Shown here one piece after another: positions 1 through 33,693 of a stretch of DNA of 33,693 nt (positions are counted from its first letter, which is position 1; each line of letters starts with the position of its first letter). The notes under the pieces are model-generated. The model ran no database searches, was not told where the DNA came from, and saw only the letters and a list, made by a program, of their open reading frames with translations. Source of the stretch: Ignavibacteriaceae bacterium (lineage in GTDB: Bacteria > Bacteroidota > Ignavibacteria > Ignavibacteriales > Ignavibacteriaceae). The stretch lies in contig JARLHC010000083.1 in NCBI GenBank assembly GCA_031292455.1, positions 1 to 33,693 of the forward strand, written 5' to 3'. Made by a program: the position numbers and the translations under genes.

Positions 1-16
1 GCTAATAACAGATTAA

Positions 17-38
17 AATATACCCGATAGGGTATATT
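17..38. promoter_or_regulatory. Palindromic operator of the hipBST locus
   Basis: A perfect inverted repeat with 9-bp arms, AATATACCC and GGGTATATT, separated by GATA. It ends 64 bp before the hipB start. HipB-type repressors bind palindromes of TATCC and GGATA half-sites in E. coli. The half-sites here (TACCC/GGGTA) are similar but more closely spaced. I infer that HipB, alone or with its partners, binds here and autoregulates the operon. Confidence 0.7.
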
Positions 39-102
39 CATTGAATTGTTTTATTGAATTAAACCTAAGTAGAATATTTTAACAAATAATTTTATTCAAA
101 AA

Positions 103-318
103 ATGGAAAACGAAAATAATTTAGCACAATTAATAAAGGAAAAAAGAAAAAAATTGAGATTAACACAGGTTGATCTGGCTCAGAAAGCAGGTGTGGGGCT
201 CCGTTTTTTGCGTGAATTAGAGAGTGGGAAAACCACATTGAGAATGGATAAAGTAAATCAGCTCCTTAATCTCTTAGGTTATGAATTAACTGCTTCAAGG
301 AAACAATCAGGTGAATGA
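103..318 (+). CDS. hipB: HipB-type XRE/Cro helix-turn-helix antitoxin
   Basis: A 71-residue protein that is almost entirely one helix-turn-helix domain of the XRE/Cro family. Residues about 8-62 carry the expected pattern: LIKEKRKKLRLTQVDLA, then KAGVGLRFLRELESGK, then a closing helix with VNQLLNLLGYEL. The GVGLRFLRELESGK segment with the following RMDKV is typical of HipB rather than of generic XRE regulators. It should bind the palindrome at 17-38 and repress the operon. The ATG at 103 is preceded only by an A-rich stretch, as is common in this phylum. The gene ends inside the beginning of hipS, which implies translational coupling. It is shorter than E. coli HipB (about 88 residues), as expected if the neutralising role lies with HipS. 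Confidence 0.88.
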   Translation: MENENNLAQLIKEKRKKLRLTQVDLAQKAGVGLRFLRELESGKTTLRMDKVNQLLNLLGYELTASRKQSGE

Positions 319-319
319 T

Positions 320-649
320 ATGACAAGAAAAGGCAAGGTTTTTTTTAGGGACAAATTTTCAGGAATGATTATAGAAAATGATAATGGATATGCATTTTAT
401 TATGATAAAAATTATTTAAATGATGCCGAAGCTAAAGCTATAAGTCTAACTATGCCTCTGAGAAAAGAACCATACGAATCATCCACTATGATTCCTTTTT
501 TTGATGGGTTAATACCGGAAGGTTGGTTACTTGAAATAGTAGAAGCCAATTGGAAGATAAATCCTAAAGACAGAATGGGATTGCTGCTAAATTTTTGTGA
601 AAATTGTATCGGAGCAGTAGGTATCTTCAAAGATAAAGAGGAATTATAA
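320..649 (+). CDS. hipS: HipS-like antitoxin (stand-alone HipA N-subdomain 1)
   Basis: About 109 residues matching only the N-terminal subdomain of HipA (Couple_hipA type). The recognisable pieces are MTRKGKVFFRDKFSG at the start, then AISLTMPLRKEPY, PFFDGLIPEGWLLE and CIGAVGIF at the end. In canonical HipA this module is fused to the kinase. In E. coli O127 HipBST it is a separate protein, HipS, that neutralises the kinase HipT. I chose the ATG at 320 because AGGTGA lies just upstream at the right distance. A GTG at 311 would add three residues. The frame overlaps or abuts the hipB stop, and the hipT ATG follows the stop by one base, so the three genes form one coupled operon. Whether it acts as the antitoxin here is inferred from order and size. 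Confidence 0.82.
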   Translation: MTRKGKVFFRDKFSGMIIENDNGYAFYYDKNYLNDAEAKAISLTMPLRKEPYESSTMIPFFDGLIPEGWLLEIVEANWKINPKDRMGLLLNFCENCIGAVGIFKDKEEL

Positions 650-650
650 A

Positions 651-1598
651 ATGATAACCTCGAACAAAAAATGTCTTTACTGTTATAAAATATTAGAAAA
701 CAATGAATCTGATTATCACGAAAGTTGCAGTAAAAAATTTTTCGGTACAGCTACTCCGCTTCAAATACAATTTGGATTATCAGAAATAAAAGAACTGGCG
801 GTTCAAGTTCTCGGAAAAAGCACGGCAGTTACAGGAGTTCAGCCAAAGATTTCATTGGACCATCTAAGTGGAAAATATGAGGACAAGCGTTTAACGATTG
901 TAGGTCTTTGGGGTAATTATATATTAAAGCCCCCAACCGACTTATATCCTGAGATGCCTGAAAATGAAGATCTGACAATGCATCTGACTTCTTTATTAAA
1001 AATTAGAACAGCTGAGCACTCCTTAATCCGGCTTAAATCCGGAGAGATTGCGTATATAACTAAACGATTTGATAGAATTAAAAAAGGAAAATTGCCTCTT
1101 GAAGATATGGCGCAATTGACTGGGACATTAACTGAAAATAAGTACAGGGGTTCAATGGAAAAGATAGGAAAAATCATAAGAAATTTTTCAAGTTATCCGG
1201 GAATTGATTTAATAACTTTTTATGAGCTTATACTTTTTTCCTTTATTACTGGAAATTCCGATATGCATCTGAAAAATTTTTCATTACTGACCAATCAGGA
1301 AAACGAAGTAATGTTATCTCCGGCTTACGATTTGTTATCTACGAAACTTCTTATCAAAGAAGATAAGGAGGAAATGGCCTTAACAATTAATGGGAAAAAA
1401 AGTAATCTAAAAAAAGCTGATTTTATAACTTTTGCAAAGAGTTTGGGTATTAATGATGTTAGTATTAAAAATATTCATAGAAAATTTCAAACACATGAAC
1501 AGAAGATGCTTGAATTTATTGACAGAAGTTTTTTATCTGAAAAAATGAAGGAAGAATATAAAAAATTACTTTCGGAAAGAATGGCAAGGTTAAATTAA
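651..1598 (+). CDS. hipT: HipT-like serine/threonine kinase toxin with an N-terminal Cys/His cluster
   Basis: A 315-residue HipA-family kinase without the N-subdomain 1, close to the 335 residues of E. coli HipT. The Gly-rich loop is at residues 57-70 (STAVTGVQPK). The ATP/Lys region reads YILKPPT, and YITKRFDR follows. The catalytic motif GNSDMHLKN places Asp204, and the metal-binding SPAYDLLS places Asp227. HipT regulates itself by phosphorylating two Ser in an SIS motif before GVQ; here that position reads AVT, so only Thr61 could serve. Residues 8-26 add a C-x2-C-x11-H-x2-C cluster (CLYC, then HESC) that resembles a small zinc site. The E. coli target is TrpS; the target here is unknown. 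Neighbours HipB and HipS support the toxin role. Confidence 0.87.
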   Translation: MITSNKKCLYCYKILENNESDYHESCSKKFFGTATPLQIQFGLSEIKELAVQVLGKSTAVTGVQPKISLDHLSGKYEDKRLTIVGLWGNYILKPPTDLYPEMPENEDLTMHLTSLLKIRTAEHSLIRLKSGEIAYITKRFDRIKKGKLPLEDMAQLTGTLTENKYRGSMEKIGKIIRNFSSYPGIDLITFYELILFSFITGNSDMHLKNFSLLTNQENEVMLSPAYDLLSTKLLIKEDKEEMALTINGKKSNLKKADFITFAKSLGINDVSIKNIHRKFQTHEQKMLEFIDRSFLSEKMKEEYKKLLSERMARLN

Positions 1599-1871
1599 GT
1601 TAAAAGGGCGTTTTTTTCAAAGCTAAAGTTTTATATAATAACATACGGATTCCTTAAATAGTGTTTTACATAGTAATTAATTTTTCACGATAGAGTTACC
1701 ACTTTTTTAATACTTTAGGAAATTCCTCAACATCTTTTGCATGTATCCGGGGTTAGAGACACTTTTGGGGGGCGTAGATACAGGGACTCTCCCATAAATT
1801 CAAAAAGTTAGTAATTTAGAATCGTTTTCATAGTAATAATTAAGGTTAGGTCCTAAAAATGTCCTATATAA

Positions 1872-2537
1872 TTAAATAAGTTTTTTGAAAATCAGATGTG
1901 TTGCTTTTTCCGAGGGAGTAAAGTCAATACAACTATAGCCAAGTTTTTTCAAATTAACATCTTTGAATAAGTTCTCACCTGAGTTCAGAAGAACCGGTGC
2001 TATGGCTATATGCATTTCATCCAGCAGTTTTGCGTTCAAATACTGTTTAACTGTTTCAACACCTCCGCCCAGACGTATATCTTTTCCGGCAGCTTTTTCT
2101 TTTGCCATTTCTAAAGCAGCTTCTATTCCTTCAGTAACAAAATAAAAAGTAGTTCCCCCTTCCATTTCAATAGGAGGGCGAGCATAATGTGTCAAAACAT
2201 AAACCGGAGTGTGATAAGGAGGATTCTCTCCCCACCATCCTTTCCAGGAGAAATCTTTCCAAAGACCTCTTTCCGAGGTAAACATATTGCGTCCCATAAT
2301 CCAAGCACCAATATTTTGAAAACCCCTGGAAGCAAAATCATTATCAATCCCAAAATTCCCTTCAGATTTAACCCCATCCAGCATTTGACCATGCATCTTC
2401 TGGAAAGTATCAGTAGGAAAAAACCATTCGTGCAGCGCCATTCCATTTCTCCCCATAGGATTTTCCAGACTTTGATCAGTTCCTGCTCCAAATCCATCAA
2501 CAGAAACTGAGAAGCATAATACTTTTAATTTGCTCAT
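1872..2537 (-). CDS. Dihydrofolate reductase family protein (RibD C-terminal domain)
   Basis: A 221-residue cytosolic protein with the RibD C-terminal/DHFR-like fold. It opens with a beta strand and the substrate loop SVSVDGFGAGTDQSLENPMG. A middle segment, GAWIMGRNMF, corresponds to the NADPH-contacting GR motif, and PVYVLTHYARPP, DIRLGGGVETVKQYL and LLDEMHIAIAPVLLNSGENLF follow. These match the stand-alone YyaP/YwjB-like reductases, not dihydrofolate reductase itself; the physiological substrate of that group is mostly unknown. The gene is alone on the minus strand, with AT-rich spacers on both sides. Its start has a weak AGGAT about nine bases upstream. Confidence 0.85.
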   Translation of the reverse strand: MSKLKVLCFSVSVDGFGAGTDQSLENPMGRNGMALHEWFFPTDTFQKMHGQMLDGVKSEGNFGIDNDFASRGFQNIGAWIMGRNMFTSERGLWKDFSWKGWWGENPPYHTPVYVLTHYARPPIEMEGGTTFYFVTEGIEAALEMAKEKAAGKDIRLGGGVETVKQYLNAKLLDEMHIAIAPVLLNSGENLFKDVNLKKLGYSCIDFTPSEKATHLIFKKLI

Positions 2538-2971
2538 ACATAAATCCTGATATTAAGAAGGATTATTATAGAAAAAAATTAAACTAAAATCCTTTTAATA
2601 AAGAAAAGCCTCAGATCTTGTGATTCGAGTCTTTTTATTGAGTTACAAAAGGAAGTCGCCTTCCGAAATATTTGGGATCACTATTTATTTCCCAGATTTA
2701 CTTGTTCAGACTTAATATATGTTGTATATGAGATTTATGGTATGTTTTTTTAAGCTAAAAAACCTCAAAAGTATTTTTTACCGAAGTAGAAACTGAAGGA
2801 GTTTCGTTCTGAAAATTTTCTGGTTTTGAACTGGAAGACACTTATTGGTTAATGCTTGGAGCCGATCTCCACATAATGTGCAAATAGGATTTGAAGAAAG
2901 AAAAACTTTGAATCTTCTAATTTTTACCTGTAGATTTATAACACGGTTCCTCCATTATTACAGGATTTTAA
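2538..2971. other. Gene-free stretch with one imperfect hairpin
   Basis: I found no convincing coding frame in this 434-bp spacer between two divergently oriented genes. An imperfect stem-loop at 2604-2635 pairs AAAAGCCTC with GAGTCTTTT (one mismatch) and runs into T-rich sequence. It could terminate plus-strand transcription, but no plus-strand gene ends here. A short GGAAG/CTTCC stem sits at about 2650-2664. Promoters for both flanking genes must lie in this spacer, but I cannot place them. Confidence 0.4.
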
Positions 2972-4228
2972 TTGAACAATAAATCAGTTCTGCAGATTAT
3001 CCAAAAAATCTTTTGTGCTCGCGTATTCGTTTTATTGCAACTCTTGATCCTTTCCAATGGAATTCTACAAGCACAATGGGTAAATGTTAATGTGCCTTTC
3101 ACAGGAGGAGCTTATTGTCTTATGCCAGTTGGAACCAACATTTTTGCAGGTACATATGGAGCGGGTATTTACTTGTCAACTGATAATGGAACCAGTTGGA
3201 CAGCCAAAAATACTGGTTTAACAGATAAAAGTTTATATATCAATTGTCTTGGAGTACATGGGCAGAAATTGTATGCTGGGACAGAAGGTTATAGCTTATG
3301 CTTTACCACTAATAATGGGGGAAGTTGGTCAATCATATGGGATATAGGAATTGATTATCATAACGGAGTATATATTTACTCTATCATTTTTAGCGGATCA
3401 CTGTCCTATATTGGACTTAACTATGGAATTGTCCTTTCCACCGATAGTGGTAATAACTGGGGTAGTATGAATCAAACAATCGGAATGGGCAAGGTTAATT
3501 CAATAGTTGATAATGGAACAAAAACCTTTTTTGGAACTGATAGTGGATTATGTATTTCGACAGACAATGGGTTCAATTGGACAAATATTGGGCTGACCAA
3601 TAATCCGATATTAACTTTATTTAAGAATGGCTCAAATATTTATGCGGGTACAGCTAGCCAAGGTATTTTCCTTTCTACAAATGATGGTTCGAATTGGACA
3701 ACATTAAATGCTGGATTGCCAGGGAATAGTATTCATAACTTTATTGCCTATGATTCGTCAATATTTGTTGCAACTAGCAATGGTATATATCGTTTAGATA
3801 ATAGTAACAGTAATTGGACCCCTGTAAAATCAGGTCTGACTGACACACTTGTTTATTCTTTAGCTGTTTGTGGAACATATCTTTTTGCAGGAACCTCAAG
3901 AGGTTTGTGGAAACGTCCTTTATCTGAATTGGTTGGAATAAGTCCAGAAAGAATTGAATTACCAAAAAAATTCTTATTATTACAGAATTATCCTAACCCC
4001 TTTAACCCAAGCACTCTGATATCATATTCATTGCCATCAGCCTTCAATATTAAACTAATAATTTATAATTCATTGGGTCAAACTGTAAAAGTCCTTGAGA
4101 ACGGATTTAAGAATGCCGGTAATTATTCCGTGAACTTTAATGCAGCCGATCTTCCAAGTGGAATATATTTCTACAAATTAGAAGCAGGACAGTTTGCGCA
4201 GGTTAAGAAAATGATGGTGATTAAATAA
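2972..4228 (+). CDS. Secreted Asp-box beta-propeller protein with type IX sorting domain
   Basis: A 418-residue secreted protein. An N-terminal hydrophobic segment ends at about residue 34 with ILQA before QWVNV, a plausible signal peptidase site. Residues about 45-310 hold a run of repeats of the form YLSTDNGTSWT, IFLSTNDGSNWT and LCISTDNGFNWT, each preceded by a short IYAGT-like strand. These Asp-box (BNR/sortilin-like) repeats build a beta-propeller. The last ~80 residues are a T9SS type A sorting domain: NYPNPFNPSTLISYSLP, then NSLGQTVKVLENG, SGIYFYKLEAG and a terminal KKMMVIK. The protein should cross the outer membrane by T9SS and be anchored or released. The start is a TTG; I saw no better ATG before the signal peptide. 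A related propeller scrap lies at 29863-30226. Confidence 0.88.
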   Translation: MNNKSVLQIIQKIFCARVFVLLQLLILSNGILQAQWVNVNVPFTGGAYCLMPVGTNIFAGTYGAGIYLSTDNGTSWTAKNTGLTDKSLYINCLGVHGQKLYAGTEGYSLCFTTNNGGSWSIIWDIGIDYHNGVYIYSIIFSGSLSYIGLNYGIVLSTDSGNNWGSMNQTIGMGKVNSIVDNGTKTFFGTDSGLCISTDNGFNWTNIGLTNNPILTLFKNGSNIYAGTASQGIFLSTNDGSNWTTLNAGLPGNSIHNFIAYDSSIFVATSNGIYRLDNSNSNWTPVKSGLTDTLVYSLAVCGTYLFAGTSRGLWKRPLSELVGISPERIELPKKFLLLQNYPNPFNPSTLISYSLPSAFNIKLIIYNSLGQTVKVLENGFKNAGNYSVNFNAADLPSGIYFYKLEAGQFAQVKKMMVIK

Positions 4229-4278
4229 TGTGAATTTAGATGTCCTTTATCTTTGAGTAAACCCGTTAAAATAATATT

Positions 4279-5157
4279 ATGAAAATATTCTTATTTGCCA
4301 TTATCGTATCACTCTATTTTTTTAATCCAACTTTTTGTCAATCTAATGAAATTCAATGGGATAAATTAAATAAACAGCATAATAGAATTAGAATAGTTGA
4401 TGATGAATATATTCAAAATTTATGGACTGATTATGTGCCCTTGATCTTTATAGATACTATAATTGTTATTGATTCAACAAATACTAGTGGCTACCCTACC
4501 TTCATTGAAGGGCTTGAACAATTTACCAAATCCATTAAATATTCTGAAATAGGGAAACGAGCCGAGGTGGAGGGGAATGTTGTGGTAACTGCAACAATTG
4601 ACACACTGGGTTACACAAAAAATTTAGAAGTAAAATTAGGTGATAGTTTGGGACCACTTAAATGGACTGCGCTTAAAGCTCTAAATGATACCAAATTTAC
4701 ACCAGCAATTAAAAATGGTAAACCAGTAGAAGTTCAGATTGCAATTGCTTTTTCTTTTGTATTAAAGAGGAGAGAAAATACTCCTATAGATACTATAATT
4801 GTAAGCCAAAGTGGTGGATGTTTAACCCTTCCTTGTTCGGTATATACAATATCATTAAGCAAAAATGGCGATGTTACTTATGAAGGACGCTACACTGCTG
4901 AAAGGTTGGGTGTCTGGAAATCGAAAATAAAAAATTATGAATTTGAAGGGATAGCTTCATTATTATATGCAGTTAATTTTTTTAATATGAAAGAACTATT
5001 TAATAATGAAATATCTGATCAGCAATGGTTCTCAATTACTGCTGTAACAAAAGAACGAAGCAAAAGTGTAGCCACAGATTATTATAGACCAATTCGTGAA
5101 ATAATACTTTTAGTGGATCATCTAACCGAAAAATTAAAATGGGAACAAATAAAATAA
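4279..5157 (+). CDS. Exported protein with TonB C-terminal-like and DUF6438-like domains
   Basis: A 292-residue exported protein. Residues 1-21 form a signal peptide ending PTFCQ. Residues about 85-165 resemble the TonB C-terminal domain: AEVEGNVVVTATIDTLGY, then ALKALNDTKFTPAIKNGKPV and a closing IAFSFVLKR strand. The C-terminal part (about 170-290) starts SGGCLTLPCSVYTISLSKNG and continues VTYEGRYTAE, which resembles DUF6438. No transmembrane anchor or Pro-rich linker joins a cytoplasmic end, so it is unlikely to be an energising TonB. A periplasmic binding or sensor role is more plausible. The DUF192 lipoprotein starts 22 bp downstream on the same strand, so the two are probably co-transcribed. 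Confidence 0.78.
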   Translation: MKIFLFAIIVSLYFFNPTFCQSNEIQWDKLNKQHNRIRIVDDEYIQNLWTDYVPLIFIDTIIVIDSTNTSGYPTFIEGLEQFTKSIKYSEIGKRAEVEGNVVVTATIDTLGYTKNLEVKLGDSLGPLKWTALKALNDTKFTPAIKNGKPVEVQIAIAFSFVLKRRENTPIDTIIVSQSGGCLTLPCSVYTISLSKNGDVTYEGRYTAERLGVWKSKIKNYEFEGIASLLYAVNFFNMKELFNNEISDQQWFSITAVTKERSKSVATDYYRPIREIILLVDHLTEKLKWEQIK

Positions 5158-5179
5158 CAATGCTTCCAAAATCAGCAAC

Positions 5180-5716
5180 ATGAAAAAAATATTGACACTT
5201 TTAGTTTTAACAGTTCTTTCTATTTTTTTTATTTCTGGTTGCCATGAGAAAGGAAATGGTTCTTCAGAGGATAGAAAAACGAATAAAAAAATTGACTCAG
5301 ATAGTTTAGATACTGCATATAAGTTTAAGACTGAAGGTGAACTTGTATTTACTGATTCGATTGGACGTACAAAAATCAAAATAGAAATTGAGATTGCGAA
5401 TAACGGATCTAGCAGACAGCTTGGATTGATGTTTCGAAAGCATATGGATAATAGTGACGGGATGCTATTTATATTTACAGATGAGGAAATGCAGTCATTC
5501 TGGATGCATGAAACTTATATCCCACTTGATATGATATTTGTAAATAAAGAAAAGAAGATTGTTACGATCCATAGAAATACACAAACTTTATCAGATCAAA
5601 CCTATCCTTCTACAGCACCGGCCATTTATGTAATTGAAGTAAACGCACGTTTCTGTGCTGCGAATAATATAAATGAAGGTGACAGAATTACTTTTATTCA
5701 ACTTGCAAAAAAGTAA
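5180..5716 (+). CDS. DUF192 family lipoprotein
   Basis: A 178-residue lipoprotein. The N-terminal hydrophobic stretch ends in a lipobox, FISGC, with the acylated Cys at residue 21, followed by a polar Ser/Lys/Asp linker. Residues about 55-175 are a DUF192 domain with its hallmarks: RQLGLMFRKHM, DGMLFIF, FWMHETYIPLDMIFV and the closing IEVNARFCAANNINEGDRI. Most members have WMKNT at the FWM position; this one has WMHET. The family is small and widespread, has a compact beta fold and no assigned enzymatic activity. The gene is close behind the DUF6438-type protein and probably shares its promoter. Confidence 0.87.
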   Translation: MKKILTLLVLTVLSIFFISGCHEKGNGSSEDRKTNKKIDSDSLDTAYKFKTEGELVFTDSIGRTKIKIEIEIANNGSSRQLGLMFRKHMDNSDGMLFIFTDEEMQSFWMHETYIPLDMIFVNKEKKIVTIHRNTQTLSDQTYPSTAPAIYVIEVNARFCAANNINEGDRITFIQLAKK

Positions 5717-5989
5717 TTGATTACATTTTAACTTTATTCGAACGTATCTTCAGAAGAAATCAATTTTCCATAAAAGGTATCCAAATTTCTCCACTAATTA
5801 TCCTTATAAAATAAGGACTTCGCCTACCTGAAAATCCATTCCATTTAACTAAAATTTTATGAAAGAATTTTCATTCCAGCATAAGGAATGTGTATGGGGG
5901 AGGTGGGTTGAGGAAAGCTAAAGGGAGCGGGTGAAAATAGTAACTTTTTGGTTATAACAATTCAGAGTGAAGTATTTCCATGAGGTAAG

Positions 5990-6410
5990 TTAAGATTTAA
6001 GTCTGTCAAGTCTGAGGAAGTAGTTGTTGAGGTATTGGGTTTTGAAGGAATCCTTAAGGAATGAAGAGGAGACAAGCTTTTCTACTTTGGGGGAACCAGC
6101 AAGTATACTATTATATATTTTATTGAAACGAATTTTGTTTATGCTGATCCTTTTTGCAAATTCAATAAAGTCGGACTTAGTATTTTTGGAACCGGCATGG
6201 TATTGTTCTGTTTCAAAGCCATCTTTAAATAATTGAAGTGCCATATCTTTTTCATCATTAGAAAAGAAAATGACAGCGTTGGCAGTAGTATTGATTTTCA
6301 ATACCCAACCAGCTATCTGCATGGTTATATGTTCATTAGCGGGAAAAAGTCGATAAATGAGGGAAATCAGGGAGTGAAGGACAGCCGCCAGAATAAACTG
6401 ACGGCTTTAG
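5990..6410 (-). pseudogene. Decayed hipA-family kinase gene with internal deletion and frameshifts
   Basis: Read on the minus strand, the pieces of a HipA/HipT kinase appear in order. First come QFIL and PSLPDFPHL (about 6400-6345), in different frames. Then PANEHITMQIAG with INTTANAVIFFSNDE (about 6337-6260), which parallels PENEDLTMHL in the intact HipT at 651-1598. Finally KDMALQLF, DFIEFAKRISI, FLKDSFKTQYL and RLDRL correspond to the HipT C-terminal helices. The whole kinase core, including KRFD, the catalytic Asp motif and YDLLS, is missing: the N-lobe part runs directly into the C-terminal bundle. A 110-codon open frame survives at 5990-6322, but it cannot encode a working kinase. No hipB or hipS relic is visible beside it. 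Confidence 0.75.
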
Positions 6411-6440
6411 TAATTTTAGTTTAATTATCTACAGCGGGCT

Positions 6441-7835
6441 TTATTTCATTAGGATCATTTTCTTAGTCTGAACAAAATTTTCTCCAGCTTTTATAATATA
6501 GTAATAAACACCAGAGGATAAATTAGATGAATTAAGCTGAACGTCATAAGACCCAGCGTTAATCATACCGTTGACCAAAGTGGCGACTTCCTGACCTAAT
6601 GAATTATATACCTTCAGGCTTACAAATAAATTCTGTGGTATCTGATATTTAATTATAGTAGAAGGATTAAACGGATTTGGGAAATTCTGCGATACGCTGT
6701 AGTTCTCCGGAGTTAAATTATTTACAAGAACAACAGTACTGAACTGAGACTGACCGTTAAAATCCACCTGTCTTAAACGATAAGAAAGTTTATTGGCATT
6801 AAGACCTGAGATATTGTCCGTATAGGAATAATTATCAGCTTTTGTTGTTGTGCCATTTCCATTTTTAAAAGCTAAAACCATCCAGTTATTATCATCAACT
6901 TTTCTCTGAATTTCAAAACCCCTGTTGTTGATTTCGGTAGCTGTTCTCCAGCTAAGAGTAACATTGCCCATTAAAGTGTTAGCTGTAAAAGAAGTTAATT
7001 CAACAGGAGTAGAAGCATTAGGGTTTGGCCTACCTGCATCAACCCATGCTGTATAGATGAGATCGGCAACTGATAGTGACGCATTTTTCATTAATTGAAT
7101 AATTTGATAACCGCATCCATCCCAGAATTTCTGCAGATAAACGGTTCCGGTAGTTGAGCCAGCAAAAACATGTGCAATACTATCAGCCAAAAGAACTGTA
7201 TCAACATCTTTATTACTCTGATAGATAAAATTAAATACGAAATTGCTGATATCGCTAACATAGGAGGCAGAATCATTTGTATATACTATTAGATTTTGAT
7301 ATTGTCCTACCAAAGTTGTTTCATATCTTGAATGCAAACCACTTTTTCCGAATAAATCTGTGTCATAATTTTTAGTACAATGAAGTGGTTGATGACCATC
7401 GCCGACATAATGACCTAAATCTGCCGACAACTGCATTGCCAGGTTCCAGTTTCCTTGTTGAAATGCACGTTTTAATGAATCTTCCCAACGCATTATAGCC
7501 CATGGTACGATACCCTCATTAATTACCCAGGATGAACCATGTAAAGTAACATTTGTATCATAACTTTGGCTGATGATACCATGAGCGACAAACTCCGGAT
7601 AAGCATCAATATTTATAAAATGTCTTGGCGCTTCAGTAGGGTCGCTACTTTTCCTATTATCTGGATCCGAAGCATGTGCAACAAGAAAAGGGCTCCAGGT
7701 AGCGGGGAAATTCATTGATGAGGGAAAACATACGGTAACGTTACCATTTATAATTTTATGACCTGTTGCCCCCCATCCAGCAAATAACAAAATAAAAACT
7801 ACGGAAACTGCTACCCGGGCAAGAATTCTTTTCAT
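6441..7835 (-). CDS. Secreted S1/P1-nuclease/phospholipase-C-like zinc enzyme with T9SS sorting domain
   Basis: A 464-residue secreted enzyme. Signal cleavage after residue 20 (LLFAG) would leave Trp21 as the mature N-terminus, as in S1/P1 nucleases, where the terminal amino group binds zinc. The trinuclear site looks complete: Trp21, His26 (WGATGH), Asp57, His72, His142-x3-Asp146-x5-His152 (HYVGDGHQPLH), and His168-x3-Glu172. The last ligand is Glu, as in bacterial phospholipase C, where P1 has Asp, so the substrate could be nucleic acid or phosphoester lipid. Residues about 280-375 form a fibronectin-III-like module (LTSFTANTL, SWRTATEINNRGFEIQRK). The last ~80 are a T9SS domain (NFPNPFNPSTIIKYQIP, ending KKMILMK). 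The gene stands alone on the minus strand. Confidence 0.9.
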   Translation of the reverse strand: MKRILARVAVSVVFILLFAGWGATGHKIINGNVTVCFPSSMNFPATWSPFLVAHASDPDNRKSSDPTEAPRHFINIDAYPEFVAHGIISQSYDTNVTLHGSSWVINEGIVPWAIMRWEDSLKRAFQQGNWNLAMQLSADLGHYVGDGHQPLHCTKNYDTDLFGKSGLHSRYETTLVGQYQNLIVYTNDSASYVSDISNFVFNFIYQSNKDVDTVLLADSIAHVFAGSTTGTVYLQKFWDGCGYQIIQLMKNASLSVADLIYTAWVDAGRPNPNASTPVELTSFTANTLMGNVTLSWRTATEINNRGFEIQRKVDDNNWMVLAFKNGNGTTTKADNYSYTDNISGLNANKLSYRLRQVDFNGQSQFSTVVLVNNLTPENYSVSQNFPNPFNPSTIIKYQIPQNLFVSLKVYNSLGQEVATLVNGMINAGSYDVQLNSSNLSSGVYYYIIKAGENFVQTKKMILMK

Positions 7836-7972
7836 ATCCTCTATTCCTAAATTACACTATAAAATAAAATTATTATATCAACAAAAATAAGGTGTGAAAG
7901 ATAGTGAAAGAATATCAATAATACATGCAATAGTAATTCAGGTAAGTTTAGCGGGGAGCTATGAGAAAATTA

Positions 7973-8779
7973 TTAATTGTTCAATTCCTGTATCTTCTTT
8001 TTTAAGGTTTTCCAGCCATTTGAATTTATAAGAATTTTATTTTTTGTGTACCGATTGGAAATTGTACGACGAATATAATCGATGCGTTCTTTGGTATCGG
8101 GATGGTCGCTTATCCATGAAAGATACTTTTGTCCCGGTGATTCCTTTTTACTTAACCTTTCAAGGAAATCTGCTAAATATGCCGGGTTGACACCTGTATT
8201 TATAAGAAAGCTGACAGCCCGGGAGTCTGCTTCTTCTTCCAGCTTCCTGTCATACGCTGTTGAGGAAAGGAGTTTCATCATTTCTTTAGCTAATTCTGCC
8301 CCCGTTACACCTCCGGATACCGAAAGGAGTGTGGATAAACCCACCTCTTTTATTAATTTCTTTTTAACGTGACCAAGTTTAATGTGGGCCAGTTCATGTG
8401 CTATAACACCTGCAAGTTCATATTGGTTACTGCTTTCATCAATCAATCCGGAATAAATTACAAGCTGTTTTCCCGGCATAGCAAAAGCATTGACCTGTTT
8501 ATCTTTTAAGATATAAACTCTGATTTCCTCTGCTTTAATGCCATTTGCAGTGCAAATATCTTTCACTAAATTTTTTACAGGAGTTGTTATCTCCTGATCG
8601 CGGGCGACACTTTCAGATTGAATAATGTAGTTATGGAAAATATCGCCGATTTTTTCTTCTGATTTATTACTTAATTCCTCAATCCTAAACAGTTTTACCC
8701 AGTCAAGTTGTGCGAGTGCGATCCAGATTAAAATGAACGATACAGCAAGAACAATAGCTTTAATAATTACTTTTTTCAA
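7973..8779 (-). CDS. M48 family zinc metallopeptidase, membrane-anchored
   Basis: A peptidase of about 268 residues. It opens with one N-terminal membrane segment, IIKAIVLAVSFILIWIALAQ. The active site is HELAHIKLGH (HExxH, His zinc ligands and catalytic Glu). Residues downstream supply the third ligand region (LEEEADSRAVSFL), and SDHPDTKERI follows, all classic for M48 and Oma1/HtpX/BepA-like enzymes. I prefer the TTG at 8779, which overlaps the upstream stop by two bases (TTGA) and follows AGGGAG at good spacing. A GTG at 8824 would add a 15-residue, non-hydrophobic extension inside the neighbour. It is the last gene of a four-gene overlapping operon and may do membrane or periplasmic protein quality control. 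Confidence 0.9.
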   Translation of the reverse strand: MKKVIIKAIVLAVSFILIWIALAQLDWVKLFRIEELSNKSEEKIGDIFHNYIIQSESVARDQEITTPVKNLVKDICTANGIKAEEIRVYILKDKQVNAFAMPGKQLVIYSGLIDESSNQYELAGVIAHELAHIKLGHVKKKLIKEVGLSTLLSVSGGVTGAELAKEMMKLLSSTAYDRKLEEEADSRAVSFLINTGVNPAYLADFLERLSKKESPGQKYLSWISDHPDTKERIDYIRRTISNRYTKNKILINSNGWKTLKKKIQELNN

Positions 8780-9234
8780 ATCTTCTCCCTGCAAAAAAGA
8801 TCTGCCAGATCTCCCCAGAGCCACCAGTGTACATGTTTTCCCCTGCCGGTGTAAATGGCGGCATAAATTGTTATTATGAATCCAGCGAGATTAAAGAGAA
8901 TGGCCGTAATTAAATATGCTATTAAGCTATTTGTAATCTGTCCATTATTAAAAATTATTGAAATTATCCGAGCGAAGGGGTATGCATTGATGATGACAAA
9001 AAATATCTGTAAAAGAAGAGTTTGAATGCAATGCCAGCGTATAAAATAAGAGGATTTTCTGTTACTAAGATAAAATGCAAATGTTGATATTAGATTAATA
9101 ACCGGCAAGGGTAAACCGGCTATTATAGTAATCAGGGACATGAGGTAACTAAAGGATGCTTTTTCCGATTCATAATCGTTAGGTTTGTAAGGGAAATTAT
9201 TTTTAGTACTCATAAGCCTTTGTTGATGCTCCAA
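8776..9234 (-). CDS. DUF4870-like four-helix membrane protein
   Basis: A 152-residue integral membrane protein with about four hydrophobic segments: SYLMSLITIIAGLPLPVI, then LLLQIFFVIINAYPFARII, then LIAYLITAILFNLAGFII, with a shorter one between. The loop FIRWHCIQTLLLQ resembles the FxxxHAxQ signature of DUF4870 proteins, and the closing GRGKHVHWWLWGDLAD is aromatic-rich, as in that family. It has no known enzymatic role. Its 5' end overlaps the DUF2752 gene by 25 bp, and its stop overlaps the M48 start, so all are translated from one mRNA. The small spacing suggests the products work together in the inner membrane. Confidence 0.7.
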   Translation of the reverse strand: MEHQQRLMSTKNNFPYKPNDYESEKASFSYLMSLITIIAGLPLPVINLISTFAFYLSNRKSSYFIRWHCIQTLLLQIFFVIINAYPFARIISIIFNNGQITNSLIAYLITAILFNLAGFIITIYAAIYTGRGKHVHWWLWGDLADLFCREKI

Positions 9235-9650
9235 ATCCAGTTAAGAATAAGGAGAAAAATTAATGGTATAGACCATTTGGTCCGTAAAACCTTTTCGGCA
9301 TATTTAAAAGCCCGGAAAAGTCCATCCTTTCCAACCGCAACATCATACAGGAGCCAAAAAGGAACGGTAAGCATAAAAAGGAGTACTATTATACCAAGTG
9401 GATTTATGTAAAAGCCCTGATACCAATTACCTTTTAATAAATTTACAACTGATCTAGTGGAGCCACAGGATGGACATGGGATACCGGTTACCATTTTAAA
9501 GAGACATAATTCATGTCCTTTAGGATCAGAAAAATTATAATTGAAATTAAGAAATACCCAAATCCATCCTATAATAAGAAGGACAACTATTAGTAAGTAA
9601 AATCTGGAAGCCGAAAGCATTTTAGTATAAGTACATCTGTAGTTTTTCAA
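9210..9650 (-). CDS. DUF2752 domain membrane protein
   Basis: A 146-residue membrane protein. One N-terminal helix (LLIVVLLIIGWIWVFL) is followed by the DUF2752 signature: CLFKMVTGIPCPSCGSTRSV, then LLKGNWYQGFYINPLG, and two further hydrophobic segments. The Cys-Pro-x-Cys-Gly-x-Thr-Arg motif is nearly invariant in the family and may bind a metal or form a redox pair; this is not established. It overlaps the TM2 gene upstream by 29 bp and the DUF4870-like gene downstream by 25 bp. TM2, DUF2752 and DUF4870 proteins are often encoded together in this part of the tree, which I recall as general knowledge and did not test here. Confidence 0.88.
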   Translation of the reverse strand: MKNYRCTYTKMLSASRFYLLIVVLLIIGWIWVFLNFNYNFSDPKGHELCLFKMVTGIPCPSCGSTRSVVNLLKGNWYQGFYINPLGIIVLLFMLTVPFWLLYDVAVGKDGLFRAFKYAEKVLRTKWSIPLIFLLILNWIWSINKGL

Positions 9651-9960
9651 AATTTTTCTGTCTTGTTGCTTTCATAATCAGAAACCAGTCAACAATAGTC
9701 CATATACCCAAACCTCCGCAAGTTAACAGTTTACCTATACCGAGTCCGGTATCGCCGATAATAAATCTGTCAATACCAAAGTGACCGACAAGAATGGAAA
9801 CAATAATGCTTGTGGTTGGATCTTTCAGGGATACGGATTGAATCATAACCCATTTGCTGTCATCAACAGCAAGAAGTCTCTCCCTTATCTGAGGAATAAG
9901 ATGGCTTTCAAAATACTTCCCATTGACCATTAGAAACATATCTGTTTTTTGTGCATCCAT
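9622..9960 (-). CDS. TM2 domain protein, first gene of the membrane operon
   Basis: A 112-residue protein. Residues 1-50 are polar and soluble (MDAQKTDMFLMVNGKYF onward). Residues about 52-100 form the TM2 domain: two short helices joined by a tight turn, with FGIDRFIIGDTGLGIGKLLT and GGLGIWTIVDWFLIM. The DRF motif after the first helix and the GG-x-G-x-W-x-x-x-D motif in the second are the family markers. The ATG is preceded by AAAGGAA at suitable distance, so this is the natural operon start. The three genes behind it all overlap. The function of bacterial TM2 proteins is unknown. Confidence 0.88.
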   Translation of the reverse strand: MDAQKTDMFLMVNGKYFESHLIPQIRERLLAVDDSKWVMIQSVSLKDPTTSIIVSILVGHFGIDRFIIGDTGLGIGKLLTCGGLGIWTIVDWFLIMKATRQKNFEKLQMYLY

Positions 9961-10751
9961 AAAAATTCCTTTTAATTTCCCTACTCGTCAGGCTTTTCGG
10001 TTACGCCCCGTTTGTTTTGTGGTTTCTGGACTCCACCCAATATACTTTTAATTATTAAAATTTATGACAGGTTCCCTAAGAAGTTTTTATGATATTCATT
10101 TTTAGTCAGTTCATTTTTTAGGAACTTATTGAAATATTTTTTTAAATGCAAATGATTATAATTAGATTGGTTCAAATTAAAAATATTACAAGCAATAGGA
10201 TTTGTTATGAAATTACTTTAGAGATTATGAACAACCGCAGTTATATGTGCAGTATCCCCGATAACAAGGACAATCAATTGTATTAGAATACTTTTACTAA
10301 AATGTTTAGAATCCGCGATATTCCCTATTCCTTTGAAACCCGAACCGCTAACGCAGGGTAAAGTTCCCTCAGGTTGTACACTTGATTTTAAGTAAACAAC
10401 TTATAAAATCTGTTAACTTTTTTTTACATTGGGAGAGTTATCCAAAACAGATATTATAGATTAAGGAATCATAGTCGTTGGGGTAATCCACTGAATCATT
10501 TTATTGATAATTGTTATTTAAGAACCAAAAAAATCATTTGGTTTTACTGATTGAAGTTATTTACAGCGCTTACGAGGTTCCAACAGGGCACAATGCAAAA
10601 ATTTATCCATTAAACTTTCGAATAATATGATTTGTCAAAATGCAGAAGTGAATTTTAAGAACATATTTATAATTTCAATTAAGAATAAATATCTGAGAGG
10701 TGTCTGAAGAAATTTTTACTGAATGTTTAAACATATAAGGAGGTTACCATA
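9961..10751. other. 791-bp gene-free stretch
   Basis: I see no recognisable gene, tRNA or riboswitch. A minus-strand frame of about 50 codons at roughly 10225-10395 is open but has no start and matches nothing I know. A 7-bp hairpin (AACCAAA/TTTGGTT) is at 10523-10543. The right edge holds the strong Shine-Dalgarno AAGGAGG at 10737-10743 for the gene at 10752. The left edge must hold the promoter of the TM2 operon. Confidence 0.4.
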
Positions 10752-11816
10752 ATGCTCAGAGAAAATTTTATAAGGCACAATCAGCAAATGTCATCATACA
10801 ATAACATTCTATGGGGAGTAGTGCTTGCCGGGGGGGAGGGAACGCGACTAAAAAACTTAGTAAAGAGATTATACGGTTATCCAAGGCCTAAACAATATTG
10901 TACGCTGACGGGGACGTATTCTTTAATTAATCAAACAATCTTGCGGGTTTCAAAAATCATCTCAAATAAAAACATTCTGACTGTAGTTAACCGTAATCAT
11001 TTCAAATATTATAAGGATGAATTAAGAAGCCGGCCGGTTGAGACTATTGTTGTGCAGCCCTGCCCCCGTGGTACCTGCGCAGGCATTCTTCTCCCTGTTG
11101 CCAAGATTCACAAAACGAATCCGGATTCAATCGTGGCTATTTTCCCTTCAGACCATTTTATACAGGAGGAAAATAAATTTATTAACTACATTAAAGAGGC
11201 ATCTATATTTGTGGAAAGGAATCCGGATTTAATTGTACTTGCCGGAATCAGGCCAATTAGAATTGAAACTGGTTTAGGGTGGATAGAGAGCGGTTATAAA
11301 ATTAATTCGTTTAATGATCTCAATTTTAGTCAGATCAGGAATTTTTGTGAGAAACCAGACGCAGCAGTAACTTCTTCACTTTTTGCAAGCGGATGTTTAA
11401 TAAATACATCAATAGTAATCGGCAAAAGCAGGACAATTATTGAGCAAATGAAAAAACATTTACCGCTATTTTTTGAGGCTTTTAACCCAATTTATGATTC
11501 ATTGGGGACAAAACATGAAAAAGATATCATTAAAGAATACTTCAAATTGATGCCCGACGTAAATTTCTCAAAAGATTTTTTGGAGAATGTTGCTGATCAA
11601 CTTGCTGTGCTGGAAATTCCCGACGTATACTGGAGTGACTGGGGAGAAGAACAAAGAATAACGTACGACTTGAAAAAATTTCATTTATCATTTCCGTCTA
11701 AAATAATTTCTCATAAGGGAACCATGGAAAGACTTCATGAAGCAAGCAGAACTAAAATAATGAGGAAAACGACGGTTAACTATTTTAATTCTGACGGAAG
11801 CAGACGTATAAAATAA
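10752..11816 (+). CDS. Sugar-phosphate nucleotidyltransferase (mannose-1-phosphate guanylyltransferase-like)
   Basis: A 354-residue GT-A-type nucleotidyltransferase. The nucleotide-binding signature is at residues about 22-55: VVLAGGEGTRL, then RPKQYCTLTG. Further motifs are VVQPCPRGTCAGILLP, the metal Asp region IFPSDHFI, and FCEKPDA, followed by CLINTSIVI. These fit the mannose-1-phosphate guanylyltransferase branch of the NTP_transferase family; the C-terminal isomerase/cupin domain of bifunctional ManC is absent. It would make an NDP-sugar (GDP-mannose or similar) for polysaccharide or glycoprotein. The start has the best Shine-Dalgarno in the window, AAGGAGG eight bases before the ATG. 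Flanking genes are unrelated, and the sugar specificity is not readable by eye. Confidence 0.83.
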   Translation: MLRENFIRHNQQMSSYNNILWGVVLAGGEGTRLKNLVKRLYGYPRPKQYCTLTGTYSLINQTILRVSKIISNKNILTVVNRNHFKYYKDELRSRPVETIVVQPCPRGTCAGILLPVAKIHKTNPDSIVAIFPSDHFIQEENKFINYIKEASIFVERNPDLIVLAGIRPIRIETGLGWIESGYKINSFNDLNFSQIRNFCEKPDAAVTSSLFASGCLINTSIVIGKSRTIIEQMKKHLPLFFEAFNPIYDSLGTKHEKDIIKEYFKLMPDVNFSKDFLENVADQLAVLEIPDVYWSDWGEEQRITYDLKKFHLSFPSKIISHKGTMERLHEASRTKIMRKTTVNYFNSDGSRRIK

Positions 11817-11868
11817 AATATTATGGCGGAACTATAAATTAAAGCCGTTCACAAGTTAATTTAAAAAA

Positions 11869-11979
11869 CTATTTCCTTTTTTTAGGATGGTGTTTTATAA
11901 GCAGTTTATTATGCTCATCTACCCACTCAGCGAGAAAACTCCTATAGCTTTTTTCCATGAGGGTATAAAAAAGTCCCAT
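11869..11979 (-). CDS. Possible small basic ORF, unrecognised
   Basis: A 36-codon minus-strand frame begins with MGLFYTLMEKSY and ends KHHPKKRK. The frame stays open upstream for about 16 further codons without a start codon, so this may be the tail of a truncated gene. The composition looks coding (Trp, Tyr, mixed charge), but I see no ribosome-binding site and no family match. It lies between two convergent genes. Treat it as a weak call. Confidence 0.25.
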   Translation of the reverse strand: MGLFYTLMEKSYRSFLAEWVDEHNKLLIKHHPKKRK

Positions 11980-12057
11980 TTCTTCGATGCGTAAATGAAG
12001 GAAATCCGAACCGCTGCATAATTTCTTTTTTAATTATTTCTTCGTTATGCAAGCGGA

Positions 12058-13239
12058 TTAGTCCAAATGGTTTTTAACAATGAGTGCCGAAGCTTCACCG
12101 CCACCGATGCAGAGGGACGCGAGACCATAAACTGAATTTCTGCGTTTCATTTCATAAATGAGAGTAGTGAGAATCCGGGCGCCGCTTGCTCCAATCGGGT
12201 GACCAAGTGCAACTGCGCCACCGTTAACATTAATGTTATTTCCAGAAAGGTTTAAAAGTTTTTGCACAGCAAGAGATACAACAGCGAAAGCTTCATTAAT
12301 TTCAAACAGATCAATTTGGTCCTTAGTAAGGTTTGCTTTTGCAAGAACTTTCCTGATTGCATCAGCAGGGGCTGTAGTAAACTGTACAGGAGCTTTTGCG
12401 GCTGAACCCTGGGCAACGATCTCCACAAGGGGATGATAGCCAAGTTCCTTTGCTTTACCTTCAGACATCATAAGAATTGCAGCTGCACCATCATTTATGC
12501 CGGATGCATTAGCGGCTGTGACTATTCCATTCTTGTCAAACACAGGTTTCAGGAAAGGTATTTTAGCGAAGTTAACTTTTCCCGGTTCCTCGTCGTTTTC
12601 AAAAATCTTATCGCCTGACTTTTCTTTGACAATAACATTCACAATTTCATCTTTGAAGCGTCCTGCTTCGATAGCAGCAAGCGCTTTTTTATATGAATTA
12701 GTTGCAAACTCATCAAGCTGTTCACGTGTTTGGTTAAAATCCTTAGCAGTCAACTCAGTGCAAGCGCCCATATGGAGGTTGTTATAAACATCCGTAAGTC
12801 CGTCAAGAAGAATGGAATCATAGATTGTTGAATTTCCAAGCCTTAGACCATTCCTGGCGTTTTTAAGAATAAAAGGTGCATTTGACATACTCTCCTGTCC
12901 ACCGGCAATGATAATATCGGCGTCGCCGACAGCGATTGCCTGAGCACCAAGCATAACAGCTTTCAATCCACTTCCACACATTTTATTTATTGTTAAAGTT
13001 TCGGTTTTATCCGGCAGCCCTGCAAAAATAGCCGCCTGACGTGCAGGAGCTTGTCCAAGACCAGCAGTAAGGACATTGCCAAAGATAACTTCATCAATCA
13101 GATTCTTATCAATTTGTGATTCTTCCAAAACAGCTTTGATAGCGATACTGCCAAGCTGTGGGGCTGAGAAACCGGCAAGCATGCCATTAAGGGAGCCAAT
13201 GGGTGTCCGTTTTGCATGCGTAATAACAACTTTTTTCAT
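12058..13239 (-). CDS. Acetyl-CoA acetyltransferase (thiolase)
   Basis: A 393-residue thiolase of the usual length. The acyl-accepting Cys is residue 88 in NKMCGSGLKAV. The second conserved block, FEINEAFAV, carries the NEAF motif. The third, NGGAVALGHPIGASGARI, supplies the catalytic His. The last Cys lies in SLCIGGGEASALIV, where most family members read CxGGGxG. The reaction is condensation of two acetyl-CoA to acetoacetyl-CoA or the reverse cleavage, so either biosynthesis or fatty-acid oxidation is possible. No 3-hydroxyacyl-CoA dehydrogenase or hydratase is adjacent. A palindrome 44-63 bp upstream (13283-13302) suggests control by a dimeric repressor. Confidence 0.92.
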   Translation of the reverse strand: MKKVVITHAKRTPIGSLNGMLAGFSAPQLGSIAIKAVLEESQIDKNLIDEVIFGNVLTAGLGQAPARQAAIFAGLPDKTETLTINKMCGSGLKAVMLGAQAIAVGDADIIIAGGQESMSNAPFILKNARNGLRLGNSTIYDSILLDGLTDVYNNLHMGACTELTAKDFNQTREQLDEFATNSYKKALAAIEAGRFKDEIVNVIVKEKSGDKIFENDEEPGKVNFAKIPFLKPVFDKNGIVTAANASGINDGAAAILMMSEGKAKELGYHPLVEIVAQGSAAKAPVQFTTAPADAIRKVLAKANLTKDQIDLFEINEAFAVVSLAVQKLLNLSGNNINVNGGAVALGHPIGASGARILTTLIYEMKRRNSVYGLASLCIGGGEASALIVKNHLD

Positions 13240-13282
13240 GATGCATTCCAGTTACGATAAAAAACTTTTAACGTTTTAAATT

Positions 13283-13302
13283 TTTCAAATGTTTGAAACA
13301 TT
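13283..13302. promoter_or_regulatory. Overlapping palindromes upstream of the thiolase
   Basis: Two perfect inverted repeats overlap here: TTTCAAA/TTTGAAA around TG (13283-13298), and AATGTTT/AAACATT around one G (13288-13302). They lie 44-63 bp upstream of the thiolase start, where a repressor operator is expected. TetR- or FadR-type regulators of acyl-CoA genes use sites of this size; no such regulator gene is in the window. Chance palindromes are frequent in AT-rich DNA. Confidence 0.45.
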
Positions 13303-13470
13303 AAATAATATACAGGTCGGTTGTAAATGTCAAGGAGTATATTTCACTAACCGAAAACAGTCTGTCCATTGAATTATAGACAAGCATTTTCACATTTGCT
13401 GACAGAGGGTATATTAAAGGCAATAACAGTTGATGGGTTAAAAGGGTTCGGAAGGGATTGCGTGAGAGGA

Positions 13471-13494
13471 CTAATTCTTTTGTAAAAGAATTAG
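13471..13494. repeat. Perfect 11-bp inverted repeat
   Basis: CTAATTCTTTT pairs exactly with AAAAGAATTAG, separated by only GT; GGA and TCC extend it on either side with one bulge. A T-rich run follows on the plus strand, so it looks like a terminator, yet no plus-strand gene ends nearby. It abuts the 31-nt repeat at 13491-13521, and a degraded form seems to precede the second copy at 15842. It may therefore be part of a small mobile or palindromic repeat. Confidence 0.6.
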
Positions 13495-13521
13495 TTCCTT
13501 TTTCATCCTTTTGCCCGATTG
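13491..13521. repeat. 31-nt direct repeat, copy A
   Basis: This copy begins TTAGTTCCTT and ends GCCCGATTG. It matches copy B at 15842-15872 at 27 of 31 positions. Similarity fades into related AT-rich sequence on both sides. The two copies bracket the beta-barrel and RNB genes. Confidence 0.6.
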
Positions 13522-13603
13522 CCCAAATCTGCTTTACTTTATATAATTTAATGGTATTAAATAAAATTTATATTTAAAAGAAGAAATAAACCTAAGGTTT
13601 GCT

Positions 13604-14182
13604 ATGAAGATTAGAAAATGTTTTTTCGTAATAATGAGTATTATCATATTAACACCAGTTTCCCATGCACAAGGGTTAAAATTGGGAGTAGGGGGAGGGA
13701 CCTCCACAATTTCCAACAGTAATTCGGGACTAAGCTATAATGCGGGGTACCATGTATCAGTAAAAGCAAAATTCGATATTCCATTAATCCCTTTGAAACC
13801 TGTGGCTTATATGCAATATTATTTTCTGAATGGCAGTTATTCATTTGCCAATTTTACAAGGAGCACCACCCAGAATATTTTTGCACTCGGATTTGGTGCT
13901 GAATATTCTTTAATACCGGGACCTATTAGTCCATATTTAGCTGTTGATTTTGGTTATAATAATATTGGGGAAGTTAAATATGATCCTAAAATATTAAACG
14001 CAGCATCATATCCATCTATTTCAAGAACCGGCTTAGATATTGGGGCAGGATTAGAGATTTCAATTCCTTTTTTATTTAGTTTTGATATAAACGCGAAATA
14101 TAATATGCTGAACCTCTTCGGGAAGCAAGGTGGAGAGGGTTCTATAAATGCTGTAAATCTGAACCTTTCTATTATTATGTAA
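13604..14182 (+). CDS. Small outer-membrane beta-barrel protein
   Basis: A 192-residue exported protein. The signal peptide (residues 1-23) ends VSHAQ before GLKLGVGGG. The remainder alternates short amphipathic strands and turns: LSYNAGYHVSVKAKFDI, then PVAYMQYYFLNGSYSF, IFALGFGAEYSL, LDIGAGLEISI and FSFDINAKYNML. It ends with a strand (NAVNLNLSIIM) finishing in a hydrophobic residue. This is the pattern of an outer-membrane beta-barrel of the OmpA/OprF-barrel-like or DUF porin type, with about eight strands. No ligand or enzyme motif is visible. It is followed at 66 bp by the RNB ribonuclease, which is probably unrelated in function. Confidence 0.78.
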   Translation: MKIRKCFFVIMSIIILTPVSHAQGLKLGVGGGTSTISNSNSGLSYNAGYHVSVKAKFDIPLIPLKPVAYMQYYFLNGSYSFANFTRSTTQNIFALGFGAEYSLIPGPISPYLAVDFGYNNIGEVKYDPKILNAASYPSISRTGLDIGAGLEISIPFLFSFDINAKYNMLNLFGKQGGEGSINAVNLNLSIIM

Positions 14183-14247
14183 ATGCTAAAATAATAAAGA
14201 GTGAAAAATTATGAGCAAGATTACAAAACTTAATTATCGGAAACATA

Positions 14248-15720
14248 ATGACAAATAAAGATGAAGGGCAACATCGATCCAAGTTGCAGAGAATTGCGCA
14301 GAAGGCGATGATAGAGAAAGGGCTGATTCCGGATTTTTCCTCACAGGCAATTGCCGAGCTGAGCGGAATCAAAGGTGCAGTTACAAAAATTGATGGAGCG
14401 ACAAAGGATCTAAGAAATCTTCTTTGGTGTTCGATTGATAATGATGATTCGCTGGACTTAGACCAACTAACAGTCGCGATACCGAAATCCGGCAATTCTG
14501 TAAATATACTTATTGCCATAGCTGATGTTGATGCGATAGTTAAGAAAGGGTCGGCAATTGATGAACACGCGAAAAACAATACACTTTCGGTATACACAGC
14601 TGCACAGATATTTCCGATGCTGCCGGAGAAACTTTCAACCGACATTACATCTTTAAACTTTGAATCAGACCGTCTTGCAGTTATAGTTGAAATGGGTATC
14701 GGGGAAGACGGATCGTTGCAGAGTTCGGATGTTTACCAGGCGATGGTAAGGAATCATGCAAAGCTTGCCTATAATAGTGTAGCTGCATGGCTTGAAGATA
14801 AGGAACCAATGCCGAAAGAGATTGGCGAAATTAAAGGTCTGGAAGAAAATCTCAGGCTTCAGGATAGTATTGCAAAGAAACTGAAAACATTGAGACATGC
14901 GCACGGAGCGCTTGATCTTGAGACGATAGAAGTGCATCCGGTTTTTGACGGAGATAATGTAAAAGAGCTGAAAGCAGACAGAAGGAACAGTGCGAAAGAC
15001 ATTATAGAAGATTTTATGATTGCTGCAAATGGTGTAACAGCGCGGTATCTTGCATCAAAAAATTTACCTTCTATCCGTCGTGTAGTTCAAACACCCAAGC
15101 GCTGGGACCGGATTGTTGAGTTAGCTAAAGAGCATAATTATACACTTCCACAGCAACCCAACTCAAGGGCATTAGATCAATTTCTGCTTTCTGCGAAAGC
15201 TGCCGACGCCTTACGTTATCCGGATCTTTGTCTTAGTGTTATTAAATTATTAGGGCCGGGAGAATATGTTGTTGAGCTTCCGGGAGGAAATTCTGAGGGG
15301 CACTTTGGGTTAGCGGTAAAAGATTATGCCCATTCAACAGCTCCGAACCGCAGATATCCTGATCTTATAACACAGCGTTTGTTAAAGGGAGCAATGGCGG
15401 AACAATTGATACAATACACAACAGATGAGCTGACAACTTTGGCAAGTCATTGCACCAAAGAAGAAGATGCGGCAAAAAAAGTAGAGCGACTGGTAGAAAA
15501 GTCAGCGGCAGCGATGGTAATGGAATCAAAGATAGGAGAGGAATTTGATGCTATAGTTACCGGCGCATCGGATAAAGGGACGTGGGTGCGTCTAATGGAT
15601 CCGCCTATTGAAGGAAAACTTATAAGCGGAGTTGAGGGGATGGATGTTGGACACAGACTTAGAGTAAAGCTGGTTCACACAGACGCAGAGCGCGGATTTA
15701 TAGATTTTAAGAGGGTTTAA
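14248..15720 (+). CDS. RNB-domain exoribonuclease (RNase II/R family)
   Basis: A 490-residue ribonuclease. The RNB active site is clear: LRNLLWCSIDNDDSLDLDQL at residues about 51-70 holds the cluster of Asp residues that bind the two magnesium ions. HAKNNTLSV, LSTDITSLNF, FMIAANGVTARYL and HSTAPNRRYPDLITQRLL follow in the family order. The C-terminal ~70 residues (IGEEFDAIVTGASDKGTWV to GFIDFKRV) form a degenerate S1-like RNA-binding fold. Cold-shock domains of full RNase II/R (about 640-800 residues) are missing from the N-terminus, so this is the short RNB form. It should degrade RNA 3' to 5'. The ATG at 14248 is the first plausible start; direct repeats lie outside both ends of this two-gene segment. 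Confidence 0.9.
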   Translation: MTNKDEGQHRSKLQRIAQKAMIEKGLIPDFSSQAIAELSGIKGAVTKIDGATKDLRNLLWCSIDNDDSLDLDQLTVAIPKSGNSVNILIAIADVDAIVKKGSAIDEHAKNNTLSVYTAAQIFPMLPEKLSTDITSLNFESDRLAVIVEMGIGEDGSLQSSDVYQAMVRNHAKLAYNSVAAWLEDKEPMPKEIGEIKGLEENLRLQDSIAKKLKTLRHAHGALDLETIEVHPVFDGDNVKELKADRRNSAKDIIEDFMIAANGVTARYLASKNLPSIRRVVQTPKRWDRIVELAKEHNYTLPQQPNSRALDQFLLSAKAADALRYPDLCLSVIKLLGPGEYVVELPGGNSEGHFGLAVKDYAHSTAPNRRYPDLITQRLLKGAMAEQLIQYTTDELTTLASHCTKEEDAAKKVERLVEKSAAAMVMESKIGEEFDAIVTGASDKGTWVRLMDPPIEGKLISGVEGMDVGHRLRVKLVHTDAERGFIDFKRV

Positions 15721-16318
15721 ATAATTTTCAACTTCATTAAGCAATTATCGGCACGGATGAGATTTTGATGAGGCAAGGACTACCCTTTTCATCCATTTAG
15801 ACTATTGAATGCACATATAGAGAATTATTCATTCAAAAGATTTAATTCCTTATTCATTCCTTTGCCCGATTGAGCACCCCTAAATTACTTCATATGTTAA
15901 CATCATAATAAAATGAATAGCCCATAAAATATTTATTATTTACAATGATAATGAAGTTATCAAATGAACCAATTGAAATGAAATTTGACATAAAGTTATA
16001 ATTTAGTAAATTTATACTAATTATAATCTTAACTCCGAGTCTATCAACCTACGTCGTAATCGATATGGTTGAAGACCAGTAAGTCGGTTGCGACTTCCCG
16101 AATCGTTTTATGATTTGTGACGGGTTCATCGAGAAATTGGTGAGCCTCCCGAATTTGGAAAGGAGCTAATTTTGAGCAGTCAAACTGTAGAAGCATAATT
16201 GTGCCTATAGTGAATAATTTACAACTCAAAATCTTGCTACAGATTTAATCTTCTTACTTTCCAAAGATCATATCACTATTTATTCGCACCGGTGTATTAA
16301 CTTTAACTGAGTTAGCAC
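15721..16318. other. 598-bp gene-free stretch with a repeat
   Basis: It contains repeat copy B (15842-15872) and a perfect stem AAGTCG/CGACTT at 16081-16096. A 61-codon minus-strand frame at 16044-16229 has a TTG start and plausible composition (IREAHQFLDEPVTNHK, then EVATDLLVFNHIDY). I recognise no family and do not call it a gene. I looked for B12-box or TPP-like conserved blocks ahead of the transporter at 16319 and found none. Confidence 0.35.
15842..15872. repeat. 31-nt direct repeat, copy B
   Basis: This copy begins TTAATTCCTT and ends GCCCGATTG. It has four mismatches to copy A at 13491-13521, is in the same orientation, and lies about 2.35 kb from it. It starts 122 bp after the RNB stop codon. 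Confidence 0.6.
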
Positions 16319-18058
16319 TTGACGAAACAAAAATACAAGAACCTTGACCCAATCTGGGCAAAAGCCGCATTACTTGGTAGTATGTGGGGCTCAATAGAAA
16401 TTATAGTGGGGAGTTTTCTACATAATCTCCGGATACCGATGACCGGCACAATCCTATCTGCCATCGGCGTGTCGCTACTTATTGGAGGGCACTATCTATG
16501 GAAGGAAAAAGGGTTGATTTGGCGTGCGGGTGTAGTATGCGCGCTTATGAAGTCGATCTCACCGAGTGCTGTAATAATCGGTCCGATGGTCGGGATTTTG
16601 ACAGAAGCATTTGTGCTTGATTTCCTGATACGAATGTCGGGAGGATTATCGATTGGTGTTTTCATTGGAAGCGGGATTGTGGTATGTCTGCCGTTTGTTC
16701 AATCGATCATCAATCTTATAATAACCTATGGATTTAATGTTGCCTCAATATACGTGGGGGTCTACAAAATTGTAGTAAAGAATATCGGCATGCAAAATAT
16801 TAGCATATACCGGGCACTGGGAATATTCTTTTCGCTAAATGCGATCTTTGGTTTTTTTGCTGCATTTGCAGGAATGGCAATAGGAAAAAGAGCAGCAACA
16901 GAAACGCTTGATACAATTCCGACAGCTATAGAGGGAAAGAACTTTTTACTTCCGCCTGTTATCACTTTACATCGATTCTCGATCATATTGCTGATAGCGA
17001 GCTGTGCTATAATTCCATTTATGCTTTTTGCAATAAGTAATCTGACATTGCTTTGGTCGTTGCTATTAGTAGCTACATACACGGTAATCATGGTAAAACG
17101 TTATCCAAATTGCTGGAATAGTTTATCCAGAATAAAAATCTGGATAGGGATGATCATTATTATCCTCCTTTCGGGACTTTTACTTGGCGAGATAACTAAC
17201 ATCCGATCAGGCTGGACGTGGGGCGGAATATTCGTTGGTCTTCAAATGAGTTTACGGGCCATTTTTATGGTAGTAGCTTTCAATGTCATTAGTGTTGAAC
17301 TGCGTAATCCGAAAATTATAAATTGGGTTCTTAGGCGAGGGTTAGGACAGCTGGCCACGGCAATGGAAGTCGCCTTTGATGCACTTCCGACACTAATTGC
17401 CTCTCTTGGGGAGCAGCGTAATGTTTTGCGGCATCCTATCATCTCGCTTTCGCGACTTTTCCTTGTTGCACAGCATCGAATGAGACAGCTTAAACTGGGA
17501 GATTCCACAGGGAATAAAATTTACATTTTAACAGGTGAACAGGGGACGGGGAAAACAATGTTTCTCTCGCGTCTTGTGGATGAACTCCGGAAAAAAAATA
17601 TTCAGGCAGGCGGAATATTATCCCCAAGTGTGCAGAGAGACTCAGTGCGGCTTGGTTATGACGTATTGAATATCCGGACAGGAGAGCGAACCATACTTTG
17701 CCGAAACGAACCCGGATCTACCGGCATCAATATTGGCAAGTGGATTTTTCGTAATGATGGAATACAATCGGGTAATTCAGCGCTCGATCAACTTTCCCTT
17801 ATTGGCTGCGGTTTGGTAATTATTGACGAAGTAGGGCCATTGGAACTTGAGAACAAAGTCTGGTGCCCGTCACTTAATTTACTGGTTGGTTCATCGCCAT
17901 ACCCGTTGATTCTTGTTGTGCGGGAAAAACTAATTGAGCGTGTAACAGACCGCTGGTCATTTATTCCAGAAGCCATTTGGAAAATAAGCAGGGACAATTC
18001 AGAAGAACTTTTAGTAGAAATAACAGATGCGATAATAAGACCAATCAATCAATTATAA
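16319..18058 (+). CDS. Polytopic membrane protein fused to a THEP1-type P-loop NTPase; possible ECF-like transporter
   Basis: A 579-residue fusion. Residues about 10-390 are membrane-embedded, with roughly nine or ten hydrophobic segments. The first half (AALLGSMWGSIEIIVGSFLH, ILTEAFVLDFLIRMSGG) resembles the S component of ECF importers. The part at about 305-385 (MSLRAIFMVVAFNVIS, LRRGLGQLATAMEVAFDALP) has the feel of an EcfT coupling protein. Residues about 400-575 are a nucleoside-triphosphatase of the THEP1/NTPase_1 family: Walker A TGEQGTGKT (Lys412), then LVIIDEVGPLEL as Walker B at about residue 500. No ABC ATPase is nearby. The start is a TTG with a weak ribosome-binding site. The TonB receptor begins 17 bp after the stop, so this is the first gene of an uptake operon; the substrate is unknown. 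Confidence 0.72.
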   Translation: MTKQKYKNLDPIWAKAALLGSMWGSIEIIVGSFLHNLRIPMTGTILSAIGVSLLIGGHYLWKEKGLIWRAGVVCALMKSISPSAVIIGPMVGILTEAFVLDFLIRMSGGLSIGVFIGSGIVVCLPFVQSIINLIITYGFNVASIYVGVYKIVVKNIGMQNISIYRALGIFFSLNAIFGFFAAFAGMAIGKRAATETLDTIPTAIEGKNFLLPPVITLHRFSIILLIASCAIIPFMLFAISNLTLLWSLLLVATYTVIMVKRYPNCWNSLSRIKIWIGMIIIILLSGLLLGEITNIRSGWTWGGIFVGLQMSLRAIFMVVAFNVISVELRNPKIINWVLRRGLGQLATAMEVAFDALPTLIASLGEQRNVLRHPIISLSRLFLVAQHRMRQLKLGDSTGNKIYILTGEQGTGKTMFLSRLVDELRKKNIQAGGILSPSVQRDSVRLGYDVLNIRTGERTILCRNEPGSTGINIGKWIFRNDGIQSGNSALDQLSLIGCGLVIIDEVGPLELENKVWCPSLNLLVGSSPYPLILVVREKLIERVTDRWSFIPEAIWKISRDNSEELLVEITDAIIRPINQL

Positions 18059-18074
18059 AAAAAAAGGAAACTAA

Positions 18075-20093
18075 ATGAAAAAACTATTCATCACAATGTT
18101 TGCTGTTTGTCTTTTAAGTATTGGAATTTATTCCCAGACAACTCCCCCATCGGCTGGATCTAAAGACAGCCTGAAGATTTTTTATCTTGGCGAAATTGTT
18201 GTAACAGGAACGGTTGAAAATGCAACTTCGCCATTTCAGCAAGACAACATATCTAAATCAGAACTAGAAAGTAATCATTTGCTTGATGCTTCACATGCTT
18301 TAAAATTTCTTCCAGGTTTATCGCTTTCAAGTGTCGGCGGACGTAACGAATCAATGGTTTATGTACGCGGTTACGATTTACGTCAGGTGCCGGTATTTAT
18401 AGACGGGATTCCCGAATATGTTCCATACGATGGATATGTTGATCTTGCCCGATTCACCACATTTGATCTTTCAGAGATCACGGTAACGAAAGGATTCTCA
18501 TCAGTATTGTATGGTCCTAACGCGATGGGAGGGGCGATTAATCTTGTGTCAAGAAAACCAACAGCGAAGTACGAATACGATCTCTCCAGCGGTATCATGA
18601 ATACGGGCGGGTATGATTATGCAATTAATCTTGGTACAAATCAGGGATTGTATTATTTAACCGGAAGCGCTTCCAAGCTAAGGCAAAACTCATATCCGCT
18701 TTCTAAATCGTTTGCGCCAACCTCAACTGAGAACGGCGGCGAACGCGACAATTCATACCGCAATGATACCAAATATAATTTAAAAGCGGGGTACACTCCT
18801 AACGCAACGGACGAATACTCCTTTACTTATATAAACCAACAGGGGGAAAAAGGAAATCCGGTTTACACGGGAAACAATCCTAATGGCACAATACGGTATT
18901 GGCAATGGCCTGATTGGGACAAGTTCAGCGAATACTTTATCTCCCAGACGCTCATTGGTGATAAGGCATCAAACGACAACGTGTTACTGAAAACAAGGTT
19001 CTTTCATGACAAGTTCAAGAACACACTTTTTGCATATGATAATGCTTCCTATAATACCCAGTTAAAGAAAAGTTCATTTCAGAGTTATTATGATGATGAT
19101 ACATGGGGCTCAGTAATTGAAGCATCAAGTGGAATGATAACCGATAATCATCTTACATTTGCAACACATTGGAAAGAGGACATTCACCGTGAGCATAATC
19201 TGGGTGAGCCAATAAGAACCGTGAGTGATGCAACTATATCAGCCGGAATGGAAGATGCATACCATGCAACTTCTCAGTTGACTTTTGTCGGCGGATTAAG
19301 CTACGATTTCCGAAAAGAATTAGAAGCGCAAAACTATGACAGTAAATCGAAAACAATTTCCGATTTTCAGCTGGACAACACTCATGCGTTGAATGCACAA
19401 CTCGGAGGTTATTTCAATCTATCTGAAGAGAGACAATTATCATTCAGTATAGCCCGTAAAACACGTTTTGCTACAATGAAGGACCGATATTCCTATAAAC
19501 TTGGAACCGCACTGCCCAATCCGAGTTTGATACCAGAACAGGCAATCAATTATGACCTGGCATATCAAGAGATTCTTAGCACAATTGGTAAATACAAAGT
19601 GAGCGTGTTTTATAACGATCTTAATAATGTTATCCAACAGGTCAGTAACGTGCAAGGAAATCTAAGCCAAATGCAAAATCTCGGAAAGGCGCATTATTAC
19701 GGGAGTGAACTTGAATTAGATACTCGTATTTTATCAATTGTAAGTGCCGGGGGGAATTATACATTTCTTAAACGAGAAAATATTTCAAATCCAGGTGTGA
19801 AATTTCTAGATACACCTGAACATAAAATTGTTCTGTACCTTAATGTCTTTCCAATATCGGCAATGGAGGTTGTAGCAAGTACGGAATATAACTCTGCACG
19901 TTACAGTACAAGCGATGGCACTTACCCAGCGGGACCATTTGCTGTTTTTAACTTAGGGGCATCGTTGAATCTTTTCAGGATGTTTAAGCTGGATGCGGGA
20001 ATACAGAATCTTTTTGACAGAAATTATTCGCTAACGGAAGGATATCCCGAACCAGGAAGAACGTTTTATCTAACACTACACTTTCAAAATTGA
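18075..20093 (+). CDS. TonB-dependent outer-membrane receptor
   Basis: A 672-residue receptor. The signal peptide (1-20) ends GIYSQ. A TonB-box-like stretch, GEIVVTGT, lies at about residue 39. The plug domain follows with LKFLPGLSLSSVGGRNES, VYVRGYDLRQVPVFIDGIP, FDLSEITVTKGFSSVLYG and AMGGAINLVSRKP. The remaining ~500 residues form a 22-strand-type barrel with the usual C-terminal block: FKLDAGIQNLFDRNYSLTEG, then PGRTFYLTLHF. There is no N-terminal carboxypeptidase-like domain, so it is not a SusC. It is of siderophore/cobalamin-receptor length. It sits between the membrane-NTPase fusion and the DUF364 protein, which favours a metal or metal-complex ligand. A clear purine-rich ribosome-binding site (AAAAAGGAAA) precedes the ATG. 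Confidence 0.92.
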   Translation: MKKLFITMFAVCLLSIGIYSQTTPPSAGSKDSLKIFYLGEIVVTGTVENATSPFQQDNISKSELESNHLLDASHALKFLPGLSLSSVGGRNESMVYVRGYDLRQVPVFIDGIPEYVPYDGYVDLARFTTFDLSEITVTKGFSSVLYGPNAMGGAINLVSRKPTAKYEYDLSSGIMNTGGYDYAINLGTNQGLYYLTGSASKLRQNSYPLSKSFAPTSTENGGERDNSYRNDTKYNLKAGYTPNATDEYSFTYINQQGEKGNPVYTGNNPNGTIRYWQWPDWDKFSEYFISQTLIGDKASNDNVLLKTRFFHDKFKNTLFAYDNASYNTQLKKSSFQSYYDDDTWGSVIEASSGMITDNHLTFATHWKEDIHREHNLGEPIRTVSDATISAGMEDAYHATSQLTFVGGLSYDFRKELEAQNYDSKSKTISDFQLDNTHALNAQLGGYFNLSEERQLSFSIARKTRFATMKDRYSYKLGTALPNPSLIPEQAINYDLAYQEILSTIGKYKVSVFYNDLNNVIQQVSNVQGNLSQMQNLGKAHYYGSELELDTRILSIVSAGGNYTFLKRENISNPGVKFLDTPEHKIVLYLNVFPISAMEVVASTEYNSARYSTSDGTYPAGPFAVFNLGASLNLFRMFKLDAGIQNLFDRNYSLTEGYPEPGRTFYLTLHFQN

Positions 20094-20175
20094 TAAGTAC
20101 GGACTAAGAGAAAGTTCAAGTTTATGATTTATTTAATACTTTTGTAGTAATAGCAGATTAAATGGAATACAATCA

Positions 20176-20895
20176 ATGGAATTAGAAAAAAAACTTATTG
20201 CCAGTATTGAGGGATATGATAACCTTGTAAAGAATGTCTGTATAGGAATAACCTGGACAGCAATCGAATCACGATTTGCCGGGTTGAGCCATACATACCA
20301 AACCACTGAGAAGACCGATATAGCGAATGCCGGAGATTTAACTTCTTTCACTGCTGCAGAACTTGCAAAACGCATACTATCGTGGAAACCTTTAGATGCG
20401 TCGATTGGAGTTGCAGCGATCAACTCATTAGTGGAATCTTCCGGAGAAAAGGGGAACGTTAAGGATTTCATAATGGATAAGGTGCGCGGTAAAGTAGTTA
20501 CGATGGTAGGACGATTTCCATTTTATAATGAGATAGCAGCAATTGCGCGTAAGTTGTATCTGCTGGAGATTAATCCCATTGGAGAGGAGCTTCCTGCTTT
20601 TGCCTGTGAAGAAGTAATTCCCAAATCGGATATGAATTTAATTACAGGTACGGCGCTTATAAATCATTCCCTTCAGCGGCTGTTAGAGCTTGGACAAAAC
20701 GGATATAATATTGTGTTAGGACCAACTACTCCCCTGTCACCAGTCCTTTTTGATTTTGGCGCCGACATTGTTGCCGGTGCCAAAATCACGGATTATAAAG
20801 CTGCATCAAAGAGTATCATGCAGGGTGTGCGAAGGGCGAAAAAGCTACAGGGGGTAGAGCCGTTGTGTCTTTTTCGTAAAGGTATTAAAATATAA
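20176..20895 (+). CDS. DUF4213/DUF364 putative heavy-metal-chelation protein
   Basis: A 239-residue cytosolic protein. Residues about 1-85 match the DUF4213 enolase-N-like domain (IGITWTAIESRFAGLSHTYQ, ASIGVAAINSLVE). Residues about 100-230 match DUF364, a Rossmann-like domain: VVTMVGRFPFYNEIA, then INPIGEELPAFACEEVIP, LITGTALINHSLQRLLEL, VLGPTTPLSPVLFDFGADIVAG. The family is described as a putative heavy-metal chelator on structural grounds, and its real ligand is not settled. Full-length proteins are about 230-260 residues, so this one is complete. It follows the TonB receptor by 82 bp on the same strand, probably as the third gene of the operon, and may accept the imported metal or cofactor. 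Confidence 0.85.
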   Translation: MELEKKLIASIEGYDNLVKNVCIGITWTAIESRFAGLSHTYQTTEKTDIANAGDLTSFTAAELAKRILSWKPLDASIGVAAINSLVESSGEKGNVKDFIMDKVRGKVVTMVGRFPFYNEIAAIARKLYLLEINPIGEELPAFACEEVIPKSDMNLITGTALINHSLQRLLELGQNGYNIVLGPTTPLSPVLFDFGADIVAGAKITDYKAASKSIMQGVRRAKKLQGVEPLCLFRKGIKI

Positions 20896-21167
20896 TAATA
20901 AGCAGTTCAACTTTCTCTAAACTGATTCAATAATTTTAAATACTATTACTTGAGAAATAATCAGCAAGATAATTGGGAGGAACGCCGAGTGCATAAATAA
21001 CAACAAGGGTTAAAAGATAAAGTAACACAATCTCCCATATGAATAATCTGAATCAGATAATTTAATAACTTAAATAAATCGACTTTTAAAAAGTACAATT
21101 CAGAAATGATAAAAGAATCAGTGTATGAGTATTGCCGGCTGAAAAGCAGATGAATACGGAATTTCAT

Positions 21168-22035
21168 TCATTTGAGTACCTGCATTTTTTTTGCCTGTAT
21201 GTAAGAGCCGGATCTTAAAACACAGATATATACTCCGCTGGGAAGTGCCGCAGCGGAGAAGTTAATTAAATAGTTTCCGGCAGGTTTATATTCATTAATT
21301 ATAGTAACTATTTCGTGTCCAACAATATCAAATATCTTTAAAGTAGTATAGCCATCTGCCGGCAACTGATAACTAATAGTAGTAGAAGGATTAAAGGGAT
21401 AAAGTTGTATTATTCTGAAGCGTGGCGGTAATAGAACTGATATTATCGCAAATAAAATTGCCGGTTAAATTATCATTATCGAAAGTGAAAACAGCAGTTC
21501 CGCCGTTCTTGCCGGAAGTGCCCCATTGACCGGCACTTGCATTGATGAGAACGCCCGAAGGTGCACTGGTAGTTACACCGGTTAGTGTAACTACTCCTTT
21601 TGTATTGTTAATATAGAAGAGCGGACCTGCAACCGAGGAGAGGGAGCCCCCGGTCATTGTAAACGTACCCAATGTTCCGGCAGCATCACCGGACATACTT
21701 TGATAAATCATAACTCCACGGCTTACAGCACCGGACAATGAGGTATTGGTTAATGTAATGGAGTTTGCCCCTTCAATAACTGCTGCTTCCGAACCAGTGG
21801 CAGAGATAACTGCATCCGTGACGGATATAATTCCGGTTGAATAAATACCAGGAGCTGTAGTGCCGGTAGTATTCATGGTTCCACCGTTAACAATAATTGT
21901 ACCTCCGCCGCGATCAGTGGCGATAGCAGCTGAACTTGATCCTGCGGTTTTAATTATAACATTATTTAATGTAAGAGTTGCAGCATTAGTGGCATCAACG
22001 CCATGCCCCAGATTACCTGAGCAGGTGAAAGACCT
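21168..22035 (-). pseudogene. Broken secreted repeat protein with T9SS sorting domain
   Basis: The minus-strand frame is open from 22035 (after a TAA at 22036-22038) without a proper start: CSGNLGHGVDATNAAT, then LTLNNVIIKTAGSSSAA. It continues through parallel beta-helix-like Gly/Thr/Ser repeats (GIISVTDAVISATGSEAAVI, LTNTSLSGAVSRGVMIY) to a stop at 21391. The sorting domain resumes in another frame: YPFNPSTTISYQLP, then PSGVYICVLRSG, ending KKMQVLK. The usual QNYPNPFNP linker has collapsed to YPFNP, so a small deletion caused the frameshift. Two open pieces (21391-21876 and 21168-21365) therefore belong to one dead gene lacking its 5' end. Intact relatives would be secreted adhesin-like proteins. 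Confidence 0.78.
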
Positions 22036-22249
22036 TTAGTTTTATTAATAAGCATATTTTAATTATTATGTAAAAGGGAAATACAATGGGTAACTTTAAT
22101 TTAACAGAAGTCTATTTCCTTTGATATAAAGGATTTCAAATACCCAGGAGTCTTCGGAATAATATTTAAAAGTAAGAAGCATATATCAAGAGTAATGTGT
22201 GGATAAAACCTTAAAATATTGGTCATTTAGGAAATACCGTAATTAGGTA

Positions 22250-23518
22250 TTACAGCCAATTATTAAAAGTAACATTCAACGAATAATACTGAGTGTTATT
22301 TAAAATAGAATCAGGGGTGTTGACTTTGCTCTGGTTATATTTGATACCGATATGGTTAAGAAGATATTTCATGAAGTTGTTTTCAAAAACACCAGGTTGA
22401 ATAACTGCAAGTGTTTTAAGTATTCCTGATAAGTTAACTGCATAGCCGTCTGTTTTGAAATTGCGATTACCATGAAGGGGATCTTCAGAAAAACTTCCGC
22501 CATAGATATAAACAGTTTCAGCAAAGTTTAATTCCCATCCTTTTAGTTTATCTGTCTCTTTATTTGTTTTGCCAAGTATAACTTCTTTAAAGAAATTAAT
22601 ATCACCAAGGCCGGGCTGGTATGTTCCAATTCCCATGCTATCAGTTGATACACATAAATCATTGGCTTCCACAGTCCATTTGAATGAGAGAGGGGTCCAG
22701 GAGATATCATTCCGATCATATTGGAAACCGACGGTAAGACCGATACCTGCACGAGCCATTCTTGGAAGAGGATCAGTTTGACCGGGAAGATAAGATATCG
22801 ATTCCTGGCCCAGGTTACTTTTTGAAATACCCAAGCTGAAATTAAACAGAGGAGATATGTTATTATATATTTTTATTGGCTGGTTAATAATTTTTGAAGC
22901 AATAGATACAACCGGGACATCTAGAAGGAAGCCGAGATCATAGAGGTTAGCTGATGCGCTTGCATTTCCGATTTCACTTGCTATGGGTTGATCTGAAAGT
23001 GTTGAAGTAACATGCTTATAAGTAATACCTATTGATGCTCTTACGAAATAATCCATTGCTATACTAAGAGTTAACTGATTAGCTTCATTATAGTCGGTAA
23101 CCAGGTAGGGAATATCAGGGCCACTTCCTGCAAAAAAATTATTACTATGGAAATGAATATTGGAATAAGAAATACCAATACTCATGGGTGGAAGCTGAGG
23201 ATAAAATTTATTTACATTTATACCTGCATTAGCAACAATTGTACGAATCCACATATTATTATTAAATTCACGAAAGTAAGGAGCGTAATCACTGTAATTT
23301 TCATTAAGGGTGAAGAATGAATTATTGAGACTCTGCATTCCCAAGTGAGCGGGGTTTGTTGTAAGGGCGGCGGGATTATCTGTTATATGGGCTACCGAAG
23401 CCAGACCCATACCAAGCATTTCAGAGTTTGTAGGATATTCTAAAACTTCCTGAGCGAAAGATAAAGCGGAAAAGAATTGGAAAAGGAAGAGAACACTGAT
23501 GAGGATTATTTTTTTCAT
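22250..23518 (-). CDS. PorV/PorQ-like outer-membrane protein
   Basis: A 422-residue outer-membrane protein. The signal peptide (1-22) ends LSFAQ. Right after it comes the block SEMLGMGLASVAHITDNPAAL with TNPAHLG, the hallmark of the PorV/PorQ (UPF0164-related) group in Bacteroidota and Ignavibacteria. The rest alternates beta strands typical of a FadL-like barrel (LTLSIAMDYFVRASIGITYK, LSFKWTVEAND, WELNFAETVYIYGGSF) and ends LNVTFNNWL. PorV shuttles cargo bearing the type IX sorting domain and PorQ is another T9SS factor. With several sorting-domain proteins in this window, a T9SS-linked role is reasonable, but other members of the group are general membrane proteins. The start has AGGAG eight bases upstream. 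Confidence 0.8.
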   Translation of the reverse strand: MKKIILISVLFLFQFFSALSFAQEVLEYPTNSEMLGMGLASVAHITDNPAALTTNPAHLGMQSLNNSFFTLNENYSDYAPYFREFNNNMWIRTIVANAGINVNKFYPQLPPMSIGISYSNIHFHSNNFFAGSGPDIPYLVTDYNEANQLTLSIAMDYFVRASIGITYKHVTSTLSDQPIASEIGNASASANLYDLGFLLDVPVVSIASKIINQPIKIYNNISPLFNFSLGISKSNLGQESISYLPGQTDPLPRMARAGIGLTVGFQYDRNDISWTPLSFKWTVEANDLCVSTDSMGIGTYQPGLGDINFFKEVILGKTNKETDKLKGWELNFAETVYIYGGSFSEDPLHGNRNFKTDGYAVNLSGILKTLAVIQPGVFENNFMKYLLNHIGIKYNQSKVNTPDSILNNTQYYSLNVTFNNWL

Positions 23519-23830
23519 AACTATACTCCTGCTTATTTAGAAAATCCCAATAATTAAAATTAAAAGTTTTAATGTAGAAGAGCAACGTAATTATGAAATT
23601 AAAGTAATGACTGAAAGCATTTACAAGTTATTATTTAGATAAAATGTAATATTTCTTTATTTTAATATTTTATCGGTTCATATTAAAAAATAGTTTTCTA
23701 ACCTATTGAGTAGTTTAAATGAGCTTAAATCAATAACGAATTGCCAAGGTGCAATTCAGAAGAAATTGCAGTGTAAGAACCGAAACTTTGCCAATCATAT
23801 CTATTAATTAAATATACCTTCTTCATATTT
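23519..23830. other. 312-bp divergent spacer
   Basis: AT-rich spacer between the divergent PorV/PorQ-like and thioesterase genes. It must carry promoters for both. I could not identify -33/-7 elements with confidence, and I see no ORF, repeat or hairpin worth listing. Confidence 0.4.
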
Positions 23831-24622
23831 ATGCGATACTTAGCTATTTTTGATATAGATGGAGTTATTAATAAGTACAATATGTTTGAAAAGCAATTTA
23901 ATTTAAGATACTTTGAGATGGATCAGCATGGAGGGGCATCCCCTACCACAATTTTAACGCTTTTAGAAGAAGCGGCGGCAGAACACTGTTTATCAATGAA
24001 ACGGAGCTTATATGATTTGTTTAATCAAAACATAGGCTGGGTTCTGCTATCCGGATATCTACAAATGGAACGTTACCCTTTGTACAAAGAAAAAATTATT
24101 ATCAGAACGTGGATATCAAAATATTCGAGCATTAAAGGTTTAAGAGAAAACATTATTTATGATGAACAAGGATGTATAATTGGAAGAGCAAAGGGCTTGT
24201 GGTTATTCTTTGATATAAAAAGAAGGATGCCTGTTAGAATTTTTGATGACATTAAGGAAAAATGGTCTTTTTTTCCGGAAGAAAGTATCAAGTATGACAT
24301 TAAGAAAAAAATTGAAGCGATAGACTCGGCCGAATACAAAAAAAGCTTTCTTGTGCACCGGTACGATATGGATTCAAATAAACATGTAAATAATCTAAGA
24401 TACTTACAGTGGTTAATTGAAACTATTCCAAATGAGATTATGGATAATTGTTATATGTATTCTATAGACGGCCGTTTTGTTAACGAAGCTCAATTTGGCC
24501 ACACAATTGAATCTTTAACGGAACATGAGAATGACGCACACAAATTTATTCATACAATAAGAGATCTTGATAATAATCAAGTTTGTTCTACCGCAAGAAC
24601 GGTATGGAGGAATAGGGTATAA
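23831..24622 (+). CDS. Acyl-ACP thioesterase (FatA/FatB-like, double hotdog)
   Basis: A 263-residue enzyme with two hotdog domains. The first runs from FNLRYFEMDQHGGASPTTIL through LLEEAAAEHC to RTWISKYSSIKGLRENIIYD and WLFFDIKRRMPVRI. The second opens with FLVHRYDMDSNKHVNNLRYLQWLIE; its Asp, Asn and His (DMDSNKHVNN) are the catalytic motif of plant and bacterial acyl-ACP thioesterases. It should release fatty acids from acyl carrier protein in the cytosol. Residues 1-17 (MRYLAIFDIDGVINKYN) lie before the family start and look foreign; an ATG at 23882 would begin exactly at MFEKQFNLRYFE. Neither start has a good ribosome-binding site, so I keep the longer form with doubt. It appears to be monocistronic. 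Confidence 0.82.
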   Translation: MRYLAIFDIDGVINKYNMFEKQFNLRYFEMDQHGGASPTTILTLLEEAAAEHCLSMKRSLYDLFNQNIGWVLLSGYLQMERYPLYKEKIIIRTWISKYSSIKGLRENIIYDEQGCIIGRAKGLWLFFDIKRRMPVRIFDDIKEKWSFFPEESIKYDIKKKIEAIDSAEYKKSFLVHRYDMDSNKHVNNLRYLQWLIETIPNEIMDNCYMYSIDGRFVNEAQFGHTIESLTEHENDAHKFIHTIRDLDNNQVCSTARTVWRNRV

Positions 24623-25053
24623 TTTAATTAGGTTTGGTTGTTCTGAACAGCAATTATTTATCAGGTAATAATTCCCTGGAATAGTAATCAAGATAGATTG
24701 TTATAGGGGTCAGACATAACATTGAGATAAACGCCCATTTAAAAAAGAAGCGACTCGGGTCCGGATATCCAGTTAACCGATCCTCTTGATAAGCCATCCG
24801 ACCGGTTTTATCTACGTTCAGACTATCATTCAGGTATGCGATAATTCTACCGTTGTTATGTTTAGAAAAACAATCGGGAAGTCCGCCGGAATAAACATGC
24901 TAAACGAGAAAGCATAGTTCTTTCCTTCCTGAGAAATGAGGTTATTTCCTTTTTTGCTAATTAAACACAGTAGTATTATTATTCTATATCTATGTTTGCA
25001 GCAATATTGTATTCAATAGCTTTAATATTTGAAACTTCTTTATTTGAAAATCA
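24623..25053. other. 431-bp spacer with a possible peptidase scrap
   Basis: No intact gene. The middle holds a short coding relic described separately at 24761-24838. The last ~100 bp are AT-rich and should carry the promoter of the thioredoxin-fold gene at 25054; no clear ribosome-binding site precedes its ATG. Confidence 0.35.
24761..24838 (+). pseudogene. Possible relic of an M28-type peptidase
   Basis: One short frame reads DPLDKPSDRFYLRSDYHSG and then hits a stop. M28 aminopeptidases carry a similar stretch (Asp-Pro, then Phe-Tyr-x-Arg-Ser-Asp-His) near a zinc ligand. Further bases in a shifted frame might continue it. At about 25 codons this could be chance, so the call is tentative. 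Confidence 0.22.
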
Positions 25054-26409
25054 ATGAAGTATCCTTTTATTTATATCTTTGTTATTTTTAGCTTAACCGG
25101 GATATCAGCGCAGACTATTGATATTAAAATTCATAACCTTAATCAGGGCAAAGCACAATTGTCTTACCTGAGGTCAGGTAATGTTGTATTTATCGATTCA
25201 CTTTTCTCAACCAATAACGATTTTCATTATTCCTTTGCAAAAAATGCCGGTCATCCGGGTCTTTATAGATTATATATAGCAGGCAACAGATGGATAGATT
25301 TCATTATAGATAATGAGGATGTAATTCTCAGCACAGATGCGGACAATATAGTTGACAGCATGGATGTAATCCGTTCGGAGAGCAACAAATTTTACTATGA
25401 TTATATAAACCTTAATAAACAATATAAGATTAAAACCACCCAGCTACTGGCTACACTTGACAAATATCAAAAAGACGATAAAAATTCTGTTTCTGCAAGT
25501 AATGATCTTAATCAGTTAAAAGAGCAGTATTTCAATTTTATTAATATTACTTCTCAGAAGAATGCCAAATCGTTTGTCGCGAGATATATCAGATCAGTTC
25601 AATTGCCTGCGGTTGATGTAAATTTATCCGTTAAAGATCAGGTGGCTTATCAGAAGCTACATTACCTGGATAATATAAATTTTAATGACGATGATTTATT
25701 ATACTCCGACGCCTTCAATATTAAGTCATTAAAGTTTATTACGCTTTTTAGAAATCCCGGGTTACCAAAAGATCTTCTTGTTAAGGAATTCATCTCTGCT
25801 GCGGATACTCTTCTTAATAAAGCAAAAGTTAATCAATTAGTCTATCAGTATATTACCGGATGCCTTATTGATAAATTCGGGGAACTTGGATATAATGAAG
25901 TTATCAATTATATAGTTGAATATTATGTCATTAAGGATGATCTGTGCCTGGATGAGAAACTTCCTAATTCGATACAGCAAAGAATAGATCAATCTAAAAG
26001 CTTCCGGGTCGGCATGGAAGTTCCGCGTATTACTCTTACCGACCCAGCCGGCAACGAGATTGATTTAAAGGATATAAATTCTGAAAATACTTTGATATTA
26101 TTTTATGCAAGCTGGTGCCCTCATTGTCAGAAGCTTCTGCCAAAGGTTAATAACCTTTACTTAAAGCAGAAAGAAATGAAAATAAAAATATTTGCCGTAT
26201 CATTGGATACGAGCAGATCTGATTGGCTAAATTTTATAAGAAAGAATAATTACAACTGGATAAATGTTTCTGATCTAAAAGGAGGATATGGAAAAGCTGT
26301 CAGAGATTATAAAATCTATGCTACCCCGGCGATGTTCCTGGTTAATGGTAAAAAAGAGCTGATTGTTATACCTTCAGATATTGAGGATCTGAAAAAATAT
26401 TTTAATTAG
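25054..26409 (+). CDS. TlpA-like thioredoxin-fold protein with DUF4369-like N-terminal domain
   Basis: A 451-residue exported protein. The signal peptide (1-20) ends TGISAQ. Residues about 22-120 look like the DUF4369 beta domain of Bacteroidota disulfide proteins (AQLSYLRSGNVVFIDSLF, GLYRLYIAGNRWIDFIID). A helical, charged middle section follows (about 125-300). Residues about 315-450 are the thioredoxin/TlpA domain: MEVPRITLTDPAGNEIDL, then LILFYASWCPHCQKLLP with the redox pair Cys-Pro-His-Cys, and cis-Pro in YATPAMFLVNG. It should reduce or exchange disulfides in the periplasm. It ends 18 bp before the P-type ATPase on the same strand, so the two may be co-transcribed although no shared pathway is obvious. 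Confidence 0.88.
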   Translation: MKYPFIYIFVIFSLTGISAQTIDIKIHNLNQGKAQLSYLRSGNVVFIDSLFSTNNDFHYSFAKNAGHPGLYRLYIAGNRWIDFIIDNEDVILSTDADNIVDSMDVIRSESNKFYYDYINLNKQYKIKTTQLLATLDKYQKDDKNSVSASNDLNQLKEQYFNFINITSQKNAKSFVARYIRSVQLPAVDVNLSVKDQVAYQKLHYLDNINFNDDDLLYSDAFNIKSLKFITLFRNPGLPKDLLVKEFISAADTLLNKAKVNQLVYQYITGCLIDKFGELGYNEVINYIVEYYVIKDDLCLDEKLPNSIQQRIDQSKSFRVGMEVPRITLTDPAGNEIDLKDINSENTLILFYASWCPHCQKLLPKVNNLYLKQKEMKIKIFAVSLDTSRSDWLNFIRKNNYNWINVSDLKGGYGKAVRDYKIYATPAMFLVNGKKELIVIPSDIEDLKKYFN

Positions 26410-26427
26410 TAATATAGGATCATTGAA

Positions 26428-28950
26428 ATGAACCAAGTCCCCCCTGCTTTTTGGAGCTTATCTACTGCTGATTTGTTCAAGCTACTTGATTCGGTTAGAG
26501 AAGGATTGACTGCCGATGAAGCCAAAAAACGGCTCACACTCTTTGGTGCCAATCTACTTAAGCCTCCCAAAAGGACTGATGTTTTGACACTCCTAATTTC
26601 ACAATTCAAAAGTCCTATTATACTTATCCTTTTCTTTGCTACAGGTCTGTCATTCTTTCTGCATGATGCAGTTGATGCAACAATTATTCTTGCAATTGTA
26701 CTTATAAGCGGTTTATTAGGATTCTGGCAGGAGCGTGGTGCCTCGAACGCTATAGAGAAACTACTTTCAATTGTGCAGATCAAAGCTGCTGTTCTGCGTA
26801 ATGGGAAATCCATTGAAATACCTGTTGAAGAAATAGTGCCGGGGGATCTCGTCATTCTTAATGCAGGGGATATTATTCCGGGGGACGGGCTGATTATAGA
26901 ATCAAAAGATCTTTTTGTTGATGAGTCTATGTTGACAGGTGAAACTTTCCCCGTTGATAAAGAAGCATCAATATTGCCGCCGGAGACTCCATTAGGACAG
27001 AGGACAAATGCTCTTTGGATGGGAACCCATGTAGTTAGCGGCAGTGGGACAGAAATGATTGTCCGTACCGGCAGGGAGACCGAATTTGGCAAGGTATCCG
27101 ATCGGCTGAAAATGAGACCTCTGGAAACTGAATTTGAGCATGGTATCAGGCGATTCGGTTATTTCCTTATGGAAGTAACTTTGATACTTGTAGTTACAAT
27201 TTTTGCAATAAACGTCTATCTGGCTCGTCCTGTTCTGGATTCATTTTTATTCTCTTTAGCGCTTGCAGTTGGACTAACTCCGCAGCTGCTACCGGCAATT
27301 ATCAGCATTAATCTTTCCCATGGAGCCAGACGAATGGCTGAAAAGAAGGTTATTGTAAAGCGGCTTGCTTCGATTGAGAATTTCGGCAGTATGAACGTAA
27401 TTTGCTCAGACAAAACCGGGACATTAACCGAAGGGACAGTGCAGCTTCAATCTGCTCTTAATGTGGAAGGTGCTGCAAGTGATAGAGTCCTTCTTTACGC
27501 TTATCTTAATGCTTATTATCAAACAGGATTTACAAACCCTATCGATGAAGCGATTCGCAGCTATCGCAAAATTGTAATTTCCGGTTACCAAAAACAGGAC
27601 GAAATCCCATATGATTTTTTTCGTAAGCGTTTAAGCATATTGGTTTCACAAGGTGATACAAACCTTATGATGACCAAAGGTGCTTTGGCCAATATACTTG
27701 AAGTCTGCTCAAATGCAGAAACAGCAGATGGAACATTTGCTGAAATTGCTTCAGTCCGGGACAAAATACAGCAGCACTTTGAAGAATTCAGTAATAAAGG
27801 TTTCCGCACTCTTGGAGTAGCTTATAAAAATATGGGATCAAATACACGTATAAGCAAAGAAAACGAAGCGGGAATGACTTTTTCCGGATTTCTTGTTCTT
27901 TTTGATCCGCCCAAACCCAATATTATCGAAACCATTACAAATCTAAGGAACCTTGGTGTTGCTCTCAAAGTAATTACGGGCGATAATCGATTGGTTGCTG
28001 CCAACGTTAGTCAGCAGATGGGATTAAAAAATACTAAAATACTAATTGGACCGGATCTCAATAATATGAGCGATACTGCCTTGCTTAAAAGTGTTGGAAG
28101 CGTGGATGTCTTTGCTGAAATAGAACCCAATCAAAAAGAACGGATTATCATTGCTCTTAAAAAAGCTGGAAATGTAGTAGGATACATGGGAGATGGTATA
28201 AATGATGCCTCTGCTATTCATGCTGCCGATGTCGGAATTTCTGTAGACAGTGCCGTGGATGTTGCTAAAGATGCTGCGGATATAGTCTTGCTGGAAAAGG
28301 ATTTAAGTGTTCTAGTGCAGGGTGTACGCGAAGGAAGGGCAACTTTTGCCAACACTCTAAAATATGTATTCATGGCAACCAGTGCCAATTTTGGAAATAT
28401 GTTTAGCATGGCCGGAGTATCTCTTATCGTTCCGTTTCTGCCATTACTGCCCAAACAGATTTTACTAACCAATCTTATGACAGATTTTCCAGAGATGACT
28501 ATTGCTACCGACAGTGTGGATAAAGAAATGATTGAATATCCACGGCGATGGGATATTAAAGCAATAAGGAAGTTTATGATTACATTTGGCATTGTGAGTT
28601 CAGTGTTTGATTATCTCACATTTGGCATACTGCTAATAGTCCTTCATGCTACGCAGATTCAATTCAGAACAGGCTGGTTTGTGGAATCCGTTGTCTCAGC
28701 ATCATTGATAGTGCTTGTTATCAGGAGCCGGAAACCTTCCTACAGAAGCCAACCAGGTAAATACCTTTTAATTGCAACTTTATCAATTGCTGCAATAACA
28801 TTGATTCTGCCTTACACTCCCATTGCCGGAGTTTTTGGGTTTAGTCCACTACCGATTCCATTTTTCCTTTTTATCGGGTTGATTATACTGTTATATATAT
28901 TAACTGCAGAAATAGTGAAGAAAGTTTTCTACAAGAAGGTGAAATTTTGA
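26428..28950 (+). CDS. mgtA: Magnesium-translocating P-type ATPase
   Basis: An 840-residue P-type ATPase of the IIIB (MgtA/MgtB) group. The cation-ATPase N-terminus (FKLLDSVREGLTADEAKKRL) is followed by membrane pairs. The actuator loop has DESMLTGETFP, and GLTPQLLPAIISINLSHGAR lies before the phosphorylation site. Asp328 in CSDKTGTLTEG is phosphorylated. The nucleotide domain follows, then TGDNRLVAANV and the hinge MGDGINDASAIHAADVGIS. The C-terminal membrane block carries LTNLMTDFPEMTIATD, typical of the Mg2+ branch. It would import Mg2+ from the periplasm into the cytosol at the cost of ATP. MgtA in E. coli is 898 residues; here the N-terminal extension is shorter. The upstream spacer is only 18 bp, so no Mg2+-sensing leader is present. 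Confidence 0.92.
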   Translation: MNQVPPAFWSLSTADLFKLLDSVREGLTADEAKKRLTLFGANLLKPPKRTDVLTLLISQFKSPIILILFFATGLSFFLHDAVDATIILAIVLISGLLGFWQERGASNAIEKLLSIVQIKAAVLRNGKSIEIPVEEIVPGDLVILNAGDIIPGDGLIIESKDLFVDESMLTGETFPVDKEASILPPETPLGQRTNALWMGTHVVSGSGTEMIVRTGRETEFGKVSDRLKMRPLETEFEHGIRRFGYFLMEVTLILVVTIFAINVYLARPVLDSFLFSLALAVGLTPQLLPAIISINLSHGARRMAEKKVIVKRLASIENFGSMNVICSDKTGTLTEGTVQLQSALNVEGAASDRVLLYAYLNAYYQTGFTNPIDEAIRSYRKIVISGYQKQDEIPYDFFRKRLSILVSQGDTNLMMTKGALANILEVCSNAETADGTFAEIASVRDKIQQHFEEFSNKGFRTLGVAYKNMGSNTRISKENEAGMTFSGFLVLFDPPKPNIIETITNLRNLGVALKVITGDNRLVAANVSQQMGLKNTKILIGPDLNNMSDTALLKSVGSVDVFAEIEPNQKERIIIALKKAGNVVGYMGDGINDASAIHAADVGISVDSAVDVAKDAADIVLLEKDLSVLVQGVREGRATFANTLKYVFMATSANFGNMFSMAGVSLIVPFLPLLPKQILLTNLMTDFPEMTIATDSVDKEMIEYPRRWDIKAIRKFMITFGIVSSVFDYLTFGILLIVLHATQIQFRTGWFVESVVSASLIVLVIRSRKPSYRSQPGKYLLIATLSIAAITLILPYTPIAGVFGFSPLPIPFFLFIGLIILLYILTAEIVKKVFYKKVKF

Positions 28951-29023
28951 ATGACTAATGAAAAGAATGCCGGTTTTCTAAAAGTTTTCGGTTAAATAAT
29001 TTATTAGTATCAATTAGTGCAAC

Positions 29024-29749
29024 CTAACACATAACCAGATATTTAAGGACTCTACTAGGGTGCTCCTGATAATAAAATTGTTTATCAGAAAATCCATTTT
29101 TGATTAATCTGTCCTTAATATTGTATTCTATAGTTCCATCTGGCCAGACTATATCTTCAGTCATACATCCTTCACCAAGTATTATAGCAATCTTAACTCC
29201 TCTTTGTTTCAATTTATGAAATATATCATCAACATGTTCAGGTTCGATGTATGCAAAAACTTCTCCACTTGCAATTAATATATCAAATTTCTGTTCCGAA
29301 TTTATAAAATCTTCGGCTGACGAATTAATTATTTTAAGATTTTTATGCTTTTTATAATATCTCTTGTTATAATCACATATATAATTATTAGTGTCTACAG
29401 CCAAATATTCTTTTAAATTATTGATACTCCAATGTTGACGGTAATCTTTTCCAAGGCCAAATCCCAATTCACATGCTATTAATTTACTATTTTGCAGAGA
29501 TGCAGTTATTTGAGGTACCTTCAAAACTTTCTGAATATTAATATTTCTATCAGTTTGACGCCAGAAGTGCCAATATAATGAATCTTTACTTTTCCAATAG
29601 TTTACGTGATTACCTTCCCGGGCACTATATTTTAATTGCCAAATATGATATCCATAAAAATTTAATAATACCTTATTAACATTAAAGCGAAAGATATAAT
29701 CATACAAGACTAAAGGAATTGGAAAATGTCTATGCTGGAAAATGATCAC
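29024..29749 (-). CDS. SAM-dependent methyltransferase-like protein, probably 5'-truncated
   Basis: The longest started frame gives 241 residues. The class I methyltransferase core is at about 95-200: KLIACELGFGLGKDYRQHW (motif I, binds SAM), then LKEYLAVDTN (acidic end of strand 2), SSAEDFI and FDILIASGEVFAYI, which follow the family order. The GTG start at 29749 has no usable ribosome-binding site. In the same frame, coding-like sequence continues upstream past 29870 without a stop (RPNIYQRLISLRKRFFERWY, then EFAKNIIWLEK), but no start codon appears. I therefore think the original gene was longer and lost its 5' end at a rearrangement next to the propeller scrap. The substrate is unknown; nearby fragments suggest a polysaccharide or glycan context. 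Confidence 0.6.
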   Translation of the reverse strand: MIIFQHRHFPIPLVLYDYIFRFNVNKVLLNFYGYHIWQLKYSAREGNHVNYWKSKDSLYWHFWRQTDRNINIQKVLKVPQITASLQNSKLIACELGFGLGKDYRQHWSINNLKEYLAVDTNNYICDYNKRYYKKHKNLKIINSSAEDFINSEQKFDILIASGEVFAYIEPEHVDDIFHKLKQRGVKIAIILGEGCMTEDIVWPDGTIEYNIKDRLIKNGFSDKQFYYQEHPSRVLKYLVMC

Positions 29750-29862
29750 CTTTTCTAACCAGATTATATTTTTGGCAAACTCATACCATCTTTCAAAAAA
29801 CCTTTTTCTTAATGATATTAAACGCTGATAAATATTGGGTCGCTTTATTCTCTTTAAAACAT

Positions 29863-30226
29863 TTATAAGTAATAGCCTTGGAACAGGTGCATCTTTGTAA
29901 GACCATAATTTCCAGGTATCCAGTTTATGCCATTATTTGTTGATAGATACACGCCACTATTGGTACCTGCAAAAATATGAGTCCCGCTTATAGTAAGAAC
30001 ATTTACATCAATATTAGTCAGACCATTATTTATTAATGTCCAGCTTGTCCCATTATTTGTTGCGAGAAAAACACCTCCATTTGTAACAATAAAAATATTA
30101 GTTCCATTTACAATAAGAGAAAAGACGTGCGTACTAGCTAAACCATTATTTTCCTGATTCCAGTTTGATCCGTTGTCGGTTGACAGATACACACCTGATC
30201 CACTACCCGCAAAAATATTTATTCTA
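29863..30226 (-). pseudogene. Fragment of an Asp-box beta-propeller protein
   Basis: Minus-strand sequence with repeats of the same type as the protein at 2972-4228: VYLSTDNGSNW, VFLATNNGTSWTLINNGLTN and VYLSTNNGINWIPGN. It covers about two and a half repeats. It has no signal peptide, no start and no sorting domain. At the high-coordinate end it joins directly to an oxidoreductase scrap at about 30226. At the low end the repeat pattern breaks near 29895 (KMHLFQGYYL, then stop). It looks like a piece inserted or left over between two unrelated genes. Confidence 0.72.
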
Positions 30227-30340
30227 CTAACGGCCTTCTTTTAAATCACAGGCAATGACTTATTCGACAAATTTATTCCCTAAGAAATTTCTTACAAGAT
30301 TTGGCCCCCAATACCCTAATCCGACTATTCCAATTTTCAC
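30227..30340 (-). pseudogene. 5' scrap of a Gfo/Idh/MocA oxidoreductase
   Basis: From a GTG at 30340 the minus strand encodes MKIGIVGLGYWGPNLVRNFL and then GNKFVE before a stop at 30260. This is the NAD-binding N-terminus of sugar oxidoreductases of the Gfo/Idh/MocA family, with the GLGYWG dinucleotide motif. One frame over, VIACDLKEGR continues the expected strand 2, then the sequence breaks into the propeller scrap. About 36 of the usual ~330 codons are left, with one frameshift. The start lies 12 bp after the stop of the upstream small ORF, so it was once the next gene in that operon. Such enzymes are common in cell-surface sugar clusters. Confidence 0.72.
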
Positions 30341-30352
30341 TTTATGCTCTTT

Positions 30353-30553
30353 TTAATTAAACAACATTTTAAGAAACCGTAATTTAATTCCGTCTTTTCT
30401 TTTGAATTTATTATCTACAGGAAAGCTTATAATCTCTGTATCTAAATGCAAATCCAAATACATCTTTAACGTTTGTATATCATCATTAGAACTTGCGGGT
30501 AAACCTAAATCAAAGCATTTATCCAGTAAAATAAGTCTTTGTTGATCGTTCAT
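30353..30553 (-). CDS. Unrecognised small protein or fragment
   Basis: A 66-residue frame, soluble and rich in Leu, Asp and Lys (LILLDKCFDLGLPASSNDD, then TLKMYLDLHLDTEIISFP). It has no signal peptide or membrane segment. Its ATG overlaps the stop of the upstream ORF as ATGA, implying coupled translation. I do not recognise a family. Position between that ORF and the oxidoreductase scrap, in a region full of broken genes, makes a truncated gene as likely as a true small protein. Confidence 0.4.
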   Translation of the reverse strand: MNDQQRLILLDKCFDLGLPASSNDDIQTLKMYLDLHLDTEIISFPVDNKFKRKDGIKLRFLKMLFN

Positions 30554-30795
30554 ATTATTCTTTGTACCAATTGTGAATGAATTATAGGTATAAAGTAAAT
30601 ATCAAACGAAGGTGATACAATCGGACGAAGGGATGAAAGAGGAACTACTTTTAACAAAATATCAAAGTGTTGAAAGGACCTCAAATAATAAATAATTTTA
30701 TTTGACAAATAGTCTTTGATATGTTGTTTATTAATATAAATGTTTCTACATTTTATAAATTTAGAAGATTTATATTCATGTAATAAAATTCTCAT
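30550..30795 (-). CDS. Unrecognised small ORF, possible fragment
   Basis: An 81-residue frame starting MRILLHEYKSSKFIKC, basic in its first half, then SFQHFDILLKVVPLSSLRP and FDIYFIPIIHSQLVQ. No family is recognisable. The ATG lies only 20 bp from the divergent start at 30816, too close for two separate promoters, which hints at a rearrangement or lost upstream sequence. It overlaps the next ORF by four bases. Confidence 0.35.
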   Translation of the reverse strand: MRILLHEYKSSKFIKCRNIYINKQHIKDYLSNKIIYYLRSFQHFDILLKVVPLSSLRPIVSPSFDIYFIPIIHSQLVQRII

Positions 30796-30815
30796 AACTA
30801 TTTAATAAAATAAGA

Positions 30816-31169
30816 ATGAATAAAGAACTAATTATTTTCAGCATCATTATTAGTTCTTTTACTCAGATACTTCTGAAACCTGGAATGGACATGGTCGGCA
30901 AAATTAATCTCAGCTTTACGGGGTTATTGTCTGTTTATAAGGAACTGATTTTTAACATATATGTCATTCCCGGTATTCTGAGTTTCTGCCTGGGCCTGGT
31001 TTTATGGTTAATTGTATTATTAAAAAAACAATGCAGACTATGCCTACCCTTTTGTAAGCCTCGGGTATATGATAATAACACTAACCAGATATTTTCCTTT
31101 AATGAATCTGTTTCAGTTACCCGAATTATAGGTTTATCTATTATTATCGTAGGAATCCTAATATTATAA
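30816..31169 (+). CDS. EmrE/ArnE-like small membrane protein with two compensating frameshifts
   Basis: The open frame has 117 residues. The beginning (IIFSIIISSFTQILLKPGMD, then ILSFCLGLVLWLIVL) and the end (FNESVSVTRIIGLSIIIVGI) match the SMR/EamA-like half-transporters, such as the undecaprenyl-phosphate-aminoarabinose flippase subunit ArnE. The middle (KKQCRLCLPFCKPRVYDNN) does not. Read one frame over, the same bases give NNADYAYPFVSLGYMIITLT, exactly the missing third helix. So one extra A in the seven-A run at 31022-31028 shifts the frame, and a second indel near 31091-31103 restores it. As written, helix 3 is destroyed. It is either a damaged gene or the product of sequencing errors. 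Intact relatives move lipid-linked sugars across the inner membrane. Confidence 0.68.
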   Translation: MNKELIIFSIIISSFTQILLKPGMDMVGKINLSFTGLLSVYKELIFNIYVIPGILSFCLGLVLWLIVLLKKQCRLCLPFCKPRVYDNNTNQIFSFNESVSVTRIIGLSIIIVGILIL

Positions 31170-31257
31170 CAAGGGTAATTCCCCCAGAAATTAATATGGA
31201 AATATTTAGTTATTTTAGTCATAAAAACTGCTTGTTCAGAAAAACATTCATGGAGTA

Positions 31258-32340
31258 ATGATGGATCAGACAATAAATAACTCAGGCCCGCGCGAAAAAA
31301 TCTCAGAAATAAAGACTTTAATTCTTTCTGCCGGGTTCATGTATTTGTTATTCCTGCTTTATTTTATATTCGTGTTAAAATTTGATTTGTTTAGAAGTGA
31401 CGTTTACCAATACTGGAAAGAAAGTTATAACTGGAGGGCTCCTTTTAGTACATGGTGGGTCCCTGGATATTCTCTTTTAGTTGCTCTTGTAAGGGGATTG
31501 ACTTTTAATTTGTTTCCACCACTGGTGATAATGTGGTTCATTTCCGGAATATCTTATGTTATTGCTGTTGTTATAGTTTATAAAATTATCATTATGTTTA
31601 ATCTAAAATATGCAATACAGATAGCCTTAGTATTTGCAGTTTTTCCTTTTGTAGGTTTGACAGAAAGCGTTAATCCCAGAGCTGATATTACAACAACTGC
31701 GTTATTATTATTGAGTTTATTTTTTTTTGAAAAAAAACAATGGCTCGCCTTTACTTTAGCATCCGCACTTTGTTTGATTACCCATAAGGCTACCTGGTTT
31801 TTTATTCCACCATTGAGCCTTTTCGCCTTTTTTCAGGATAGGAAGTCCAGAATGATAATCCCTTTTTCTGTTATTCCTTTGTTTGCATGGATGATCTGCG
31901 GTGCGGTCTATTATAATGACATCTTTTGGTTTATGCATTATGGTATATCGAAATTGATAAAATCTTCGAGCTCAATTCCTGTATTAGATGGGTTGATTGG
32001 TCCTTTCTTTTCCGGAAGCCTTCCTAAGATGATAAAAGGCTTTTTAGTATTTTTAACATTTCTTTCTGCCATTTTTTCATTAATTTACTCTTACAGAATG
32101 CATTTTCGGGTTGGGATAATTCTTGCAATTTCAATAATAATGATGGCTATTTCCCTAAACCGATATGAAATCTGGGCTGTAGTAAGGTTCAGCAAGATCA
32201 TGGTAGTTCCTCTGGCTTTTGTCCTTCAGAATATTCCCCTTAAAATAAAAATGAATTCCAATTCTCGATGGGCATTGATTATTTTGCTTTTTATTTTAAC
32301 GAATATATCCTTTGGTTATTATATGGCCAATTCTCAATAG
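31258..32340 (+). CDS. Polytopic membrane protein, possibly a GT-C-type glycosyltransferase
   Basis: A 360-residue integral membrane protein with about nine hydrophobic segments. The first helix is LILSAGFMYLLFLLYFIFVL, followed by an extracytoplasmic loop with FDLFRSDVYQYWKESY and WWVPGYSLLVALVRG. An early loop with an acidic residue followed by a PGY element is seen in lipid-linked-sugar glycosyltransferases (GT-C) of the PMT/GT39 kind, but the family match is not certain. Another conserved-looking stretch is ESVNPRADITTTALLLL. It follows the damaged ArnE-like gene by 88 bp on the same strand, and that pairing (flippase plus glycosyl transferase) supports a cell-surface glycan role. The start ATG at 31258 follows GGAG at a distance of three bases; the next ATG is one codon in. 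Confidence 0.65.
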   Translation: MMDQTINNSGPREKISEIKTLILSAGFMYLLFLLYFIFVLKFDLFRSDVYQYWKESYNWRAPFSTWWVPGYSLLVALVRGLTFNLFPPLVIMWFISGISYVIAVVIVYKIIIMFNLKYAIQIALVFAVFPFVGLTESVNPRADITTTALLLLSLFFFEKKQWLAFTLASALCLITHKATWFFIPPLSLFAFFQDRKSRMIIPFSVIPLFAWMICGAVYYNDIFWFMHYGISKLIKSSSSIPVLDGLIGPFFSGSLPKMIKGFLVFLTFLSAIFSLIYSYRMHFRVGIILAISIIMMAISLNRYEIWAVVRFSKIMVVPLAFVLQNIPLKIKMNSNSRWALIILLFILTNISFGYYMANSQ

Positions 32341-32509
32341 TCGAAAAGCTAGCAAACGATAAATACTTGTCCTGTAGGACTATTTGAATATCGTAAGTTT
32401 ATTATTCATTAGTTCCTTCGCTGCATTTCTGCTTTTATTAATAGAGATAAACATTAGGCGGCATTCCAGAAATAATAATGATGCAGCCCAATCATAAAAG
32501 GAATTTTGC

Positions 32510-33020
32510 CTATCTTACCTTTTTCTGAACTGGTCTACTTTCTGGAGAATACTTGTTGAGTTCCAGATGCGTTCGATATTTAACGTATGATGAAATGTAA
32601 TCCGACAAAATGTTTCTGAGTTGATCTTCATTTATTACAATCATACATATACTTGTTACATTCTCTTTTAATGCTCCCAATTACACGTTCAACATAAACA
32701 TTCTGCCAAAGCGATCTAAATACTGTGATAATTTGCTTTATTCCGAAATATTTTTTTCTCTCGTCCAGCAATTTCCTTATCTGCTAAAGGCATCATTCCG
32801 CCGTTGGATTTTTTGTTACATTTAAATAAATAATTTTCCTTCGGTGATATTCTATTACAACAAGAATATGAACCAGCTTGAAGTGAATCGTCGGAACGGT
32901 AAGGAAGTCTATGAAAATAATTCCCTTCGAATGATTTTTCAGAAAAGTCTTCTAATTCTGACAGGTCTTTCTTCTTCCTTTTTTAGGCATATATCTTTAA
33001 CAAGAAAGATTCTTTCCTTA
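32510..33020 (-). pseudogene. Decayed insertion-sequence transposase (integrase core)
   Basis: The minus strand shows an integrase-core DDE transposase in order. RYMPKKGRRKT, then KTFLKNHSKGI with FIDFLTVPTIHFKLVH (first catalytic Asp), then EYHRRKIIYLNVTKNPTAE, GIKQIITVFRS, WQNVYVERVIGSIKREC (catalytic Glu) and finally INEDQLRNILSDYI with YRTHLELNKYSP. Trp codons have become stops at two places (before KTFL and after PTAE), another stop follows, a segment of about 30 residues with the second Asp is gone, and a frameshift separates KREC from INEDQ. The layout fits IS481/IS3-like transposases. I saw no terminal inverted repeats, so the ends of the element are lost. Confidence 0.8.
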
Positions 33021-33153
33021 CAATTTGAAATCAAATCCATCATGAGATAAAAGAACATTCTGTCAGTTCTGCTTACTTTTAACCAAGTAGTCTATTTATT
33101 GATATATTTCTAATTGTTTGTAAAGAAATATTTTTCCTAATATCAACTGAGTT

Positions 33154-33312
33154 TTGGCAGCTACTAATGATATCGGTATTATTACACTTCCAAATGGAAA
33201 ACATTTTATCATTGCAGTTTTAGTTTCTGATTCCAGGGCAGATGAAAACACACGCGATAACATCATTGCTAAAATCACGAAAGTTGTTTGGAACTACTAT
33301 GCATTAAGATAA
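33154..33312 (+). pseudogene. 3' fragment of a class A beta-lactamase
   Basis: The final 52 codons of one frame read AATNDIGIITLPNGKHFIIA, then VLVSDSRADENTRDN and AKITKVVWNYYALR before a TAA. The TNDIGIITLPNGK strand and the VSDS strand are the last beta strands and the helix of subclass A2 enzymes such as CfxA, CepA, PER and VEB, common in Bacteroidota. Upstream there is a TGA just before the fragment, and no Ser-x-x-Lys, SDN, Glu166 or KTG motif remains, so it is inactive. The stop is 17 bp before the convergent gene at 33330. The adjoining transposase relic suggests a deletion that took the 5' part. Confidence 0.72.
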
Positions 33313-33329
33313 TGATAGGAATTACACAA

Positions 33330-33656
33330 TTAAAAAAAGGTTTTGGGAAGGGCACTTAAAACATAGGACATGCCGTCTGTTGTTAATGATACTGTTTTAT
33401 TCGGATTTACTCTAAGTAATTCTTTTTCAGTTAAATCTTTAACCACCTCTTTAACCACGTCAATAATATGATTCTGATCTTTACTATCCAGAGAGGCTAA
33501 ATTTACTTCAAGGTTCTGACCGGAATCAAATTCATAAAACTTCTTTTTTACAGCTAAATTTATAGCTGCATTTATTATCTGATCCTCAGTTTTAGGTTCT
33601 GTATTTAAAAGAGATTTATATATTAGGTTTTTTGTGTGTTTCTTTGGCCATTTCAT
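33330..33656 (-). CDS. Hypothetical protein, possibly winged-helix
   Basis: A 108-residue soluble protein, Lys- and Asp-rich, without signal peptide or membrane segment. It begins MKWPKKHTKNLIYKSLL, and the middle is strongly helical (QIINAAINLAVKKKFYEF, then HIIDVVKEVVKDLTEKELL), ending in a short strand pair (RVNPNKTVSLTTDGMSYVLS). The helix-helix-strand pattern could be a winged-helix fold such as those in small DNA-binding or antitoxin-like proteins; no family is recognisable. The ATG lies near the window edge, with an AAAGG about 10 bases upstream. The gene points away from the edge and converges on the beta-lactamase scrap. Confidence 0.55.
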   Translation of the reverse strand: MKWPKKHTKNLIYKSLLNTEPKTEDQIINAAINLAVKKKFYEFDSGQNLEVNLASLDSKDQNHIIDVVKEVVKDLTEKELLRVNPNKTVSLTTDGMSYVLSALPKTFF

Positions 33657-33693
33657 AAAAGTACCTTTAAATGTTCACTAAATAATATAAGAA

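Follow-up and report, generated by a model that had tools for sequence, protein, structure and literature searches.

The three-gene locus analysed here, which lies in a 33,693-nucleotide stretch of DNA (hereafter the window) from an Ignavibacteriaceae bacterium, probably specifies a pathway by which the cell takes up ready-made molybdenum cofactor (Moco), that is Mo-molybdopterin, possibly in a dinucleotide form. We infer both the substrate and the direction of transport from the relatives of the system, which often lie behind Moco riboswitches and are common where molybdoenzymes occur without the genes for cofactor synthesis. All three genes are on the forward strand. ORF1 (16319–18058; 579 amino acids, TTG start) is a single chain in which an S domain is followed by a T-like domain and then by a THEP1-type NTPase. 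ORF2 (18075–20093; 672 amino acids) carries the Plug and β-barrel domains of TonB-dependent outer-membrane receptors (Pfam PF07715, 66.7 bits; PF00593, 91.7 bits), and each of the 25 NCBIfam models listed for it stays below its own cut-off. ORF3 (20176–20895; 239 amino acids) is a DUF4213 plus DUF364 protein (PF04016, 105.3 bits; PF13938, 59 bits). The genes are separated by 16 and 82 bases and all three frames are intact; thus the locus that the initial annotation had described, in which a membrane/NTPase fusion is accompanied by a TonB receptor and a protein of the DUF364 family, is real.

The C-terminal part of ORF1 was the clearest to assign. Residues 403–568 (17525–18022, forward strand) matched NTPase_1 (PF03266) with 83.6 bits against a cut-off of 23.9, in agreement with the family proposed for this part, and the Walker A motif GEQGTGKT was located at residues 406–413 (17534–17557, forward strand), exactly where it had been claimed, with a DE motif at residues 503–504. 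Residues 400–577 had the same fold as THEP1 (1ye8, Z 18.7), which supports assigning the non-ABC P-loop NTPase anticipated at the end of ORF1 to the THEP1 type, and ORF1 scored below the cut-off of the NCBIfam equivalog PRK13695 (81.6 bits against 156). The two ABC-type ATPases that characterize ECF transporters are not seen here, as the C-terminal domain of ORF1 is an NTPase_1 domain and not an ABC domain. The window has 25 further ORFs of at least 120 amino acids, and the 19 of these that were scanned included no ABC ATPase.

For the membrane part, an AF2 model of full-length ORF1 compared with the PDB gave clear matches for the NTPase domain only, with the membrane part pointing to unrelated helical transporters, a problem that was removed when the S domain was modelled by itself. 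The resulting model of residues 8–200 (16340–16918, forward strand; pLDDT 93.8) matched the ECF S-component structure 5edl by VIA-align with a Z of 15.1 and an rmsd of 3.4 over 165 aligned residues, and ECF S-components made up eight of the top nine chains, some rows duplicating one protein. Foldseek gave a probability of 0.99, a TM of 0.55 and an E of 0.34 for the same pair; the model also matched 9cl6_B (ammonia monooxygenase) with a Z of 12.6. The structural comparison therefore supports a predicted S-component fold for residues 8–200, as the initial annotation had suggested for this stretch. At the sequence level, residues 1–390 matched no Pfam model above its cut-off, S profiles found no match among PDB sequences, and a plasmid search with residues 1–394 returned no match. 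ORF1 did not match Trep_Strep (PF09605); among relatives encoding S and T separately (split operons), one S protein exceeded the gathering threshold of that family (32.9 against 28.7) and two others fell below it.

The T-like stretch (residues 218–393; 16970–17497, forward strand) was reached in two steps. The fused T region aligned with the separate T protein of the split operons (hhalign E 1.8e-13), and the split T aligned with EcfT (E 6.7e-6, probability 84.7) compared with E values of 0.36 and 0.4 for two control pairs. Directly, the fused T matched EcfT weakly (E 0.0067, probability 5.7). When searched against the PDB, the split T profile had EcfT as its best matches (E 0.02 and 0.12), and neither the combined split and fused T profile nor the fused T profile recovered EcfT. 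Thus an EcfT-like character of residues 218–393, also part of the original reading, is supported indirectly, by profile comparison through the split form.

To place the locus among its relatives, carriers were collected from 294 genomes of the class using tblastn with ORF1 and then by inspecting the surroundings of NTPase matches. An ORF1-like protein was present in 20 other genomes of the class, mostly at full length and with approximately 30–55% identity, so the architecture did not arise by chance; imperfect copies are fragmented in G025, interrupted by one in-frame stop in G008 and carry an insertion in G013. All 11 split operons contained S, T and receptor genes, and seven had an NTPase gene directly behind; the other four showed no NTPase gene in the vicinity, and tblastn with ORF1 yielded no NTPase match whatsoever in G211. 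A further 37 cases were classed as other forms, of which G131, G216, G267, G033, G174 and G246 are among those identified by S-region matches alone, the NTPase–S fusion among these forms being a result for the two loci checked (L069 and L124). The initial annotation had implied that the trio would stay together elsewhere, and this was borne out in part. Among 80 named fused loci, by title mostly from metagenome-assembled genomes and, judging by length, in part the same contigs as class genomes, 22 had a DUF364 gene at most three genes away from the fused gene, six had a receptor of one cluster within that distance, and 46 had none of the searched neighbours at E 1e-8. Cultured carriers include Seramator thermalis (L217) and Maribellus luteus (L259). 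A receptor gene adjoined three of 20 fused relatives fetched (L032, L033 and L042).

Upstream of ORF1, a complete Moco riboswitch aptamer (RF01055) was detected at 16021–16181 on the forward strand (78.5 bits against a gathering threshold of 36, E 1.3e-17, full model 1–135), the sole one found in the 3.36-Mb assembly. The first reading of the window had passed over this element. Across the 294 genomes, 51 RF01055 places were found, 27 before moaA, 21 before an ORF1-type system and three before neither (G232, at a contig end; G185, before a receptor alone; and G166:C108, before a moaA fragment). In all 11 split operons the aptamer lay within 360 bases of the S gene, above the Rfam cut-off in ten and just below it in G272 (34.2 bits). 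Fused loci had a riboswitch nearby in six of 21 cases in the class and in one of the 80 named loci, and on account of the latter figure the riboswitch was dropped as a marker for fused loci in general. The metal or metal complex proposed at first as the substrate was on the right track, and the riboswitch together with genome content points more specifically to the molybdenum cofactor.

The same riboswitches would also suit import of molybdate or tungstate, either as the free ion or carried by a metallophore, since they also precede molybdate transporters: one riboswitch operon checked contained a MOT1-type gene (PF16983), and PMC5317091 describes a Caldithrix Moco locus that includes a MOT1-type transporter. 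Consistent with such a substrate, the genome of the window has MoaA, MoaC, MoaE, MoeA and ModA, and ModE-like HTH genes, labelled by eye and below the cut-off of Pfam HTH_1, lie near eight of the 80 fused loci. We nevertheless regard molybdate import as unlikely, because the distribution of the system among genomes with a molybdoenzyme runs opposite to its prediction. PF02738 (xanthine-oxidase family) served as the marker; PF00384 had been dropped because 280 of the 294 genomes match it, presumably through NuoG, which belongs to that family. Of the genomes with PF02738 and no MoaA, 45 of 71 had the system, compared with 16 of 90 that have both and five of 103 that have neither (Fisher p values of 4.5e-9 and 1.1e-17, uncorrected for relatedness, the genomes being related and not independent), where the PF02738 counts include weaker members (some at E ~1e-23 to 1e-40) and some genomes may be wrongly scored as positive. 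A more sensitive profile, A4, run on 40 genomes, detected the system in 11 of the remaining 26 genomes with PF02738 and no MoaA, left 15 in which it was not detected, and matched two of 14 genomes with neither marker; as all 40 genomes covered by A4 lacked MoaA, 45 of 71 was retained as the fair figure.

The carriers themselves showed the same pattern. MoaA, counted at its curated cut-off so that weaker matches in G013, G193 and G233 were scored absent, was missing in 50 of 69 carriers, and ModA was above its cut-off in only two of the 69. Of the 53 carriers examined for MoaE and MoeA, seven and 14 respectively had these proteins, and 47 had PF02738; MoaA, MoaE and MoeA were all absent in 35 of these 53, and 31 of those 35 have PF02738. 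MoaC, tested in 36 carriers, was found in none of the 35 that lack MoaA. Carriers lacking MoaA, MoaC, MoaE and MoeA could not make Moco from molybdate through the pathway known so far, which counts further against molybdate as the substrate. The joint loss of MoeA with MoaA and MoaE in 35 of 53 carriers likewise speaks against import of a Mo-free precursor (cPMP or molybdopterin) for completion in the cell, a reading that we consider very improbable even though four MoaA-less carriers (G154, G015, G058 and G211) have kept MoeA. Import of finished Moco would suit these genomes; in the window's genome, which has the synthesis genes, the system would serve salvage, and 18 other carriers also have MoaA. 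Points against this reading are the synthesis genes of these genomes, the small share of fused loci with a riboswitch or a receptor gene beside them, the split operons without a nearby NTPase gene, the 15 genomes with PF02738 and no MoaA in which no system was detected, the two matches in genomes with neither marker, and the oxygen lability of free Moco.

The neighbours of the relatives include genes for DMSO-reductase-family enzymes and xanthine dehydrogenase, XdhC and MobA. Several fused genes (L037–L041) lie in clusters resembling xanthine or purine catabolism (XdhD, YgfK and SsnA-like, named by eye), which might suggest that the imported compound is a different nutrient connected with molybdoenzyme pathways, for example a purine or a hydantoin. 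However, purines would not explain why both split and fused forms also occur near DMSO-reductase-family enzymes and Moco riboswitches, and we give this explanation hardly any weight.

From these components we infer the energising step and the roles of the NTPase and DUF364. The TonB receptor would carry Moco, which is large and scarce, over the outer membrane, the S domain would capture it at the inner membrane, and the T domain would form the link between the S domain and the THEP1-type NTPase in the cytosol, which may stand in for the ABC ATPases of ECF transporters, accept the incoming cofactor, or both. DUF364, with MobA and XdhC in relatives, may handle the imported cofactor, and abundant cytosolic Moco would turn the operon off through the riboswitch. 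It is quite possible, though we do not favour it, that the NTPase is a MobB-like cytosolic acceptor or chaperone rather than the energiser, with S and T translocating otherwise; this concerns mechanism only and is compatible with Moco import. The fold of the ORF1 NTPase distantly matches that of MobB (4oyh) at a Z of 7.0, although such a value is usual for P-loop proteins in general; a MobA-like gene adjoins the NTPase gene in L053, L060, L108 and L162, and the split operons without a nearby NTPase gene also fit an acceptor, whereas the direct fusion of the NTPase behind T suits coupling. We lean towards the wider proposal that Moco enters through the TonB receptor and an ECF-like S–T unit driven by a THEP1-type rather than an ABC-type ATPase, and that Moco is a vitamin-like public good, which would explain the ‘orphan molybdoprotein’ bacteria.

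ECF transporters such as RibU, ThiT, BioY, YkoE and CbiMQO are micronutrient importers, often controlled by riboswitches, and the present system shares with them a predicted S-component fold and a T partner that may be related to EcfT; unlike them, it has an NTPase_1/THEP1 domain at the locus in place of two ABC ATPases, S, T and NTPase in one chain, and a coupled TonB receptor. BtuB–BtuCDF, which imports cobalamin under cobalamin riboswitch control, likewise places a TonB receptor and an inner-membrane importer under a riboswitch for the imported cofactor; however, its cofactor is a different one and it uses a binding protein and the BtuCD ABC transporter, neither of which was seen among the window proteins scanned. 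BtuM, compared by description only, is not known to have a T domain or an NTPase. It is likewise an S-type protein for a metal cofactor in a Gram-negative, described as an S-component-type B12 transporter (PMC6072759). ModABC and MOT1 serve the same metal, and MOT1 is also found behind Moco riboswitches, but they cannot supply genomes without moa genes, and ORF1–ORF3 matched none of their families in Pfam or NCBIfam. THEP1 (1ye8) and human HCR-NTPase (2i3b) share the fold of ORF1 residues 400–577 as single-domain chains, unlike ORF1 with its membrane-domain fusion. An example of cobalamin import of the BtuB–BtuCDF type under a riboswitch appears in PMC5317091.

As far as titles and abstract openings show, the literature searched holds no description of such a Moco-uptake system, and in the text of a survey of S-component folds (PMC11109136) NTPase, TonB and molybd were not matched. 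A 2018 survey counted 305 bacteria (13 + 292, Table 2) with molybdoenzymes and without a complete Moco pathway, for which it proposed biosynthesis genes yet to be found or Mo-free enzymes (PMC6147048). Import of the cofactor would be a third answer, for which the present locus offers candidate genes; if correct, it would give a THEP1-family NTPase a biological role and point to a kind of ECF-like transport that does not need ABC ATPases.

The leader of ORF1 contains further candidate elements. A weak promoter-like hexamer pair (15973–16002, forward strand; 11 of 12 consensus bases) lies directly upstream of the riboswitch; five such sites occurred on both strands of 501 bases compared with a shuffle mean of 2.4, and the sigma-70 consensus may be inapplicable here. 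Neither a terminator scan nor a script with a strict hairpin rule found a terminator in the window leader. Eight of the 11 split operons have terminator hairpins downstream of the aptamer, in agreement with an OFF switch; the scan overlooked those of G158 and G154, and the script caught that of G158 but not G154 or L189, for both of which the folds show hairpins before T-runs. In the window, the sequence CTTTCCAAA (16257–16265, forward strand) is a nine-base exact complement of the aptamer 3′ strand and a possible switching element, and in the minimum-free-energy fold of 16021–16340 the CTTTCCAAA region pairs with that strand.

The three genes lie where the initial annotation had placed them, all on the forward strand: the fused S-T-NTPase gene ORF1 at 16319-18058, ORF2 at 18075-20093 and ORF3 at 20176-20895. 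Pfam searches identified ORF2 as a TonB receptor by both its plug and its barrel domain, and ORF3 as a DUF364 protein, with DUF4213 as well. The Walker A motif was found at ORF1 residues 406-413 as claimed, and the non-ABC NTPase proposed for the C-terminus matched NTPase_1 over residues 403-568 (83.6 bits, cut-off 23.9) and showed a THEP1 fold (1ye8, Z 18.7). The observation was thus confirmed, and to it we add a Moco (molybdenum cofactor) riboswitch, RF01055, ahead of ORF1 at 16021-16181 (score 78.5 bits, gathering threshold 36), its single occurrence in the 3.36-Mb assembly by covariance-model scan. The aptamer ends 137 bases before ORF1, and a 9-base complement to it was the sole switching-type element seen in between. 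Elsewhere in the window, a DUF805 RNA motif (RF03081) lies on the reverse strand at 9973-10041 (75.8 bits, cut-off 51.1).

The division of the membrane part into ECF-type S-like and EcfT-like domains, which the annotation had itself called its weakest part, was upheld by structural matches for S and by a chain of profile comparisons for T. No Pfam model reached its cut-off in ORF1 residues 1-390. For an AF2 model of residues 8-200 (mean pLDDT 93.8), Foldseek ranked the ECF S-component 5edl first (probability 0.99, TM 0.55, E 0.34), and VIA-align gave Z 15.1 and rmsd 3.4 over 165 aligned residues for the same pair. S-components filled eight of the top nine VIA-align rows, some rows being one protein twice, and an ammonia monooxygenase subunit (Z 12.6) the other. 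The second membrane part matched the separate T protein of split operons (E 1.8e-13), which in turn aligned with EcfT at E 6.7e-6 and probability 84.7, the two control pairs giving E 0.36 and 0.4. T is the less certain half, the direct comparison of fused T with EcfT being a weak match (E 0.0067, probability 5.7). ABC ATPases define the ECF module and are absent from the ORF1 locus, so we do not class it among the ECF transporters, though it would work like one.

Searching 294 genomes of class Ignavibacteria with ORF1 gave matches at E 0.001 or better in 79, many via the NTPase part alone. By our own classification, 69 of the 294 carry the system: 21 in the fused form, 11 as split operons and 37 in other forms, mainly an S-T fusion whose NTPase is encoded separately, or an NTPase-S fusion. 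NTPase is fused ahead of S, not behind T, at L069:7457-8896 and in L124 (472 aa). All 11 split operons have the gene order S, T, TonB receptor. An NTPase gene follows directly in seven (G150, G268, G194, G161, G157, G130 and G179), and none was found nearby in the other four (G272, G113, G058 and G211; loci L062, L063, L064 and L057/L058). G113, G058 and G272 have NTPase matches elsewhere in the genome, and an NTPase shared from a second locus is possible. Lone S-like proteins, with neither T nor receptor adjoining, occur at L057:7774-8388, L063:17888-18469, L064:6762-7352 and L070:4633-5208, three of them beside a ~396-aa regulator that looks PAS-like by eye; they are possibly sensors or serve other substrates.

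A second scan of one genome per species (84,980 species) gave 220 fused-form relatives, of which 80 were kept; by record title they belong to Bacteroidota, Ignavibacteria, Chlorobiaceae, KSB1, Elusimicrobia and Acidobacteria. Within three genes of the fused gene, the commonest neighbour was the DUF364 gene (22/80 loci), lying in 20 of these directly upstream on the same strand and mostly overlapping the fused-gene start. The same distance held a ModE-like HTH protein in eight loci (a label by eye, Pfam showing only HTH_1 below cut-off), a member of a cluster of ~804-aa molybdoenzymes in seven, and a receptor, XdhC and a MobA-like gene in six each. At a plain BLAST cut-off of 1e-8, 46/80 loci had none of the searched-for neighbours. 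L216 reads receptor, DUF364, fused gene; L217 (Seramator thermalis) reads molybdoenzyme, FeS subunit, receptor, fused gene and, on the other strand, a MobA-like gene.

RF01055 occurred at 51 places in 48/294 genomes, three of the places below the family cut-off. Downstream lay moaA at 27, the system at 21 and neither at three; G130 has operons of both kinds. It precedes all 11 split operons (the G272 copy, with 34.2 bits, falls slightly short of the cut-off of 36). It stands beside only 6/21 fused loci in the class and 1/80 in the named-locus set, and so marks only some of the lineages. By a strict-rule script, eight of the 11 split operons, and G158 too, have a hairpin with a T-run in the stretch from the aptamer to the first gene; a separate terminator scan found one in L189. 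In several operons a stretch of the hairpin loop or arm (CTTTCC, TCTCC) is able to base-pair with the aptamer 3' strand, in the manner of a competing antiterminator. Together, hairpins and competing pairing fit an OFF switch, with the operon off when Moco is present.

Taking PF06463 over cut-off as MoaA, we found it in 120/294 genomes and missing from 50 of the 69 carriers, including nine of the 11 with split operons. Among 53 carriers tested, seven had MoaE, 14 MoeA and 47 the xanthine-oxidase-family marker PF02738; MoaA, MoaE and MoeA were all absent in 35, 31 of which have PF02738. MoaC was absent from all 35 MoaA-less carriers tested. Class-wide, the system occurred in 45/71 genomes with PF02738 and no MoaA, 16/90 with both, 3/30 with MoaA only and 5/103 with neither (Fisher p 4.5e-9 and 1.1e-17, genomes being treated as independent and kinship ignored). 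With a more sensitive profile, 11 of the other 26 PF02738-positive, MoaA-less genomes also gave a match, as did 2/14 with neither marker. ModA was over cut-off in 2/69 carriers as against 24/101 MoaA-positive non-carriers. Among the xanthine-oxidase-type large subunits encoded beside fused genes, those of L036 and L040 retain motifs such as GGFGGK and EMGQG; in L037 and L038, MGQG and GVGE are present and GGFGGK is missing. DMSO-reductase-family PF00384 matches are located ~3-4 kb before the S gene in G113, G058, G211, G272, G130, G161 and G268.

For genomes that have molybdoenzymes, are without the known Moco synthesis genes even from molybdopterin onward, and carry the operon behind a Moco-sensing RNA, we propose import of finished Moco; that it is the substrate is probable. 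Moco would pass through the receptor, the S domain and the T domain, and the NTPase would either drive import or receive the cofactor. Neighbouring MobA and XdhC would then, in keeping with their general roles, complete the cofactor for enzymes of the DMSO-reductase and the xanthine-oxidase type respectively. The earlier interpretation, uptake of a metal or metal complex with an unusual energising or chaperone domain, is thereby largely supported and sharpened. The window's genome has Moco synthesis genes (contig 19 carries MoaA and MoaE, contig 103 MoaC and MoeA), ModA in two pieces and five PF02738 matches; there the system would therefore be an added salvage route. B12 makers likewise often carry B12 importers as salvage beside their own synthesis.

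Table 2 of a 2018 molybdenum-use survey gives 13 + 292 bacteria as orphan molybdoprotein organisms, for which the survey proposes that biosynthesis genes are still to be recognised or that the proteins have Mo-independent forms (PMC6147048). Literature titles and abstract openings, from a collection without most subscription papers, yielded no description of a bacterial Moco importer or of S/T proteins together with THEP1, which does not prove that none exists.

Some riboswitch loci depart from these arrangements. In L111 (G185:C70) a system-type TonB receptor stands alone behind the Moco riboswitch, and the fused gene is found on a different contig. In L113 (G166:C108) the riboswitch precedes a moaA fragment; a longer moaA, likewise preceded by a riboswitch, is on another contig. 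Several Moco synthesis operons under riboswitch control have in second place a gene for a half-size chromate-transporter protein (L101:2243-2770, PF02417, 150 bits, the only one scanned; by eye L105, L119, L120, L125, L126 and L129), which could be a molybdate transporter. In one Moco operon a MOT1-type molybdate transporter (PF16983, L128:4010-5197) occupies its slot. A ~105-aa carboxymuconolactone-decarboxylase-family protein is often encoded by the first gene after the Moco riboswitch or next to the system (PF02627 in L044; by eye in L101, L105, L119, L120, L125, L126, L042 and L060).
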